From Taklimakanibacter albus (GTDB lineage: Bacteria > Pseudomonadota > Alphaproteobacteria > Rhizobiales > Aestuariivirgaceae), in NCBI RefSeq assembly GCF_016595235.1, contig NZ_JAENHL010000008.1:416390-480389 (forward strand): 64,000 bases of DNA. Direction: 5' to 3'. Shown here piece by piece: positions 1 through 64,000 of the stretch. Each line of letters begins with the position of its first letter. Position 1 is the first letter of the stretch. A program made the translations under genes and the position numbers. The notes below the pieces were generated by a model. It was not told the DNA's origin, did no database searches, and worked only from the letters and a program-made list of their open reading frames with translations.

Positions 1-415
1 CGTATTTTGCTTTGTTCCAGGCCAGCACGACCGAATAGAACATCGAGCCGACCCAGTGATCGCTGAAGCTGCCGGGGACGAAGCCGTCCTTGTTGATCAC
101 AGTGAAGTCGAGCGTCTCGAACAGGCCCTCCTTGGCGCCTTGCGCGCAATCCGAGCTGCCAAGCTCGGCGATGTCCCACGTCACCGCGCCCGACTGGACC
201 TGAAGCCGGACATCGACGATGCCGGAGAGCGTCTCTTCCTTTATGGTGATGCCGAGCGCTTTCGCGGCGGGCTCGAAGAAAGCGGCCCGTTCGGCATCCT
301 GATAGACGCCGCCCCATGAGGCGACCGTGATGCTTTCCTCTGCGTGAGCAGCTCCTGCCCCCAGCAGCGCGCTCGACGTCAGCAGAGCCAACGCAAAAAA
401 TTTTCTTGTAAACAT
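1..415 (-). CDS. ABC transporter solute-binding protein, spermidine/putrescine type (partial)
   Basis: The gene starts at an ATG at 415 and runs off the left edge, leaving 138 codons. The first 25 residues are a classic Sec signal peptide: basic MFTRK, a hydrophobic core, and an AHA cleavage site after residue 25. The mature protein opens with the VASWGGVYQDAE motif typical of PotD/PotF-like periplasmic binding proteins (SBP_bac_8 class). It should bind a small cationic or amino-acid-like solute in the periplasm for an ABC importer that lies outside the window. A strong Shine-Dalgarno sequence (GGGAGGA) precedes the start. It lies 121 bp downstream of the M24 hydrolase on the same strand and is probably co-transcribed with it. 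The ligand is not determinable from this fragment. Confidence 0.85.
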   Translation of the reverse strand, partial: MFTRKFFALALLTSSALLGAGAAHAEESITVASWGGVYQDAERAAFFEPAAKALGITIKEETLSGIVDVRLQVQSGAVTWDIAELGSSDCAQGAKEGLFETLDFTVINKDGFVPGSFSDHWVGSMFYSVVLAWNKAKY

Positions 416-465
416 AAGTTCCTCCCTTTGCTTGTTATGTGACACGGACTTCTACTTTCATTATT

Positions 466-512
466 GCGCATCGGTTTATCCGAAAACCGCGCGCACTCTT
501 CGGACCGATGCT
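466..512. repeat. Rhizobiales-type short palindromic intergenic repeat, copy 1
   Basis: Imperfect dyad with outer arms GCATCGG (468-474) and CCGATGC (505-511), inner arms TCCGA and TCGGA, and an AAAACCG core. It sits between the hydrolase and binding-protein genes. Three more copies share the same architecture, at 7821-7866, 14195-14240 and 52404-52451. As RNA it would fold into a hairpin that could terminate or stabilise transcripts. Confidence 0.7.
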
Positions 513-536
513 CTAAACTGACCGTTGCCCTTCGGT

Positions 537-1775
537 TCAATCCAGCACGCAGAGATCGCGCGGGATCCGGCTGGCGATGCGCGCTCCCTCGGCTGAGAAA
601 ATGAAAGTGTCGATGGTGAGCGACAGGCCGCTCTGGCGCGGACCGAAGAACACCGCCTCGTGATTGACGACCGTCATCGGCAGGAACTTTTCGCCCGGCT
701 TCGAGATGCTCTTGTCGTAGATGAAAGGCCCGACCCAGTCGGGCGGGAAGGCGACGCCCAGCTCATAGCCGCCGATCCAATAGGCCTCGTCGAGCAAACC
801 CTGCTCGGCATAATAGGCATGAGCGGTGTCGATGAGGGTCGCGACTTCCATGCCCGGCCGCAGAACCGGCTCGATCGCCTTGAAGACCGCCGCCACGCGG
901 TTGTGGAAATCGAGGACATCCTTGGGCGGGTCGCCGACAAAGAAGCCGCGCGCCATATTGCTGTGATAGCGGTTGTAGACCCCGCAGACATCGACATTGA
1001 CTCGCTCACCCTTGGCGATCTTCTTGCGGGTCGCGATCGGATGGCTGCAATTGGCGCGGAAGCCCGACATCACCGGCGGCAGGATGCCAGGGAACTCGCC
1101 CCCGGCGCGCGTCATCGCGGCGATCATCTCGCCGAAGACTTCGAGTTCGGTAACGCCCGGACGGATCGTCTCTTTCGCGGCGATCATGCCGATATCGGCG
1201 ATGCGGGTCGCTTCCTCGATGCATTTCATCTCGAGCGGCGATTTGATGTGGCGTGCTTCGCGAATGATGTCGGTCGCATCGACCACGGCCATTCCTTCCT
1301 TCTGGAAGGCCAAGACATATTGCTCGCTGACGATCGGGTTCGGCCGGTAATTGTAGCGCTCGAGGCCGGCCGTCCCCTTCAGGTAGCCCGCTGCCCGCAA
1401 TTCATCGATGATGAAGGTCAAGCCGTCGCGGCGCGTGCCGATCGGGAAAATACGGATGTCGCTCGATATGGTCGACACGCGCGACAGGATGGCCTCGCTC
1501 GGTGTCTCGAAATGAATGAAGTCGTCGCGATCGGCGCGGATGGCGATGCCGCTCGAGGGCGGAAAGGGACGGCCGCTTTGCGCCTGATACCATTCGGCCT
1601 GGAAGCCGGTCAGATAGAAGATGCTTTCGGGCGCGCTGACGAAGAGAAGATCGAGCTTGCGGGCGGCCATGCCGGCTCTGACCCGCGTCAAACGATCGGC
1701 ATATTCCTCGCGTGGGAACGGGGCTTCGCGATGGTTTTCGACATTCGCAAGTACCTCGTTGAAATTCTTTCTCAT
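537..1775 (-). CDS. M24-family hydrolase, creatinase/Xaa-Pro peptidase-like
   Basis: 412 residues. The N-terminal creatinase-type domain covers roughly residues 23-155 and the C-terminal pita-bread M24 domain roughly 175-400. Residues expected for a two-metal peptidase are mostly replaced. The first Asp is present (D262 in NVDVCG), the second position is Asn (N273 in YHSNMAR), the GHGxG histidine motif reads GYELG (336-340), and the final Glu region reads LTIDTF. H245 is retained. This pattern resembles metal-independent creatinase-like hydrolases more than true aminopeptidases, so a C-N hydrolysis of a small amidino or N-acyl compound is plausible. AGAGGGGG upstream gives a good ribosome site. 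It is divergent from a LysR regulator and precedes a solute-binding protein gene, suggesting an uptake-plus-hydrolysis unit. The substrate is unknown. Confidence 0.8.
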   Translation of the reverse strand: MRKNFNEVLANVENHREAPFPREEYADRLTRVRAGMAARKLDLLFVSAPESIFYLTGFQAEWYQAQSGRPFPPSSGIAIRADRDDFIHFETPSEAILSRVSTISSDIRIFPIGTRRDGLTFIIDELRAAGYLKGTAGLERYNYRPNPIVSEQYVLAFQKEGMAVVDATDIIREARHIKSPLEMKCIEEATRIADIGMIAAKETIRPGVTELEVFGEMIAAMTRAGGEFPGILPPVMSGFRANCSHPIATRKKIAKGERVNVDVCGVYNRYHSNMARGFFVGDPPKDVLDFHNRVAAVFKAIEPVLRPGMEVATLIDTAHAYYAEQGLLDEAYWIGGYELGVAFPPDWVGPFIYDKSISKPGEKFLPMTVVNHEAVFFGPRQSGLSLTIDTFIFSAEGARIASRIPRDLCVLD

Positions 1776-1908
1776 TTTCCCCCTCTGGCCAAAACCGGCA
1801 GTGATTTTTCAGTTGCTTGGCAGGGAGATTGATGTGAGATAATTTTGCTGTCAAACCCGTAATTCTCATCATATAGTTGAGAAATATGAACATATTTGGA
1901 AAGCTGAA
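1776..1908. promoter_or_regulatory. Divergent promoter region with LysR-type candidate operator
   Basis: This 133-bp AT-richer spacer separates the hydrolase gene (minus) from the LysR gene (plus). It contains a perfect inverted repeat TTCTCA (1863-1868) and TGAGAA (1878-1883) with a 9-bp spacer, about 26 bp before the LysR start codon. LysR regulators usually bind such dyads in divergent regions and repress their own gene. The operator assignment is inference. Confidence 0.5.
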
Positions 1909-2808
1909 ATGCGGCGCCATTTGCCCTCGTTGAACAGTCTGGTCGCCTTCGAAGCGGTGGGCCGGAACGGCAATCTGCAGCGGGCGGCGCGCGAGCTTCT
2001 GGTCACCCACAGCGCGGTCAGCCACCAATTGCGCTGTCTCGGCGAGCAGGTGGAAACGGCGCTGTTCGAAAAGAACGGCCGCAAGCTCGAGCTGACGCCG
2101 CGCGGACGGCGGCTGCTCGAAACGGTCACCACCTCACTCGACCAAATCGAAAGCGTGCTCAGCGAGATCAACCGCGATATCGGCGACCGCAGCCTCAAGA
2201 TCGCGACCACCCCGGCGATCGCCAGCGCGCCCATCCTCGAATATGTCGCGGAGTTCATCGAGCAGAATCAGCTCGCCGAGTTCTCGTGGGTCCCGATCGA
2301 TCAGATTGACGAGACCGTCGACCTCATCATTTCCTGGCGGCCCGTGCATGTGCCGGGCGAGAAGGAAGTCACCCACATTCATACGAATTATTTTCCCGTC
2401 TGCAGCCCGGGCCTCCTGCATCGCAGCGACCGTCTCACCAGCATCGAGGATCTGCGCGGCCATATTCTCATTCACGGGAATTATGATGGGGCGGACTGGA
2501 AGCATTTTCTCGCCGGCCTCGGCCATGAAGGTTTCCAGCCGAAATCCCACATGTATCTCGGCGACACGTTCGTGGCCCACCAGGCGGCGCGCGGCGGCTG
2601 CGGCATCGCGATCGGGGATGAGATTCTGGTCGATCGCGATCTGCGCGAGGGCAGCCTGGTGCGGGCGCTGCCGATCTCAGTGCCGGCGCCGGCGCCCTTC
2701 TGCATCGTGACGCCCTATCACAGCCAGAGCAGCGACATGGTGCAGAGCTTCAAACGCTGGTTCATGCGCAAAGTGGCGGAAACGCCGATCCGTGCTGTGT
2801 CACCGTGA
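1909..2808 (+). CDS. LysR-family transcriptional regulator (GcvA-like)
   Basis: 299 residues. An N-terminal winged helix-turn-helix (about residues 8-66) has the LysR signature FEAVGRNGNLQRAARELLVTH followed by SAVSHQLRCLGEQV. A periplasmic-binding-like effector domain follows (about 95-295). The sequence resembles the GcvA subgroup. The ATG at 1909 has GGAAAG eight bases upstream. It is transcribed away from the M24 hydrolase/binding-protein unit, the usual layout for a LysR activator of a neighbouring catabolic operon, with the compound handled by that operon as likely co-inducer. A candidate dyad operator lies in the shared spacer. Confidence 0.9.
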   Translation: MRRHLPSLNSLVAFEAVGRNGNLQRAARELLVTHSAVSHQLRCLGEQVETALFEKNGRKLELTPRGRRLLETVTTSLDQIESVLSEINRDIGDRSLKIATTPAIASAPILEYVAEFIEQNQLAEFSWVPIDQIDETVDLIISWRPVHVPGEKEVTHIHTNYFPVCSPGLLHRSDRLTSIEDLRGHILIHGNYDGADWKHFLAGLGHEGFQPKSHMYLGDTFVAHQAARGGCGIAIGDEILVDRDLREGSLVRALPISVPAPAPFCIVTPYHSQSSDMVQSFKRWFMRKVAETPIRAVSP

Positions 2809-2848
2809 GGCGGAGGGGTCATGTGAAAGGCGGGAAGATCATCCAACT

Positions 2849-2995
2849 TTTCCCTTCTCCCGTTGCGCAGCAATGGGAGAAGGTGCCCGACAGGGCGGAT
2901 GAGGGCTCTTCTGAAAAGCAAATCGGCCTGAAGCAACGAGCCCTCACCCGGCCTTCGGCCACCCTCTCCCATCCTGCGGACAGGAGAGGGGGAAA
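2849..2995. repeat. Double-hairpin intergenic repeat (about 150 bp), copy 1
   Basis: The segment consists of two hairpins facing each other. The left hairpin has CCTTCTCCC (2853-2861) pairing with GGGAGAAGG (2875-2883). The right hairpin has CCCTCTCC (2962-2969) pairing with GGAGAGGG (2983-2990). Between them, GAGGGCTC and GAGCCCTC also pair, so the whole element is a large imperfect palindrome. A second copy lies at 43731-43876 in the opposite orientation. It fills most of the gap between the LysR gene and the flagellar cluster. Confidence 0.8.
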
Positions 2996-3019
2996 CCAGG
3001 AGCAGCCTTGCCTCGCGGC

Positions 3020-3502
3020 CTATTCTTTCTTCTTCTCGACCAATGAATTGAAGCGGACCTCGTCCTTGGCGAGATAATTCAGCTGCTCGACCAGGACATC
3101 CTTGACCAGCTCGGTCTTGAAACGTTCATTGACCTTGGCCGCCATCTGCTTGGTCAATTCATCGACATTGTATTTATCGAGGCGCTTGAAGTCGATCTTG
3201 TCCCCCGAGGCGAAGATGGCGCGATAGGCCTCATCGACGAGGAAGACATCCGGCGGCACCGACAATTTGCGCAAGGTGGCGCCATCGACGGTGAAGACGA
3301 ACTGGGCGATGACATACCCCTTGATCTCGCCTTCCGACAGCATCGGCACGCTGATCGGATTGGTCTTCACATAATCGAGACCACCGAAGAACTCGTCCGC
3401 CTTGGCGTCGACCGGCGCATCGGCCTGCCACAGCACGGTGGCGTAGCTGGCGCCCAGCGTTACCAGGCAGGCCCAGATGCCGACCAGGAGGAATTTTACC
3501 AC
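3020..3502 (-). CDS. Uncharacterised membrane-anchored protein at the end of the flagellar cluster
   Basis: 160 residues. One N-terminal membrane segment (about residues 2-22, preceded only by MVK) anchors a predicted periplasmic domain rich in charged helices (about 90-160). I recognise no catalytic motif. The start overlaps the FlgN-like gene by 7 bp, so it is translated as the last gene of the flagellar transcript. The topology (short cytoplasmic tip, one membrane helix, globular periplasmic part) is FliL-like, but a clear FliL is encoded at 22707-23222, so this is not simply FliL. A role in basal body or stator assembly is inferred from position only. Confidence 0.75.
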   Translation of the reverse strand: MVKFLLVGIWACLVTLGASYATVLWQADAPVDAKADEFFGGLDYVKTNPISVPMLSEGEIKGYVIAQFVFTVDGATLRKLSVPPDVFLVDEAYRAIFASGDKIDFKRLDKYNVDELTKQMAAKVNERFKTELVKDVLVEQLNYLAKDEVRFNSLVEKKKE

Positions 3503-3882
3503 GGGTTCTTGTCCGGCGCCGGCATGCGATTGGAATAAGTGCCATCGGACTCGCTGTCACGGATCGTCTGGGCGACGAGCGTGGTGATCTCCCTGGCGGC
3601 GGACAGATGCATTGCCAGCGCCGCCTGATTGGTCGCGAGCTTGGCCTTGAGCGCTTTCAGTCGTGACGCTGTCACCTCGTCCGGGCGCCCGCCATCGAGC
3701 GCACGGATGGCCCGCATCAGGTCAAGCAGACCGCGGCTCTTGCGGTTGTTGAAATCCTGCAGGTCGACGACCCGCATCTCGCGCAGCGCCGCCGTCTCGG
3801 AATCGATGACCGCCCCGATACGCTCCATCGCCTCGTTGAGGGCACCCGTCGGCAAGGACACAGAAGACATTATATTCATCAC
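3496..3882 (-). CDS. flgN: FlgN-like flagellar export chaperone
   Basis: 128 residues, almost entirely helical. The segment around residues 34-62 (ALREMRVVDLQDFNNRK then SRGLLDLMRAIRAL) matches the alphaproteobacterial FlgN pattern, in which a long coiled helix binds hook-filament junction proteins FlgK and FlgL before export. It overlaps the preceding flgJ stop by 4 bp (ATGA). The Met-rich start (MMNIM) leaves the exact initiation codon slightly uncertain. Its substrates FlgK and FlgL are encoded nearby in the same cluster. Assigned from fold features and context. Confidence 0.7.
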   Translation of the reverse strand: MMNIMSSVSLPTGALNEAMERIGAVIDSETAALREMRVVDLQDFNNRKSRGLLDLMRAIRALDGGRPDEVTASRLKALKAKLATNQAALAMHLSAAREITTLVAQTIRDSESDGTYSNRMPAPDKNPW

Positions 3883-4463
3883 CCTTCATCACGCAGTTTT
3901 TCGGTCTCGGCCGGTTCGCCGGGCCAGACCGTCTCCGCCTTCACCAGCTGGCCGTCCAGGAACGGCAGATAGCTCGCCCAGCCGCCAAAAGGCGCGGCGC
4001 GCGAGATCGACTCCGACAAGGAGAAGCCGGCCTCCGGTCCCTCTTCCGGTCCGGCCGCCTTTCGCGCCTCATTCGCCAGCAGCCGGTCGGCCACGCCGAT
4101 GCCGCCGCTCTCGGCGATCTCGGTGCCGATCTTCTCCGCCAGCTGCGAACGCCAGACATCGCCGGCGGTGCCGGAGCCGTAATTGGCTTCCGAGCCCTTG
4201 GGCAGCATGTTCTCGACGAAGCTCTGGATGAAGAAGGCCTCGAAATTCCGGTAGGCGTCCGGCACATCCCCGGCATCCTGCCGCGGGCCACAGGCGCCCG
4301 ACTGCGGCACCGGCCGGACGTCGCCGACAAAACTGGCGAATTCGTGCCGTGTCGCCTCGGTGCCGGGCTGGCCAGTGAGCTTGTCGGCCGCCGCCTGCCG
4401 CCGGACTGGATCCGCGGCCCTGACGACATCGAGCACGATATCAGAGGGCGGTTTGATCGCCAT
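3879..4463 (-). CDS. flgJ: FlgJ-like rod-binding protein without a hydrolase domain
   Basis: 194 residues. The rod-binding domain sits at about residues 71-125 (FEAFFIQSFVENMLP, then GVADRLL near its end), the region by which FlgJ caps the growing rod. The C-terminal peptidoglycan hydrolase domain of enterobacterial FlgJ is absent; the rest is a short Pro/Gly-rich tail. A separate lytic transglycosylase gene at 14242-14817 probably supplies the wall-cutting activity. It lies 44 bp downstream of the fliJ-like gene and overlaps flgN by 4 bp. Confidence 0.85.
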   Translation of the reverse strand: MAIKPPSDIVLDVVRAADPVRRQAAADKLTGQPGTEATRHEFASFVGDVRPVPQSGACGPRQDAGDVPDAYRNFEAFFIQSFVENMLPKGSEANYGSGTAGDVWRSQLAEKIGTEIAESGGIGVADRLLANEARKAAGPEEGPEAGFSLSESISRAAPFGGWASYLPFLDGQLVKAETVWPGEPAETEKLRDEG

Positions 4464-4507
4464 GGGCAGAGTTCTCCCGATTGGACTCCGAATTTGCCAG
4501 ACGAAGC

Positions 4508-4906
4508 TTACGGGAGGCTGGTCTTGGCCGGCAGGGCCGCCCGTTCGATCAGGTCGACGAGCTCGCGCTGCTCCTCGGCCCGGCTCCAGGCTCCCCGCAT
4601 GCTCGCATGAAGCCGTTCCGTATGTTTCTTCTGCTTCGCCCGCTCACGCAGCCGTCCCGCGACCACGTCCTGGTCGCGCTTCACATTCGCCTCTTCCTCC
4701 TCGATGGCGCGCAGGCGTTTCGCCATTGGGTAGATGAAGGCGCCGTAAAGCGTGTCGTGCCGGTCGAGGGCGCCGAGGAGCTCCACCCGCTCCTCCCCCA
4801 ATGCCGCCTCGCGCTGCTTCAGCAGGCCAAGCTTGCGCTCCTCGGTGCGGTGCAGCTCGGCCTGGACCTTGAGGATGCGCGACAGGGAACGCAGACGGTT
4901 CTGCAT
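4508..4906 (-). CDS. fliJ: FliJ-like flagellar export coiled-coil protein
   Basis: 132 residues from the ATG at 4906, which begins MQNRLRSLSRIL and sits two bases after the fliR stop. An upstream ATG at 4927 is also in frame but would overlap fliR. The protein is a highly charged continuous coiled coil of the length expected for FliJ, the soluble export component that links the FliI ATPase ring to FlhA. Sequence identity to FliJ is too low to prove by eye; length, coiled-coil character and position next to fliR and flhA are the evidence. Confidence 0.65.
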   Translation of the reverse strand: MQNRLRSLSRILKVQAELHRTEERKLGLLKQREAALGEERVELLGALDRHDTLYGAFIYPMAKRLRAIEEEEANVKRDQDVVAGRLRERAKQKKHTERLHASMRGAWSRAEEQRELVDLIERAALPAKTSLP

Positions 4907-4908
4907 GA

Positions 4909-5664
4909 TCACTGCGCCCGCAGCCAATCACCGAGCGAGGTGATGTAAATGGTGAGAAAGTCGCCGATGGTGAAATAGAGCAGGATGAGCCCTCCCATGG
5001 TGGCGAATGGCAAAGAGACGAAATAGACGGGGATCTGCGGCGTCAGCTTATTGATGAGACCGATGGCCAGGTTGAAGATGATGCCGAAGACGAGGAAGGG
5101 AGCGCTCATCCGCAGCGCCAGCAGAAAGGTCTCCTGCATGCGGTCGGCGATCTGGATCAATCCGCCCTGCACGCTGAAGGCGGATCCCACCGGCCAGGTC
5201 GCATAGGACCCGACCAGCACGCTCAACACCTCCCAATGCAGGTCGGCGACGAAGAAAAGTACGGTGGCGCTCATGGTGACCAGCGACACCAGCGTCGGCA
5301 TCGCCTCGTTGTCGTCCACCGGAACCCCGGGCAGAGCGCTGAAGCCGACATAACTGGTCATCGCCATGACCATGAACTGCAAAGCCAGAAAGAAGATGCG
5401 GCCGAGCAGGCCGATGAGCGAGCCGGTGAACGTCTCGGTCCCGATCACATAAAGCAAGGAAGCAGGTGAGGCGTTTTCGACCGCCGGGCGCACGGAATCG
5501 AGGAGAAGCGGGCTCAGGGCCAAGGCGACGGCAAAGGAAATGAACAGCCGTACCTGGACCGGCACGCGCGGGCTCGAAAAGCCGGCCATCAGCATCAGGC
5601 ACCCGCCGATCCGGCAGAAGATCGCGAATACGGCGAGGACCGTCGAAGGTCCCAGCTCGGTCAC
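4909..5664 (-). CDS. fliR: Flagellar export apparatus protein FliR
   Basis: 251 residues, very hydrophobic with about six membrane segments. The FliR pattern is visible in [17 protein letters not shown] near the N terminus, [26 protein letters not shown]-like residues near 190, and the C-terminal [12 protein letters not shown]. FliR forms the export gate in the MS-ring together with FliP and FliQ. Its start overlaps the flhA stop by 4 bp, indicating translational coupling. The usual length is about 250-260 residues, so it is complete. Confidence 0.95.
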
Positions 5665-7751
5665 GACAACGCGCCCAGCGACTCGATCTGCACCCCGCGC
5701 GCGATCTCGACATGCGACAGGACGGGCAGCGTCGGGAACAGCCGCTCGACGATCATGCGGACATAGGGCCTGGCATCGGGAGCGGTGACCAGGACGAAAC
5801 GCTCGCCCTTGTCCAGATGTTTGCGGATCACCGCCGAGGCGTCATTGCCAAACTGCTCGATCATACGGGGATCGATGTCGAATTCGATCACCTCGCCCTT
5901 GGCGTCACGCTTTAGGCTTTGATGGAAGGCGAGCTCCCAGCGATTGCCGAGCCGCAAGACCTTGAGCACGCCGTTCTCGACCAGATCGCCCCAGATCTGC
6001 GGCGCGATGCGCATGCGGACATGCTCGGCGATCTGCTCGGGACGGCGCGCATGCGGCGCGATCTCGGCCACGGCTTCCAGAATGAGATTGAGGTTGCGCA
6101 CCGTGACCCGCTCGGCAAGGAGAAGCTTCAGCACCGCCTGCAGGCCCGAATGGGAGATCTGCGCCGGGCTGATCTCCTCGATGAGGCGCTTATATTCGGG
6201 CTCCAGACGGTCGAGCAGAGCACGCAGGTCGCGATAGGACAGAAGCTGCGCCAGATTGCTGCGGATGACCTCGCTCAGATGAGTCAGCAGGATGGAGATA
6301 TTGTCGATCGGCGCGAAGCCGTCGCGCTTCACCTCGCTGGCGAAGAGCTCAGGGATCCACATCGCCTTCATGCCGAAGGATGGCTCACGGATTTCATCAC
6401 CCGGCACGTCGGGCTTGCGCTGGTCACCGATGAGAACCAGCACCTCGCCGATGCGCAGATCATAGGTGGCGGAAACCGTGCCATGGATCTTGATCTGATA
6501 CCGCTTGGGCGGCAGCGTCAGATCATCGGAGAGCTTGATGTCGGGCACGACAAAGCCATATTGGCTGGCGAATTTGCGCCGCATTTTCTTGACCCGGCTG
6601 GCCAGCTCGCCATGAGAAGCGAGGAACTGCGTCGCCAGCTGCTTGCCGAGGCAGAGCTCGATCTCGACGATCTTGAGCGATTCCTTGACCGACTGACGCG
6701 CCTCATCCTCCGCGTGCTTCTCCGCCGCCTTCACTTTCGCCACCTCGGCGGCCGCATTTTGCGCACGGCGGCGCGGGATGGCATAGCTGATGAAGGCCAT
6801 GGTGGCGCCGAGCAGCGCGAAGGGCAGAAACGGCAGGCCCGGCGTCAGCGCCAGCACCGCCATCAGCAACGCCGCCACCAGGAGCGCGCGCGGGTAATTG
6901 CCGAGCTGGCCGAAGACGGCCTTATCGGCCGAACCGTGATTGCCGCCTTTGGAGACCAGGAGGCCGGCGGCGAGCGAGACGATGAGAGCCGGAACCTGCG
7001 TCACCAGGCCGTCGCCGACCGACAGCTTCGTATAGACATCCGAGGCATCCGCCAGCGACATGCCGTGGCGCGTCACGCCGATGACAATACCGCCGAAGAT
7101 GTTCACGGCGGTGATGATCAAACCGGCTATCGCGTCGCCGCGCACGAATTTCGACGCGCCGTCCATGGAGCCGAAGAAGGCGCTTTCCTGCTCGAGCTCG
7201 CGGCGCCGTCTCTGGGCTTCCTTGTCGTCGATGAGACCGGCGGAAAGATCGGCATCGATGGCCATCTGCTTGCCGGGAATGGCATCCAGGGTAAAGCGGG
7301 CGCCGACTTCGGCGATACGCGTGGCGCCCTTGGTGATGACCAGGAAATTGACGGTGATGAGGATGACAAAGACGATCACACCGATGACGAAGTCGCCGCT
7401 CATCACGAGCTGCGCGAAGCCGCCGATGACATGGCCGGCGGCGGTGGTGCCTTCCGCGCCATGGGTGAGGATCAGGCGGGTGGTGGCGATATTGAGCGAC
7501 AGGCGCAGCATCGTCGCGATGAGGAGGACCGTCGGGAAGGCCGAGAAATCGAGCGGTCGCTGGATCCACAGCGCCACCATGAGGATCAGGACGGAGAGAG
7601 CGATCGAAAAGGCCAGCCCGATATCGATGATGATGGCGGGGATGGGCAGGAACAGCACCGTCAGGATGAAGACGATACCGATGGCGAAGCCGATATCCCG
7701 GCCGTTGCTTTTCAGCGGTTGAACGTAACTGGAGACTGCCGCATCACTCAT
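5661..7751 (-). CDS. flhA: Flagellar export apparatus protein FlhA
   Basis: 696 residues, normal for FlhA. The N-terminal half (about 17-340) contains eight membrane segments and the conserved FHIPEP-family loop ([19 protein letters not shown] followed by [21 protein letters not shown]). The C-terminal half (about 350-696) is the cytosolic nonameric ring domain that docks chaperone-substrate complexes. FlhA is the proton-coupled export engine. It is followed by fliR with a 4-bp overlap. A 115-bp gap to the upstream fliQ contains a palindromic repeat, so part of its transcript may be set by that element. Confidence 0.97.
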
Positions 7752-7820
7752 AGATCAAATTCCATAATCAGAACCTGATCTTGGCGAGGTAACCTTGCGT
7801 GGGGGTTTCGCTCTGTTAGG

Positions 7821-7866
7821 CGCATCAACTTTATCCGAAAAGTCTGCAACTTTTCGGGTTGATGCG
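7821..7866. repeat. Rhizobiales-type short palindromic intergenic repeat, copy 2
   Basis: Near-perfect nested dyad: CGCATCAAC (7821-7829) pairs with GTTGATGCG (7858-7866), and CCGAAAAGT (7835-7843) pairs with ACTTTTCGG (7849-7857). It abuts the fliQ stop codon and lies between fliQ and flhA inside the flagellar cluster. It is the most symmetrical of the four copies in the window. Confidence 0.85.
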
Positions 7867-8133
7867 TCAGAACCCGGTCTCTATTCGGGCGTAGATCATC
7901 TCGGTGAAGGTATAGAGCTGGGCGCCGATGAAAGGCGCCGTCAGCGCGATCATGACGAAGATGACCAGGATCTTCGGCACGAAGGTCAGGGTCATTTCCT
8001 GGATCTGGGTCAAGGCCTGGAACAGCGCGATCACGATGCCGATCGCCATGGCCGCGGCAATCGCCGGGCCTGAGGCCATGATCACCGTCCAGATGGCCGA
8101 CTGGACGATGTCAAGTGCGTCAGCCTCGTTCAT
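7867..8133 (-). CDS. fliQ: Flagellar export apparatus protein FliQ
   Basis: 88 residues with two membrane hairpin segments (about 15-40 and 52-75). The sequence [15 protein letters not shown] at the start and ALTQIQEMTLTFVPK in the loop are diagnostic of FliQ, a gate component assembled with FliP and FliR. Its start overlaps the flgD stop by 4 bp. Length is exactly that of the family. Confidence 0.96.
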   Translation of the reverse strand: MNEADALDIVQSAIWTVIMASGPAIAAAMAIGIVIALFQALTQIQEMTLTFVPKILVIFVMIALTAPFIGAQLYTFTEMIYARIETGF

Positions 8134-8537
8134 GAGGCTTTGACGACCACGCCGGGCTCGATCGGAACCTGCTTGTCGCCCTCGAGAATGGCGACGGCGC
8201 CGCCCGCAATGATCTTGATCGCCGTGACCTTGCCGGTGATGGCGCCATCGGCGGATGTAATCGTGCGTCCGATCAGCCCGTCGGCCTGGTTGAGCGCCGA
8301 GGTGGTGAGCAGCGCGTCGAGCTTGTTGTTGGTCTTGATCGCCTGTTCCACATTCGAGAAGGAGGCGAGCTGCGCCATATATTGCGTCGAGTCATTGGGC
8401 TTGGTCGGGTCCTGGTTCTTCATCTCCGCCACCAGGAGCCTCAGGAAAGCGTTGTAATCCAACGTAGCGGCGGCCGCCGAGCCGGGGACCGGCGGCGTGT
8501 TCCCGCCATTCGAGGAATTCGTGCCGTTCACTTGCAT
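8130..8537 (-). CDS. flgD: Flagellar hook assembly scaffold FlgD (short form)
   Basis: 135 residues. The conserved N-terminal FlgD domain is clear: [19 protein letters not shown] then [15 protein letters not shown] (about 27-66). FlgD caps the growing hook. The protein ends after a small beta-rich segment and lacks the extended C-terminal domains of the enterobacterial protein, as is normal in Rhizobiales. Its start overlaps the flbT stop by 10 bp and its stop overlaps fliQ, so it belongs to the flgE-flgK-flgL-flaF-flbT unit. Confidence 0.93.
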
Positions 8538-8977
8538 GCCATTGCCTCCTGTTGCGGCCGGATGTTCGGTCGTTCGAATGCGGGTCGTGTTTCGAGAATT
8601 TCGCTCTCCTGCGGGAAGAGCGCCCGCAACGCCTTCAGCGCCTCGAAGCTTTTGCCGCTGGTCACCAGGCCGTCGATGAATTTGAGCTCGGCCAGAATGG
8701 CCGGGTTCACGAAGGCCGACAATGACGCGGTATGGAACTGCCGATAGAGCGAGAGGGTTTGCGCCGCCGTCGCCGGATCCATCAAGGTCGTCTGCAGCAC
8801 GAAATAGAGCTGCTTGAGCGGCGTGGTGGCGTCTTCCGCCTGGAGGACGTGGTTCTCGAGTAGAAACGTCGCGCCGTTGAGAAATTCGAGCGATACCCGG
8901 CGGTCGACACGCAAAGCCGCCCCATTGATGAAGATCCGCTCGCCCGGCTGGAGCGATATGCGGATGGAGCTCGTCAT
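8528..8977 (-). CDS. flbT: Flagellin synthesis post-transcriptional regulator FlbT
   Basis: 149 residues. The FlbT fold is recognisable from [19 protein letters not shown] at the N terminus and [15 protein letters not shown] followed by [13 protein letters not shown]. In Caulobacter and Brucella FlbT acts on flagellin mRNA translation or stability together with FlaF. Here it overlaps flaF by 4 bp, which keeps the two regulators in fixed stoichiometry. The single flagellin gene at 20889-21815 is the presumed target. Confidence 0.93.
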
Positions 8978-9321
8978 TTGAGGCCGTCCCGGATGATCGA
9001 GGAAATATCGATCAGGCCCTTGAAGCTGCGCGCCTTGTCGTCACGGGTGATGTCGGCTTCCTTCAATATCCAGAATCCGATCGAGATCAGATCTGCCCTG
9101 AGCTTTTCGGGCAGATCGTTGCCCGGCTTGGCGAGGTCCTCCAGCAGCAGCGACCAGAGCCGCTGCACATAAAGCAGGGCCTCGAGGGCCGCGATCGACT
9201 GACCTCCCTGCTGGTCGGCCTCTCGCAGGAGCTCGATCGACCGGTCGAGCGCCAACCGCTCGCGGTCCCGCGACGTGGACGCGCCGTCATTGATGATCTC
9301 ACCGTAAGAGAAATGATACAT
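8974..9321 (-). CDS. flaF: Flagellar biosynthesis regulator FlaF
   Basis: 115 residues, helical. Conserved features are the MYHFSYGEI-type start, [13 protein letters not shown] and [11 protein letters not shown]. FlaF is required for flagellin synthesis or secretion and works with FlbT. It lies 21 bp downstream of flgL and overlaps flbT by 4 bp. Confidence 0.93.
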
Positions 9322-9342
9322 TACGCACCCATCATCCGTTCA

Positions 9343-10392
9343 CTAGAGAAAATTCAGCAAAGAGAGCTTCTGGATCCGCCCGGTCAGCGCATAGGCGGTT
9401 TCGATCTGCGACATCAGCGTATTGGCGCGGGTCGCCGCTTCATAAGGATCGACAGCTTCCAGTCCGTTGATCTCCTTGTTCAGGATGTCGGCCTGGAGCG
9501 ACATGCGTTCATTGGCCTGATCGACCATTTCCTGCGCGGTGCCGAGATTTGCCTGAGCCGAGGACGTGGCCCCCATCGCTTCGCCGAGCACCTTCATCGC
9601 CGCGTCGACAACGGTGCGCATCGCTTCCTTGTTGAGATTTTTGATCCCGAGATCGGCGACCATGGTGAAGGCCTGCCCCAGCTTGCGGATGGCGAGCGCA
9701 TTGGCGTTCTCTCCCGTCGCAATGGTCTCGGTGCCGGAGATGCGGCTCTTGGTGTTCTCGCTCGAAGCCTGCGACCAGTCGGCCGTCCAGGCCGGCTCGT
9801 CGAACAAGGCCGCGAATTCATTGTCGAGAAAATCCTGCATGTCGGCGGCCGTGATATTGGCCGCGCCAGGCGATGATTGCGAGACGCCGAAGCGGGTCAT
9901 GAAGGCATCGGCTACTGCCTGGCGGGCCGCCGATTGCGGGGTCGAATAATAGTCGGCAACCGGCCTTTCCTGATTGTTGATGCCGCCGAAGATGTATTCG
10001 CCGTTGACCGTGGTATTGAGGCCGGCAATCAGCGAATTCATCGCCGTTTCGGCGCGCACCTGCGCGATCGACGGATCCGACGTTCCGCTATGCGCGACGG
10101 AGAGGGAATTGAGAAGCTCCTGCCCCGCATTGCGGACATTGGTCAGCACATTCTGGGTCATGTCGAGCCGTGTCTTCACCAGACCGTTGGCGTCGATATT
10201 GCCCTTGAGCCTGGCGAAATCGTGCCGAAAACTGACGGTCTGCGACGTGCGGTGTCCAAGCTCGAGGCCGATATCGGCGTAGCGCCTTGTGCCGACCTCC
10301 TTCTGCGCCTTGAGCAGCTGCAGCTGCAGGTCGGCGATGGAGCGGCGCGAGGATTCCGACATCGAAAGGGTGGAAATGTAGGATGTCTTCAT
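9343..10392 (-). CDS. flgL: Hook-filament junction protein FlgL (HAP3)
   Basis: 349 residues. The N-terminal flagellin-like helix (ISTLSMSESSRRSIADLQ, about 6-23) and C-terminal helix (ISQIETAYALTGRIQKLSLLNFL-like end) pair to form the D0/D1 core. NGEYIFGGINNQERPV in the middle is typical of FlgL. It is exported after FlgK, probably guarded by the FlgN-like chaperone. The gap to flgK is 4 bp. Confidence 0.95.
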   Translation of the reverse strand: MKTSYISTLSMSESSRRSIADLQLQLLKAQKEVGTRRYADIGLELGHRTSQTVSFRHDFARLKGNIDANGLVKTRLDMTQNVLTNVRNAGQELLNSLSVAHSGTSDPSIAQVRAETAMNSLIAGLNTTVNGEYIFGGINNQERPVADYYSTPQSAARQAVADAFMTRFGVSQSSPGAANITAADMQDFLDNEFAALFDEPAWTADWSQASSENTKSRISGTETIATGENANALAIRKLGQAFTMVADLGIKNLNKEAMRTVVDAAMKVLGEAMGATSSAQANLGTAQEMVDQANERMSLQADILNKEINGLEAVDPYEAATRANTLMSQIETAYALTGRIQKLSLLNFL

Positions 10393-10396
10393 GGCG

Positions 10397-11872
10397 TCAT
10401 ACCGTGGCCAGGAGCGTGTCGAACATGGCGTCGATCGTGGCGACGATCTTCGCGGAGGCCTGATAGGAGCGCTCGAGCTCCAGCATGATGCTCATCTCTT
10501 CGTCCAGACTGACGCCGGTCACGTTCGACAGAGCCGAGCTCGCTCGGTTGAAGAGGGTCGTGCTGTATTCGGAATCGCCCGTCGCGGTCTTGCGCGTCTC
10601 CGCGAGCCATCCGGCAGAGGAGGCCGCATATTTGGCCAACGTGACATTCGTGCCGAGCCCCGCCGCCGGGTCGAAACCCTGCGGTGTCGCCAGCGTGTCG
10701 AGCAGCTCACGCAGGCGGCCGCTGAAACCTGCTACGCCAGTGTCATTATATGTGTAGGCCGGATTGCCGGGGCTGGAGATGCCGCCATCACGCAGAAGAT
10801 TGGCATTGCCACCGGCCATCGGATTGACGGTCGCATTCACCTTGATGGAGCCGGCGATCCCCGGAACGACGGCGCTGCCCGGCATGGCCGGGGCGCCCGA
10901 CCAAGTGAAGAGGCCCGGGACGTCCGGCAAGGCAGCCGGTGTGGTCTGATCGCTTTCGCGGAAGGCGACGATGAGCCCGCGGGCCATCTCGTCGAGCTGC
11001 GCCTGATAGGCCGGCGCCAGGTTGTCGCGCACGGCGGCGAATCCCGCCAGGCGGCCCGAATGGGTTTTCATGCCGGCCGTATCGCCGGTGACCGGCACGC
11101 CATCGACATAGACGGCATTGCCCTCCACCCCGCCCGTGAAGGCGCCGGTCGGCTGGAAGGTCACGGCGCGCGCTTTGCTTTCGAACAAGGTCACGCCGCC
11201 ATCGGTATAGACCACGATGTCGTTCTTGCCCCGCGCGACCGTCTTGATCCCGATCTCCTCGGAGAGCTGGGTCAGAATCTGATCGCGCTGATCGAGATAG
11301 TCGCTGAGGTCGCCCGCCGTATCGGTCTGGCTGACGATGATGCTATTGACGTCCTCGAGCCGCGACAACAGCGTGTTGATCCGGTCCACCGAGCTCGCCA
11401 TGTCGGCATCGGCCTGCGCCCTGACACCCTGCACCGTATTGTTCGCGTCATTGAGCGCATTGGCGAGATTGACCGCGCTGGCCACCGCCGAGGTGGCCGC
11501 CGTCACATCATGCGGTGCATTGGCGTAGAGCTGGAGCGCATCGGAGAACTTGCCGATCAAAGCGGAGGGCGAGCGGCCCAGAGCGGGATCATTGACGGTT
11601 TTTTCCAGCGCATTCAGAGCGGCGGCGATCTCCTCATGCATCGTGGCGCGCGACGCGGCGTCGATCTTGGTCGAAAAAAGCACCTTGTCGGTCGACCGCG
11701 TGATCGAGGAGATCTCGACGCCGCTGCCACTGGCAAGCGACGTCACATTGGCGGTGCGGCGCGCATAATAAGGGTCGTTCAGCGCCGAGATATTACGCGA
11801 AATGACCGATGTCTGCCCCGAAACGGCAGCCAGGGCCGAGCGTGCGATATTCAAACCCGCGGACAAACTCAT
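10397..11872 (-). CDS. flgK: Hook-filament junction protein FlgK (HAP1)
   Basis: 491 residues. The N terminus (LSAGLNIARSALAAVSGQ and ISRNISALNDPYYARR) and the C terminus (VSLDEEMSIMLELERSY followed by IDAMFDTLLATV) are the conserved rod-hook-type terminal helices of FlgK. The central part is variable. It joins hook to filament. It lies in the flgE-flgK-flgL series, 41 bp downstream of flgE. Confidence 0.96.
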   Translation of the reverse strand: MSLSAGLNIARSALAAVSGQTSVISRNISALNDPYYARRTANVTSLASGSGVEISSITRSTDKVLFSTKIDAASRATMHEEIAAALNALEKTVNDPALGRSPSALIGKFSDALQLYANAPHDVTAATSAVASAVNLANALNDANNTVQGVRAQADADMASSVDRINTLLSRLEDVNSIIVSQTDTAGDLSDYLDQRDQILTQLSEEIGIKTVARGKNDIVVYTDGGVTLFESKARAVTFQPTGAFTGGVEGNAVYVDGVPVTGDTAGMKTHSGRLAGFAAVRDNLAPAYQAQLDEMARGLIVAFRESDQTTPAALPDVPGLFTWSGAPAMPGSAVVPGIAGSIKVNATVNPMAGGNANLLRDGGISSPGNPAYTYNDTGVAGFSGRLRELLDTLATPQGFDPAAGLGTNVTLAKYAASSAGWLAETRKTATGDSEYSTTLFNRASSALSNVTGVSLDEEMSIMLELERSYQASAKIVATIDAMFDTLLATV

Positions 11873-11913
11873 ATCGTGACGGCTCCCCTGCCCTTATCCA
11901 CTCCCGCGTCCTA

Positions 11914-13176
11914 TCAGCGCTTGAGATTGACCAGGACGTCCATCAATTCCGCGCCGGTCTGGAAGACCTTGGAATTCGCCGTATAGCCGCGCTGGGCGTC
12001 GATCATGGTGGTGAGCTCGGTCGCCATGTCGACGGTCGACTGCTCGAGCGTGTTGGACAGGATGGAGCCGCGGCCGTCGGTGCCGGGGAAGCCGATCTGC
12101 ACGTCGCCCGAGTCCGGCGAGGTGGAGAAGACGTTGCCGGTGAGCTGATTGAGATTGTTCGGGCTCGTGACATCGGCGAGCGGGATCTTGAAGACCGGCA
12201 CCTTGTTGCCATTCGAATAGGTCGCATAGACGACGCCGTCCGCGCCGAAATTGACCTTCTCGACCGCGACCGGCTTGTTGCCGTTCACGATCGCATCATT
12301 GATCGTATAGTCGCCGGCGAACTGGGTGGAGCCGCCCATGTTGATGGTCAGGGTCTGGCCATTGGGAATGTTGACCGACAGCGTCGGCGGATTGGGCGCG
12401 GTCAGCTGGCCGGTCGTGGTGTTGAAGGTGAGATTGGTCGTCGACAACGGGCCACTCGAATAAGGGAAGCCGTTCGGACCGGCCGCCGCCTTGTCGAAGA
12501 CGGTGACCTGCCAGGTGCCGGTGCCGGTCTTGGTCGAATAGACATCGAGAATGACCTCATTGCCGAGATTGTCGTAAGTGACGAGCGAGGTCTTGGCGGT
12601 GTATTCGGTCGAGGCACCGCCGGGCATTACGGACGGCAGGTTGGCCGCGGCGACGGTGTTGGCGTTGGCCGGCAAATTGACGCGGAACTTGCCGTCGGTG
12701 CTCGGATTGGCGCGCATCGCGAGATCATCCAGATTGACGATCTCGAGGCCGGAATAACCATTGGCGACGACATTGATATCGCCATTGGTGATGGGGTAGC
12801 CCATCAGATAGAAGCCGGCGGCATTGACGAGATTGCCGTTGCTGTCGGGAATGAAGGAGCCGGCGCGGGTGAGATAAGGGGTACCGTCGGTATCCGACAC
12901 CACGAAGAAGCCGTTGCCCCTGATAGCAAGATCGGTCGTCGAGGTCGTACCGAGAAGGTTGCCCTGCTGGCTGATCGCGGTGCGCACCGTCGTCTGGACG
13001 CTGCCCGGCGTATAGCTGCTGGGATTGGAATCGATGATGAGCGAGGAGAATTCGGCGAAAGACCGCTTGTAGCCGGTGGTGTTCGAATTCGCGATATTGT
13101 CGGCGACCGCGCTCAGCCGATTGGCCTGCGCCGTCATGCCCGACGTGCTGGTCCGCATCACACCATAGAGGCTCAT
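11914..13176 (-). CDS. flgE: Flagellar hook protein FlgE
   Basis: 420 residues. The rod-hook N-terminal motif SAVADNIANSNTTGYKRS (about 22-39), the FlgE domain with LAIRGNGFFVVSD (about 85-97), and the C-terminal MATELTTMIDAQRGYTANSK then VNLKR are all present. It builds the universal joint between basal body and filament. The 88-bp gap separating it from rem is likely to hold the promoter for flgE-flgK-flgL, plausibly a Rem target. Confidence 0.97.
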   Translation of the reverse strand: MSLYGVMRTSTSGMTAQANRLSAVADNIANSNTTGYKRSFAEFSSLIIDSNPSSYTPGSVQTTVRTAISQQGNLLGTTSTTDLAIRGNGFFVVSDTDGTPYLTRAGSFIPDSNGNLVNAAGFYLMGYPITNGDINVVANGYSGLEIVNLDDLAMRANPSTDGKFRVNLPANANTVAAANLPSVMPGGASTEYTAKTSLVTYDNLGNEVILDVYSTKTGTGTWQVTVFDKAAAGPNGFPYSSGPLSTTNLTFNTTTGQLTAPNPPTLSVNIPNGQTLTINMGGSTQFAGDYTINDAIVNGNKPVAVEKVNFGADGVVYATYSNGNKVPVFKIPLADVTSPNNLNQLTGNVFSTSPDSGDVQIGFPGTDGRGSILSNTLEQSTVDMATELTTMIDAQRGYTANSKVFQTGAELMDVLVNLKR

Positions 13177-13264
13177 GGCCCACTCCCTCGATTGACTGGT
13201 CTCATCTCACGACAGTAGACGCGATCAGACTTGCGTGAAGCTGGCTGCGGCGACGATTGCGTGA

Positions 13265-14023
13265 TCAGCAGGCCATTTCGTCGACAAGCGGATAGGCAAG
13301 GGCCGTCGGCATCTCGTCTTCGAGACTGTCGGTGGCCGCCATTTCAGCGACGGGCTCGGCAATGAGGCGATAGCCCAGATAGCGTTTTGACTCGATCGGG
13401 TCGAAGCCGAGGCGATTGCGCAGCTTCTTGCGCAATTTGCTGATATGGCTCTCGATGACGTTCTCCTGCACGTCCTCGTCGAAGATGCCGTAGATCGAGC
13501 TGAAGATCTGGGCCTTGCTGACGAGACGGCCGCGGCGGCTTACAAGATATTCGAGGATGCGGCGCTCGCGCCGCGGCAGCAGCAGGACCTCTCCCTTGAC
13601 GACCGGATCGCAGCCATTGGAGAAAACGCGGATATCGCCGACATCGGTGTAACCGGCCGCATCTTCGCGGCGGCGGCGTATGGCTTCGACGCGCGCCATG
13701 ATCTCACGGACATGGACCGGCTTGCGCACCACATCGTCGACGCCGGCGGCGAAGATCTTCAACGTCTGCTCAAGGCCGGGATTTTCACTGAGCGCGATGA
13801 CCGGCGCGCGGGTCTTGTTGCGAATCTGCCGGGGATAATCCTCCCGCTCGGCACAGTCGCCGAGGATGAAAGCCTCGACGGCCTCGAGATCGGGCACCGC
13901 GGCGCTTTCCACCCAATTGTTGAAATCGGCCGGGCCGAAGCCCATCGAGGCGATCCCTTCCCTGCCGAAGCTCGCTTCATAGGCCTGCGTCACCATCTGA
14001 CGCTCATCGACAATGATAATCAC
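13265..14023 (-). CDS. rem: Rem/FtcR-type OmpR-family flagellar master regulator
   Basis: 252 residues from a GTG at 14023. An ATG seven codons upstream at 14044 is possible, but GAGGG with good spacing precedes the GTG and Rem/FtcR proteins begin at this point. The receiver domain keeps the acidic pair (D6, E7) and the switch lysine (K98 in VRKPVH). The usual phosphoacceptor Asp is replaced by Glu, about E50 in LEAVEAF. The C-terminal winged-helix DNA-binding domain (about 145-225) contains [16 protein letters not shown] and [20 protein letters not shown], very like Brucella FtcR and Sinorhizobium Rem, which activate flagellar genes. A CtrA-type box lies upstream. Confidence 0.92.
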
Positions 14024-14120
14024 CCGTAGGCCCTCGCGAATCATTAACCATCTTTTCGTAATTGATCGCGAGTCAGGGGGTCAAATACGTGTAAATACTG
14101 AGGGATTCAGGATCGAGAGT

Positions 14121-14135
14121 TTAATGGAATATTAA
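14121..14135. promoter_or_regulatory. CtrA-type box upstream of rem
   Basis: TTAA-N7-TTAA, read as TTAATGGAATATTAA and followed by CC. It is a perfect match to the CtrA consensus, including the TTAACC extension on one side. It lies about 100 bp upstream of the rem GTG start, in a 218-bp spacer whose sequence is otherwise AT-richer than its surroundings. Control of rem by the cell-cycle regulator CtrA is inferred. Confidence 0.6.
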
Positions 14136-14194
14136 CCATAGTCGGTTTCATTCAAACCATCTCGCATTCTTACGTGTCGACAGTCTTTATGTTT

Positions 14195-14240
14195 GCGCAT
14201 CGGCTTGCCCGAAAACCGTAAACACTTTTCGGGCCGATGC
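14195..14240. repeat. Rhizobiales-type short palindromic intergenic repeat, copy 3
   Basis: GCATCGGC and GCCGATGC form the outer arms, and CCCGAAAA with TTTTCGGG the inner arms. It sits immediately after the transglycosylase stop codon, so it may act as the 3' hairpin of the fliF-to-transglycosylase transcript, as copy 2 does after fliQ. Confidence 0.8.
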
Positions 14241-14241
14241 T

Positions 14242-14817
14242 TTACTTGCAAAATTTGCGCGAGTTCGCCGTCCAGGCACCGAAACCGGTGGCCACCATAT
14301 TGGCGATGACCTGACACACATAACGTTTCTGAGCCGGATTGTTGTTGGGCCCGGCATGATAACGCGCCACGGCGAGCGTCCAGCTGCCTTCGCGCTGCCG
14401 CAGCTCTTTCAGAAAACGCGCTGCATATTCGACATTGCGATGCGGCGTCAGCATGTCGTTCACGCTGCGGAATTCGCGGCCGTGATAATAGTGATTGATC
14501 TGCATGCAGCCGAGATCGATGAGCTTCGCGCCGCCGGCACGCGCAACCTGAAATTTGCGGATCGCTTCGGCCGCGCTCGCCGAATAGACCGCCTTCCCCT
14601 CGACATTGAGCGCGTAGGGCTGCAGCGAGCCCTTGCGGCCCGTCTCGGTCAGGCCAACCGCATAAAGAACGCCGAGCGGAACATGATGCTGCTCGGATGC
14701 GCGCAGCATCTCCTGTTCACAGACCGTGGACGGCGTCGATGCCGCGAGCACCGACCCGCTGTCAGAGAAAGACGCCGCGACTATTGCGGCTGCCAGCAGT
14801 GCTCTTGGCGTGATCAT
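14242..14817 (-). CDS. Flagellar-cluster lytic transglycosylase
   Basis: 191 residues from the ATG at 14817 (GGAGCAAGAAGG upstream); the open frame extends further upstream but only inside fliK. A signal peptide covers about residues 1-26. The SLT fold motifs are visible: catalytic E58 in GLTETGRKG, GCMQI (103-107) and ARYHAG (151-156). It cleaves peptidoglycan glycan strands in the periplasm, presumably to let the rod cross the wall, since FlgJ here has no hydrolase domain. It overlaps the fliK 3' end by 56 bp. The equivalent gene occurs between fliK/motD and rem in Sinorhizobium. Confidence 0.88.
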   Translation of the reverse strand: MITPRALLAAAIVAASFSDSGSVLAASTPSTVCEQEMLRASEQHHVPLGVLYAVGLTETGRKGSLQPYALNVEGKAVYSASAAEAIRKFQVARAGGAKLIDLGCMQINHYYHGREFRSVNDMLTPHRNVEYAARFLKELRQREGSWTLAVARYHAGPNNNPAQKRYVCQVIANMVATGFGAWTANSRKFCK

Positions 14818-16057
14818 TGCCTTCTTGCTCCGCGAGATGATCGTCACGATGCGAATACCGAGATTGTCCGGATGAGTTTTCCGAGCCGAAACCCGATCCG
14901 CTCGATGGTCGTTGCTGCCCCTGCCCGCGTGCGTCCTGGCTGCCGGCATCTTGCTGCTGGGGCTGGCCATTGCCGGTCTGCGCTCCGGCGTCGCTCTGCT
15001 GCATCTTCTGCACGGACACGGTGTCGACCGAATAGCCCATCGCCTGCAGCGCATCGGAAAGCCGGCCGGCATTTTCCCTGAGACTCGCGACGGCGTCGTC
15101 GCGCGCCGCCCCGATCCTGAGATCGAGCGCCTTGTCCTTGAGGGCCACGGTCGCGTTGATCATACCGAGCTCATGCGAGCCGAGCTCGACCTTCAATGTC
15201 TTGAGCGGTCCGCCCGGCGCTTTGACCAGCACCGCAGGTGCCAGCGGCTGAGGCCGGCTCGACGCGTCGGGTTCAGGCGGCGCGCCCAGCGGTATGCTGC
15301 CGATCTTCTGGTCGTCGAAGAGGGGTACCGACGATGGCGCGAAGTGGGTTTCCTGGCCAGCCACGCGGATCAAGGTGACGGGTGGCGCGCCGTCCTGGCT
15401 TTTGGACGCCTTATCGGCCGCAGGCGACTCTTCCGTAATCTTGGCGGGCCTCTTCTCGGCGACAACCTCACTGTCGGCGGTCGGCGATGATGAACCGTCG
15501 TCCTGACCAGCCCGTGCGAGATTGACAGGCAAGTCGTCAGCCGACTCTTCGATCAACAGGGGAGCCGCATCTGCCGCCACGGCCTCGATCTTCGGTGGGG
15601 TTTCATCCTTGATGACAGGCTTGACCTCTCTCGTCTCTGCCTGCACGTGCGGCGGGGTAGCCGCCATGACCACGATCGCCGGGATCTCGGCGCGCGGGGT
15701 CGTCGCTTGTGACGGCCGTTCCTCGACCTCAGCGGCGGCGCTGTCGTCGCCGCCATCATCCTCGATCTGAGGTTGCCCGGTGTCCTCCTCGGGTCCAATG
15801 AATTCGGCACCGCCGGCAAGCGCCAGAAAGAGCGCTTCGGGCGTCGCTCGCGGCGATTGCTCCAGGTGATTGTCGGGCGTCTTGGCCTCGGCCTGCTCGG
15901 TCGACGGGTCCTGGACCATGCTTTGCCTGGCGAGAAGGCCTTCGAAATCCGCCAACAGCTTATCCGGGCCCATGCGGGCACTGGATGCCTGGCGTGTGCC
16001 GCGCTGGCCCGGCAGGGCTTGCGTCAGCACCGTCTTCTCGGCGGCTCCATTCATCAT
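14762..16057 (-). CDS. fliK: Hook-length control protein FliK (MotD)
   Basis: 431 residues. A long low-complexity N-terminal region rich in Ala, Glu, Pro and Asp (about 1-270) acts as the molecular ruler. The conserved Flg_hook domain follows (about 285-370; LKVELGSHELGMINATVAL, then ENAGRLSDALQAMGY). A Gln/Ser/Gly-rich tail ends the protein. It measures hook length and switches FlhB specificity. In rhizobia it was first named MotD because it sits after motB and motC, as here. Its start overlaps the motC stop by 4 bp. Confidence 0.9.
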   Translation of the reverse strand: MMNGAAEKTVLTQALPGQRGTRQASSARMGPDKLLADFEGLLARQSMVQDPSTEQAEAKTPDNHLEQSPRATPEALFLALAGGAEFIGPEEDTGQPQIEDDGGDDSAAAEVEERPSQATTPRAEIPAIVVMAATPPHVQAETREVKPVIKDETPPKIEAVAADAAPLLIEESADDLPVNLARAGQDDGSSSPTADSEVVAEKRPAKITEESPAADKASKSQDGAPPVTLIRVAGQETHFAPSSVPLFDDQKIGSIPLGAPPEPDASSRPQPLAPAVLVKAPGGPLKTLKVELGSHELGMINATVALKDKALDLRIGAARDDAVASLRENAGRLSDALQAMGYSVDTVSVQKMQQSDAGAQTGNGQPQQQDAGSQDARGQGQQRPSSGSGFGSENSSGQSRYSHRDDHLAEQEGNDHAKSTAGSRNSRGVFL

Positions 16058-17250
16058 TGCGTCTGCCTCTTCAGAAATTCGTCGGTGCGCGCAATGGCCT
16101 CTTTCACGCGTTCGGTGAGGGCCGCTATGGATTTCGCCTCGTTTTCCATCTCTTTAGCACGCACGGCGCGATCCTCGCGCTCGATGTCCGGAAATGGCGA
16201 CGGTTGCGGCCATTCGCGCAATCGCGTCGCCAATGCCAGGGCATTGCCGAGCAATTGTGAATCTTCCGGCGTCAGCTTCGTGGTGTCGATGGCCTTGAGC
16301 TTCTGCAGCGCCGCATCGAAATCATCGGTGACGATGAGAGAGGCCGCCGCATAGAGGTCGGCGCGGATATTCTCGGACGCCCCGGCGGTCATCGCCAGCT
16401 CCGCGGCGCGGTCGGCGGCGAAGCGCGCCATTTCCGTCTTGCCGGCCAGCAGGGCGCGCTGGGCGATCAGGAGATAGAGCTCGCGGCGATCGGTCGGCGG
16501 CAAGGCTTCGAGGATCTCGGCGATCATGCGCAACCGGCCCGATTTCAGGCTGTAGTCGAGCTTGATCAGCGCCTCGGTGAACTGATTGCGGAAGGCCGTG
16601 GCATAAAGCGATTGCCGGAACCGGGTGAGTTGGTGGCGCGCCAGGCGCTCAAATTTCTCGATATCGCCATCCTGGACGACCGCGGTGACCTCGCGCCGCA
16701 GCGAGGCCTCCTCGACCAGGGTACCGGGCATCAGGAGGCGCGCCAGATCGAGCAGCTGTCCCGCCCGCTTGGGATCGACATCGGCGACCAGCGCCGACTG
16801 GGTAAGGGCGACATAGCCGCCAAGGGCCGTGTCCAGGACGCGCGTGTCGACCGACAGCAGCAGGCCGGCGGCATCCTTGGACCGGCCTTCCGCATAAGCG
16901 AGCGTGCCTTCCGCGAGAGGCAGATCTTCACTCGCAATCGCGCCCTGTTTGATCAATCCCCGCAGCACCGCCGGATCGCCGCCGCTCAGCGCATGGATGA
17001 TCGCGGCGGAGAAATTCTTCCGGTCCCGCCAGGTCTGCATATCGGCGGCCAGGAAACTCTCCGTCATCTGGATCAGGAACTTCTGCTGCGCCGCCTGCGA
17101 GGCCTGGCTGCCGAGGGTGATATTCTCCTGCAGGAATTGGAGCGAGCGCACCATCTCGAAAGGCTGCTGTTTCCGCTGGTCGCCCTGAGCAGGGCCGGCC
17201 AGATAGAGGCTCGCCAGCAAAGCAAGCGCGAGCGGACGGCGGACGATCAC
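16054..17250 (-). CDS. motC: Periplasmic motility protein MotC
   Basis: 398 residues. A signal peptide (about 1-23, LALLASLYLAGPAQG) precedes an all-helical repeat-like domain. The sequence FEMVRSLQFLQENITLGSQ near residue 31 is characteristic of MotC of Rhizobiales. MotC binds MotB in the periplasm and is needed for torque generation; MotE is its chaperone and is encoded at 23939-24481. It overlaps motB and fliK by 4 bp at either end. Confidence 0.93.
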   Translation of the reverse strand: MIVRRPLALALLASLYLAGPAQGDQRKQQPFEMVRSLQFLQENITLGSQASQAAQQKFLIQMTESFLAADMQTWRDRKNFSAAIIHALSGGDPAVLRGLIKQGAIASEDLPLAEGTLAYAEGRSKDAAGLLLSVDTRVLDTALGGYVALTQSALVADVDPKRAGQLLDLARLLMPGTLVEEASLRREVTAVVQDGDIEKFERLARHQLTRFRQSLYATAFRNQFTEALIKLDYSLKSGRLRMIAEILEALPPTDRRELYLLIAQRALLAGKTEMARFAADRAAELAMTAGASENIRADLYAAASLIVTDDFDAALQKLKAIDTTKLTPEDSQLLGNALALATRLREWPQPSPFPDIEREDRAVRAKEMENEAKSIAALTERVKEAIARTDEFLKRQTQ

Positions 17251-18542
17251 GAATCCCCCTCTTCCAGAAGGATTTCGATGCGCCGGTTCTCGGCTGCTTC
17301 AGGGTCATTGGGGACCTTCAGCTCGCGATCGGCATACCCCTCGATGCGCTCGACCCGCTTTTCATCGATGCCGCCGCGAACCAGCATGTAATAGGCCATA
17401 TGAGCGCGCGCCGAGGAGAGGCGCCAATTGTCATAGACATCGGAACGGAAGGGCCGGCCATCGGTGTGACCGCGGATGATGATCTTGCCAGGCCGCTCAT
17501 TCAGGATCTTGCCGATCTTCTCCATGTAATTCACGAGAACCGGCTGCGGTTCGGCAGAGGCAATGGCGAACATGCCGAAGGTCGCGTCATCGGTAAGGCT
17601 GATCAGGACGCCATCGGCCGTGCTGCGCACTTCGAGCTTTGGCGAAGCGCCTGGTGATTTGACACCGAGCGCGTTCTTGATCTCTTTCTCGATCAGCTTG
17701 GCGTCCTGCTCGGGATTAGGCGCATGCACCTCATGTTCAGCCTTGCGCTCCTTGACGGCATCCTTGTCCTCGGTCGCCGCCGCGGCCCGCTGGCCCTTGG
17801 GCTTCTCCTGTGGCTTCACGTCGTCAGGAGGCTTGGCGGCCACGGTCTCCGGCGGCGCCGGCTTGTCGGCCGGGTTCTCCGCCGGCTTTTCCGCTCGTTT
17901 CTCCACCGGCTTGCCGGCTGTGTCTTCCGGCGGTTTTTCCAGCTTGATCTGCTCATGCAGAACAGGCTCGACCGGCGTTTCGTCACCCGGCTCCGTCGTG
18001 GCGGCCACGCGCTGCCAGGTCTGCGGGTCGAAGGGATCGAGATAGGCCTTGCCGCCCAACCTGCCGGGCCGGCCGGACTCTTCGGGAAGCGAGCCTGCTT
18101 TCGATGCCTCGGCCGTCGCCTTCTCCTCGGCGGGACCGGCGATCTGATCCAGCGCGGCGAAGGGCTGGCGCAGCAGCATCTCCTCGGTGATCTTCTTCTC
18201 GCCGGGCTCCGCCTTCTCGGATGCGTCGGTTTTGGTCCGATTGACCACCGGCTCTTTCGTGATGATGCCGTCGGCGCCGGCATCGAGATCCTGGAGGCCC
18301 TTGGTGCTGGTGCGGGAATCGACGAGCTTCACCGGGTTGAAATAGCTCGCTACTTGCGCGCGGGTCTCTTCATTCGCCGCATTGATAAGCCACATCACCA
18401 GGAAGAAAGCCATCATCGCGGTCATGAAGTCGGCATAGGCGATCTTCCAGACGCCGCCATGATGCGCCTCGCCCTCGGCATGCGCCCGCCGGCGAATGAT
18501 GACGATCTCCCGGCTGACGGGATCGGATTCCTCCCGGTTCAT
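17247..18542 (-). CDS. motB: Flagellar motor stator protein MotB
   Basis: 431 residues. One membrane helix (about 36-56) carries the proton-binding aspartate D38 in YADFMTAMMAFFLVMWL. A long Pro/Glu/Lys/Ala-rich linker (about 95-280) is much longer than in E. coli MotB. The OmpA-like peptidoglycan-binding domain is C-terminal (GHTDGRPFRSD, then WRLSSARA). It anchors the stator to the wall. motA is about 14 kb upstream, next to fliM, as in Sinorhizobium. It overlaps fliH and motC by 4 bp. Confidence 0.96.
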   Translation of the reverse strand: MNREESDPVSREIVIIRRRAHAEGEAHHGGVWKIAYADFMTAMMAFFLVMWLINAANEETRAQVASYFNPVKLVDSRTSTKGLQDLDAGADGIITKEPVVNRTKTDASEKAEPGEKKITEEMLLRQPFAALDQIAGPAEEKATAEASKAGSLPEESGRPGRLGGKAYLDPFDPQTWQRVAATTEPGDETPVEPVLHEQIKLEKPPEDTAGKPVEKRAEKPAENPADKPAPPETVAAKPPDDVKPQEKPKGQRAAAATEDKDAVKERKAEHEVHAPNPEQDAKLIEKEIKNALGVKSPGASPKLEVRSTADGVLISLTDDATFGMFAIASAEPQPVLVNYMEKIGKILNERPGKIIIRGHTDGRPFRSDVYDNWRLSSARAHMAYYMLVRGGIDEKRVERIEGYADRELKVPNDPEAAENRRIEILLEEGDS

Positions 18543-19135
18543 CCCATCGCCTCCTTGAGGCGCGTCGTCCAGGCGGCAAGCCGCGTCTCGATGACGGTGT
18601 TGCCGGTCTCGACATGCACATCCGGGCGCTCGCTCACCTGGAACGTGACGAGATTATCCTTCGATCCAATTCCTTCGCGTAGCGCCGCGATGAGATCAGC
18701 CGGGCCTTCGATGCGCAAAGTCGCCGTCTCGGGATCGGCCAGCATGTCGCGCAACGTCTCCTGGAGCTCGACCAGGGTCTTGCGGCGGGCCTCGGCGAGG
18801 ATGAAGGGCTCGAGAAGCCGCGCCGTCACCTCGGCGATCTCGGCCTCGATTTGGGTCAATCCATCGCCCAATGCTCGCGCCAGTGCATCCCCCTGCTCGC
18901 GCGTCCAGAGCTGCCGCTCCTCGGCGAGGCGCGCCTCAAATCTCTGCTGCGCGGCTTGAAGCGCCTCCTCATGCTCGCGCTGCGCCGCCTCACGGCCCAG
19001 CCTCTCGCTATCGCGCCGCGCTTCGGCGATCTCCTCCTCGCGCGTCATCAGCGGGGCGGCCGTCACCGTCAACGGCACTGCACCGGGACCGGCATTCCCG
19101 CGATCGAGATAGGCGGCCAGCGTAACGACCTTCAT
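18539..19135 (-). CDS. fliH: FliH-like flagellar assembly protein
   Basis: 198 residues from the ATG at 19135, which overlaps the fliF stop as ATGA. A central charged coiled coil rich in Glu, Ala and Arg (about 30-95) leads into a C-terminal domain (LARALGDGLTQIEAEIAE, about 80-97, onward) resembling FliH/HrpE-type ATPase regulators. FliH binds FliI in the cytosol and brings it to the C-ring. Position directly after fliF supports the call; sequence similarity of FliH is always low. Confidence 0.75.
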   Translation of the reverse strand: MKVVTLAAYLDRGNAGPGAVPLTVTAAPLMTREEEIAEARRDSERLGREAAQREHEEALQAAQQRFEARLAEERQLWTREQGDALARALGDGLTQIEAEIAEVTARLLEPFILAEARRKTLVELQETLRDMLADPETATLRIEGPADLIAALREGIGSKDNLVTFQVSERPDVHVETGNTVIETRLAAWTTRLKEAMG

Positions 19136-20757
19136 GCGTGCTTCGCTTCCATGATCCATTGCTTCAGAATGGCCGCCGCCTGCTCGTCGTCATATTCGAC
19201 CATCTGCTCCAGCCGCTTCTGCGGCGTGCGCCGCATCCGGCTGGTCACATCCTCGATGAGATTGGGCTCGTCCGCGTTCAGTATGCCGAGCGACCCTTCA
19301 TGGCTGGCCGAGGTCGCGCCCGGCAGAAGGCCAGGCATGGATTGCGGCAAAGCCTGGGGCTGCATGATCGTGCGCAAGGCCGGCTTGAGTCCGAACCAGA
19401 TCAGAAGGGCCGCCACCAAGAGCACGGTCACGGCGTTGATCAGCGTGCCGGATTGGCGCAGCAGCTGATCCATCAGCCCGTCACCCATCACCGGCTCCAT
19501 GGCGGCGCCATTCTGGAAGAACTGCACCGCTGTCACCTTGACCTTATCGCCACGCCCATCATCGAGCCCGGCCGCCGAAGCGACGAGTTGCTGGATCTCC
19601 TGGGTCTGGGCCTGGATATCCTCAGGCTTGGCGTCCTTGCCCAGAAGCTCGACGATGCGGTCGCGGTTGACCACCACGGCGACAGAAAGATTCTCGATCC
19701 GGTAGCCGTCGCTCACCGTCGAGATCGTCTTGGAGTTCATCTCGAAATTGGTGAGCTCCTCACGTCTCTCCGATTCCTGGGTCGAGTTGTCGGAGCCCGG
19801 CGTGTCGCGCTGGCCGTCGGGAAGATTCTGCGACACGCTGACCGAGGATTTGCCGCTGCTGTTCTGCGTTGTCCCGGTTTCCTTCACCGTGCGGATGGAG
19901 CGCTCGGCGCGGGATTCGGGATCGAAGATGGTCTCGCTGGTCTGCTTCTTGTCGGTGTTCAGGCGCGCCGCGACACTGACCTGGAAATTGGCGAGCCCCA
20001 GGTAGGGCACCAGGGTCTTCGAGATATTGTCCTGGATTTCCTGGCTGACAGATTTCTCCAGGCCGGCGAGCTTGCCCGGCGCGGCACTGGCCATGTCGCC
20101 ACCCGACGCCAGCAGGACGCCACTGGTGTTGAGGACCGTCACCTGATCGACAGACAGGCCCGGAACAGCGGCGGCGACCAGGTGGCGGATCGCCTGGGCG
20201 GAGCCGAATTCATCGCTGGTGTCGGTGCGGATGACCACCGAGGCGGAAGGCGGCTGCTGGGCGCGGCGGAAGGAGCCGCCATCGGGCATGACGATATGGA
20301 CGCGGGCGGCCTTGATGTCCTTCATGGACTGGATGGTGCGGGCGATCTCGCCTTCGAGAACACGCACCCGGGTGACCTCCTGCATGAAGGAAGTGAGACC
20401 GAGCGAGCCCATATTGTCGAAGAGCTCATAACCGGCGGTCTCGCTGCGCGGCAGGCCTTTCTCGGCCAGCAGCATACGGGCCTTGGCGGTCTGACCGTAG
20501 CGCACCATGACGGCGGTGCCTTCGGCGTTCACGTCGAAGGGGATTCCCGCCTCGGTCAAAGCGGCGCCGACGCGGGTGACATCCTGGGCATCGAGGCCGG
20601 TATAGAGGACTTCATTGCTGGGGCGGCTCAGGAAATAGGCGGCAAGGCCGACAAAAGCGAGGACGCTGATCCCGATCACGGCGAGCGCCATGAGCCGGCG
20701 TGCGCCGAGTCCTAAGACACTGCCCCACAACCGCTCCGCATGCTCCATATAGGCCAT
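19132..20757 (-). CDS. fliF: Flagellar MS-ring protein FliF
   Basis: 541 residues from the ATG at 20757, chosen because AAGGA lies six bases upstream; an alternative ATG is three codons later. Two membrane helices flank a large periplasmic part. The first is at about residues 20-45 (LMALAVIGISVLAFVGLAAYF) and the second near 440. YTGLDAQDVTRV, ARVHIVMPDGGSFRR and a Ser/Thr-rich insert are typical of FliF. The C-terminal tail binds FliG. It heads the fliF-fliH-motB-motC-fliK-transglycosylase series. Confidence 0.96.
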   Translation of the reverse strand: MAYMEHAERLWGSVLGLGARRLMALAVIGISVLAFVGLAAYFLSRPSNEVLYTGLDAQDVTRVGAALTEAGIPFDVNAEGTAVMVRYGQTAKARMLLAEKGLPRSETAGYELFDNMGSLGLTSFMQEVTRVRVLEGEIARTIQSMKDIKAARVHIVMPDGGSFRRAQQPPSASVVIRTDTSDEFGSAQAIRHLVAAAVPGLSVDQVTVLNTSGVLLASGGDMASAAPGKLAGLEKSVSQEIQDNISKTLVPYLGLANFQVSVAARLNTDKKQTSETIFDPESRAERSIRTVKETGTTQNSSGKSSVSVSQNLPDGQRDTPGSDNSTQESERREELTNFEMNSKTISTVSDGYRIENLSVAVVVNRDRIVELLGKDAKPEDIQAQTQEIQQLVASAAGLDDGRGDKVKVTAVQFFQNGAAMEPVMGDGLMDQLLRQSGTLINAVTVLLVAALLIWFGLKPALRTIMQPQALPQSMPGLLPGATSASHEGSLGILNADEPNLIEDVTSRMRRTPQKRLEQMVEYDDEQAAAILKQWIMEAKHA

Positions 20758-20828
20758 CCCCAGTCCTTCGAATCTCCGCACCGATAGCGGGATTCTCGGC
20801 GCGGAAGCTTGCGCGGGGCATGACCGCA

Positions 20829-20861
20829 AAAGAAAAGCCGCGCCCCCGAAGGCGGCGCGGC
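20829..20861 (-). terminator. Rho-independent terminator of the flagellin gene
   Basis: Read on the minus strand, GCCGCGCC (20861-20854) and GGCGCGGC (20844-20837) form an eight-pair GC stem with a 9-base loop, followed by TTTTCTTTT. It lies about 27 bp after the flagellin stop, separating the abundant flagellin mRNA from fliF. Confidence 0.85.
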
Positions 20862-20888
20862 CTCATCTCAATTCAAAATATCGATCGT

Positions 20889-21815
20889 TTAGCGGAACAG
20901 CGACAGGATGTTCTGGCTGTTCTGGTTGGCGATCGAGAGCGCCTGGATGCCGAGCTGCTGCTGAACCTGCAGAGCGGCGAGGCGGGTCGATTCCTCGTTC
21001 ATGTCGGCATCGACGAGCTGGCCGACGCCACGGTCGATCGCATCCATGAGGTTGGAGACGAAGTCCTGCTGCAGGCCGATGCGCTTCTTGGCGGCGCCGA
21101 GATCGCTGGCCGAGGTCGCCATGGACTTGAGGGCGCCGTCGACGGTGCCGATGATCTGCTCCAGGTCTTCGAGGTCATCGGCGGAGTCGGTGAGCGTCGA
21201 GATATTCAGGGTCGAGACTGAATAATCGACGTTGCCATTCGTGGTGGTGCTTTCGGTGTCGAGGATGCCAGCCGCCGTGGCGCTGGCGTCGAACAGCTTG
21301 CTCGAATCGACGTTGATCGAGATCGTGCCGATCGATACGGTGGCGCCGGAACGCGTGAAGGAGGCAACCATCGTCTTGGTGGAGCTGTAGCTCGCCGCGC
21401 TCGAATCGACCGACAGCCAGTTCTCACCGCTGAACGAGGCGGAGGCCGCCATGCCGATGAGCTGCGACTGCAGCTGGGTGATTTCGGACTGAACCTTGGT
21501 GCGGTCGACACCAGGCTGTCTGGAGGCGACGAGCTTGCTCTTGATTTCGTCGACGACCTTGATGGCCTTGTCGGTGGCGGTATAGGCGACGTCGATCTGG
21601 GCGGCGCCGAGGCCGAGGGCGTCCTGAACGGTCGACAGAGCGGAGTTGTCGGAGCGCATGGTGGTCGCGATCGACCAGTAAGCGGCGTTGTCGGAGGCGG
21701 TCGCGACGCGGAGGCCCGTCGAAATGCGGGCCTGGGTCTGATCGAGCGACTTGTTGGTGGAGTTCAGCGACTGCAGCGCAGTCATGGCTGAGGTATTCGT
21801 CATAATGCTAGACAT
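20889..21815 (-). CDS. fla: Flagellin (single copy in this window)
   Basis: 308 residues. The start MSSIMTNTSAMTALQSLN and the end GIQALSIANQNSQNILSLFR are the conserved D0 helices; DNAAYWSIATTMRSDNSAL is the D1 spoke region. The variable outer domain is short, as in rhizobial flagellins. It forms the filament after export through the type III apparatus. It has its own 154-bp leader/promoter spacer and its own terminator, so it can be expressed separately from the flanking structural genes. FlaF and FlbT in this window are its presumed regulators. Confidence 0.97.
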   Translation of the reverse strand: MSSIMTNTSAMTALQSLNSTNKSLDQTQARISTGLRVATASDNAAYWSIATTMRSDNSALSTVQDALGLGAAQIDVAYTATDKAIKVVDEIKSKLVASRQPGVDRTKVQSEITQLQSQLIGMAASASFSGENWLSVDSSAASYSSTKTMVASFTRSGATVSIGTISINVDSSKLFDASATAAGILDTESTTTNGNVDYSVSTLNISTLTDSADDLEDLEQIIGTVDGALKSMATSASDLGAAKKRIGLQQDFVSNLMDAIDRGVGQLVDADMNEESTRLAALQVQQQLGIQALSIANQNSQNILSLFR

Positions 21816-21969
21816 GGATGATGCCCTGTTCGAACGGTTTCGTACTGGAATACCGGGCTTGCACCGGCATAGCAGAGCGGCATCATGCTCTCAGGGCGCG
21901 TATCGATCGCAGGCCCTAATCTGCCATGCTTAATTTCATAACGGCGATTCGTTACCCATCCCTTAAGAT
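21816..21969 (-). promoter_or_regulatory. Flagellin promoter and leader region
   Basis: 154-bp spacer between fliP and the flagellin start, far longer than most gaps in the cluster. It is AT-rich at the fliP end (around 21928-21970) and contains short dyads near the gene, for example AGGGC and GCCCT at 21893-21917. The leader is a possible target for FlbT. I cannot place -35/-10 boxes with confidence. Confidence 0.5.
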
Positions 21970-22710
21970 CTAGGAAAAAGATCTGATCAGGCTGCCGACC
22001 AGGAGATTCCAGCCGTCGATCAGCACGAAGAACAGGATCTTGAAGGGCAGCGATATCGCGGTCGGCGGCAGCATCATCATGCCCATCGACATGGTGAGCG
22101 TCGCCACGATGAGGTCGATGACGAGAAACGGCAAAGCGATGAGGAAGCCGATCTCGAAGCCGCGCCGCAACTCGGAAATCATGAAAGCGGGAATGAGCAC
22201 GCGCAGGTCGATCTCGGCGCCCTCGGCTCGCTTGGGAAAGTTCTGAGCGGCCATGTCCTCGAACATGCGCAGGTCCTTTTCGCGGACATGCGCCGTCATG
22301 AACTCACGAAAAGGATCGGTGATCTGCTTGTAGGCCACCTCTTCGCTGATCTGATTGTCCATGAAAGGCTTGAGGCCGCTATTCCAGGCCCGGTCGAAGG
22401 TCGGCGCCATGACATAGAAGGTCATGAACAGCGCCAGGGTGATGAGGATGATATTGGCCGGCGTGCTTTGCAGGCCCAATCCTGAGCGCAGGAACGACAA
22501 GGCCACGACAAAGCGGGTGAAGCTCGTGACCATGATCAGAAGACCGGGCGCCACCGACAGGACGGTGATCAGCACGATATACTGGACGATACGTCCCGCC
22601 GCCGTCGGATCGCTGCTCGGCAGGATCGAGCCTATATCAGGCGCCTGCGCCAGCGCAGTCGCTGCCGGAAACACCAGAAGAAGCAGTGCGGCAAGGACGG
22701 CCCGCTTCAT
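21970..22710 (-). CDS. fliP: Flagellar export apparatus protein FliP
   Basis: 246 residues. A cleavable signal peptide (about 1-21, ending ALA) is followed by four membrane segments. LLIMVTSFTRFVVALSFLR (about 59-77) and FLVIDLIVATLTMSMGMMM are diagnostic. FliP forms the pentameric export gate with FliR and FliQ. It overlaps fliL by 4 bp and ends the long motA-to-fliP series. No fliO is present nearby. Confidence 0.97.
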   Translation of the reverse strand: MKRAVLAALLLLVFPAATALAQAPDIGSILPSSDPTAAGRIVQYIVLITVLSVAPGLLIMVTSFTRFVVALSFLRSGLGLQSTPANIILITLALFMTFYVMAPTFDRAWNSGLKPFMDNQISEEVAYKQITDPFREFMTAHVREKDLRMFEDMAAQNFPKRAEGAEIDLRVLIPAFMISELRRGFEIGFLIALPFLVIDLIVATLTMSMGMMMLPPTAISLPFKILFFVLIDGWNLLVGSLIRSFS

Positions 22711-23222
22711 TCGACCGCCAGCCCCTGGATGATGAATTCGCGCACCCGTCCCTCGGAACGGATCTTGGCGCGCTCGGTCAGATCCTCACGCAAATGCAAG
22801 AGACCGGAAGCGCCTTCGATCTGGCGCAGCGATACGGTGCGCAAATAGGCCATGGCGTCGCCCGAAATCTGGGTGGCGAGGGCATCGGCATCCTTGGGCG
22901 CGGCGCCATCGAAAATGAGCGACGCCTCGATGCGGAGGAGGACCGTGGACGGGTTGGCGAGGTTGGTCAGTATCGGCGGCACCGTCGTGACCGTCAGGTC
23001 CCCGGCATATTCGGCCACAGCCTTCTCTTCCTTGGCGGCGGCCTTTTCCTTGGCGACATGCTCGATCTTGGAATAGAGCAATATGCCGACGAGCCCACCG
23101 GCGCCGGCGGCAAGCGCCGTCACCAGCACCAGCGCCACGATCAGCGAAATGATCGATGTCCCGGGTTTCGGCGTATCCGCCACCGCGTCAGTCCCTTCGG
23201 TCTTTTCTGTTTCTTCCGCCAT
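22707..23222 (-). CDS. fliL: Flagellar basal-body-associated protein FliL
   Basis: 171 residues. A short acidic cytoplasmic tail, one membrane helix (about 24-50) and a periplasmic FliL domain are seen. The domain includes LLRIEASLIFDG and the C-terminal LREDLTERAKIRSEGRVREF. FliL rings the stator units and raises torque or stator engagement. It sits 15 bp after flgH. Confidence 0.93.
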   Translation of the reverse strand: MAEETEKTEGTDAVADTPKPGTSIISLIVALVLVTALAAGAGGLVGILLYSKIEHVAKEKAAAKEEKAVAEYAGDLTVTTVPPILTNLANPSTVLLRIEASLIFDGAAPKDADALATQISGDAMAYLRTVSLRQIEGASGLLHLREDLTERAKIRSEGRVREFIIQGLAVE

Positions 23223-23237
23223 TTCGCCCAGAAGCGC

Positions 23238-23942
23238 CTAGAAGGGTGTGAAGATATCGAAGAGCTGCTGCCCCCAACCCGGCTGCTGCACTTCTGACAG
23301 ACGACCGCGACCGCCATAGGAGACCCGCGCCTCGGCGATCTTGTCATACGGCACGGTATTTTCGCGTGAGATGTCCTGCGGCCGGACCACGCCGGCGATG
23401 GTCAGCACGCGAACCTCGAAATTGACGCGGACCTCCTGCGATCCGCTGATCACCAGATTGCCGTTGGGCAGGAGGTCGGTGACGAGAGCCGCCACCGACA
23501 GATCGATCTTCTCGGACCGGTCGATCTCGCCCTTGCCCTTGGACTTGGAATTCGAATCGACGGAGCCGCGGCCCGCTGTCGGATAGGTGGTGGGCATGAA
23601 GTCGAGACCGATGGCAAAGCCGGCATCGGCCCCCGATTCACGCGAACGCTCGGAATTGTTATCGAGTTTCGCCTTGTCGTTGATGAAGATGTTGACCGTC
23701 ACGATGTCGCCGATGCGCCGCGCCCGGGGATCACGAAAGAGATCGGCGCTGGTGCCTTCCCACGACAGCGGGTTCATGTCCTCATCGAGATTCTGCAGCG
23801 ACTGCGGTTGACCGCCGGTGCTGATCCGCTGGATGCCGGACCCGACCGGCGTCAGATGCGGCTGCGTATTGAAGTCCTGCGGGTCGACCGCACATCCGGC
23901 GAGCAGCAGCAAAAAGGGCAAGGCTGGAATTTTACGCTTCAT
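23238..23942 (-). CDS. flgH: Flagellar L-ring lipoprotein FlgH
   Basis: 234 residues from the ATG at 23942, which overlaps the motE stop as ATGA; the open frame continues upstream only as a shadow of motE. A lipobox LLLLAGC marks lipidation near Cys-17. LFRDPRARRIGDIVTVNIFI and the C-terminal ISRENTVPYDKIAEARVSYGG are typical FlgH. It forms the outer-membrane ring with the FlgI P-ring. The encoding order flgI-motE-flgH is the rhizobial one. Confidence 0.95.
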   Translation of the reverse strand: MKRKIPALPFLLLLAGCAVDPQDFNTQPHLTPVGSGIQRISTGGQPQSLQNLDEDMNPLSWEGTSADLFRDPRARRIGDIVTVNIFINDKAKLDNNSERSRESGADAGFAIGLDFMPTTYPTAGRGSVDSNSKSKGKGEIDRSEKIDLSVAALVTDLLPNGNLVISGSQEVRVNFEVRVLTIAGVVRPQDISRENTVPYDKIAEARVSYGGRGRLSEVQQPGWGQQLFDIFTPF

Positions 23943-24481
23943 GATTTCTTTCCGGCAGGCGTACCGCGCGCGGCATCGACCATCGCCTTGGTGAGTTGCG
24001 CCGCCCGCCCCGGCTCCATCTCGTTGAGAATGGCGCTGGCGGTGCGGGCATTGAGCTTGACCAGCACGGCCGAGGCGATCTCGTCGTCGAGCACCGCGAG
24101 CTGCAGGGCGGCGGCATCGGCGCGCATCTTGGCATAGATGGAGACGACATGCTCGGAGGCCTTGGCGAGGATCTCCTCGCGCTTCTTCGACCATTCCTGA
24201 TATTCGGCGCGTTTGGCCTCGAGCTCGGCCAGCCGCTTGTCGATTTCCTTTTCGAGCTCGTTGATCGTCTTGGCCTGCCAGGCAAAACGCGCATCCGCCG
24301 CCTGGTCGGCGATATTCACGCAATATTGCTGCGAGGCGCTCTGCGGCTCGATCGGCGTGGTTGATCCGGTGATGAGGCCCATATCGGCCTTGAATATGCC
24401 GGGCGACACGTCCTGCCCCAAGGCACCTTGCACCTGAAGGAGGAGAAGAGCGCCAGCGGCTATCGCGTATCCGGGCCTCAT
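23939..24481 (-). CDS. motE: MotE, MotC-specific chaperone
   Basis: 180 residues. A signal peptide (about 1-22, ending ALG) leads to a periplasmic protein with a long coiled coil (about 68-115, NELEKEIDKRLAELEAKR). An MgtE-N-like helical domain ends it (LNARTASAILNEMEPGRAAQ, about 142-161). In Sinorhizobium MotE folds and stabilises MotC. It overlaps flgI and flgH by 4 bp. Confidence 0.9.
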   Translation of the reverse strand: MRPGYAIAAGALLLLQVQGALGQDVSPGIFKADMGLITGSTTPIEPQSASQQYCVNIADQAADARFAWQAKTINELEKEIDKRLAELEAKRAEYQEWSKKREEILAKASEHVVSIYAKMRADAAALQLAVLDDEIASAVLVKLNARTASAILNEMEPGRAAQLTKAMVDAARGTPAGKKS

Positions 24482-25665
24482 TGGACGACGAGCTCCGCCT
24501 GCAGCGCGCCCGCCGACTTGATGGCCTGCAGGATGGAGATGATGCCCATCGGCTTGAGGCCCATCTGGTTCAAGCCCTCGACGAGGGTGTTGAGATCGGC
24601 ACCGTCGACGATGCGCAGCTGCCCATCCTGCTGGTGGGCGGAAATCGTCGTGCGCGGCTCGACCGCCGTCTCGCCGCGCGAGAAGGGCTCGGGCTGGACG
24701 ACCGTCGGCTCTTCGGTGACGCGCACCGTCAGGCTGCCATGGGTGACCGCGACGGTGGAGATCGTGACATCCTGGCCGATGACGATGGTGCCCGAGCGTT
24801 CATCGATCACGACACGGGCGGTCGTCGACGGCATCACCGGAAGCTCGCCAATCTCGGCGATGAAGCGCGCCGCGCCGACCCGGTCCGGCTTGTCGAGCAC
24901 GATGGTGCGCAGGTCGCGCTCCTCGGCGACCGCGCGGCCATAACGCTGGATGGCATAGGCGTTGATCGCGTCCGTCACATTCACCGCGGTACCGAAATCG
25001 GGGTTGCGCAATTCGAGGACGAGATCCTGGATATCGGAGAACTGGCCACGCGTCTGACGCTCCACCAGGGCGCCATTGGCGATGCGCCCGGTGGTGGGAA
25101 CGCCTTGCGTCAGATTTTCAGCATCCCCGGAAGACGAGAAACCCGACACCGCGATGGCGCCCTGCCCGACAGCATAGACCCGGCCGTCGGCGCCGGTCAT
25201 CGGCGTGAAGACCAGCGTGCCGCCGCCCAATGAGGTGGCATCGCCCAGCGACGACACGGTGATGTCGATGCGCGAGCCTTTGCCCGCAAAGGGGGGAAGA
25301 TTGGCGGTCACGATGACGGCGGCGACGTTACGCGCGCGCAGCTGCGCGCCGCGGATATTGACGCCGAGCCGGTCGAGCATCGAGCGCATCGACTGCTCGG
25401 TGAAAGGCGAATTGCGCAGGCTGTCGCCGGTGCCCTGAAGGCCGATCACGAGGCCATAACCGATGAGCTGGTTATCGCGCACATTCTGCAGCACCGCGAT
25501 ATCCTTCACGCGCGCATAGCCGCCGGACAAGGGCGGTGAAGGAATGAGATCGCGGCCACGGCCGGCGCCGCCTTGCGTGCCCGGCGCCTGCAGCAGGTCC
25601 ACGGCGCCCGCCGGCGCCGGCACACACAGCAAAGCCAGGAAGCAGACAAACGCCACGAGTTTCAT
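24478..25665 (-). CDS. flgI: Flagellar P-ring protein FlgI
   Basis: 395 residues with a signal peptide (about 1-21). Conserved segments include ARVKDIAVLQNVRDNQLIGYGLVIG (split as ARVKDIAVLQ and LIGYGLVIGLQGTGD), GGTLVFTPM and the C-terminal LNTLVEGLNQMGLKP. It builds the periplasmic bushing around the rod with help from FlgA. Both ends overlap neighbours by 4 bp (flgA upstream, motE downstream). Confidence 0.97.
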   Translation of the reverse strand: MKLVAFVCFLALLCVPAPAGAVDLLQAPGTQGGAGRGRDLIPSPPLSGGYARVKDIAVLQNVRDNQLIGYGLVIGLQGTGDSLRNSPFTEQSMRSMLDRLGVNIRGAQLRARNVAAVIVTANLPPFAGKGSRIDITVSSLGDATSLGGGTLVFTPMTGADGRVYAVGQGAIAVSGFSSSGDAENLTQGVPTTGRIANGALVERQTRGQFSDIQDLVLELRNPDFGTAVNVTDAINAYAIQRYGRAVAEERDLRTIVLDKPDRVGAARFIAEIGELPVMPSTTARVVIDERSGTIVIGQDVTISTVAVTHGSLTVRVTEEPTVVQPEPFSRGETAVEPRTTISAHQQDGQLRIVDGADLNTLVEGLNQMGLKPMGIISILQAIKSAGALQAELVVQ

Positions 25666-26123
25666 CTCGCGAGACCCACGCGCAAGGTTCCATCGGCCTG
25701 GATCACACCGCGGATGATCTGCCCGCTGTCGGTGTTGCGCGCCTCGATGACATCGCCGACCTGGCCGGAGCGCAGCGGCGTGACCGTCGAGGTAATGGTC
25801 AGTCCGCCGGCCTTGAACATGGCAATGATCGCGCCGCCGCGCGTAACGGCATCGGGATCCTTCAGACCATGCAAGGGAATGGGTTTGCCCGGCAGCAGCG
25901 TACGCCGCGCCACCTTGCCGACCACCGCCGACCGCTGCTCGGCGACCGGCAGCTTGCCGGTGGTGCCCGGAGCAAAGGCGCGCTCGACGATCTGCGCGTC
26001 GCTGATCACGTCGCCCGGATAGAGGGTGACGTTGGGCACCGCCAGCAGAACGTCCTCGGCGCGCGAAAGCTCCGCCGTGCCGGAAAGGACGGTGATCACG
26101 AGAAGCCAGCGGAGAAAATTCAT
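25662..26123 (-). CDS. flgA: P-ring assembly chaperone FlgA
   Basis: 153 residues. A signal peptide (about 1-22) precedes a SAF-like domain with VTLYPGDVISDAQIVER and the C-terminal VGDVIEARNTDSGQIIRGVI. FlgA assists FlgI polymerisation in the periplasm. It is shorter than the E. coli protein (219 residues), as in other alphaproteobacteria. It lies 14 bp after flgG. Confidence 0.92.
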   Translation of the reverse strand: MNFLRWLLVITVLSGTAELSRAEDVLLAVPNVTLYPGDVISDAQIVERAFAPGTTGKLPVAEQRSAVVGKVARRTLLPGKPIPLHGLKDPDAVTRGGAIIAMFKAGGLTITSTVTPLRSGQVGDVIEARNTDSGQIIRGVIQADGTLRVGLAR

Positions 26124-26137
26124 CGGCGGTTGTCCGT

Positions 26138-26926
26138 TTACCTGATGCCCTTGGTCACGACACTCGACATGTCGTCGGCGGCCTGGATGACCTTGGAGTT
26201 CATTTCATAAGCGCGCTGCGCCTGGATCAGTTCGGTGATCTCGCGCACCGGATCGACATTGGAGCTTTCGAGATAGAACTGCCGGAGCGTGCCATAGCCC
26301 GCATCGCCGGGATTGCCCGTCACCGGAGCGCCCGAGGCGGCCGTCTCGCGATAGAGATTGCCGCCCAAGGGGTCCAGTCCCGCCTCATTGGCGAAGTTCG
26401 CCAGGGTCAACTGGCCGACCTGTTGAATGGCCGCTTGGCCGCCGACACGGGCGAAGACCTGGCCGGTCTCGGTGATGCTGACATCGACGGTGTCGGGCGG
26501 CAGCGTGATGGCGGGCTCGACCAGATAGCCATCGACGGTGACGAGCTGGCCGGTGGCATTGGTGTTCAAGGCGCCGGCGCGGGTATAGAGGATCTCACCA
26601 TCGGCGCCTGTCACCTGCAGCCAGCCATTGCCGGTGATGGCGACATCGAGCTTGTTGTTGGTGTGGGCGAGCGTTCCTTGGATATGGAGATTGCGGATCG
26701 CGGCGGTGCGCACGCCGAGCCCCAATTGCGCGCCCTCCGGCACGATATTCTCATTGCCCCGGTTGGGAACGCCTTGCAGGCGCTCGGTCTGGTAAAGAAG
26801 GTCGGTGAATTCGGCGCGCGCCCGCTTGAAGCCGGTCGTGTTGATATTCGCGATATTGTTCGCGATCACCTCGACATTCAGCTGCTGGGCGGACATTCCG
26901 GTGGCGGCGATGGCAAGCGCTCTCAT
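26138..26926 (-). CDS. flgG: Distal rod protein FlgG
   Basis: 262 residues, the normal length. [20 protein letters not shown] and [20 protein letters not shown] at the N terminus, [20 protein letters not shown], and the C-terminal [20 protein letters not shown] are diagnostic. It forms the distal rod and is followed by the rings. It sits 9 bp after fliE. Confidence 0.97.
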
Positions 26927-26935
26927 AAAGTAACC

Positions 26936-27247
26936 TCAAATGGCCATGCGGGTGAGTTCGAGATAGGCATTGACGACCTTGTCGCGGATGGCGATCGCCG
27001 CCTGAAGATTCTGCTCGGCGGTCATCACGGCCTCGACGACCCTCTGAGCGGACGCCCTGCCCTCCATGCCGGCGACCGAGACCGCCTCCGCCGTCTTGAG
27101 ACTCTGGGCCGCATCGGCAGCGACCTGCTGCAGCGCGGTGCCAAAATCGACGCCGGATGCGCCAAAATTTCCGGCAGCGGGACGCGCCGGGCCGCCGACC
27201 GCGCCCGAGGATAGTTTCGACGCGAAGGAAGAGATCGGATCGATCAT
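26936..27247 (-). CDS. fliE: Hook-basal body protein FliE
   Basis: 103 residues. The C-terminal helix ([20 protein letters not shown], then YLELTRMAI) is the FliE signature. FliE joins the MS-ring to the rod. It overlaps the flgC stop by 4 bp. The Ala/Gly-rich N-terminal 30 residues are poorly conserved. Confidence 0.94.
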
Positions 27248-27666
27248 CCCTGACTCCTCAAGAGATCTATGGTCATCGACAACAGCTCGCGCGTCCGTTT
27301 GATGATCTGCAGATTGGCCTCATAGGACCGGTTGGCCTCGCGCATGTCGGCGAGCTCCGCCGCCATATTGACATTCGGCAGCTTGACGAAGCCGCGCTCG
27401 TCGGCGGCCGGATGGCCCGGCCGGTATTCGAGCTCAAAGGGCGTTTGATCGACGCTGATATCGCTCACCTTGACGAGCGACGCCTCACTCGCCCGGTCGA
27501 GCACGTTTTCGAAACTCACCGTCTTGCGCTGATAAGGGTCGGCGCCAGGGGTCGAGCCGGTCGATTGCGCATTGGCGAGATTTTCCGCGACCACGCGCAG
27601 ACGCGTGGATTGCACCTCGAGGCCGGAGGCGGCCACGCGCAGCGATATCTGCAGGGGATCGGACAT
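27244..27666 (-). CDS. flgC: Proximal rod protein FlgC
   Basis: 140 residues. The rod-type N-terminal helix ([20 protein letters not shown] then [11 protein letters not shown]) and the C-terminal helix ([20 protein letters not shown]) are both present. It builds the proximal rod with FlgB and FlgF. It lies 3 bp downstream of flgB and overlaps fliE by 4 bp. Confidence 0.95.
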
Positions 27667-27669
27667 GGC

Positions 27670-28047
27670 CTATTTCACGCTCATCAGCAGCATCTTGTGG
27701 AAGGCCTTCACGACATTGGTGTTGAGGGCATAAGCGCGGTTGACCTCGTCGGCCTTGATCAGCTCACGCTCGACGCTGACCGAATTGCCGGACGCCGAGA
27801 CTTTGATGTCCTTGCCGTTTTCAATCGCCGGCGGGCGAATTCCGTTCATGCCGGTGGCCATATGCCCGGACGCCGTGCGGCTGAGATCGAGGCCCGCCTT
27901 CTGGAGCACGCTCTCGAAAGGCTCGACATCGAGCGCCCGGTAGCCAGGGGTATTGGCATTGGCGATATTCTCCGCGATGGCCGTCTGGCGGACCGACAAC
28001 CACTGCGCCTGCTGAAAGGCGACCCCGAAAAGACCTATCCCACTCAT
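27670..28047 (-). CDS. flgB: Proximal rod protein FlgB
   Basis: 125 residues. IAENIANANTPGYRALDVEPF (seen as IAENIANANTPGYRA) and the C-terminal helix (VNRAYALNTNVVKAFHKMLL) are typical of FlgB. The Shine-Dalgarno CAGGG lies nine bases before the ATG and falls inside the 3' arm of a hairpin at 28056-28076, which could limit translation. Confidence 0.95.
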   Translation of the reverse strand: MSGIGLFGVAFQQAQWLSVRQTAIAENIANANTPGYRALDVEPFESVLQKAGLDLSRTASGHMATGMNGIRPPAIENGKDIKVSASGNSVSVERELIKADEVNRAYALNTNVVKAFHKMLLMSVK

Positions 28048-28055
28048 GACAAGAC

Positions 28056-28076
28056 ACCCTGAATGCCTTTCAGGGT
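28056..28076 (-). promoter_or_regulatory. Hairpin covering the flgB ribosome binding site
   Basis: CCCTGAA (28057-28063) and TTCAGGG (28069-28075) form a perfect seven-pair stem, extended by an A-T pair, with a five-base loop. In the minus-strand transcript the 3' arm contains the CAGGG that serves as the flgB Shine-Dalgarno. No U-tract follows, so it is not a standard terminator. Confidence 0.5.
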
Positions 28077-28101
28077 TTATAGAGGCAAGCTTGTCTGGAG
28101 C

Positions 28102-28536
28102 TTATGCGGGACGGTAGGCCATGAGCCGGGCGTCGGCGATGGCCTTGATGAGGCGCGCCGTGTTCCGGCTCGGATCGCCGGCGGCGTCGTTGAGATTCGT
28201 ATAGTTGATCTCCACGCCGGCCCTCAGGCTTTCAAGCAGGAGCGAGAAATACACGCTCACATCCTGATTGTGGAACTCCATGTCGATCTTGATGGCGGGC
28301 TCCGATCCCCAGGAGAGGTCGATATCCGCCGCCTTGCCGTAACGCAGGGTGTCGGGCTTGAAGAAACGCTCGATCGACGAACTGACGATATCCCCGAGAT
28401 TGGCGAGCTGCTCGCCGCGGATATAAGCGATCAGGTCGGTCACGTCGACGAGCCTGAGCTCGGTCGCCACCTCGCTTAAGCCGTCGCCCAAGGCCCTCTC
28501 GCGAATGATGTCATGATCACTTTCGCAACGCCGCAT
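28102..28536 (-). CDS. Uncharacterised flagellar-cluster protein
   Basis: 144 residues, soluble, with no signal peptide or membrane segment. The N-terminal half is helical (LRLVDVTDLIAYIRGEQLAN) and the C-terminal half is beta-rich, with a run that reads like a PilZ-sized domain (ADIDLSWGSEPAIKIDME, then VYFSLLLESLRAGVEINYTN). No catalytic motif is recognised. It starts 3 bp after flhB and lies 54 bp before flgB, so it is co-expressed with basal body genes. Its role in export or motor assembly is inferred from position only. Confidence 0.75.
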   Translation of the reverse strand: MRRCESDHDIIRERALGDGLSEVATELRLVDVTDLIAYIRGEQLANLGDIVSSSIERFFKPDTLRYGKAADIDLSWGSEPAIKIDMEFHNQDVSVYFSLLLESLRAGVEINYTNLNDAAGDPSRNTARLIKAIADARLMAYRPA

Positions 28537-28539
28537 CGT

Positions 28540-29628
28540 CTACTGCCTGTTTCCTGTCGAATAATGTTGTTTGTGGGTGGAAATGAAATGAATGAGCTGG
28601 GCAACCGCCTGGTAGAACTCCGCCGGAATCATCATGTTGACTTCGACACTCTTGCAAAGGGCCCTTGCCAGAGGCTTGTCTTCGATCACCGGGATGCCAT
28701 GTTCCTCGGCGATCTTCCTGATCTTGAGCGCGATCAGGTCCTGGCCTTTGGCCACGACCACCGGGGCACCACCCTCCGCCCGCTCGTAACGCAGCGCCAC
28801 CGCATAATGCGTCGGATTGGCGATGACGAGCGTCGCCCGCGGCACCGACGCCATCATCCGTTTGCGCAGGCGGTCGCGCGCCAAGGACCTCTGCCTGGCC
28901 TTCACGATCGGATCACCGTCCGACTGCTTGTATTCCTCCTTCACCTCCTGGCGGGTCATGCGCAATTCGCGCAGCCACGACAAGCGCGACCAGACGAGAT
29001 CGACCGCCATCAGAACGACAGTCGCGACGCAGGCGGCAGCCAGCAATCTCAGCGCGATGCCGAGCACGAGCTCCGGCAGCGAGCCGGGCTCGATCAGCAT
29101 GGCATTGAGGATCCGGCCTTGCTCGGAGCTGACCACGATGAAGGTGATCGCCCCGATCGCCACGAACTTGAACAAGCTCTTGAGGAACTCCACCTGGCCA
29201 TGCATTCCGAAGATGCGCTTCCAACCCTTGCCGAGAGACAGGCGCGACGCCTGCGGCCTGATGCGCTCGCCGACGAATGATACGGGATTCTGTATCAGGG
29301 AGGATACGAGTCCGGCGACCATCAGCACGGCGACCGGCGGCAGGAGGAATATCGCGAGATCGCGCGCCACCGTGCCGAAAAGAAGTGCAGCATCGCTATC
29401 GCTTTCGAGCGACCAGCCGGCGGGATTCTCGATGAACTGCTCGAGCGCCACCACAAGGCGCGAGCCGCTCTCGCGCATCAGGAAAAGCGCGGCCGTCAGC
29501 ATCGCGAGAAGCGACGCGAAGATGGGCGCCTCGCGCGAGAACGGAACATTGCCCTTGCCGATCGAGTCTTCGATCTTGCGAGGCGTTGCCTCTTCCGTTT
29601 TACTGTCTTGATCGACGCTTTCCGACAT
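28540..29628 (-). CDS. flhB: Flagellar export switch protein FlhB
   Basis: 362 residues. Four membrane segments (about 33-55, 90-115, 150-168, 187-212) precede a cytosolic domain with the self-cleavage site NPTH (271-274). Cleavage there changes export from rod/hook to filament substrates, triggered by FliK. It lies 9 bp after fliG. Confidence 0.97.
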   Translation of the reverse strand: MSESVDQDSKTEEATPRKIEDSIGKGNVPFSREAPIFASLLAMLTAALFLMRESGSRLVVALEQFIENPAGWSLESDSDAALLFGTVARDLAIFLLPPVAVLMVAGLVSSLIQNPVSFVGERIRPQASRLSLGKGWKRIFGMHGQVEFLKSLFKFVAIGAITFIVVSSEQGRILNAMLIEPGSLPELVLGIALRLLAAACVATVVLMAVDLVWSRLSWLRELRMTRQEVKEEYKQSDGDPIVKARQRSLARDRLRKRMMASVPRATLVIANPTHYAVALRYERAEGGAPVVVAKGQDLIALKIRKIAEEHGIPVIEDKPLARALCKSVEVNMMIPAEFYQAVAQLIHFISTHKQHYSTGNRQ

Positions 29629-29637
29629 GGCCGGGGC

Positions 29638-30660
29638 TTATGCGACCTGCGATACGCTTTCGGGATCGGGCGGATTGAGCTCGATCTCGCCGCGTCCCGC
29701 CATGGCAAGCGCCAGATCGGCGATGCTGCGTTGCGCCGAGCGGATGTCGCGCTGCGACGGGTTCTGACCGCCTTTCAGCTCGGCCTCGACCATGCGGCGG
29801 GTGCGCGCGGTGAGAGAGGAGAGCGCCATTTCCTGCAGTGTCGGATCGGCTCCGGTCAGGGCCACGACCAGCCGGTCGGTGGGCACTTTGTCGAGCAGCA
29901 ATGTGCGGGCGGCCTTGGTCAGCTTGACGATGTCGGAGAAGGTGAACAGCATTCCCCTCAGCGCATCGGCGTCCTCGGGACGGGTCTGCGCCAGCGTGCT
30001 CAACGTATCGGCAACCTGCGCTTCGTCCAGGCGGTTGATGATATCGGCGACACGGCTGCGGCTTTCGGATTGCTGTCCGCCGCGCGCCGGCCCGGCCAGA
30101 AGGTCATCGGCGAGGGCGCGTTCGAGAAGGGCGATCGCTTCGGGATGCATGTCGGTCAGGCTGAGCATGCGGCCCATGACATCGCGACGCAAGGCCGGGT
30201 TGAGCAACCCCATGATCTTGGCGGCATACTCGGACGGCATGCGGCTCAGAATGGCGGTGGCGATCTGCGGATGCTCCAGCGCGATATAGGAGGCGAGAAC
30301 CTGCTCGTTCAAAGCCGCCAGCCGGCTCCAGACCGGCTCGCTCCTCTCCGTCACGACTTCCGGCTTCATCTGCGCGATCTGCTCAGGCGTCAGCACACCG
30401 GAGATCAGATCCTCGACCTCCTGGCTAGTGCCGATGAATTTCATGCCGTCGGCGAATTCGCGTCCGAACTCCTCGACGAGGCCTTCGAATTCCACCCCGG
30501 TGACGCGGTCGGAGTCCGCGCCGAAACGGGGGATGAGGCGCAGCTCCTCGGCGCTGAAATGGCGCAGGACCTGGGCTGCATGGTTCTTCCCCATGGCAAG
30601 CAGCAGGAGTGCCGCCTTCTTGGCCCCACCGTATGAATCGGACTTGCGCGCAGGACTCAT
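29638..30660 (-). CDS. fliG: Flagellar motor switch protein FliG
   Basis: 340 residues. Three armadillo-like domains are seen: an N-terminal FliF-binding domain (KKAALLLLAMGKNHAAQVL, about 14-32), a middle domain with the EHPQ motif (129-132), and a C-terminal torque domain. The last of these starts with DLLAGPARGG-like linker residues and carries FTFSDIVKLTKAARTLL-like charged helices that contact MotA. It lies 11 bp downstream of fliN. Confidence 0.95.
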   Translation of the reverse strand: MSPARKSDSYGGAKKAALLLLAMGKNHAAQVLRHFSAEELRLIPRFGADSDRVTGVEFEGLVEEFGREFADGMKFIGTSQEVEDLISGVLTPEQIAQMKPEVVTERSEPVWSRLAALNEQVLASYIALEHPQIATAILSRMPSEYAAKIMGLLNPALRRDVMGRMLSLTDMHPEAIALLERALADDLLAGPARGGQQSESRSRVADIINRLDEAQVADTLSTLAQTRPEDADALRGMLFTFSDIVKLTKAARTLLLDKVPTDRLVVALTGADPTLQEMALSSLTARTRRMVEAELKGGQNPSQRDIRSAQRSIADLALAMAGRGEIELNPPDPESVSQVA

Positions 30661-30671
30661 CGGACTCTTCG

Positions 30672-31046
30672 TTATTTTGTCCGCGACGCAGCGGCGGATG
30701 GCGTGCCGACGATCTCGGTCAGCGATACGCCGAGGCGGGAATTCTCTTCCTCTATGACGACGACTTCGCCACGCGCGACCACCCGCCCGTTCACCAATAT
30801 CTCGACCGGCTCACCGACGCCGCGATCGAGGGTCACGATGGACCCGCGGCCCAGTTGCATCAGCTCGGCGACCGTCATGGTCGCGGAGCCGAGCACCACC
30901 TGGACGGATACCGGTATGCGCTTGATGAGGTCGAGGCCCGGTCCCTCGGCGCCATTCGCATAGGCTTCGCGCGCCGGAGATTCGGAAGCGCGGCCGGCGT
31001 CGTGTCCGAGTGCCGCGCTGATGGAGCTTTCGCCATAACGGTTCAT
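30672..31046 (-). CDS. fliN: Flagellar motor switch protein FliN
   Basis: 124 residues. The SpoA/FliN domain is C-terminal (about 42-115): IPVSVQVVLGSATMTVAELM, then GSIVTLDRGVGEPVEILVN and NSRLGVSLTEIV. The N-terminal 40 residues are a disordered tail. FliN forms the lower C-ring with FliM and is a docking site for FliH. It lies 31 bp after the membrane-anchored gene upstream. Confidence 0.95.
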   Translation of the reverse strand: MNRYGESSISAALGHDAGRASESPAREAYANGAEGPGLDLIKRIPVSVQVVLGSATMTVAELMQLGRGSIVTLDRGVGEPVEILVNGRVVARGEVVVIEEENSRLGVSLTEIVGTPSAAASRTK

Positions 31047-31077
31047 CGCAAATCTTCCCTGATCTCAAGCCCGCTTT

Positions 31078-31614
31078 TCACTGCCGGCGCCGGCCGGCGC
31101 CGGCGGCTTTCCAGCCCGGCTGCTCCTCGGAGCTGCGCCACTGGCTGAAGCGGTCGCCCAGTGTCGGCCACTGCACCGGCTGTTCGACCTGGCGCGCGGC
31201 GCGGCTGGGAGCCGGCTCGCGATAGATCTCCTGCTCCTCTTCCTCCTCCATCCGCTCATGGACAGCGGGCCGGCCGCGACGCGGCTCGGCGAAGCGCACG
31301 ACATTGCTCGCCGCCTGGCGCTGGGCCTCGAAATGATCGGCGATGGCTTCCATACGTTCGTCGATCTCGCCGATGAGCTTGTGCGCCTCATCGATGCGGT
31401 GGCCGAGCGACAGCAGGATCTGGGCGCCATGGGCATTGATGTCGCGCACCGCATTGTCGATCGCGCCGACGGCGTAGCCGGTCTCGGCGAAGACGCGCTG
31501 ATATTGCTTGTGATAGGCCCGCAGGCGGCGCAATTGCCGATACAGAAGGGCGATGCCGACGCCGGCCGCGATGACGGCGACCAGCAGCACGCCATCAATG
31601 AGATAGGATATCAT
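31078..31614 (-). CDS. Uncharacterised membrane-anchored coiled-coil protein between fliM and fliN
   Basis: 178 residues. One N-terminal membrane helix (about 4-26) is followed by a coiled coil (about 27-100, with RHRIDEAHKLIGEIDERME-like heptads) and a Glu/Arg/Pro-rich disordered tail. Similar genes sit in fli operons of other alphaproteobacteria (possibly the DUF6468 family, from memory). Its start overlaps the fliM stop by 20 bp. The frame was chosen over an overlapping one (31065-31598) because only this frame gives a membrane helix and a regular coiled coil. Function unknown; a stator or C-ring accessory role is a guess. Confidence 0.7.
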   Translation of the reverse strand: MISYLIDGVLLVAVIAAGVGIALLYRQLRRLRAYHKQYQRVFAETGYAVGAIDNAVRDINAHGAQILLSLGHRIDEAHKLIGEIDERMEAIADHFEAQRQAASNVVRFAEPRRGRPAVHERMEEEEEQEIYREPAPSRAARQVEQPVQWPTLGDRFSQWRSSEEQPGWKAAGAGRRRQ

Positions 31615-32533
31615 CCATGAACTCCTGTTCGTGATTTATGGCGTCTTCGACATTGAGCGAGTAAGCGCCGTTGGCCTGGGCGAGCTTGCACCAGTAGAGT
31701 TTCTGACCATTGCAATCGAGGCTGACGCGATGGTCCGAGACCGAGTCGATCTCGATGATCTGACCGAGACGCAGATCGGCGATCTCGCCGAGCGTCATCT
31801 GCTTGGAGCCCAGCACCGCGGTCAGCATCACATCGGCCCCATAGAGCCTATTGCCGAGCAGGCTGCGCCATTGCGGATCGAGAGCCGGCGCCGGGCTCGC
31901 CGCCTTGCGGACCGGCGGTGGGCGCAGGAATACGAGAGCGGATTGCGGCACGGCGACGAACATCCGGCCGCCTCCCGCCGCGCAAGCGAGCTCGATCGTG
32001 GCCGCAGCGACCATACTGCTGGGGCGGCCAATGGAATCATAGACAGGCGGCACGTCGGTCCGCGCCAGGCTGAAGGAGACGGCGCCCATCTGGCTGAAGC
32101 TTCCTTCGAGCGCCAGCGCCATCTGTCCGAATACGACCTTGACGACCTCGGTCTCGATCCTGGTCAGGTTGCGCTCGGCCTGGAATCGCGTATCGGCGCC
32201 GGTGCCGCCGAACAGCACATCGACCAGCGAATAGAGGAAGCCGCGATCGAAGCCCACGAGCAATGATGTGTCCCATTGCGTGGCGCGCAACGCCGCCGTG
32301 GCGACACTTTCGGAATGCGCGGCCAGCAGGTCGCCAGCCTTGCCGAGATCCACGGAGCCCAGGCGCAATTCGAGCTTCGGCTCGCCGGAGGGGCTGAGCG
32401 ATTGCGCCAGCTCCCGGCACCCATCGGTGAGGAGTTGCCTCAGGATCGCGAGCTTGCCGGCAGCACTCGCCGGGCCGGTGAGAATGCCGGTCCCCGATCG
32501 CATTGTCGCCGGTTGTGCTTCGCTGTTTTCCAT
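31595..32533 (-). CDS. fliM: Flagellar motor switch protein FliM
   Basis: 312 residues from the ATG at 32533 (MENSEAQ), one base after the motA stop; the open frame upstream is a shadow of motA. The middle CheC-like domain (about 60-225; FLYSLVDVLFGGTG, FSQMGAVSFSLARTDVPP) and the C-terminal SpoA domain (LTAVLGSKQMTLGEIADLRLG, about 245-265) are clear. The N-terminal CheY-binding peptide LSQxEID is not seen, which is common in Rhizobiales. It is the C-ring core. Confidence 0.9.
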   Translation of the reverse strand: MENSEAQPATMRSGTGILTGPASAAGKLAILRQLLTDGCRELAQSLSPSGEPKLELRLGSVDLGKAGDLLAAHSESVATAALRATQWDTSLLVGFDRGFLYSLVDVLFGGTGADTRFQAERNLTRIETEVVKVVFGQMALALEGSFSQMGAVSFSLARTDVPPVYDSIGRPSSMVAAATIELACAAGGGRMFVAVPQSALVFLRPPPVRKAASPAPALDPQWRSLLGNRLYGADVMLTAVLGSKQMTLGEIADLRLGQIIEIDSVSDHRVSLDCNGQKLYWCKLAQANGAYSLNVEDAINHEQEFMDDILSH

Positions 32534-32534
32534 C

Positions 32535-33428
32535 TCAGGCCGCCGCCTTGACCGGCGCTTCGGCGCCCGCCGGCTTGCCGCCGGCCATCGTCTCGCGCTC
32601 GACGTCGTCGATCGAGGGCCGCTCATAGGCCGAGATCGTCTTGCGGCCATGCTCGAGGGCGACTTGCGGAATGGCGCCGTTCATGAAGGCGAGAAGCGTC
32701 TGCTTCACGATGATATAGAGCCTGATCTTCTTCTCGCGGACGATCTTGATGTTGGTGGCGAGCGGCCCGACGACACCATAGGAGAAGAAGACGCCGGCGA
32801 AAGTGCCGACCAGGGCGGCGCCGATCAGGTGGCCGAGAAGCTCGGGCGATTGGTCGAGGGCACCCATCGCCTTGATGACGCCGAGAACGGCCGCGACGAT
32901 GCCGAGAGCCGGAAGCGCCTCCGACACCGCGGTCAGCGCGCCATAAGGCTTGAGTTTGTCGCGGGTGATGGTCTGAATTTCCTCGTCCATCAACGACTCG
33001 ATCTCATGGGTGCGGGCATTGCCGATGAGGATCAGCCGGGCATAGTCGCAAATGAAGTGGGTCAGGTTCTCATTGTCGAGAACGCTCTTGAAATTGGTGA
33101 AGATCGGTGAATTCGTCGGATCATCGATCTGACCTTCGACCTCGTTGCGCGGCTTGCTGCGCAGCTCACGCATGAGAGAATAGAGCACGCCCAGCACGTC
33201 GAGATAGTCGCGCGCCTTCGGCGTCGCGTTTTTGAGGGCCTCGACGATCGCGCGTCCCGAATCCTTGATCGTCCGCATCGGATTGGCGACGACGAAGGTA
33301 CCGAGCGCCGAGCCGCAGATGATGACATATTCCCAAGGCTGCCAGATGACGCCGACATGGCCACCCATGGCGACAAATCCACCGAGAAGGCAGGCTACCG
33401 TGATTACAAAGCCGATGACGATCGTCAA
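32535..33428 (-). CDS. motA: Flagellar motor stator protein MotA
   Basis: 297 residues. Four membrane segments are seen (about 3-22, 32-50, 170-190, 200-222). The proton-channel region reads [21 protein letters not shown], and the cytoplasmic loop between helices 2 and 3 holds the charged residues that contact FliG ([14 protein letters not shown]). With MotB it makes the stator. It is the first gene of the long minus-strand flagellar series; its promoter must lie in the 132-bp divergent gap to 33561. Confidence 0.97.
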
Positions 33429-33560
33429 CGCACTACCCCATTACAGCAATGAGCCTGAGGATAAGGGAGACTGGCTTGTGCGAAACTGTACTGAGGGAAT
33501 CAGCGTGGGCGTCAGCCCCGCATAAGGCAGGACCGGCATGGTCGGATCAGGAGACTCCCT
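33429..33560. promoter_or_regulatory. Divergent promoter region between motA and the DUF1217 gene
   Basis: 132 bp that must drive motA and its followers on the minus strand and the DUF1217-flgF-fliI unit on the plus strand. No CtrA box or clear -35/-10 pair is visible. GGAG at 33550-33553 is the ribosome site for the GTG at 33561. Assigned as a promoter region from gene layout. Confidence 0.45.
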
Positions 33561-34343
33561 GTGCTGACCACGTCCGCAAGCTATCGCATGATCACCGCCA
33601 ATATGACACGCTCGCTCGAGCGTGTGGCGGCCCAGCCGGTCAATTCGCGGGAGGCCGCCTATTACCTGAAGGCGATCGAAGACGTGAAGTCGATCGACGA
33701 CTTCATCAAGAACGACCGGGTCTTCTCCTTCGCGATGAAGGCTTTCGGCCTGAGCGACATGACCTATGCAAAGGCCTTCGTCCGCAAGGCGTTGACCGAA
33801 GGCGTCGACAGCAAGGATGCTTTCGTCAACAAGCTCTCCGATCCGCGCTACAAGGATTTCGTCTCGACCTTCAATTTCCAGCGTTACGGCGAGGCGACGA
33901 CGGTCTTCGCGAGCGTCCGTCAGGGTGTCGTCGACAAATATGTGCGCCAGTCGCTCGAGGAAGAGGCCGGCAAAGGCAATGAGGGTGTCCGGCTGGCGCT
34001 CTATTTCGAGCGCAAGGCGCCCAGCGCCACCAGCGTCTATGGCCTGATGGGCGATAAGGCCCTGCTCCAGGTGGTGCAGACCGCGCTCGGCATTCCGGCG
34101 GCGGCGGGGCGCGCCAATATCGACGCCCAGGCGAAGATGATCTCGGAACGGCTCGACATCAAGGATATCAAGGACCCGACGAAGCTCAAGAACTTCCTCA
34201 CCCGTTTCGCTTCGATGTGGGAAGCCAACAATCCCTCGAGTGCCGCGACCTCGCCGGCCGTCCTCATTGGCCAGCCGGTCGAGAAAGGCATCAATACGAG
34301 CATTCTGATGGGCCTGCAGAAACTCAAACTCGGCGGTAGCTGA
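33561..34343 (+). CDS. DUF1217-family flagellar protein
   Basis: 260 residues starting at a GTG with GGAG seven bases upstream. Helical protein with repeats resembling the DUF1217 family: IEDVKSIDDFIKNDRVFSFA, then AFGLSDMTYAKAFVRKAL. The family is fused or adjacent to flagellar rod genes in Rhizobiales. It lies 3 bp upstream of flgF, so it is probably exported or used in proximal rod assembly. No catalytic motif seen; biochemical role unknown. Confidence 0.85.
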   Translation: MLTTSASYRMITANMTRSLERVAAQPVNSREAAYYLKAIEDVKSIDDFIKNDRVFSFAMKAFGLSDMTYAKAFVRKALTEGVDSKDAFVNKLSDPRYKDFVSTFNFQRYGEATTVFASVRQGVVDKYVRQSLEEEAGKGNEGVRLALYFERKAPSATSVYGLMGDKALLQVVQTALGIPAAAGRANIDAQAKMISERLDIKDIKDPTKLKNFLTRFASMWEANNPSSAATSPAVLIGQPVEKGINTSILMGLQKLKLGGS

Positions 34344-34346
34344 TCC

Positions 34347-35072
34347 ATGCAATCCGGTCTCTATGTGGCGCTCTCCGCCCAGCTCGCCTTGCAAAAACGG
34401 CTCGATACGGTGGCCGGTAATATCGCCAATGCCGGCACCGCCGGCTTTCGGGCGGAGGAAGTGAAATTCGAGACCCTGTTGATGCAGGCGGGCTCGGACC
34501 AGATCGCCTTCACCTCGCCCGGCGAAACCTATCTGTCGCGCCAGGCGGGCGAGCTGGTTCAGACCGGCAATCCGCTCGACACGGCCATCAAAGGCGACGG
34601 CTGGATGGCGATCACCACGCCGTCCGGCACGGCCTATACCCGCGACGGACGCATGCGGATGCTGGAAAGCGGCGAGCTACAGACGCTCGGCGGCAATCCG
34701 ATCCTCGATGTCGGCGGCGCCCCCCTCCTCCTCGATCCCCTGGCTGGTCCGCCGCGGATCGCCGCCGATGGCATGATCAGCCAGGGCAATCGGCAGATGG
34801 GCGCCATCGGCCTTTTCCGCATCCCTGAAAATGCCAAGCTGCTGCGCGCCGCGGATTCGTCGGTGATCCCCGACAAACCAGCCGAGCCGGTGCTCGATTT
34901 CGTGAAGGACGGCGTGGTGCAAGGCTTCGTCGAGCGCTCCAACGTCAATCCGGTCCTTGAAATGTCGCGTCTCATCCAGATCACCCGCGCCTTCGAAAGC
35001 GTCACCTCCGTCCTCAACGAATCCGAGTCATCGCTGCAAGGCGCGGTCAAGGCGCTCGGAACCGGATCGTGA
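34347..35072 (+). CDS. flgF: Proximal rod protein FlgF
   Basis: 241 residues. The start MQSGLYVALSAQLALQKRLD and AGNIANAGTAGFRAEEVKFE, the IKGDGWMAI segment, and the C-terminal NVNPVLEMSRLIQITRAFES are typical of FlgF. It forms part of the proximal rod with FlgB and FlgC. Its TGA overlaps the GTG start of fliI (GTGA), so the two are translationally coupled. Confidence 0.96.
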   Translation: MQSGLYVALSAQLALQKRLDTVAGNIANAGTAGFRAEEVKFETLLMQAGSDQIAFTSPGETYLSRQAGELVQTGNPLDTAIKGDGWMAITTPSGTAYTRDGRMRMLESGELQTLGGNPILDVGGAPLLLDPLAGPPRIAADGMISQGNRQMGAIGLFRIPENAKLLRAADSSVIPDKPAEPVLDFVKDGVVQGFVERSNVNPVLEMSRLIQITRAFESVTSVLNESESSLQGAVKALGTGS

Positions 35073-36427
35073 CGGGCGGACATGCGCTCTTGCGCATCGA
35101 GCAGGCCCTGCTCGCGGCCAATGAGATCCCCAAGGTCCGCATCGGCGGCCGCATAAAGGAAGTCACCCCCTCTCACTACCGCGTCTGCGGGCTTTCCGGC
35201 CATTTGATGCTGGGCGAGCAGGTATCCCTCGAACGCGACGACGGCGGTTCCGTCATCGGCGAAGTTGTCCGCCTCGACGAGACGGGTGCCACGGTGAAAC
35301 CCTATGACAAGATCACCGATGCGGGGCTTGGCGAGATCGCCTGGCGGCTCAATCGCCTGACGATCAGCCCAGGTCCCGCCTGGAAAGGGCGCCTCGTCAA
35401 TGCGCTGGGAGACCCGGTCGATGGACGCGGTCCCATCGCTTCCGGGACCAGGACGATCACCACCGACAATCTGCCGCCACAGGCGACGAAACGACGGATC
35501 GCCAAGACGGCGCTCGCCACCACGATCCGCGCCATCGATCTGTTCACCCCGATCTGCGCCGGGCAGAGGATCGGCGTCTTCGCCGGTTCCGGTATCGGCA
35601 AGACGACGCTCCTGTCGATGTTCGCCCGCGCGCAAGGGTTCGATACCGTGGTCGTCGCCCTGGTCGGCGAACGCGGACGGGAGGTGAGGGAGTTCGCCGA
35701 GGTCACGCTGAAGGACAGCCTGTCCCGCGCCGTCATCGTCGTAGCGACAAGCGATGAAAGCGCCATGCTGCGCCGGCAGGCGCCGCAAACCGCCATGGCG
35801 ATCGCTGAATATTTTCGTGACCAGGGCGAATCCGTCCTGCTCATCGTCGACTCGGTCACCCGCTACGCCCATGCCTGCCGCGAGATCGCGCTTGCCGCCG
35901 GAGAACCGCCGGTGGCGCGCGGTTATGCGCCGAGCGTGTTCGGCGACATTCCACGGCTGCTCGAGCGCGCCGGCCCGGGCGAGGACGGAAGCGGCGCCAT
36001 CACCGGCATATTCTCCGTGCTGGTCGATGGTGATGATCATAATGAGCCGATCGCCGATACGGTGCGCGGTATCCTCGATGGGCATATTGTCCTGGACAGG
36101 ACCATCGCCGAGCAAGGCCGCTATCCCGCCGTCAATGTACTGACCTCGGTATCGCGCCTTGCGCATCACGCCTGGAGCGCCGAACAGCGCGGCCTCGTCA
36201 TGAAGTTGCGCGCCCTCATTGCGCGCTTCGAGGACACGCGCGATCTCCGTTTGCTGGGCGGCTATCAGCCCGGCGCCGATGCGGAACTCGATCAAGCGGT
36301 TCAGCTGGTTCCCATCATCTATGAAGCGATGAAGCAAGGGCCAGATACCCCCTATGGTCCATCAGCTTTTCGTGATCTGGCCGATGCTCTTGCGGCCCAG
36401 GCTGTTGCAACACCGCAATCCGGATAA
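35069..36427 (+). CDS. fliI: Flagellar export ATPase FliI
   Basis: 452 residues starting at GTG. The Walker A loop GSGIGKTT (173-180), the Walker B region (SVLLIVDSVTRYA) and SVFGDIPRLLERAG match F1-beta-like export ATPases. It energises unfolding and chaperone release at the export gate, regulated by FliH and FliJ. It lies in a plus-strand unit away from the other export genes. Confidence 0.97.
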   Translation: MTGGHALLRIEQALLAANEIPKVRIGGRIKEVTPSHYRVCGLSGHLMLGEQVSLERDDGGSVIGEVVRLDETGATVKPYDKITDAGLGEIAWRLNRLTISPGPAWKGRLVNALGDPVDGRGPIASGTRTITTDNLPPQATKRRIAKTALATTIRAIDLFTPICAGQRIGVFAGSGIGKTTLLSMFARAQGFDTVVVALVGERGREVREFAEVTLKDSLSRAVIVVATSDESAMLRRQAPQTAMAIAEYFRDQGESVLLIVDSVTRYAHACREIALAAGEPPVARGYAPSVFGDIPRLLERAGPGEDGSGAITGIFSVLVDGDDHNEPIADTVRGILDGHIVLDRTIAEQGRYPAVNVLTSVSRLAHHAWSAEQRGLVMKLRALIARFEDTRDLRLLGGYQPGADAELDQAVQLVPIIYEAMKQGPDTPYGPSAFRDLADALAAQAVATPQSG

Positions 36428-36639
36428 AAATGTACACCCGGCGCGGCGCGCGGGGTCTTCCCGAATCAGAATCGCCCGTATATGGCCTAAATAAGGCGAA
36501 CTATAATCGATTGTGTCAGCCCCGAAGCGGCGCGGGGATGGCGGGGCGGCAGATGCAGTCATCATACGTTACCTTTCGGGGTGCGGCTCAATATCTATGT
36601 GCCAATTGGGGAGCATTCGGCACAAACTGGCGCAGGTGG
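36428..36639 (+). other. Leader region before the FixL-like gene
   Basis: 212 bp between fliI and the likely kinase start. An open frame from 36430 continues into the kinase, but its codons give a cysteine- and arginine-rich sequence unlike a protein domain. A TATAAT box (36502-36507) suggests a promoter here, without a good -35 match. I treat the segment as leader rather than coding. Confidence 0.45.
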
Positions 36640-38082
36640 ATGCGCAGCCAAAGCGATGAAGCCTCATCAGGCCTCATCAGCTATGGGATGATTATTGCGG
36701 CCGTCCTGGTCACTGCCCTGGTGCAGACGCTTTCCGCCTCATTCCTCGATGAACGCACGCAATTCCTGATCTATGTGCCGGCGGTTCTGACCGCGGCGTT
36801 TCTGGGTGGTTTTCGCCTCGGCGCCATGGTCACCCTGTTGAGCCTCGCCACTACGCTGGACTCCCTCGGCGAAACGGAGGGCAACGATCTTCGTCTGCTG
36901 TTCAGCGGTCTTGCGTTCAGCATCGTGGCGCTCGGCCTGTCCGTCTTCGGCGACAAGATGCATCGCGCGCGCCGCGAGACCCGCAAGCACAACCAGGACC
37001 TGACCTCGATTCTCGAGATTATGCCCGGCGCCATGGTCGTCCTTGACGATGCGGGCACGCTCCAGAAGTTCAATCGCGCGGCGGAAAAGCTGTTTGGCTA
37101 TTCCGCCGGCGAGGTGATCGGCAGGAGAGCCGAAAAACTCATAGAAAACTGGCAGGTGCGCCCCTGCCCGGCTCCCGCCGACGCTTTTGGATCGCCCGCC
37201 CTCAGATACCGGGGACACGGACTGCGCAAGGATGGATCGACTTTTCCGATCGAACTGGTGCTCGGCGAATGGCGCTCGGGCAGCAGGCTCTATTTCGTCG
37301 GACTGGCCGTCGATCTGACCGAACGGCAGCATACGGATGCAAGATTGGCGGCGCTGCAAGGCGAGCTGATCCATGCCTCACGCCTCAGCCTGATGGGCAC
37401 AATGGCCTCGGCGATGGCGCATGAGCTCAATCAGCCGCTCTCCGCGATCACCAACTATATCAAAGGCCTCAAGCACACAGTGGCACGCGAGGAAGAGGAG
37501 GAACTGCCGCGCTTCACGGCGATCCTCGACAAAACCGCCGATCAGGCGCTGCGGGCAGGACAGATCATCGGCCGCCTCAGGACTCTGGTCGCGCGCGGCG
37601 AAAGCGAACGCCGGCTCGAAACAATCGGCAGGCTGATCGAGGAGACAAGCACTCTTGCCCTTCCGGGTACCCGTGAGCATGGTGTCGAGATGACCTTCAC
37701 GCATGAGGCGGAGGGCGAACAGGTTCTGGTCGACCGGATTCAGATCCAGCAGGTTCTGCTCAATCTGATCCGCAACGCGACCGAAGCGATGACGCAGAGC
37801 GAAAGGCGCGTGCTCGCCGTATCGGCGACGCTCACCGGAGACTCGCTGACCGTCAGGGTCGAAGATACCGGGGCAGGCATCCCCGCTGACATCGCCTCCC
37901 GGCTGTTCACGCCCTTCGTGACGACCAAGCAAGACGGCATGGGCATCGGCCTTTCCATCTCGCGCACCATCATCGAAGCCCATGGCGGCAAGATGTGGTA
38001 CGAGGCGGCCCCAGGCGGCGGGGCGGCCTTCAGCTTCACTCTTCCGCGCATCGCCCGAGACGAACTAGATTATGCCGCCTGA
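36640..38082 (+). CDS. FixL-like sensor histidine kinase lacking the heme-ligand motif
   Basis: 480 residues from the ATG at 36640; upstream ATGs at 36430, 36538 and 36553 are in frame but less likely. Three or four membrane helices of DUF4118 type (about 11-105) come first. Then come a PAS domain (about 121-230), a HisKA domain with phospho-accepting H261 in AMAHELNQPLSAITNY, and an HATPase domain with N, G1 and G2 boxes (LLNLIRNATEAM, VEDTGAGIP, GIGLSIS). The PAS domain resembles FixL (FNRAAEKLFGY, LRKDGSTFP) but the R-H-D heme-proximal motif is absent; that stretch reads IENWQVRPCPAP. The ligand is therefore unknown. Its stop overlaps the FixJ-like gene by 11 bp. Confidence 0.85.
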   Translation: MRSQSDEASSGLISYGMIIAAVLVTALVQTLSASFLDERTQFLIYVPAVLTAAFLGGFRLGAMVTLLSLATTLDSLGETEGNDLRLLFSGLAFSIVALGLSVFGDKMHRARRETRKHNQDLTSILEIMPGAMVVLDDAGTLQKFNRAAEKLFGYSAGEVIGRRAEKLIENWQVRPCPAPADAFGSPALRYRGHGLRKDGSTFPIELVLGEWRSGSRLYFVGLAVDLTERQHTDARLAALQGELIHASRLSLMGTMASAMAHELNQPLSAITNYIKGLKHTVAREEEEELPRFTAILDKTADQALRAGQIIGRLRTLVARGESERRLETIGRLIEETSTLALPGTREHGVEMTFTHEAEGEQVLVDRIQIQQVLLNLIRNATEAMTQSERRVLAVSATLTGDSLTVRVEDTGAGIPADIASRLFTPFVTTKQDGMGIGLSISRTIIEAHGGKMWYEAAPGGGAAFSFTLPRIARDELDYAA

Positions 38083-38707
38083 ACTCATTCACGTCGTCGA
38101 TGACGACGAAGCCGCGCGCGATTCACTGGCTTTCCTCCTGCAAAGCGTCGGCTTTACCGTCAAAGCCCATGCGTCCCCCACGGCCTTCCTCATCGACCTT
38201 CCCGCAGTCCCGACGGGCTGCCTGATCACCGATCTGCGCATGCCGGAGCTCGATGGACTACAGCTCTTACGCGAGTTGAGGCGGCGGCATGTCGAGATGC
38301 CGGTGCTCATCATCACCGGCCATGGCGATATTCCGCTCGCTGTCGAGGCGATGCGGGCCGGCGCCGTGGATTTCCTCGAAAAGCCGTTCGACGACGAAGC
38401 GCTGCTCGCCAGCGTGCACGCGGCGCTCGCGAGCCAGCAGGAACAAAGCCGCCAGATTGGCCAGAAATCGGAGATCGCAGCGCGCATCGAGCAGCTTTCC
38501 GCACGTGAGCGCCAGGTCCTCGAGGGCCTCATCGCCGGCCATCCCAATAAGGTGATCGCCTATGATCTTGGCATCAGCATCCGCACGATCGAGATCTATC
38601 GCGCCAATGTCATGAACAAGATGCGCGCCACAAGCCTTTCCGACCTCATCCGCATGACGATGACCGTCCCCCTGCCACCGCCGCCCCGGCAGACCGCCGC
38701 GGAGTGA
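38072..38707 (+). CDS. fixJ: FixJ-family response regulator
   Basis: 211 residues. The receiver domain shows the acidic cluster (HVVDDDEAARDSLAFLL), the phosphoacceptor in LITDLRMPELDG (about D54) and K in FLEKPFDD. The LuxR-type helix-turn-helix follows (about 140-195), with LSARERQVLEGLIAG, NKVIAYDLGISIRTIEIYRA and NVMNKMRATSLSDLIRM, matching FixJ. It should be phosphorylated by the kinase encoded just upstream and activate promoters. Its stop touches the convergent hyuB gene. Confidence 0.9.
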   Translation: MPPELIHVVDDDEAARDSLAFLLQSVGFTVKAHASPTAFLIDLPAVPTGCLITDLRMPELDGLQLLRELRRRHVEMPVLIITGHGDIPLAVEAMRAGAVDFLEKPFDDEALLASVHAALASQQEQSRQIGQKSEIAARIEQLSARERQVLEGLIAGHPNKVIAYDLGISIRTIEIYRANVMNKMRATSLSDLIRMTMTVPLPPPPRQTAAE

Positions 38708-40591
38708 TCACTCGCGATAGTCGCGCGTCATCGCGCCTTCGGAAACATAACCATCGCGGACATCCTCTTCGAGGGCCTCGCGCGACCGGCGTGCCGGATC
38801 GCCCCAGCCACCGCCACCCGGCATCACGACCTTGACCCTGTCGCCCTCCCGGATCCGCACATTGGCGAATTTGCTCGGCGACACTTTGCCATAGACAGCG
38901 CGCGCATCGCGCCAATCGCGCTCGCCGTCGAGCATGAAACGCGTGCTCGCCAATCCTGCCGGCTTACCCTTGTGCAAGCCCCAGGGCGGCACCTGGTGCC
39001 GGTCGCCGACATGGCTGACCGTCACTTCGGGCGCCAGGCAGCGAATGGTCTTGCTCATGCCGAGCCCGCCGCGAAACTCTCCGGCACCTCCCGAATCGCA
39101 GACCAGCGACCAATCTTCGACGAGCCAGGGATAACGGATCTCATAGACCTCGACCGGAATGGTGCGGCAATTGCCGTTCATGCTGCCGACCGCGTCATTG
39201 CCATCGGCACCGGGCCGTCCGCCCCAGCCGACCGTGTGCAGGTCATAAGACGTATAATATTCGCCACTGTCGGGATGCGTGCCGCCGAACAGGAAGTTGG
39301 ACCAGGTACCGCCATCCGCAGCCGGCACGCGCTCCGGTACGGCGCCGGCAAGCGCGCCCAGAACCGTATAGACGATACGCGGATGGCATTCGGTGTTGCC
39401 GCCGACCGAGGGGGCCGGAAACTCGACATTGAGCAGCGAACCCGGCTCGACCAGCACCTTGATGGGACGGAAGCAGCCGGCATTCTTCGGAATGGTGAAA
39501 TCCGAGATCTGCAGGAAGGCGTTGAAGGACGCCGCCTGCGGAATGCTGAGCGGCGTGTTCATCGGCCCTTTCGTCTGCGGCGAGGTGCCGTGATAATCGA
39601 CAATCGCCTCGGCATCTTTCACGATGACGGTGACCTTGATGGTCAAACGCTCGGCCACGACACCGTCATCTTCCATGACGTCCTCGAAACTGTAGCGGCC
39701 ATTGGGAATCTCGGCGATTTCCGCCCGCATGCGCGCCTCGGAATAATCGAGGAGATCGGCGACGGTTTCCTCATAGGTGGCCATGCCATAACGCCCGATG
39801 AGATCGAGGAGCCGCTGCTCGCCCAGATCGACGGCGGCAATGAGCGCGCGGTAGTCGCCATAATTGGCGCGCGGGGTGCGGACATTGGCCAGCATCATCT
39901 TCCAGATGTCCGGGCAATCCTTGCCGGCGCGCTTGATTTTCACTGGTGGAATGCGCAGGCCTTCGGCGAAGGTCTCGGTCGCCTCGGCGAAGAAGCTGCC
40001 CGGCACCATGCCACCGATCTCGCCGATATGGCCGATCGCGCCGGCAAAGCCGACCAGCGCGCCATCGAGGAAGATCGGCTTGAGGAACGTATGCTCGGGT
40101 GTGTGCATGCCGCCGCGATAGGGATCGTTATGCACGATGACATCGCCTTCCGACATATCCGCGAGCGGGAACTCCTGCACGATCGCCCTCACGATGAGCG
40201 GCATGCCGCCGATCATCGATGGACAGAAATCGCCGACCGCGATCATCTCGCCTTTACGATCGAACAGGCCGCAGGTGAAATCGAGCGACTCGCTGAAGAT
40301 CGGCGAATAGGCCGTGCGCATCACCGTGACGCCCATATCGCGGCAGATCGAGGCGAGATTGCCGTCGAGAATGGTGAGGTCGACCACGCTGGTACGCCCG
40401 TCATAGCTCATCTTCGCTTTGGGCAAAGGCAGGCCGTGCGCCCGTTCCTCAGGCCCGGCGGAAAACCAGGAAGCGCACCATTCGCCGCAGAATTTGCGGC
40501 CATCATCCTTCGCCGCGCCATAGAGCAGCACGCCGCAATTGGCGCATTTGTCATAGGTCTCGACATAGAAGCCATTGCCGGAAAAACGCAT
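38708..40591 (-). CDS. hyuB: Hydantoinase B/oxoprolinase-family protein with N-terminal Cys motif
   Basis: 627 residues. The HyuB domain (about 60-610) contains GVTVMRTAYSPIFSESLDF, GDVIVHNDPYRGGMHTPEH and MPGGGGWGDP near the end. An N-terminal extension (1-59) carries C16-x2-C19 and C35-x3-C39, a zinc-finger-like set that most HyuB proteins lack. With HyuA it forms an ATP-dependent amidohydrolase acting on cyclic or linear amide substrates (5-oxoproline, hydantoins) or an ATP-dependent carboxylase; which one is unclear. It starts 2 bp after hyuA. Confidence 0.88.
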   Translation of the reverse strand: MRFSGNGFYVETYDKCANCGVLLYGAAKDDGRKFCGEWCASWFSAGPEERAHGLPLPKAKMSYDGRTSVVDLTILDGNLASICRDMGVTVMRTAYSPIFSESLDFTCGLFDRKGEMIAVGDFCPSMIGGMPLIVRAIVQEFPLADMSEGDVIVHNDPYRGGMHTPEHTFLKPIFLDGALVGFAGAIGHIGEIGGMVPGSFFAEATETFAEGLRIPPVKIKRAGKDCPDIWKMMLANVRTPRANYGDYRALIAAVDLGEQRLLDLIGRYGMATYEETVADLLDYSEARMRAEIAEIPNGRYSFEDVMEDDGVVAERLTIKVTVIVKDAEAIVDYHGTSPQTKGPMNTPLSIPQAASFNAFLQISDFTIPKNAGCFRPIKVLVEPGSLLNVEFPAPSVGGNTECHPRIVYTVLGALAGAVPERVPAADGGTWSNFLFGGTHPDSGEYYTSYDLHTVGWGGRPGADGNDAVGSMNGNCRTIPVEVYEIRYPWLVEDWSLVCDSGGAGEFRGGLGMSKTIRCLAPEVTVSHVGDRHQVPPWGLHKGKPAGLASTRFMLDGERDWRDARAVYGKVSPSKFANVRIREGDRVKVVMPGGGGWGDPARRSREALEEDVRDGYVSEGAMTRDYRE

Positions 40592-40593
40592 GA

Positions 40594-42621
40594 TCAGGCT
40601 CCCTTCTTGATCTCGAGATTGCCGAACATGTCGACAGTGAGGCTGTAGCCCGGACGAACGACGGTTACCGACACGTCCTCCTCGACCAGAGCCGGCCCGG
40701 CAAAGCCATGTCCTGAGGCCAAGTCCTGACGCCGATAGACCGGCGTCTCGAAGGTACCCACTTCGAATACGACCGTGCGTCGCGACGCCGGTTCCGCCTG
40801 GCTCTTTGCCTCGGCAATCCGCGGCAGCTCCGGTTTCGCCATGCGGGCGATGGCGGTGCAGCCGATATCGACGATTTCGATCGGCGCATCGGGCAGGCTG
40901 AAGCGATAACGCTCCTCGAACAGACGATGGAAGTCGCGCCAGACCGCCGCCATGCCCTCGGCCGTGAAGCGCTCGACGAAGATCGGCAGCGAGAGCTCGT
41001 AATTCTGTCCCAGATAACGCATCTGGAGCGAACGGGTCAGCTTGATCTCGCCATCATGGGCTTGCCGCCTGAGATCGTCGCTCACCGATTGCGCCAGCTC
41101 GGCCATGATGGCATTGGCGCGCGCGACATCGAAATTGCGCGAGTTTAGCAAGGTCGAACGGCGCCGGTCACTCCGCGCATCGGCCATGGTGAAGCCATAG
41201 GCCGAGAATTGCCCGGGATGGTTGGGCACGATGCCGAGCGGGATATTGGCGTCGTTGAGCAGATCACAGACATGGAGCGGCCCCGCCCCGCCATAGGTCA
41301 GAAGCGAGAACTGCCGCGGATCGTAGCCCTGCTCAATGAGCACGGCGCGCAAGGCACCGACCATGTTGTTGTTCATGATGCGGATAATGGCGAGGGCCGC
41401 CTCCTCCACGCTCCAGCCATGCGCCGCGGCTACGCTGCCAATGGCGCGCCGCGCCGCCTCGGCGTCGAGACGCATCTTGCCGCCCAGGAATGAGCCGGGA
41501 TCGATGCGGCCGAGCACGAGATTGGCGTCGGTGACGGTGGGCTCGGTGCCGCCGAAGCCGTAGCAGGCGGGACCCGGCCGGGCACCGGCGCTGCGCGGGC
41601 CGACATGAAGGCCGCCCACCTTGTCGAGCCAGGCGACCGAGCCGCCGCCCGCGCCAATGGTACGGATATCGATCATCGGCACCCGCAGTGGAATTCCGAA
41701 TTCGAGTTCGTAGTCATCGGTGAAGCGTTCCTGACCATCGACGACGATCGACACGTCGGTCGAGGTCCCGCCGATATCGAGGGTGGCGAGGTTGCGGATT
41801 CCCTTGGCGGTCGCCAGGTGTTTGGCGGCGATGACGCCGCCGGTCGGTCCCGACACCGCGAGATTGATCGGCCGTTCCTCCGCGGCCTCGGTCGAGACCT
41901 CGCTGCCGTTCGATTTCATCATGGCGACGCGGCCCGAAATGCCGGCAGCCATTGCGCGCTCGCGGAAGCTCTTCACCTGCTGCCTGACCAGCGGCTTGAT
42001 ATAGGCATCGGCGAGCGTCGTCATGGCGCGCTGGTCTTCCTTCCAGCGCGGATCAATCTCGAAGGAGAGCGACACCGGTAATCCGGGCGCTTCCTCTGCG
42101 AAGATATCGCGGATGCGCAATTCGTGATCCGGCCGGACGAAGGAGAACAGCAGATTGACGGCCACCGCCGCCACCTCGCCCTCGTCGCGCAGCCGCCCGG
42201 CGAGCGCGCGGATCTCCGCCTCATCGAGCGGGGCGAGGATACGTCCCTTATGATCGATGCGCTCTTTCACTTCGTAAGCATCGCGGCGCAGACAGAAGGG
42301 TTTGGGCTTCACCCAGGACAGATCATAGTGCGAGCGGCGATTGCCGCGCTGGATGAAGGGAACGTCGCGGAAGCCACGTGTCGCGATATAGGCGACGCGG
42401 GCGCCCCGCCTCTCGAGCAAGGCATTGGTGGCGACGGTGGTGCCGAGCCGGATCGAGGCGATGCGCGACAGGTCCTTGACCTGACTCAACCCCTCGATCA
42501 CTGCCGCCGTCGGATCGCCCGGTGTCGACAGCACCTTCCAGGCGCGCATGCCCTTGTCGCCGTCATAGAGCATGAAATCCGTGAAGGTGCCGCCCGTGTC
42601 TATTCCAATATGCAAGCTCAT
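40594..42621 (-). CDS. hyuA: Hydantoinase A/oxoprolinase-family protein
   Basis: 675 residues, full length. The nucleotide-binding start IGIDTGGTFTDFMLYDGDKG, LGTTVATNALLERRGARVAY and DIGGTSTDVSIV are diagnostic of the ASKHA-fold ATP-dependent HyuA. It pairs with HyuB. It lies 43 bp after the ribose-type permease gene, suggesting that the transported compound is the substrate. Confidence 0.9.
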   Translation of the reverse strand: MSLHIGIDTGGTFTDFMLYDGDKGMRAWKVLSTPGDPTAAVIEGLSQVKDLSRIASIRLGTTVATNALLERRGARVAYIATRGFRDVPFIQRGNRRSHYDLSWVKPKPFCLRRDAYEVKERIDHKGRILAPLDEAEIRALAGRLRDEGEVAAVAVNLLFSFVRPDHELRIRDIFAEEAPGLPVSLSFEIDPRWKEDQRAMTTLADAYIKPLVRQQVKSFRERAMAAGISGRVAMMKSNGSEVSTEAAEERPINLAVSGPTGGVIAAKHLATAKGIRNLATLDIGGTSTDVSIVVDGQERFTDDYELEFGIPLRVPMIDIRTIGAGGGSVAWLDKVGGLHVGPRSAGARPGPACYGFGGTEPTVTDANLVLGRIDPGSFLGGKMRLDAEAARRAIGSVAAAHGWSVEEAALAIIRIMNNNMVGALRAVLIEQGYDPRQFSLLTYGGAGPLHVCDLLNDANIPLGIVPNHPGQFSAYGFTMADARSDRRRSTLLNSRNFDVARANAIMAELAQSVSDDLRRQAHDGEIKLTRSLQMRYLGQNYELSLPIFVERFTAEGMAAVWRDFHRLFEERYRFSLPDAPIEIVDIGCTAIARMAKPELPRIAEAKSQAEPASRRTVVFEVGTFETPVYRRQDLASGHGFAGPALVEEDVSVTVVRPGYSLTVDMFGNLEIKKGA

Positions 42622-42664
42622 CGAACTCTCTTGTCTTGAACTGATGCGACCCGGCTCAACCCAC

Positions 42665-43651
42665 TCAGCGTTTCTTGCGCCGCATCTGATCCAGCCAGAC
42701 GATCAGTACGATCAGCGCACCGGCGATGATACGCTGCCAGAAGGGATTGATGTTGAGAAGATTGGCGCCGTTATTGATGGTGGTCAGCAGGAGCGATCCG
42801 AGGATCGGCCCCAGGACATTGCCGACGGCCCCGAAGAGACTGGCACCGCCGATCACCGCGGCGGCGATCGACTGCAGCTCCCAGGATTCGCCCGTCGTCG
42901 CGACGCCGATCGAGATGCGGCTGGCGGTGAGAATGCCGGCAAATGTCGCGCAGCTGGCCGAGGTGATGTAGACGAGATAGATCGTGCGCGAGATGCTGAC
43001 GCCGGACAGGCGCGCGGCCTCGGCATTGCTGCCGACGGCATAGATGTAGCGGCCCCAGCGCGTGTGATGGAGCAGCATGAAGGCCGGAATGGCGACGATC
43101 AGCGCCATCCAGGCGAGCGCCGGGATACCGAGGAAGCTCTCGCGCGAGAAATTCACGAATTCATCGGGAAGCCCGGTGATGGTCAACCCGTCGGTGAGCA
43201 GAAGGCCGATGCCACGCAAGCCGGTCATCGAAGCCAGCGTGATGATGAAGGGCGGCAATCCCATACGCAGAATGCCGAAAGCGTGGAAGGCGCCCACGAT
43301 GGGTCCGATCAGCATGGTGATCGCGACGGCCGCCCAGATGGGAAAGCCCGCCTTGAGCAGAATCGACACCACGGTGCTGGACAGGCCGACAATGGCGCCG
43401 ACCGACAGGTCGATGCCGCCGGTGATGATCACGAAAGTCTGCCCGATGGCGATGATCGCCCAAAGCGATGTCTGCCGCATGAGGTTGGTCATATTCTGGC
43501 CGGTGAGGAAGCTCTCGGTCGCGAGCGACAGAGCGATCCAGATCAACAGCAGAAGACCGAGCAGCGTGAGGCCGCGCAGAAACTCGAATTTGGACTTCGC
43601 CTTTTGCGGCGCCGGCGCATAGCCCTGGTCCGACGGCGTGTTCTCGCTCAT
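42665..43651 (-). CDS. Ribose-type ABC transporter permease
   Basis: 328 residues with about nine or ten membrane helices. FVIITGGIDLSVGAIVGLS (about 123-141) and IGGASLFGAVGNVLGPILG (about 268-286) are the signature of the RbsC/BPD_transp_2 family. It forms the channel for the transporter with the ATPase at 43908-45461 and the binding protein at 45488-46456. A repeat separates it from the ATPase gene. Confidence 0.93.
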   Translation of the reverse strand: MSENTPSDQGYAPAPQKAKSKFEFLRGLTLLGLLLLIWIALSLATESFLTGQNMTNLMRQTSLWAIIAIGQTFVIITGGIDLSVGAIVGLSSTVVSILLKAGFPIWAAVAITMLIGPIVGAFHAFGILRMGLPPFIITLASMTGLRGIGLLLTDGLTITGLPDEFVNFSRESFLGIPALAWMALIVAIPAFMLLHHTRWGRYIYAVGSNAEAARLSGVSISRTIYLVYITSASCATFAGILTASRISIGVATTGESWELQSIAAAVIGGASLFGAVGNVLGPILGSLLLTTINNGANLLNINPFWQRIIAGALIVLIVWLDQMRRKKR

Positions 43652-43730
43652 TCAACGTTCCTCAAAGCTGGTTCGCGTCCGGTTTCGATGCGGGGCAATC
43701 GCGTACGCGTTGGGCAAGGCCTCCCCCAGT

Positions 43731-43876
43731 TTCCCCCTCTCCCGTCCGCAGGATGGGAGAGGGTGCCCGACAGGGCGGGTGAGGGCTCTTCCGATTGCGC
43801 GGCTAGATCAAGAAAAGAGCCCTCATCCGGCCTTCGGCCACCTTCTCCCATTGCTTTGCAACGGGAGAAGGGGAAA
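43731..43876. repeat. Double-hairpin intergenic repeat (about 150 bp), copy 2
   Basis: Left hairpin CCCTCTCCC (43735-43743) with GGGAGAGGG (43755-43763); right hairpin CCTTCTCCC (43841-43849) with GGGAGAAGG (43863-43871). The shared core GTGCCCGACAGGGCGG and the inverted CCGGCCTTCGGCCAC match copy 1 at 2849-2995, but arm order shows the opposite orientation. It splits the ABC transporter genes and may change expression of the permease and hyuAB relative to the ATPase. Confidence 0.8.
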
Positions 43877-43907
43877 ATCTGGTAAGACTGATCGCTTTCA
43901 AAGAACT

Positions 43908-45461
43908 TCATCGGCGACTTCCCTGCGTTTCGATGGCATCGCCGAGAATGACGTCATGCCCGACCTCGCCCGCCGCATAGGCTGCCACCTGGCGGCCGGC
44001 CCGGAAGACATGCAGCGTGTCGCAAAGATCGTAGACTTCCGGCAGATAGGACGAGATCATGATGATCCCCGCCCCCTTCTTCAGAAGCTCGGCGAAGATC
44101 TTGTAGATCTGCACCTTGGTGCCGACATCGACGCCGACCGTCGGCTCGTCGAAGATGAAGAGATCGGCGCCGTGGTTGAGCCACTTGCCGATCACGATCT
44201 TCTGCTGATTACCGCCCGAGAGCGTGAAGGCCTGGGCATGCCGGCCGGCGGTGGCGATGGCGAGATCGCTGATCTGCTTTTCGACTGCGGCGCGCTCGGC
44301 ACCACGCTGCACCAGGCCCATCGGGCTGAGGCGCTGGAAGATCGGCAAAGCGAGATTGAAGCCGACATCGAGATTAAGACAGAGGCCCTGATCGCGGCGG
44401 CTTTCGGGAACGAGAACGATGCCGTTACGGATGGCATCCGCTTCCGAGCTTATCTTCACCGGCGTGCCGCGCAGGGACACTCGTCCGGCGGTCTTGGGCT
44501 GGCGGCCATACAGACATTGCACGAACTCGCTGCGCCCGGCCCCGATCAGGCCGTAAAGGCCGACGATCTCGCCGCGCCGCACGGTGAGCGAGACATTCTT
44601 GAAGCCCGGTCCCGACAGGCCGGCGACTTCGAGCAGCAGCTCGCCCTTTTCTATCGCTTCCTTATGATGAACCTGTTCGATCGAACGCGCGACCATGTCG
44701 CGGATCAACTGCGCCTGACTGGTCTCGCCGATGGCGCGGCTCGCCACCAGTTGCCCGTCGCGCAGGACCGAGACCCGGTCGGCGAGCTCGAAAATCTCTT
44801 CCAGCCGGTGGCTGATATAGACGATGGTCACGCCTTCGCGCTTGAGACGCCGGATCAACGAGAAGAGCAGATCCGTTTCGCCGCGCGCCAGATAGGCGGT
44901 CGGCTCATCGAAGATGAGAAGCTTCGTGCCCCGCATCGCCGCGCGTGCGGCGGCGACCAGTTGCTGCTGGCCGATGGTCAGGCTGTTGAGGGGGGCCGCC
45001 GCCGGCAGCCTGAAGCCCAGATCGTCGAGCGTCGCCTGCGCCCGCTGGATCATGGCGCGCTGGCGCAAGAGACCGTAACCCTGCTCCTCGATGCCGAGGA
45101 ACATATTGGCCGCGACGCTCAAATGCGGGCAGAGCACGACTTCCTGATGGACAGCATTGATGCCGAGGCCGAGCGCCTCCTGGGGTGACCGGAGGCCGAT
45201 TTCGCGACCTTCCCACAAGATGGTGCCGGAGCTCTTTTCATGAGCGCCGGTCAGGATCTTGATCAGCGTCGATTTACCGGCGCCATTCTCGCCGACAATG
45301 GCGTGGATCTCGCCTTTGTTCAGCGTCAGATCGATGCCCTTCAAGGCATGCGTGCCGATGAAGCGTTTATGAACCGCCTTGAGTTCGACCAAGGGCGCAT
45401 TCGAGCCCCCCGCCGCATGGGGCGGCGAGGGAGCAGACGTGAGCGGCTTGGTCGGAGGCAT
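43908..45461 (-). CDS. Ribose-type ABC transporter ATPase (double NBD)
   Basis: 517 residues from the ATG at 45461; a TTG ten codons upstream at 45491 overlaps the binding-protein stop. Two nucleotide-binding domains: Walker A GENGAGKST (57-65) in the first, and a degenerate GLIGAGRSE in the second, as usual for RbsA/MglA proteins. LSGGNQQKIVIGKWL is the second-domain signature. It energises sugar-type import with the neighbouring permease. Confidence 0.92.
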   Translation of the reverse strand: MPPTKPLTSAPSPPHAAGGSNAPLVELKAVHKRFIGTHALKGIDLTLNKGEIHAIVGENGAGKSTLIKILTGAHEKSSGTILWEGREIGLRSPQEALGLGINAVHQEVVLCPHLSVAANMFLGIEEQGYGLLRQRAMIQRAQATLDDLGFRLPAAAPLNSLTIGQQQLVAAARAAMRGTKLLIFDEPTAYLARGETDLLFSLIRRLKREGVTIVYISHRLEEIFELADRVSVLRDGQLVASRAIGETSQAQLIRDMVARSIEQVHHKEAIEKGELLLEVAGLSGPGFKNVSLTVRRGEIVGLYGLIGAGRSEFVQCLYGRQPKTAGRVSLRGTPVKISSEADAIRNGIVLVPESRRDQGLCLNLDVGFNLALPIFQRLSPMGLVQRGAERAAVEKQISDLAIATAGRHAQAFTLSGGNQQKIVIGKWLNHGADLFIFDEPTVGVDVGTKVQIYKIFAELLKKGAGIIMISSYLPEVYDLCDTLHVFRAGRQVAAYAAGEVGHDVILGDAIETQGSRR

Positions 45462-45487
45462 CAAGGCAGTCCCGTTTTGCCGTCGGC

Positions 45488-46456
45488 TCAATCGATCTTC
45501 GGCGTGAGCAGTTCCTGCGAGCGCGGCTCGTTCATGTTCTCCTTGGTGATGACATTGACGCCGGTATCGACATTGGCCGGCACCTGCTCACCCTTCGAAG
45601 CCGCATGAGCGATCTTCACCGATTCATACCCCATGCGAAACGGGTCCTGCACGATGAGGGCCGTGACGACGCCATCGGCGAGACGTTTGACGAGCTGATC
45701 GTTGCTGTCGAAGGCGACGACCTTGATCTTGTCTTCCATTTTGTTCTCGGCGACGGCCTGGCTGACGCCCAGCGCCATTTCCTCAGAGCTCGCGAAAGCG
45801 CCGCGCAGATTGGGCTTCGCCAGGATCACATCGTTCATCATATTGAGGCCGGTGGTGATCTGGCCGTCGGCAACCTTGTCGGCGACGATGGTGATGCCCG
45901 GATATTTCTCGGCGAGGACTTCCTTGAAGCCCTGGGCGCGCTGATCGAGAGAGCCGGCACCCGGAACCGACGTGATGAGCATTACTTCGCCTTCGGCCTT
46001 GCCATAGGTCTTTTCGATGGCCTGCGCCAAAGCTTCGCCCGCGGCGCGGCCGCCGGCGACATTGTCGGTGGTGACGAAGGACGCATAGGACTTGCTGTTG
46101 GCGCCTGAATCGACACCGATCACCTTGGTCTTGCCGGCGGCTTCATCGATCGGCTTGCCCAACGCTTCGAACTGCGAGGCGGCGATCACGATGGCCAAAG
46201 GATTATTGGCGGCGGCGCTTTCCAGGATGGAGATCTGGCCGGTGATATCGGTATCGTTCTGCGGTCCGAGCTCCGGCACCTTGATGTTCAGTTCCTTGCC
46301 GGCCTTGCGGGCGCCGGCAAGCAATACCCGCCAATAATAAGTCGATGTGTTCTTGACGATGACCGGAATGGTGTCTTCCGCCCAGCTGGTGGACGGCGCG
46401 ACCATAGAAAGAGTGAGGCTCGCGGCGAGCGCCGCGACGACCGAAAATTTCCGCAT
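45488..46456 (-). CDS. Ribose-type ABC transporter solute-binding protein
   Basis: 322 residues from the ATG at 46456 (GGGAG eight bases upstream). A signal peptide runs to about residue 25 (STSWA). The mature part is a type I periplasmic-binding protein of the Peripla_BP_4 family: VIVKNTSTYYWRVLLAGARK, LAIVIAASQFEALG, VIGVDSG, MLITSVPGAGSLDQRAQGF. The hinge residues fit a sugar, amino sugar or furanose-like ligand. First gene of the ABC-hyuAB series, 118 bp after the DHDPS-family gene. Confidence 0.92.
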   Translation of the reverse strand: MRKFSVVAALAASLTLSMVAPSTSWAEDTIPVIVKNTSTYYWRVLLAGARKAGKELNIKVPELGPQNDTDITGQISILESAAANNPLAIVIAASQFEALGKPIDEAAGKTKVIGVDSGANSKSYASFVTTDNVAGGRAAGEALAQAIEKTYGKAEGEVMLITSVPGAGSLDQRAQGFKEVLAEKYPGITIVADKVADGQITTGLNMMNDVILAKPNLRGAFASSEEMALGVSQAVAENKMEDKIKVVAFDSNDQLVKRLADGVVTALIVQDPFRMGYESVKIAHAASKGEQVPANVDTGVNVITKENMNEPRSQELLTPKID

Positions 46457-46574
46457 GTTCCAACTCCCTTGTTTATTATGCTGGATAGGCGCGTAACCGC
46501 TCGCCGTGCCGAGAGCGCAGCGGCGAGCCTTCCTTTGCCGCCCGCTTGTCGCGCGGACGTCTCTCAGTTCCCTG

Positions 46575-47471
46575 TCAGGCCGCTTTGCGCGCGAGCGCTG
46601 CAATGGCTTCCTGGATGATCGCCGACGCCTCGCGCCGGTCGGCGTCGGCGAGCGGCAGCCGCGGACGACGCACCGCATCGGGCGCGCCATAGACGAGATG
46701 TTCGGCAAGCTTGATGTACTGGACCAGCTTGACGCTGGTATCGAGATGGAAGGACGGCGTCAGGATGCGGTAGAGCTTCCGCGCTTCATCGAAATTTCCA
46801 TCGCGGCACAGATTGAACAGACGCACGCATTCCGCGGGCCAGGCATTGGTCATGCCGGAAACCCAGCCGGTGACGCCCAGCGCCACGCTTTCGAGGATGA
46901 GGTCGTCGACGCCGCAGAACACCGCGTACCGGTCGCCGACGCGGTTGTAGATGTCGGTGATGCGCCGGATGTCGCCGCTCTCTTCCTTGATGCAGACGAT
47001 GGTCTTCACATCGGCGAGCTGCGCCAGCTCTTCGGGGCCGACATCGACGCGATACGCGATCGGATTGTTGTAGATCATGATGGGGAGCCCGGAAGCGCCG
47101 CCGACGGCGCGATACCAGGCCACCGTCTCACGCGAGTCGGTGCGGTAAGCGAGGCTCGGAAACACCATGAGACCTTCGGCGCCAAGCTTCTCGTAGTTGC
47201 GCGCCGCCTTGACCGCATCTTCCTCCGAGAGTTCGGCTAGGCCGGAGAGAAGCGGCACGCGGCCGGCGACGACTTCCTTCGCAGCAGTCACCACCGCGTC
47301 GCGCTCGGCCTGGCGCAGCGAGGCATTCTCACCCAGCATCGGCAGGACGATCACGCCCGACACGCCATTGGCGATCAGCCGGTCGAGGCTGGCCTGGGTC
47401 GCCTTGATGTCGATCTCACCGTCGCTCCGCATTTTCGTGGTCACGGCAGGAAAAACACCAGTCCAGGACAT
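46575..47471 (-). CDS. DHDPS/NAL-family aldolase or deaminase
   Basis: 298 residues, a complete TIM barrel. Y134 (in IYNNP) and the Schiff-base lysine K162 (in CIKEES) are present. The usual GTTGE loop reads PMLGEN (44-49). The subfamily (GVFPAVTTKM, RITDIYN, FCGVDDLILES, VKLVQYIKLAEH) is, from memory, closest to 1-pyrroline-4-hydroxy-2-carboxylate deaminases rather than lysine-pathway DapA. A keto-deoxy-sugar-acid aldolase is an alternative given the adjacent UxaA-type dehydratase. It is divergent from a GntR regulator. Confidence 0.85.
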   Translation of the reverse strand: MSWTGVFPAVTTKMRSDGEIDIKATQASLDRLIANGVSGVIVLPMLGENASLRQAERDAVVTAAKEVVAGRVPLLSGLAELSEEDAVKAARNYEKLGAEGLMVFPSLAYRTDSRETVAWYRAVGGASGLPIMIYNNPIAYRVDVGPEELAQLADVKTIVCIKEESGDIRRITDIYNRVGDRYAVFCGVDDLILESVALGVTGWVSGMTNAWPAECVRLFNLCRDGNFDEARKLYRILTPSFHLDTSVKLVQYIKLAEHLVYGAPDAVRRPRLPLADADRREASAIIQEAIAALARKAA

Positions 47472-47528
47472 GTCTCAGCTCTCCATTTGCAAGGGGATGG
47501 TTCCACTAGGCGGAACCAAGGAATGTCT

Positions 47529-47540
47529 AATGCATACATT
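47529..47540. promoter_or_regulatory. Candidate GntR operator, site 1
   Basis: AATGCATACATT, a palindrome of form AATG-N4-CATT, in the divergent gap between the DHDPS-family gene and the GntR gene. The same form recurs at 48294-48305. Binding by the neighbouring GntR regulator is inferred from recurrence and location. Confidence 0.55.
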
Positions 47541-47625
47541 TTGAGGTCCGCCCTTGCAAGAACTTTGTCAAAAAGCTAGAAAACCAAGAAGATCAGGGCG
47601 GCGAACAACCGAGTCTCTCGTGAAA

Positions 47626-48264
47626 ATGGATACAAAAATCAGTGATGTGGGCACCGCAGCCACGCAGGCCGCCCGCGAGATCAGACGGCGAATCATCAGT
47701 GGCGCCTATCCGAGCGGTATGCGCCTGCATCAGGAGAATATCGCCGCCGAGCTCGGCGTCAGCCGCAGCCCGGTGCGCGAAGCGTTCCGCCAGCTCGAAG
47801 CCGAGGGGCTCGTCATCCTCACCTCGCAGAAAGGCGGCAAGGTCGCGCCTATCCGCGCCGAGGAAGTCGTGGAGCTGTTCGAGCTGCGGCTCCTGATCGA
47901 GCCGCATCTGCTGGCGCTCGCGGTGCCCAATTTCACCGATGCGGACGTGGCGGCGGCTGAAAAGATCATCGCCGAAATGGACGGTATCGATGTCGCGCAA
48001 TGGGCGGAGGCGAACTGGCGGCTCCATATGGCCTTCTACGAACCCGCCAGGCGGCCGACCACGACGCGCCAGCTCGAGCGTATCCATTCCGGCATCGACC
48101 GTTATCTGCGCATGCAGATCACCCTCACCGAAGGCCGCGACCGCGCTCATACCGACCACAAGGCAATTCTCTCGGCCTGCCGTAATCACGACGCCGAACT
48201 GGCGGTCGCCCTGCTCAGAAGTCACATCCTCGCCGCCGCCCGCGCATTCGTGCCGGCGGGCTGA
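47626..48264 (+). CDS. GntR-family regulator (FadR/FCD subfamily)
   Basis: 212 residues from the ATG at 47626; a GTG two codons earlier and a TTG at 47554 are alternatives. The winged helix-turn-helix (about 10-75) has REIRRRIISGAYPSGMRLHQ and ELGVSRSPVREAFRQLEAEG. The C-terminal FCD domain binds a carboxylate-type effector, with metal-ligand candidates in WRLHMAFYE, DHKAIL and LRSHI. It lies between the DHDPS-family gene and the UxaA-type dehydratase and is the obvious regulator of both. Confidence 0.93.
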   Translation: MDTKISDVGTAATQAAREIRRRIISGAYPSGMRLHQENIAAELGVSRSPVREAFRQLEAEGLVILTSQKGGKVAPIRAEEVVELFELRLLIEPHLLALAVPNFTDADVAAAEKIIAEMDGIDVAQWAEANWRLHMAFYEPARRPTTTRQLERIHSGIDRYLRMQITLTEGRDRAHTDHKAILSACRNHDAELAVALLRSHILAAARAFVPAG

Positions 48265-48293
48265 GACCTCTGCGTCCATCCATTTTTCTGCAT

Positions 48294-48305
48294 AATGTGT
48301 GCATT
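48294..48305 (+). promoter_or_regulatory. Candidate GntR operator, site 2
   Basis: AATGTGTGCATT (AATG-N4-CATT), 13 bp before the dehydratase ATG and only two bases upstream of its GGAG ribosome site. A bound repressor here would block transcription start or elongation. Matches site 1 at 47529-47540 in form. Confidence 0.55.
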
Positions 48306-48317
48306 CCGGAGATGACA

Positions 48318-49832
48318 ATGGCAAATGCTCCCCTGCTGAGACTGTCGCCGACCGATCAGGTGGCGGTCGCTCTGTCCGCCATTGCCAGCGGCACCCCCCT
48401 TGCTCCCGTCTCGACTGCTGCCGCCATGAACGACATCCCGGCCGGTCACAAAGTCGCTCTCTCTGCGATCAGCGAAGGCGCGGAGGTCTTCCGGCTCGGA
48501 CAGCCGATCGGGCTGGCGGCGCGGGCGATCGCCGCCGGCGAGCATGTGCATATTCACAATCTCAGCTATCCGGGCTCGCTCGCCGACCCCAAGATCACCG
48601 TGACTCGAAGGGCCAGCCCCACGCAAAAAGAGATTCCGACATTTCTCGGCTTCCGGCGCGCCGATGGCCGCGTCGGCACGCGCAATTATGTCGGCGTGCT
48701 CACCACGGTGAATTGTTCGGCGCGGGTCGCCAAGCTGATCGCCGGACATTTCAACGGCCCGCAGGCGCACGGCAAAGTCGACGGCGTCGTCGCTCTGACG
48801 CACAGTTCCGGCTGCAGCGTTTCCGACGGCAGCCCGTCGATGGACATGCTGAGGCGCACGATCGCCGGCTATGCGCGCAATCCGAATTTCGCCGGCGTGC
48901 TCATTGTCGGGCTCGGCTGCGAAGACAATCAGATCGATCTTCTCTGCGCGCAGGAAGGATTGGCGCTCGACGGGCGCGTGCGCAGCCTCGGCATCCAGGA
49001 CACCGGCGGCACCACCCGCACCGTCCAGGCCGGCATCGCCATTGTCGAGCAGCTGGTCGCCGAGGCGAGCCTCGCGCGCCGCGAGGCCGTGCCGGTCAGC
49101 GAGCTGATCGTCGGCCTGCAATGCGGCGGCTCCGACAGTTTCTCCGGGCTTACCGCCAATCCGGCGCTCGGCGCCGCCGTCGACATCCTGGTCGGCTATG
49201 GCGGCACCGCCATCCTCTCGGAGACGACCGAGATTTACGGCGCCGAGAATCTGCTGCTGCAGCGTGTCGCCAATGACGATGTCGGCCGCCGGCTGATCGG
49301 CCTTCTCGACTGGTGGAAAGATTATACGGCCAAGGAGCCGAAGGGCTTCGACAACAACCCCTCGCCCGGCAACAAGGCCGGCGGACTCACCACCATCCTC
49401 GAAAAGTCCTTAGGCGCCGTCGCCAAGGGCGGCTCGACGACGTTGATGGAAGTCTATCACTATGCCGAACGCGTCGCGGAAAAGGGCCTCGTCTTCATGG
49501 ATTCGCCGGGCTACGACCCGGTCTCGGCCACGGGCCAGGTCGCCGGTGGCGCCAATCTCATCTGCTTCACGACCGGGCGCGGCTCCTGTTTCGGCTGCCG
49601 TCCTTCGCCGTCGCTGAAGCTCGCGACCAATTCGGCGCTCTTCGCCCATATGGAAGACGACATGGACATCAATTGCGGGGTCATCCTCGATCAGGGAATC
49701 TCGATCGAGGAGATGGGGCGGGAAATCTTCGCGCGCATGGTCCGCACCGCATCGGGCGAGCCGACCAAGAGCGAGATACTGGGTTATGGCGATGATGAAT
49801 TCGCGCCGTGGCATATCAATGCGTGGCTGTAA
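48318..49832 (+). CDS. UxaA/GarD-family sugar-acid dehydratase
   Basis: 504 residues from the ATG at 48318 (GGAG six bases upstream; another ATG at 48312). An N-terminal SAF-like domain (about 1-90) is fused to the UxaA catalytic domain. FRRADGRVGTRNYVGVLTTV, THSSGC, GLGCED, LQCGGSDSFSG and SCFGCRPSPSLKLATN are conserved and include the metal-binding Cys/His residues. The family dehydrates altronate, galactarate or related aldonates/aldarates. It lies downstream of the GntR gene and is convergent with ctlX (1-bp gap). Confidence 0.92.
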   Translation: MANAPLLRLSPTDQVAVALSAIASGTPLAPVSTAAAMNDIPAGHKVALSAISEGAEVFRLGQPIGLAARAIAAGEHVHIHNLSYPGSLADPKITVTRRASPTQKEIPTFLGFRRADGRVGTRNYVGVLTTVNCSARVAKLIAGHFNGPQAHGKVDGVVALTHSSGCSVSDGSPSMDMLRRTIAGYARNPNFAGVLIVGLGCEDNQIDLLCAQEGLALDGRVRSLGIQDTGGTTRTVQAGIAIVEQLVAEASLARREAVPVSELIVGLQCGGSDSFSGLTANPALGAAVDILVGYGGTAILSETTEIYGAENLLLQRVANDDVGRRLIGLLDWWKDYTAKEPKGFDNNPSPGNKAGGLTTILEKSLGAVAKGGSTTLMEVYHYAERVAEKGLVFMDSPGYDPVSATGQVAGGANLICFTTGRGSCFGCRPSPSLKLATNSALFAHMEDDMDINCGVILDQGISIEEMGREIFARMVRTASGEPTKSEILGYGDDEFAPWHINAWL

Positions 49833-49833
49833 T

Positions 49834-50757
49834 TCAATCGCGCGGCGCCAGATGTATGCCGGCGAGCGTGCAGCGCACCGATCCCCCCGCCATCTCGATC
49901 GTCGGAATGTCGAGCGCGGCGATCTTCACAGATGCCTCGATACGAGCGATCTGCTCGCAGGTGAGCGCCGCATGAGCGGTGCGTGATAGCGCCAGGATCC
50001 GTCCGTCCCGGCCCTGCAGCTCGATCGCATTGCCGGCGAAACGCGCGATCTGGCCGCGATCGAGTGCGATGACATCGCGGCCCGACTGCTCCAGGCGCCG
50101 CACCACCTTCTGCCAGCCCTCGGGACCGACCATCAAATCGGTGCCGATCATGGCAAAGTCGGTGGCGACGCACATCAGCACATTGGTGTGATAGACCGGC
50201 ACACCCTTGGCGTCTTCGGCCGGAAAGACGATGGGCTCGAAATTGAAATGGGTGCAGAAGCGCTCAAGCGCGACCGGGTTGGTGCGATCGGATTTCACCG
50301 CATAGGCGACCCGGTCGATATGGTCGAGCACCATGGACCCCGTGCCTTCCAGGAAGAGTCCGTCGGGCTCCAGTCCGGAATAGTCGATCACATCCTGAAC
50401 ACGGTACTGGCGCTTCAGCATTTCGATGATATCCGTCCGGCGCTCCTTGCGCCGGTTCGGCGCTTTCATCGGATAGATGGCGATGTGGCCGCCGGCATGG
50501 GTCGAGAACCAGTTGTTCGGAAAGACCGCGTCCGGCGTATCGGTCCCGGCATCCTCGAAGAGATGAACGCCGACGCCCAGATCGCGCAGCATCTCGGCGG
50601 CCCGGGTGATTTCCTGATAGGCACAGGCCGCATGATCGGCACTTTCAGAGACGTCGCGCTGGAAGGCATTGTCGACCGCCGTCTGGGTGTTGATCGTGAA
50701 ATGATGCGGACGCACCATCACGACCGCGGTGGGCGCCTGGGGCGAAGGGATCGCCAT
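49834..50757 (-). CDS. ctlX: Citrulline hydrolase/amidinotransferase-fold protein CtlX
   Basis: 307 residues, one pentein-fold domain. The pentein motifs are visible: PDAVFPNNWFSTHAGG, EGTGSMVLDH, YHTNVLMCV and the C-terminal nucleophile C296 in GGSVRC. CtlX proteins convert citrulline to ornithine with release of ammonia and CO2. The next gene encodes ornithine cyclodeaminase 12 bp upstream, giving a direct citrulline-ornithine-proline route. Arginine-deiminase-like activity is a weaker alternative. Confidence 0.88.
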   Translation of the reverse strand: MAIPSPQAPTAVVMVRPHHFTINTQTAVDNAFQRDVSESADHAACAYQEITRAAEMLRDLGVGVHLFEDAGTDTPDAVFPNNWFSTHAGGHIAIYPMKAPNRRKERRTDIIEMLKRQYRVQDVIDYSGLEPDGLFLEGTGSMVLDHIDRVAYAVKSDRTNPVALERFCTHFNFEPIVFPAEDAKGVPVYHTNVLMCVATDFAMIGTDLMVGPEGWQKVVRRLEQSGRDVIALDRGQIARFAGNAIELQGRDGRILALSRTAHAALTCEQIARIEASVKIAALDIPTIEMAGGSVRCTLAGIHLAPRD

Positions 50758-50769
50758 CGAGCCAGTCCC

Positions 50770-51819
50770 TTATGCCGCCCGGGCGCGCTGCAGCATGCCG
50801 AAGAGATCGCGCGGATCATCCGGATCGGCGATCATGTCGAGCAACTCGGCGCAATCGGTCCCCACGAGCCGGTCACGCACATAACGCAGCGCGGAGAAAT
50901 CCTCGATGGCGAAGCCGACGCCATCGAACAAGGTCAGCTGACGATCCGAAACACGTCCCTTCGCCTTGCCGGTGATGACTTCCCACATTTCGACAACCGG
51001 AAAATCGGCCGGCATCTGCTGGATGTCGCCTTCGATGCGGGTCTGCGGCGGATATTCGACGAAGACATCGGCGCGGCACAGAATATCGGGATGGATCTCG
51101 GTCTTGCCGGGGCAATCGCCGCCAATGGCGTTGATATGGACGCCGGCGCCGATCATATTGTCGGTGAGGATGGTGGCATATTGCTTGTCGGCAGTGCAGG
51201 TGGTGATGATGCCGGCGCCTTCGATCGCCTCCTCGGCGGTGCGGCAGCTCGTCACCTCGAGACCGAGCGGCGCCAGATTGCGATGGGCCTTGCGGGTCGC
51301 CGCCGGATCGATGTCGTAAAGCCGGACCGCCTCGATGCCGCAGATCGCCCGCATGGCCATGGCCTGAAACTCGGCCTGGGCGCCGTTGCCGATCAGCGCC
51401 ATGGTGCGCGTGCCCTTGGGCGCCAGATGCCGCGCCACCATGGCGGAGGTCGCCGCGGTGCGCAGAGCAGTGAGCAGCGTCATTTCGGTGAACAGCACGG
51501 GATAACCGGTCGCGACTTCGGCAAGCAGGCCGAGCGCCGTTACGGTCTGGAGACCTTCCCGGGTATTCTTGGGATGGCCGTTCACATATTTGAAGCCATA
51601 GACTTCACCGTCCGAGGTCGGCATTAGCTCGATGACGCCGTCGCGGGAATGGCTCGCCAGGCGCGGCGTCTTGTCGAACAGCTCCCAGCGGCGGAAATCC
51701 GCCTCGATATAGTCGGCAAGCTCCTTGAGGGCCGTCTCGACCCCGATCTGATGCACAAGGCGCATCATGTTCTCGACGCTCACGAAAGGCACGAAAGCCT
51801 GGGGGGACGGTTCAAGCAT
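50770..51819 (-). CDS. ocd: Ornithine cyclodeaminase
   Basis: 349 residues. The mu-crystallin/OCD family is shown by K77 (GFKYVN), LRTAATSAMVARHLAPK (about 120-136), the NAD-binding IGNGAQ (143-148) and INAIGGDCPGKTE with the catalytic Asp. It converts ornithine to proline and ammonia with bound NAD. It is transcribed away from an Lrp/AsnC regulator. The length is that of Agrobacterium OCD. Confidence 0.93.
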   Translation of the reverse strand: MLEPSPQAFVPFVSVENMMRLVHQIGVETALKELADYIEADFRRWELFDKTPRLASHSRDGVIELMPTSDGEVYGFKYVNGHPKNTREGLQTVTALGLLAEVATGYPVLFTEMTLLTALRTAATSAMVARHLAPKGTRTMALIGNGAQAEFQAMAMRAICGIEAVRLYDIDPAATRKAHRNLAPLGLEVTSCRTAEEAIEGAGIITTCTADKQYATILTDNMIGAGVHINAIGGDCPGKTEIHPDILCRADVFVEYPPQTRIEGDIQQMPADFPVVEMWEVITGKAKGRVSDRQLTLFDGVGFAIEDFSALRYVRDRLVGTDCAELLDMIADPDDPRDLFGMLQRARAA

Positions 51820-51945
51820 GTTTTTCAGCCGTTTATGTAAAGTCGTGAAAGCGTAGATTGAACAGATTTCGACTGAAACGCCTGAAACTTGTAATATCTG
51901 CTATATTTCTGATAGATTTGCCTAGTCAGATTGAGCATATTCACA
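51820..51945. promoter_or_regulatory. Divergent ocd/Lrp promoter region
   Basis: 126-bp AT-rich spacer. A direct repeat CTGAAAC occurs at 51873-51879 and 51882-51888, and partly symmetrical TATCTG and CTGATA elements lie at about 51893-51916. Lrp-type regulators bind such AT-rich repeated sites. No unambiguous core promoter is seen. Confidence 0.45.
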
Positions 51946-52392
51946 ATGCCGAAGAAAGAAGTCGCCAAATACGCCTTTGACGAGCTGGATCGCCGCCTCA
52001 TTGCGCATCTGCGTGGTGACGGCAGGGCGCCCCTGTCGAAGCTCGCCGAAGCGCTCGGCGTGTCGCGCGGGACGGTGCAGAACCGGCTCGACCGTCTGAT
52101 CGAGACGGGTGCCGTCGCCGGCTTCACCATCAGGGTGCGCGAAGACTATGCCACCGATATCGTCCGCGCGGTGATGCTGATCGAAGTGGTCGGCAAATCG
52201 ACCACGCAGGTCATCAAGAAGCTGCGCGGCCTGCCGGAGATGCAGGCCCTGCACACGACCAACGGCAAATGGGATCTCGTCGCCGATATCCGCACCGACA
52301 GCCTGGCGGAATTCGACCGCGTCCTGCGCGAGGTGCGCATGATCGATGGGATATCGAACAGCGAAACCAGCCTTCTCCTCAGCTCGCTCTAG
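51946..52392 (+). CDS. Lrp/AsnC-family regulator
   Basis: 148 residues from the ATG at 51946 (a TTG at 51931 is possible). The N-terminal helix-turn-helix is DELDRRLIAHLRGDGR then SKLAEALGVSRGTVQNRLDR. The C-terminal RAM/AsnC domain (about 70-145) includes QALHTTNGKWDLVADI. It is divergent from ocd-ctlX and presumably responds to an amino acid such as ornithine, arginine or proline. Confidence 0.93.
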   Translation: MPKKEVAKYAFDELDRRLIAHLRGDGRAPLSKLAEALGVSRGTVQNRLDRLIETGAVAGFTIRVREDYATDIVRAVMLIEVVGKSTTQVIKKLRGLPEMQALHTTNGKWDLVADIRTDSLAEFDRVLREVRMIDGISNSETSLLLSSL

Positions 52393-52403
52393 TTTCCTTT
52401 TCT

Positions 52404-52451
52404 GCGCATGATCTTATCGGAAAACCGCTTCGCACTTTTCCGGATCATGCT
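52404..52451. repeat. Rhizobiales-type short palindromic intergenic repeat, copy 4
   Basis: GCATGATC (52406-52413) and GATCATGC (52443-52450) form the outer arms, with inner CGGAAAA and TTTTCCG. This copy has the GCATGATC end sequence that is frequent in Rhizobiales genomes. It lies between the convergent Lrp and xylulokinase genes and could serve as a two-way terminator. Confidence 0.85.
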
Positions 52452-53924
52452 TTAGCCCGCCACCGCCGGCCAGATGGGAACTAACGCTTTGTAGAGCCCG
52501 CGGAATGCCTGCAAGCGCGGTTGATAGGCTTCGTGCAGTAAAGGGTCCGGCGCGATCACATCGCGCACCGGCGGCGGCACTACCACATCCCTCGCATCCT
52601 CCTTCGTCACGGAAAGGCGCGCTAGCCGCGCGGCGCCAAAGGCGGGACCGCGATCGGACGCTTCATACCGCACCAGGCGCAGATCGAGCGCCGAGGCGAT
52701 GAGCTTCGCCCAGAACGGGGAGCGCGCGCCACCGCCGATCAGAGCCAGGCTCTCCGGCCGCGGCTTGTTGCCGATCAGAGCATCGAGACCATCACAGAGC
52801 GAAAAGGCGATGCCTTCGAGCACCGCCTGCACCATATCGGCCCGCGTCGTCGAGTGTGTCATGCCGACGATCGCGGCGCGCGCCAGCGGGTCGTTATGCG
52901 GCGTACGCTCGCCGAAGAGGTAAGGCAACGCCAGCAAATAGGATGGCCCGCGGAAATTCGCTTCCACCTCGGCGAGGAGTGCTGCGACATCGCCATCGCC
53001 GGTCCAGCGCGCCGCCGCGGAAAGCGGACCGGCGCCGTTGAGCAGCGCGGCCATCCGGTACCAGCGGTCGGGCAGCGCGTGGCAGAAGGCGTGAACCAGC
53101 CGGCCCGGATCAGGATGATGCGCCGTATCGGCGAGGAAAATCTGTGCCGAGGTGCCGAGCGAGATGAAGCCGTCGCCCGGATTGATGGCGCCGGCGCCAA
53201 TGCCGCCCGCCGCGACATCACCGGCGCCGGCGGCGATCACGACATTGGCGGGCAATCCCCAGCGGGCCGCGAGATCGCGTTTCAGCGTGGCGCTTGCCTC
53301 GGGCGATTCCATCAAGGTCGGCAACAGCGCGCGGTCGATCCCACAGGCCTCGAGCGCCACGCCCGACCACTGCCGCTTTTCCTCATCGATCAGCCAGGCG
53401 CCCGCCGCATCGCTGATATCGGTGACTTTTTCACCCGACAATTTCAACCGCACGAAATCCTTGGCGAGGAGCAAAGAGCGCGTGCGCTTAATGGCGTCCG
53501 GCTCGTTGCGCTTGAGCCAGAGAAACTTCGGACCGGTGAAGCTCGGCATGGGCAGAACGCCCATGGTGCTTTGAAGATCCGTTCCCAATTGCGCCAACTC
53601 GGCCGCCTCGCCGGCGGAGCGGCCGTCATTCCACAGGATCGCCGGTCGCACCGGGATGTCGGCTTCATCGAGAAGGACGGCGGCATGCATCTGGCCGGAG
53701 AGGCCAATGGCCCTGACGCCCGACATGGCGTTCCGATGATCGCGCGCCAGCACATCCAGCCCGTCCGCCACTGCCTGCCACCAATTCTCGGGATCATCCT
53801 CCGACCACTGGGGCTTCGGCTGAACCGGATGCAGCGGCCGTTCGATATTCGCCACCAGCGCCTGGGCCTCGTCGACAAGAAGGAATTTGACGGCGGAGGT
53901 GCCGATGTCGATACCGATATACAT
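52452..53924 (-). CDS. xylB: Xylulokinase
   Basis: 490 residues, FGGY kinase. MYIGIDIGTSAVKFLLVDE, GLSGQMHAAVLLDE (about 74-87), AGAGDVAAGGIGAG and ALIGGGARSPFWAKLIA are typical of XylB. It phosphorylates D-xylulose for the pentose-phosphate pathway. It lies 14 bp after transketolase, its metabolic partner. Confidence 0.9.
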   Translation of the reverse strand: MYIGIDIGTSAVKFLLVDEAQALVANIERPLHPVQPKPQWSEDDPENWWQAVADGLDVLARDHRNAMSGVRAIGLSGQMHAAVLLDEADIPVRPAILWNDGRSAGEAAELAQLGTDLQSTMGVLPMPSFTGPKFLWLKRNEPDAIKRTRSLLLAKDFVRLKLSGEKVTDISDAAGAWLIDEEKRQWSGVALEACGIDRALLPTLMESPEASATLKRDLAARWGLPANVVIAAGAGDVAAGGIGAGAINPGDGFISLGTSAQIFLADTAHHPDPGRLVHAFCHALPDRWYRMAALLNGAGPLSAAARWTGDGDVAALLAEVEANFRGPSYLLALPYLFGERTPHNDPLARAAIVGMTHSTTRADMVQAVLEGIAFSLCDGLDALIGNKPRPESLALIGGGARSPFWAKLIASALDLRLVRYEASDRGPAFGAARLARLSVTKEDARDVVVPPPVRDVIAPDPLLHEAYQPRLQAFRGLYKALVPIWPAVAG

Positions 53925-53938
53925 GCGCTGGTCCGAAC

Positions 53939-55930
<1,992 letters not shown>

Positions 55931-55970
55931 ATGGACTGCCTTCCTTGAGAAGCTGGATGGAGAGGCTTGT

Positions 55971-57038
55971 TCAGTTGAGACGTCGGCCGGTGCTTTCGTC
56001 GAAGAGGTGAACGGCATCGAGATTGGGCGTGATGGGCAGCGCCTCGCCGGGCCGCGCCGCGACCCGTTCCCGGAATACGCCGACCAGCTTCTGGCCACCC
56101 AATTTGGCGAAGACCTGCGTTTCGGAGCCGGTCGGCTCGATGACCGTCACCTCCGCCGCGAGCCCGTCGCCGCCGAGAGACAGATGCTCGGGCCGGATGC
56201 CATAGATGACCGGCCGGCCATCGGCGCCTGACGGCGCGGACGTCAACGGAAGCGTCACGCCACCATCCGTGGTCACGAAGGTGGGGCGGCCATTGATACG
56301 GATCTTACCCTTGAGCAAATTCATGGCCGGCGAGCCGATGAAGCCTGCGACGAAGACATTGTTCGGCCGGTCATAGAGCTCGAGCGGCGAGCCCGTCTGC
56401 TCGACGATGCCGTCATGCATCACCACGATGCGGTCGGCCATGGTCATCGCCTCGACCTGGTCATGCGTCACATAGACGGTCGTCGTCTTAAGGCGTTGAT
56501 GCAGCTCCTTGATCTCGGCGCGCATCTGCACGCGCAGTTTCGCATCGAGATTGGACAGAGGCTCGTCGAACAGGAAGACCGCCGCATCACGCACGATGGC
56601 GCGGCCCATGGCGACGCGTTGGCGCTGACCGCCCGACAGCTGGCGCGGATAACGTTCGAGATAGGGCATGAGGCCGAGGATCTCGGCGGCCCGCTTGACG
56701 CGGCTTTCGATCTCCTCCTTGGGGGCGCGGCGCAGCTTGAGGGCGAAGCCCATATTCTCCGCCACCGTCTTATGCGGATAGAGCGCATAATTCTGGAACA
56801 CCATGGCGATGTCGCGGTCCTTGGGCGGCAGGTCGTTGACTATTTTTTGGGCAATCTTGATATCGCCCTTGGTGATCGCCTCGAGCCCGGCAATCATACG
56901 CAGAAGCGTCGACTTTCCACATCCCGATGGCCCCACCAGAATGACGAACTCGCCATCCTCGATGCCGATCGACACGCCGTGAATGACCTCATGCGTGCCA
57001 TAGGCCTTGCGCACATCGACAACGTCAACCGAAGCCAT
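55971..57038 (-). CDS. Sugar ABC transporter ATPase, UgpC/MalK type
   Basis: 355 residues from the ATG at 57038. Walker A GPSGCGKST (36-44), signature LSGGQRQRVAMGR, Walker B FLFDEPLSNLD and a C-terminal TOBE regulatory domain (about 235-355) are present. It powers the transporter whose binding protein and permeases are encoded divergently at 57310-60823. It is the first gene of the ATPase-tkt-xylB unit. Confidence 0.93.
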   Translation of the reverse strand: MASVDVVDVRKAYGTHEVIHGVSIGIEDGEFVILVGPSGCGKSTLLRMIAGLEAITKGDIKIAQKIVNDLPPKDRDIAMVFQNYALYPHKTVAENMGFALKLRRAPKEEIESRVKRAAEILGLMPYLERYPRQLSGGQRQRVAMGRAIVRDAAVFLFDEPLSNLDAKLRVQMRAEIKELHQRLKTTTVYVTHDQVEAMTMADRIVVMHDGIVEQTGSPLELYDRPNNVFVAGFIGSPAMNLLKGKIRINGRPTFVTTDGGVTLPLTSAPSGADGRPVIYGIRPEHLSLGGDGLAAEVTVIEPTGSETQVFAKLGGQKLVGVFRERVAARPGEALPITPNLDAVHLFDESTGRRLN

Positions 57039-57309
57039 GGAGCCCCCTTCCACTCAGCATTCTTTGCACGGAGCGAACCTATTGCAACTTCCGACTTTGG
57101 TCGAGGTGCAATCTCATGGTGATTGGGAATGATCACATCATCGCGTTGAAAATGATCGAAATTCCTCGCTGATTTTCGCTGCAGTGCACCAGCAGATTCG
57201 TCATACAAAACCAAATCCGACGGTTGTGCTTTCTCTTCAAGAATGTATTCTCCTCCTGTCAGATCAAGCCAGAGCGCGCCCGCGCAACTGGTTAAAATGG
57301 GAGGAGTAA
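57039..57309. promoter_or_regulatory. Divergent control region of the sugar ABC module
   Basis: 271 bp. Two AATGATC repeats (57128-57134, 57151-57157) 23 bp apart and the dyad CGAAA (57157-57161)/TTTCG (57174-57178) are candidate operators. A promoter for the binding protein fits TTGTGC (57224-57229), a 16-bp spacer and TATTCT (57246-57251). GGGAGGAG just before 57310 is a strong ribosome site. The binding regulator is not encoded in the visible neighbourhood. Confidence 0.5.
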
Positions 57310-58959
57310 ATGATGCATCCACTCAAGTGGCCGCTTTTTGCTTTACCCGCATTGGCGTTGCTCACACTGCCCGCCTCTGCCGGCCAGAATGTCGAATGGA
57401 AGGATGACGGTACGGTCCTCATCAAGCTTGGCGAGGCCTATAACAATGCCGTGATCCAGACCACGCGCGAAGAACTCGGCACCGAATTCGGCCCCGACAA
57501 GCAACCCTTCAAGGATGTGACCATCTCGGTCACCGTCAACGGCGCCGGCCCCAAGGGCGGCATCAGCGGACCGCTCTATCAGTTCCGCCCGATCTGGGAA
57601 GAACTGTCGGGCGGCAAGCTCAACATCGTCGAGCTGCCTTTCGCCGAGCACTACACCAAGATGATGCTCGATCTGAGAAACGGCACAGGCCAGTATGACG
57701 CCTTCATGGTCGGCGCCTTCTGGTATGGCGATATCGCGCCCGCCGGCTACGCCTTTCCGATCGATGAGCTGAACAAGTCCGGCAAATATCCGAAATGGAC
57801 CTATGACGACATGCCGGATTCGCTCCGGGCCCTGCATCAGTGGAAAGGTGTCGGCTATGGCGTCCTGAATGACGGCGATGGCCAGGTGCTGTATTATCGC
57901 AGCGACGTTCTCGCCGACAAGACGCATCAGGAAGCGTTCAAGAAGGAATATGGCTACGATCTGCCGAATCCGCCGCAGACCTGGCAGCAGCTGCTCGACG
58001 TTTCCAAGTACTTCAATGGCAAGAACTGGGATGCGACAGATGCCGATCCCGACAGCGGCACGGTGCTGCATCTGAAAGTGGGCGAGCAAGGCCACTATCA
58101 CTTCCAGACACTGTCTTCCTCCTTCGTGCTCAATCCGGGCGACAAGGTCACGCGGACCAAGAATGTCTACTGGTTCGATCCGGAAGACATGAAGCCGCTG
58201 ATCAACAGCCCGGGTCATGTGAAAGCCCTGGAATTCCTCCAGGAGCTGCACAAGACAGGCCCGCAGGCGCAAGTCGGCTGGTCGCTCGGCGAAGCCTGGG
58301 ACTACTTCCTGCGCGGCAAGGCGGTCTTCGCCTTCAGCTGGGGCGATCTCGGCGCGCTCTGCCAGGATGAAAGCCGTTCCAAGGTGAAGGGCAAATGCTC
58401 GGCCACCGCCATTCCTTCCTCGAACGAATATTACGACTTCGAGAAGAAGGAATTCGTCAAGCTCGACAAGCCGCGGCTCGTCGGCAACACGGTCGGCGGC
58501 TCCTGGCATGGCGTGATCTCGAACTTCTCGGCCAATCCGGAAGCGGCCTATTCGCTCCTGTCGCTGATGGCGATCAAGCCCGCCTCGAAGCTCATGGCGA
58601 CGGTCGGCTGGGACGGCGTCGATCCGGGCTTCAAATATCAGTTCCTCAAGGAAGACGGCGGCACCGCCGATGTCGAGGACTATGTGAAGGCCGGCTGGGA
58701 CGCCAATGACGCCAAGAGCTATGTCCACGCTTACTACCAGGTGTTCACCGCGCCGGTGATGATGCCCTATCTGCGCATCCCCGGCTCGTTCGAATACTGG
58801 GATATCCTGGACAAGAATCTCTCGGCGACGATGAGCGGTTCCAAGACCGCCCAGCAGGCGCTCGACGAGACGGCGCAGTCCTGGGAAGCGGTGACCGACC
58901 GCATCGGCCGCGACAAGCAGAAGGCCGACTATCAGGCGGCCATCGGCTACACGCCTTAA
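57310..58959 (+). CDS. Sugar ABC transporter solute-binding protein, family 1 (large)
   Basis: 549 residues, longer than the usual 420-440 of this family. The signal peptide spans about 1-25 (LALLTLPASAG). SBP_bac_1-type features: LPFAEHYTKMMLDLRNGTGQ, YDAFMVGAFWYGDIA, GVLNDGDGQVLYYRSDVLAD. It delivers a sugar or polyol to the two permeases downstream. A strong GC hairpin follows its stop, a common way to keep binding-protein mRNA abundant over permease mRNA. The ligand is unknown. Confidence 0.92.
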   Translation: MMHPLKWPLFALPALALLTLPASAGQNVEWKDDGTVLIKLGEAYNNAVIQTTREELGTEFGPDKQPFKDVTISVTVNGAGPKGGISGPLYQFRPIWEELSGGKLNIVELPFAEHYTKMMLDLRNGTGQYDAFMVGAFWYGDIAPAGYAFPIDELNKSGKYPKWTYDDMPDSLRALHQWKGVGYGVLNDGDGQVLYYRSDVLADKTHQEAFKKEYGYDLPNPPQTWQQLLDVSKYFNGKNWDATDADPDSGTVLHLKVGEQGHYHFQTLSSSFVLNPGDKVTRTKNVYWFDPEDMKPLINSPGHVKALEFLQELHKTGPQAQVGWSLGEAWDYFLRGKAVFAFSWGDLGALCQDESRSKVKGKCSATAIPSSNEYYDFEKKEFVKLDKPRLVGNTVGGSWHGVISNFSANPEAAYSLLSLMAIKPASKLMATVGWDGVDPGFKYQFLKEDGGTADVEDYVKAGWDANDAKSYVHAYYQVFTAPVMMPYLRIPGSFEYWDILDKNLSATMSGSKTAQQALDETAQSWEAVTDRIGRDKQKADYQAAIGYTP

Positions 58960-58971
58960 CCGACCAGCGAT

Positions 58972-58996
58972 CGGGGCGGCCCTCGAGGCCGCCCCG
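58972..58996 (+). terminator. GC-rich hairpin between binding-protein and permease genes
   Basis: GGGGCGGCC (58973-58981) and GGCCGCCCC (58987-58995) form a perfect stem, extended by one C-G pair, around a five-base loop. Only a weak T-rich stretch follows (TCTTT), so partial termination or 3'-end protection is more likely than full termination. Confidence 0.7.
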
Positions 58997-59022
58997 GCAG
59001 TCTTTCCACCGAAGGACCTCGA

Positions 59023-59970
59023 ATGCGTTGGACCGGTAAAATCCGATTCCTGTTTCTTGCCCCGGCCGTCATCTGGGTGCTTGCCTTCACGGTCTTCCCG
59101 CTCGGCTATTCGCTCTATCTCGCTTTCTACAAGATCGAGCAGAAGGTCGAGGTGAAGCGCGAGAAGCAGCCGATGCTCGATGCCGCCGGCCAGCCGGTCC
59201 TCGATGATGCGGGGCAGCCGCGCACCAAGAATGTCGTCATTAAGGAGCAGGTGAACACCGCCACCTTCATCGGGCTCGACAATTTCAAGCGCATGCTCAC
59301 CGACACACAGGTGCATGAGGCTGTGCGCGTCACGCTGACCTTCGTGCTGATCGCGGTGCCGCTCGAACTGGCGCTTGGATTCCTGCTCGCCGTGCTGTTC
59401 AACCAGCATATATTCGGGAGACCTATATTACGCGCCATCATGATCCTGCCGATCTTCGCGACGCCGCTCGCGGTCGGCTATACCTTCTTCACGATTTTCT
59501 ATGAAGTGGGCGGCCCCCTGGCCTGGACTGGCATCCCCTTCCTCTCCAACCCGACCTGGGCGCTGATGTCGGTCATCATCGTCGATGTCTGGCAGTGGAC
59601 GCCTTTCTGCTTCCTCGTCTTCCTGGCGGCGCTGCAAGGCGTGCCGGACGAGCTCTATGAGGCGGCGCGCGTCGACGGCGCCAATGCCTGGGACATGCTC
59701 AAGGAAGTGATGCTGCCGCTGCTCATTCCGACCATCGTCATCGTGCTCCTGCTGCGCATGGCGGAGGCGCTCAAGCTGTTCGACATCCCCTTCGCCCTCA
59801 CCGGCGGCGGACCGGGCGTCGCCACGCAGCCCTTCTCGATGCTGGCTTTCCGCACCGGCCTGCGCTTCTTCGATCTCGGCTATGCCAGCGCCATGTCCTA
59901 CGCCTTCCTGGCGGTCATCATGATCGTCATCACCCTCTTCTTCAGACGTCTCAGAGCAAATTATGGCTGA
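59023..59970 (+). CDS. Sugar ABC transporter permease 1 (UgpA/MalF type)
   Basis: 315 residues, six or so membrane segments (first about 8-28). The EAA loop reads DELYEAARVDGANAWDMLKE (about 209-228). An unusual insert of about 30 charged residues (40-75) follows the first helix in place of the short MalF periplasmic loop. It pairs with the next gene, whose start overlaps by 8 bp. Confidence 0.92.
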   Translation: MRWTGKIRFLFLAPAVIWVLAFTVFPLGYSLYLAFYKIEQKVEVKREKQPMLDAAGQPVLDDAGQPRTKNVVIKEQVNTATFIGLDNFKRMLTDTQVHEAVRVTLTFVLIAVPLELALGFLLAVLFNQHIFGRPILRAIMILPIFATPLAVGYTFFTIFYEVGGPLAWTGIPFLSNPTWALMSVIIVDVWQWTPFCFLVFLAALQGVPDELYEAARVDGANAWDMLKEVMLPLLIPTIVIVLLLRMAEALKLFDIPFALTGGGPGVATQPFSMLAFRTGLRFFDLGYASAMSYAFLAVIMIVITLFFRRLRANYG

Positions 59971-60823
59971 TCGCGCACCCGGTTCCAGAAACGGTTGGGG
60001 CGAAGTCACCGCCTCGCTCATCGCCGTCACCGTGGCGCTCATGTTCGCCTTCCCGATCTATTGGGCGTTCTCGCAGTCCTTGCGCAATCCGATCGACACT
60101 TACACGGTGGCCGGGCTCGGCGTGCCGTGGATCAATTTCACCCCGACCCTCAACAACTGGATCGACCAGCTCGGGACGCCGGAAACCGTCAGGGCCCTCT
60201 ATAACAGCACGATCGTTTCGGTCAGCGCCGCTCTCCTTGCTCTGGCGCTCGGCACGCCCGCCGCCTATGCGATCGCCCGCTTCCGCTTCGAGCGCTGGAA
60301 GAACCGCGACATCACCGTGTGGTTCCTGTCGCAGCGCATCCTCCCGCCGGTCGCCACCGTCATCCCCTTCTATCTCACCATGCGCTATCTGGGGCTGCTC
60401 GACACCAAATTCGCACTCGTTCTGATCAACGCCACTTTCGTGCTGCCCTATGTGGTCGTCATCCTGCGCCAGACCTTCCTCGATCTCCCGGTCGAGATCG
60501 AAGAAGCGGCCCTTATCGACGGCGCCGGCCATTTCGGTGCCTTCTGGCGGGTGGCGCTGCCGCTCGCCGCACCGTCCATGGCGGCGGCGGGCCTGATTAT
60601 CTTCGCCTTGACCTGGAACGAGTTCCTGTTCGCGGTAGCGATCGGCTCGAGCGACGCCATCATGGTGCCGGTGCATATCGCCGGCGCCATCGACACACGC
60701 GGCGTGCAATTCTGGTTCATGGGCGTGCGCGCCATGACGGCGATCATCCCGCCGCTCATCATCGCGCTGATCGCCCAGCGTTATATCGTGCGCGGCCTGA
60801 CGCTGGGCGCGGTGAGAGGTTAA
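59963..60823 (+). CDS. Sugar ABC transporter permease 2 (UgpE/MalG type)
   Basis: 286 residues with six membrane segments. The EAA loop is VEIEEAALIDGAGHFGAFWR (about 179-198), and ALTWNEFLFAVAI near 217 is typical of the MalG side. It completes the importer with permease 1 and the ATPase. It is followed by the FGGY kinase after 4 bp. Confidence 0.93.
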   Translation: MADRAPGSRNGWGEVTASLIAVTVALMFAFPIYWAFSQSLRNPIDTYTVAGLGVPWINFTPTLNNWIDQLGTPETVRALYNSTIVSVSAALLALALGTPAAYAIARFRFERWKNRDITVWFLSQRILPPVATVIPFYLTMRYLGLLDTKFALVLINATFVLPYVVVILRQTFLDLPVEIEEAALIDGAGHFGAFWRVALPLAAPSMAAAGLIIFALTWNEFLFAVAIGSSDAIMVPVHIAGAIDTRGVQFWFMGVRAMTAIIPPLIIALIAQRYIVRGLTLGAVRG

Positions 60824-60827
60824 GCGC

Positions 60828-62363
60828 TTGGCCTCTCCGCTGCTCGCGAGCCTCGATCTCGGCACCGGGCGCGTGCGTGCCGTTGCGATCGATCTCAAGG
60901 GCCGCATCGTGGCGGAGGCCGCCGAGCCGACGCCGACGCATTTCCCGCAATCGGGCTGGGCCGAATATCATCCCCAGGAACTGTGGCAGGTCGTCCGGCG
61001 CGTCCTTTCGCACCTCGCCGAAACCGCCAAGTCGTTGGGAACGATACAAGGCTTCGCCACCGGCAGCATGGGAGAGGCCGGCGTCCTCATCGACGAGGAC
61101 GGCCGTGAGCTCGGTCCGATCATCGCCTGGTATTGCGGACGCACCGTCACCGACGGCGAGAAGATGCGCGCCACGCTCGGCGATGATTACATCTTCCGGA
61201 CCAGCGGCGTCACCGGCTCGCCGAGCTTCAGCCTGGCCAAGATCCTGTGGTGGCGACGCTGTCACCCGGATGTCTTCGCCAAAGCACGACGCTGGCTCAA
61301 TATGGCTGACTGGGTGGCCTTCCGGCTGACCGGCGAGGCGCGCACCGACTACACCCTCGCCTCGCGCACCAATGCCATCGATCTCGGCAAACTCGCCTGG
61401 TCCAGCGGCTTGCTGGGCAAGCTCGACATCGATCCCGATCTCTTCGCCCCGCTCATCGCCAGCGGCGCCGTGGTCGGGCGAGTCCATACCAGGGCGGCGG
61501 AAGAGACGGGATTGCCACTCGGTCTTCCCGTCTCGGGCGGCGGGCATGATCACGTCATCAGCACGGTCGCCGCCGATACGACAGCGCCCGGCATCCTGCT
61601 CGACAGCATGGGCACGGCGGAAGGCCTCATCCTCGCCAATGACCGGCCGATCTTCGAGGACGCCCTGCGCCGCGGTGGCAACCAGCAGAGCGCGTTTTAT
61701 CTCGACACCCCACGTTACAAGCTGATGTGCGGGCTGACGACGTCGGGCGGTGCCATCGAATGGTTCCGCCGCCAGGTGGGCGGCACCAGCTATGCGAGTC
61801 TGATCGCCGAAGCCCAGAAGTTGCCGCCCGGCAGCAACGGCCTATGCTTCCTGCCGCAGCTGCGTGGCGGCGACCAGCCCTACCCCAATCCGCATGCCCG
61901 CGGCGCCTTCATCGGCATCACCGGCGATGCCTCACCGGGCGCCCTGTTCCGCAGCGTGCTGGAAGGCCTTTGCCTCTCGACCCGCCTCGGTTTCGATCAC
62001 TTGAGCGCCATCAAAGGCGTCACGCCGGTCAGCCGCATCCGGGTCATCGGCGGCGGCACGCGCAACGATCTGATGATGAAGATCAAGGCCAGCGTCTATG
62101 GAAGGCCGCTCGAAGTGACGGCCTTGAGCGAGGCCACTTGCCTGAGTGCCGCGATATTGGGCGGGATCGGGGCCGGTGTTTTCAGCTCGGTCGCCGAAGC
62201 GCAGGAGCGGATGGCCGAGGGACTGGGCACAGCGCGCCTCGTCGAGCCCGATCCGCATTGGGCGGCACGTTATGACGAGCTCTACCACACCGTCTATGCG
62301 CAGCTGCCGGCCGCCCTCAATGCGACGCATGACGCGCTCGCCCGGTTCCGCGATGGCGCATAA
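60828..62363 (+). CDS. FGGY-family carbohydrate kinase
   Basis: 511 residues starting at a TTG four bases after the permease stop, with GAGAGG upstream; no ATG fits near the N terminus. The ATP-binding start SLDLGTGRVRAVAIDLKG, the catalytic Asp in GGGHDHVIS, and VIGGGTRNDLMMKIKASVYG are FGGY signatures. It differs clearly from the xylB product nearby, so the two kinases probably act on different sugars or polyols. Substrate unknown. Confidence 0.88.
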   Translation: MASPLLASLDLGTGRVRAVAIDLKGRIVAEAAEPTPTHFPQSGWAEYHPQELWQVVRRVLSHLAETAKSLGTIQGFATGSMGEAGVLIDEDGRELGPIIAWYCGRTVTDGEKMRATLGDDYIFRTSGVTGSPSFSLAKILWWRRCHPDVFAKARRWLNMADWVAFRLTGEARTDYTLASRTNAIDLGKLAWSSGLLGKLDIDPDLFAPLIASGAVVGRVHTRAAEETGLPLGLPVSGGGHDHVISTVAADTTAPGILLDSMGTAEGLILANDRPIFEDALRRGGNQQSAFYLDTPRYKLMCGLTTSGGAIEWFRRQVGGTSYASLIAEAQKLPPGSNGLCFLPQLRGGDQPYPNPHARGAFIGITGDASPGALFRSVLEGLCLSTRLGFDHLSAIKGVTPVSRIRVIGGGTRNDLMMKIKASVYGRPLEVTALSEATCLSAAILGGIGAGVFSSVAEAQERMAEGLGTARLVEPDPHWAARYDELYHTVYAQLPAALNATHDALARFRDGA

Positions 62364-62392
62364 AAGAAGCGCCGGACCTCTCAGTCCGGCGC
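62362..62392 (-). terminator. Terminator between the FGGY kinase and aldolase-like genes
   Basis: GCGCCGGAC (62369-62377) and GTCCGGCGC (62384-62392) form a nine-pair stem with a six-base loop. On the minus strand it is followed by TTCTTTTA, fitting a terminator for the aldolase-like gene. On the plus strand it directly follows the kinase stop. Confidence 0.8.
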
Positions 62393-62425
62393 AAGTCCAG
62401 GGAGTAACACTCTTCTATTCGGTTT

Positions 62426-63475
62426 TCAGGCTGCCTTGAGCATGCCCTTCTTGAGCGGTTCCTCGGTGATGACGCGGTCTTCCTCGAGCGAGCGGAAGGG
62501 CTTGAGGCCGAGCTTCTGCAATTCGCCGTGATAGGCGCGCACCGCCTCCTCGGGCGTGATCGTGCCGTCGGTGACCTTGCGCATGAAGGTGAGAAGCGTC
62601 AGCGGCGCTTCGGCCTGGTTGATCTTGCGGCCGAACAGCGCCACGCGGGCGCCGTAGCGTTCCGCCTGATGCAGGAGCTCGAAGGTGTCGCGATTGGTGC
62701 CGCCGCCACCGCCCAGAATGCCGATGACGAGGTCCGGATCATAGGCGGCGAGTTCCTCGAGCGCCTTGGGGCCGTTATAGACGATCTTCAGGAATTGCGG
62801 GCGGTCGGCCTTCATGACGCCGGCAAGGCAGCGCAGAAGGCTGTCATTGATATATTCGCCGAGATGCTCGCGCTCCATATTGTGCGGCGTGTTCGGATTG
62901 AACACTTCGAGGAAATATTTGAAGCCGTTGAGGGCCGCCTCCTCGCGGAAGTCGCGGAAGGCTTCCATGGTGCGCAGATCGGAGTCGAGATCGTTCATCA
63001 TGGTGATGGAGTAGAGGCCGAGATCGGTGCCGTAGATCTTCTTGGCGCCCGGCGCTTTCAACGGGGCGGCCGCATTGTACATCACACGCGGCAGGCTCGC
63101 GGTGCGGAAGGGACGCGAGGCGAGCTTCGGATAGACGCCATGGCGCACCAGGCCCCAGCAATCCGTCGTGTCATTGGCGCGGATCACCGGCTTGACCTTG
63201 CTCTTCTTGAACACGCCGCGCTCATGCAGCAATTCGAGATTGGATGCGGAAACCAGCATGACGTCGACGATGCCCTGCTTCACCACCGCCTCGATATCGT
63301 CGAGATATTCGGCGCGGGTCTTGCCGCGCAGCCTGGTGCCGTCGGGCGCCCGCTTCGGCGCGGCGCCGAGCACGCCGGCGCCCATATCGCCGTCTTTGGC
63401 GTCGGCGATGATGAAATCCGACCGCTTGTATTTGCCGGCCCGAATGCGCGCCAGCTTCTCGTCCAATTTGGTCAT
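62426..63475 (-). CDS. Aldolase-like TIM-barrel protein of a sugar-catabolic module
   Basis: 349 residues from the ATG at 63475 (GGGAGACAGG upstream). MTKLDEKLARIRAGKYKRS begins a conserved uncharacterised family that I associate with class I aldolase (DeoC/LacD/FbaB-like) folds. YFLEVFNPN, FLKIVYNGPKALEELAAY, GILGGGGGTNRDTFELLHQA and a run ending in RVITEEPLKKGM are visible. The glycine-rich loop would bind phosphate. Candidate lysines are K in FLKIVYNG and K in FKYFLEV. It probably cleaves a phosphorylated keto-sugar made by the neighbouring kinase. Confidence 0.7.
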   Translation of the reverse strand: MTKLDEKLARIRAGKYKRSDFIIADAKDGDMGAGVLGAAPKRAPDGTRLRGKTRAEYLDDIEAVVKQGIVDVMLVSASNLELLHERGVFKKSKVKPVIRANDTTDCWGLVRHGVYPKLASRPFRTASLPRVMYNAAAPLKAPGAKKIYGTDLGLYSITMMNDLDSDLRTMEAFRDFREEAALNGFKYFLEVFNPNTPHNMEREHLGEYINDSLLRCLAGVMKADRPQFLKIVYNGPKALEELAAYDPDLVIGILGGGGGTNRDTFELLHQAERYGARVALFGRKINQAEAPLTLLTFMRKVTDGTITPEEAVRAYHGELQKLGLKPFRSLEEDRVITEEPLKKGMLKAA

Positions 63476-63507
63476 GACCTGTCTCCCTGAGCTGATGGGA
63501 GGTTTCC

Positions 63508-63568
63508 TATCATTCGCGCCAGAAATGAGCAATAACTATCAATATCTACCAACAAAGATCGAATGATA
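63508..63568. promoter_or_regulatory. Divergent promoter region with long-spaced perfect inverted repeat
   Basis: TATCATTCG (63508-63516) and CGAATGATA (63560-63568) are exact inverted copies separated by 43 AT-rich bases. Their centres lie about 52 bp apart, near five helical turns. The pair sits in the 211-bp gap between the aldolase-like gene and the kinase-like gene. A plus-strand promoter with TTGACA at 63637-63642 and a weak -10 near 63661 is possible. Confidence 0.5.
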
Positions 63569-63686
63569 TCCTCCAACCGTCTGATTATTATGGATAAATC
63601 ACGACACCCAATCCTTCCAAAGTCTCTCAAATTCAATTGACAGAGACCGACATCTGGCTCCTTATGCGTGCCCATTGAGAGGAATC

Positions 63687-64000
63687 ATGACTGCGAACGC
63701 GGATTGGGCCGACCTTTATCGTGATCTCATCGCCGATATCCCGCGCATCGCCGGCGCGGCGCCGCTGATGCTGTTCGGCCTCAGCGCCTGTGTCGATGCC
63801 CGCATTCTTGCCCATGAGCTGAAGCCCCTGTTTCGCCACGGCGCCCCTGCCGAAGCGCAAGCCTTCGGAAAACTGATCAAGGAACGCGCCGGAGCCGGCA
63901 TTGGCGGCGAGGTACGGATCGATTGGCCGGAGGGGCCTGGCTGGCTCGCCGGACATGTTCCAATCGCTTATGCGCTCGGCGGCACCGGCCCGCAGGCCGC
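63687..64000 (+). CDS. Kinase-like protein (partial)
   Basis: 104 residues are visible before the window ends. The ATG at 63687 has GAGAGGAA upstream. LMLFGLSACVDARILAHELK followed by ALGGTGPQAA resembles the start of ribokinase-fold sugar kinases, perhaps the ADP-dependent phosphofructokinase/glucokinase branch, where a GG turn binds the sugar. With the divergent aldolase-like gene this would give a kinase-aldolase pair. The assignment is tentative because the catalytic C-terminal part is missing. Confidence 0.6.
   Translation, partial: MTANADWADLYRDLIADIPRIAGAAPLMLFGLSACVDARILAHELKPLFRHGAPAEAQAFGKLIKERAGAGIGGEVRIDWPEGPGWLAGHVPIAYALGGTGPQA

Follow-up and report, generated by a model that had tools for sequence, protein, structure and literature searches.

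A locus of eight genes was found within the window, the whole stretch of 64,000 nucleotides from Taklimakanibacter albus that was analysed here. On balance we favour reading it as an operon under GntR control for the catabolism of a polyhydroxylated lactam, i.e. an oxidised iminosugar, which would be degraded via Δ1-pyrroline-4-hydroxy-2-carboxylate (Pyr4H2C). All enzyme activities, the substrate and its stereochemistry are predicted from the genes. A polyol lactam is the likely substrate class, and as the exact substrate we tentatively propose a five-carbon 1,5-lactam, namely a 5-amino-5-deoxypentono-1,5-lactam (a 3,4,5-trihydroxypiperidin-2-one).

According to this proposal the pyranose-like lactam would enter through a CUT2 ABC importer. 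HyuAB together with a zinc-finger-like part, here referred to as the finger, would activate the amide with ATP and hydrolyse the ring to 5-amino-5-deoxypentonate, from which the GarD/UxaA-type enzyme would take water off C2/C3. The resulting 5-amino-4-hydroxy-2-oxopentanoate would close on itself to Pyr4H2C, to be converted by the DHDPS-superfamily deaminase into alpha-ketoglutarate semialdehyde and ammonia, and an unlinked aldehyde dehydrogenase would yield alpha-ketoglutarate. Two results count against this pathway: the window locus contains no semialdehyde dehydrogenase, and all 10 genomic candidates fell short of the KGSA dehydrogenase model's cut-off. The initial annotation had suggested that the substrate, for example a cyclic amide or a nitrogen-containing sugar acid, needs ATP for amide opening as well as dehydration of an acid sugar; gene families and context are consistent with each of these.

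Open reading frames were found for all eight genes with the coordinates and strands of that annotation. The Pfam cut-offs were far exceeded for Hydantoinase_B, Hydantoinase_A (with its N- and C-domains), BPD_transp_2, ABC_tran, Peripla_BP_4, DHDPS, GntR-FCD and GD_AH (galactarate/altronate dehydratase). Translation likely starts inside the ORFs at 46456 for the binding protein, 47626 for the GntR regulator and 48312 or 48318 for the dehydratase, and the double-ATPase may start at TTG 45491 or, more likely, at ATG 45461. The permease and ATPase genes are separated by a 256-bp gap (43652..43907, minus strand) with a REP-like palindrome (RNA fold -127.3 kcal/mol, z -6.5). This was not regarded as part of the pathway. 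With at most 2 mismatches the repeat core was matched at 45 places across the genome, and the reversed control gave 0. The downstream genes for CtlX (citrulline hydrolase) and ornithine cyclodeaminase (49834-51819) were set aside as well. They recur in the same-genus strain (L025, L034) and were not found in 21.9 kb of Bauldia; the Nitratireductor loci extend just ~0.7 kb past garD, and both genes may still be present there.

The complete eight-gene set was also found in Rhizobiales bacterium Y(2018) of the same genus, Bauldia litoralis (Kaistiaceae), Nitratireductor arenosus and N. alexandrii (Phyllobacteriaceae), with identities of ~63% or more per gene and ~55% for the small N-terminal finger. 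Among 49 loci (L034-L082) fetched by the HyuB finger motif, all eight genes were present in 4, exactly those with a HyuB 77-97% identical, and in none of the 45 with a HyuB of at most 59% identity, several of which lie on short contigs. This distribution argues for a gene arrangement beyond chance. The gene-neighbourhood comparison thus bears out the earlier suggestion of one catabolic unit kept elsewhere, which would have been contradicted by a set confined to this genome; instead, four further loci carry it. The Bauldia locus additionally contains a class III aminotransferase, among the relatives of which are GABA and acetylornithine transaminases.

Two partial sets speak against the pathway. 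S. meliloti 4H41 carries finger-HyuAB, a GarD orthologue and a fragment of the ALDH, and the deaminase was not matched within its 21.9 kb locus. For G006 (GarD 60%) hyuAB and deaminase were both unmatched in 19 kb. The hyuAB loci of the R. leguminosarum type (L014, L030, L033, L038) were rejected as the same set and taken as a different pathway, since the DHDPS enzyme of L014 is just 29% identical over 141 residues and the L033 enzyme falls outside the deaminase clade, on a very long branch. In A. vitis (L015, L069) finger-HyuAB occurs alongside an aminotransferase and gluconokinase.

The GntR-FCD regulator (47554..48264, plus strand; PF07729, PF00392) has orthologues with 56-97% identity in L034-L037 and L150. 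The palindrome AATGNNNNCATT was found at 11 sites in six loci, ahead of dhdps/gntR, garD or hyuA; of these six, the five beyond the window contain no further copy. In the window itself the candidates are AATGCATACATT (47529..47540), located in the promoter region serving both the six-gene operon and gntR, and AATGTGTGCATT (48294..48305) directly ahead of the dehydratase gene. We infer that the palindrome would be the GntR operator. Neither the shared operator nor the zinc-finger-like domain of HyuB had been mentioned in the initial annotation. In a genome of Bauldia's family (G320) the locus carries the same palindrome and combines the deaminase (74%), GntR (56%) and GarD (64%) with a HyuAB of just 35-37% identity. 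It also holds a TRAP permease, a type that usually transports acids, and this was counted against the lactam pathway.

Judged by the tree and by the neighbours of its homologues, the DHDPS-superfamily enzyme (46575..47471, minus strand; PF00701) falls in the Pyr4H2C-deaminase clade of hydroxyproline catabolism. In the tree, built without any biochemically assayed Pyr4H2C deaminase and read at its inner clades only because of long outgroup branches, the enzyme falls among the five rows of a clade of this locus type (95/88), the sister of which has four rows and contains hydroxyproline-associated enzymes. K162, by analogy with DapA the probable Schiff-base lysine, is invariant in the alignment, as expected for the DHDPS superfamily. 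A Pro_racemase gene was located within 10.5 kb, a limit set after the coordinates had been seen, for 21 of 35 homologues from 34 other genomes and within 5 kb for 19, as compared with a chance expectation of ~1% by our own arithmetic from simple geometry (about two Pro_racemase genes in 5 Mb). All 34 genomes with a homologue contain a Pro_racemase gene, versus 85 among the 289 genomes sampled overall. Against the pathway, 14 of the 35 homologues have no such gene near on their contig.

Four plasmid homologues were examined for their surroundings. Three of these (L083, 69%; L084, 57%; L085, 52%) are clustered with genes for a GntR regulator, an FAD oxidoreductase and either a proline-racemase-family protein or a 4-hydroxyproline epimerase; the adjacent epimerase and oxidase of L083 are broken, and an intact proline racemase is located 5 kb away. 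The fourth (L086, 48%) adjoins arabinofuranosidase and sugar-transport genes without an epimerase, which speaks against the pathway. The S. meliloti 2011 hydroxyproline/epimerase locus, fetched as a characterised reference, contained no homologue within 14 kb on each side, and this too counts against the pathway. The initial annotation had named retro-aldol cleavage or deamination. Membership in the Pyr4H2C-deaminase clade favours deamination to alpha-ketoglutarate semialdehyde, and a role as a generic aldolase was not upheld. A profile search of solved structures returned just entries named dihydrodipicolinate synthase or putative such; a role as retro-aldolase or DapA/NanA/KDG-aldolase was set aside, since the NCBIfam models all stayed under their cut-offs and the clade does not include E. 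coli DapA, NanA and YagE.

Passages of PMC4113996 describe trans-4-hydroxy-L-proline catabolism by 4HypE, D-amino acid oxidase, Pyr4H2C deaminase and KGSA dehydrogenase. What the window locus has in common with it is the deaminase clade and, by prediction, the last intermediates; however, it lacks a hydroxyproline epimerase or imino-acid oxidase beside the deaminase, and Pyr4H2C would here come from a sugar lactam by HyuAB and the GarD-type dehydratase. Both Pro_racemase genes of the genome are on contig C7 and the locus is on C8. As the hydroxyproline epimerase and a DAO-type oxidase of this genome lie on another contig than the locus, with no deaminase match adjoining them, the window enzyme could contribute to hydroxyproline catabolism in trans; the locus would then join unrelated genes, with HyuAB and GarD in separate routes. 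We consider this highly unlikely, given that the eight genes stay together in the same-genus strain, Bauldia and Nitratireductor, that G320 keeps deaminase, GntR, GarD and palindrome despite another HyuAB, and that the genome holds two more deaminase homologues (67% and 48% identical). Stereochemistry counts against our preferred lactam route: by our own reasoning a D-pentonate leads to 4S-Pyr4H2C and hydroxyproline to 4R, so that an L-configured C4 or an altered specificity would be required.

HyuB (627 aa; 38708..40591, minus strand; PF02538, 582 bits) and HyuA (675 aa; 40594..42621, minus strand; PF01968, PF05378, PF19278) are the putative hydrolytic and ATP-binding subunits of a predicted ATP-dependent lactamase. 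Their Hydantoinase_A and Hydantoinase_B domains place them in the HyuAB family, members of which hydrolyse lactams according to passages of PMC8453981. The HyuA translation carries DTGGTFTD, DIGGT and GARPGP, matching the phosphate- and adenosine-binding motifs DxGGTxTD, DxGGT and GxxPGP of HyuA-type subunits given there. The two-subunit architecture and ATP motifs are common to the caprolactamase CapAB of that paper. However, HyuA and HyuB reached just 516.5 and 321.5 bits with the caprolactamase alpha and beta models (NF050156/NF050157; cut-off 1000), which are the nearest named ones, and do not qualify as CapAB. Moreover, the window HyuAB adds the finger as a third part. This N-terminal extension of HyuB (~aa 1-62; 40406..40591, minus strand), delimited by alignment, has a zinc-finger-like CxxC...CxxxC pattern. 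In many relatives it is a free-standing small gene beside hyuB, with distinct matches in L016 and L026, annotated genes in L030 and L033 and further cases in many of L034-L082.

The aligned metal tetrad of HyuB is D104-H163-E166-H188. The window HyuB and all 55 close relatives (at least 50.7% identity) have Asp-His-Glu-His, as opposed to Asp-His-Asp-His in 17 of 17 distant ones (at most 38.4%). The Glu is at the aligned position of Asp102, called fully conserved in a passage of PMC8453981. CapB lies outside the HyuB alignment, and its positions were assigned from the spacing of H99 and H124, equal to that of H163 and H188. The change from Asp to Glu is conservative. The finger-HyuAB subfamily comprises 55 sequences here, some from near-identical strains; its hosts are mostly alphaproteobacteria, besides other proteobacteria, a Bacillus and a haloarchaeon.

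A gabT gene at least 70% identical to that of Shinella neighbours finger-HyuAB in 10 of the 49 loci, and in 9 of these SSADH is present too, as the breakdown of 2-pyrrolidone would need. These operons (Shinella, Mesorhizobium and others) share the finger-HyuAB subfamily but differ by a branched-chain amino-acid-type importer, 4-aminobutyrate transaminase and SSADH, and 2-pyrrolidone is their predicted substrate. Carboxylation, offered earlier as the alternative to amide opening, was therefore set aside: these sister operons carry a GABA transaminase, the caprolactamase models are nearest, and the best solved relatives of HyuA are N-methylhydantoinase and 5-oxoprolinase, ahead of carboxylases.

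The predicted acid-sugar dehydratase (48297..49832, plus strand; PF20629, PF04295, SAF) belongs to the UxaA/GarD superfamily by its GD_AH domains and Cys 140, 173, 208 and 276, which all 17 aligned rows share. It scored 370 bits with the galactarate dehydratase model TIGR03248, below the cut-off of 730.85. Its homologues from the same-genus strain, Bauldia, Nitratireductor, S. meliloti 4H41 and G320 form a 100/100 clade with it. A close GarD was present in 4 of 397 genomes, and in three of the four (the own genome, Bauldia and G320) hyuAB and the deaminase adjoin; this coupling evidence is independent of HyuB as the starting point.

The importer consists of a ribose-type permease (42665..43651; PF02653), a double-ATPase (43908..45491; PF00005) and a periplasmic sugar-type binding protein (45488..46456, inside the ORF 45488-46708; PF13407), all on the minus strand, and is probably of CUT2 type, by family only. 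The best NCBIfam models were ribose permease (224.8 bits) and AraG (471 bits) for the permease and the ATPase, both under their cut-offs. A ribose importer is not indicated, the scores for RbsB, RbsA and RbsC being 112, 435 and 225 bits versus cut-offs of 337, 745 and 398. The hydrophobic N-terminus of the binding protein looks by eye like a signal peptide, and its structure prediction was poor (pLDDT 40.6). Its closest solved structure is 4rxt (377 bits over 298 residues), the ligand of which is presumably D-arabinose. Furthermore, it shares 59% identity with a binding protein from S. meliloti. The locus encoding the latter also has aldo/keto reductase, HpaI aldolase, gabD and a dehydratase of 55% identity, and is similar to the D-arabinose clusters in passages of PMC6336799.

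Both binding-protein matches would fit a plain non-phosphorylative route of the D-arabinose/L-fucose type, in which a pentose is imported, GarD acts on the aldonate as a dehydratase, the 2-keto-3-deoxy acid undergoes dehydration or cleavage by the DHDPS enzyme and HyuAB has a side reaction. In passages of PMC6336799 such a D-arabinose pathway uses a UxaA/GarD-superfamily D-arabinonate dehydratase and, by Route II, ends at alpha-ketoglutarate semialdehyde as well. In S. meliloti Ak57 a gene for such a dehydratase adjoins those of a related CUT2 importer. However, the window dehydratase is just ~55% identical to that of Ak57, and the eight conserved genes lack a sugar dehydrogenase and lactonase and include HyuAB and an amine-handling deaminase of the hydroxyproline-associated clade. 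Probes for aldo/keto reductase, alcohol dehydrogenase and SDR were unmatched in L034-L037, and HyuAB adjoins the close GarD in three of four genomes, with a different HyuAB in G320, which makes this route unlikely. A six-carbon polyol lactam (hexono-1,5-lactam, e.g. oxidised nojirimycin or a fuco-iminosugar) could reach a 2,5-dioxo acid by the same sequence of reactions. Hexonates are among the substrates of the GarD superfamily (passages of PMC6336799), and garD of Bauldia adjoins an RraA-like aldolase and an aminotransferase that might be needed for a longer chain. We nevertheless find it improbable, since the product would not be alpha-ketoglutarate semialdehyde, the conserved genes include no enzyme for a 2,5-dioxo acid and the deaminase clade belongs to the five-carbon hydroxyproline route.

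We know of no such sugar-lactam pathway, and none is described in the titles and abstract openings among the matches listed in a literature search that covered few subscription journals. It seems evenly balanced whether the locus represents an undescribed pathway leading polyhydroxy-piperidinones into the hydroxyproline route via Pyr4H2C, driven by a new three-part lactamase subfamily (zinc-finger-like component, Glu metal ligand) whose other members would act on 2-pyrrolidone and further sugar-like lactams. Opening five- and six-ring lactams enzymatically under mild conditions is of biotechnological interest according to a passage in PMC11033972. If the proposal is true, a vague annotation as 'DHDPS plus hydantoinase' would become a testable pathway of four steps, the HyuAB subfamily of 55 sequences would gain a function-based handle, and soil and plant-associated bacteria would have a route to use iminosugar-type lactams as carbon and nitrogen.

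The eight genes, which the initial annotation had placed at 38708..49832 and assigned to families, were confirmed as ORFs and by their Pfam families. The genes hyuB, hyuA, permease, ATPase, binding protein and dhdps form a single minus-strand operon with gaps, from hyuB to dhdps, of 2, 43, 256, -4 and 118 bp, and gntR and the dehydratase gene garD are divergent from it. A REP-like palindrome lies in the 256-bp gap between permease and ATPase (43652-43907). Its core matches the genome at 45 places, and a second copy of this core is located at 2941-2970 of the window. Flagellar and two-component genes form one flank of the locus. On the other flank (49834-51819) the gene for a citrulline hydrolase CtlX (399.7 bits) adjoins that for an ornithine cyclodeaminase (578.8 bits), both above the cut-off and likely representing a citrulline-to-ornithine-to-proline pair. 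This pair was present again in the same-genus strain Y(2018) and absent from the locus stretch fetched for Bauldia litoralis.

To analyze the spread of the set, 84,980 species genomes were scanned with the zinc-finger-like HyuB motif (CxxC...CxxxC, here referred to as finger), which is an extension of HyuB in the window and a separate small gene adjoining hyuB in many relatives. The scan yielded 49 loci. The gene-neighbourhood check suggested initially found the complete set in four of these, from other genomes of three genera, with HyuB at least 77% identical. These were: Rhizobiales bacterium Y(2018) of the same genus (all eight genes 96-99% identical, finger 89%), Bauldia litoralis (Kaistiaceae; 63-83%, finger 55%) and Nitratireductor arenosus and N. 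alexandrii (Phyllobacteriaceae; 66-81%, finger 55%). None of the remaining 45 finger loci (HyuB at most 59%) carried it. The gene order was the same in the full-set loci with the exception of Bauldia, where the dehydratase gene is placed after hyuB with a class III aminotransferase gene in between. Orthologous HyuB (97-100%) was found in 2 of 69 family genomes, the window's own included, and a match at 1e-240 or below in three of 397 order genomes: the own one, Bauldia and G072, a genome with a 61% identical HyuB and no dehydratase or deaminase matches. The eight-gene system is a real unit which is rare and patchy, a distribution that fits spread by horizontal transfer.

Coupling of the genes was also seen when the search started from the dehydratase instead of HyuB. 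The GarD proteins of the window, the same-genus strain, Bauldia, Nitratireductor, S. meliloti 4H41 and genome G320, of the same family as Bauldia, formed a 100/100 clade. Among the 397 order genomes four close matches were found, in the own genome, Bauldia, G320 (65%) and G006 (60%), and all but G006 carry hyuAB and the deaminase gene next to garD. In G320 the deaminase (74%), GntR (56%) and dehydratase (64%) are conserved, whereas the HyuAB pair is only 35-37% identical, with no finger match. The lactamase has been swapped there and its partners retained. The G320 locus also carries a second DHDPS gene, a class II aldolase, a TRAP permease and an ALDH gene. In G006 an ALDH gene adjoins garD, with no hyuAB or deaminase matches in 19 kb. 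Strain 4H41 carries finger-HyuAB and GarD (68%), but no deaminase match in 21.9 kb; an aldehyde dehydrogenase gene is truncated in this locus (L046, 5540-6346).

In four loci, those of the window, the same-genus strain and the two Nitratireductor species, the palindrome AATGNNNNCATT precedes both the dhdps operon and garD. A single copy is present in Bauldia, where garD lies inside the operon, and in G320 it is found upstream of garD and hyuA. These 11 sites in six loci are not all independent, since four of the loci are two near-identical pairs. The other five loci hold no further copy; the 64-kb window holds four copies (0.82 expected), two of them outside the locus sites. The palindrome is likely a GntR operator.

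The hydroxyproline route is described in PMC4113996, along with the superfamily to which its Δ1-pyrroline-4-hydroxy-2-carboxylate (Pyr4H2C) deaminase belongs. Of the 282 plasmid records that match the DHDPS-family enzyme of the window (here named deaminase), four were examined for their neighbouring genes. Three homologues, from R. leguminosarum GLR17 (69%), Burkholderia (56.6%) and Thalassospira (52%), share a cluster with proline-racemase-family or 4-hydroxyproline-epimerase, FAD oxidoreductase and GntR genes; the fourth (R. brockwellii, 48%) had no epimerase-type cluster in its surroundings. In GLR17 (L083, 8966-9796) epimerase and oxidase are broken and the adjoining deaminase is intact. 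A class-wide sample contained 35 homologues (at least 44% identity) across 34 other genomes. A Pro_racemase gene was located within 10.5 kb of 21 (within 5 kb of 19), namely 1/2 at 60% identity or more, 6/7 at 50-59% and 14/26 below 50%; the other 14 had none nearby on their own contig. All 34 homologue-bearing genomes carried a Pro_racemase gene, compared with 85 of 289 genomes overall.

In a tree whose rows did not include an assayed Pyr4H2C deaminase or keto-deoxy-arabonate dehydratase, the window enzyme and its four locus-mates formed a clade (95/88). Its sister clade (95/89) comprised an own-genome paralogue (67%), the GLR17 enzyme and two more. Both were nested in a 41-row clade (84/92) that left the E. 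coli enzymes and one from R. ruizarguesonis outside. Judged by tree and Pro_racemase neighbours, the window enzyme is of the hydroxyproline type. The initial interpretation was partly right: one catabolic unit is supported, conserved in the four full-set loci, and the generic DHDPS role has to be revised. The own genome carries two further deaminase paralogues (67% and 48%), the former beside an SDR, a GntR (60% to that of the window) and an aminoglycoside/hydroxyurea-kinase-family gene (L096, 7130-10413). An own-genome epimerase on contig C7 adjoins a DAO-type oxidase, with no deaminase match beside it. Alpha-ketoglutarate semialdehyde dehydrogenase is absent from the locus, and none of the 10 genome relatives of its model at 1e-100 or below was above the cut-off.

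Passages of PMC8453981 describe Asp102 of the caprolactamase CapB as a metal ligand and fully conserved. In contrast, the HyuB of the window carries Glu at the matched position. Glu was found there in all 55 other HyuB of at least 50.7% identity and Asp in 17/17 of at most 38.4%, and the link of finger and Glu is partly a matter of selection, as most loci were fetched via the finger motif. Two loci from another search (L017, L031) carried a Glu-bearing HyuB with no finger match within 3 kb. In 10 of the 49 finger loci (L039-L041, L043-L045, L048, L050, L076 and L077; Shinella, Mesorhizobium, uncultured Rhizobium and Achromobacter) the operon included a GABA transaminase at least 70% identical to that of Shinella, in nine together with SSADH; the importer is of the branched-chain amino-acid type. 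These neighbours point to 2-pyrrolidone as the substrate there and suggest candidate 2-pyrrolidone operons. Such operons of sister HyuAB support a lactamase over a carboxylase role, and the carboxylation considered initially is disfavoured.

Further finger-HyuAB loci differ in composition. The own genome, with 11 Hydantoinase_A matches altogether, carries a second pair (L026, 10806-14670; contig C8 near 650800-654670) with the finger as a separate match after hyuB and a GntR gene. Two Agrobacterium vitis-group plasmids (L015, L069) combine finger-HyuAB with a CUT2 importer, aminotransferase, LacI, SDR and gluconokinase, a candidate for a further sugar-lactam system. In R. leguminosarum-type loci (L014, L030, L033, L038) a CUT2 importer, finger-HyuAB and SDR lie near a distant DHDPS gene; several of these loci also encode a DegT aminotransferase, a shikimate-DH-like protein and GarD. 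Their logic is similar to that of the window, but the DHDPS belongs to another clade.

Ring closure of 5-amino-4-hydroxy-2-oxopentanoate gives Pyr4H2C, and GarD/UxaA-type dehydratases convert 2,3-dihydroxy acids into 2-keto-3-deoxy acids. One superfamily member dehydrates D-arabinonate in this way, according to passages of PMC6336799. A hydroxyproline-type deaminase together with GarD chemistry would imply, deduced backwards from Pyr4H2C, 5-amino-5-deoxypentonate as dehydratase substrate. HyuAB would release it from its 1,5-lactam, a trihydroxypiperidin-2-one, and the dehydratase product 5-amino-4-hydroxy-2-oxopentanoate would be handed to the deaminase as its ring Pyr4H2C. The pentopyranose-like lactam would be taken up by the CUT2 importer. 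Its resemblance to a pentopyranose fits the binding protein, which is closest to 4rxt, whose ligand we take to be D-arabinose. The binding protein also shares 59% identity with its counterpart in an S. meliloti locus whose genes resemble a D-arabinose set. We infer that a D-pentonate would lead to 4S-Pyr4H2C and hydroxyproline to the 4R form; this mismatch would require an L-configured C4 (e.g. L-xylo) or an altered specificity.

The component families are known, and neither the gene combination nor the HyuAB subfamily was found described in the open literature searched. Naming trihydroxypiperidin-2-one as the exact lactam is a bold guess that can be put to the test. The best reading of the genes predicts a conserved polyol-lactam pathway that would proceed via hydroxyproline chemistry and is probably GntR-controlled.
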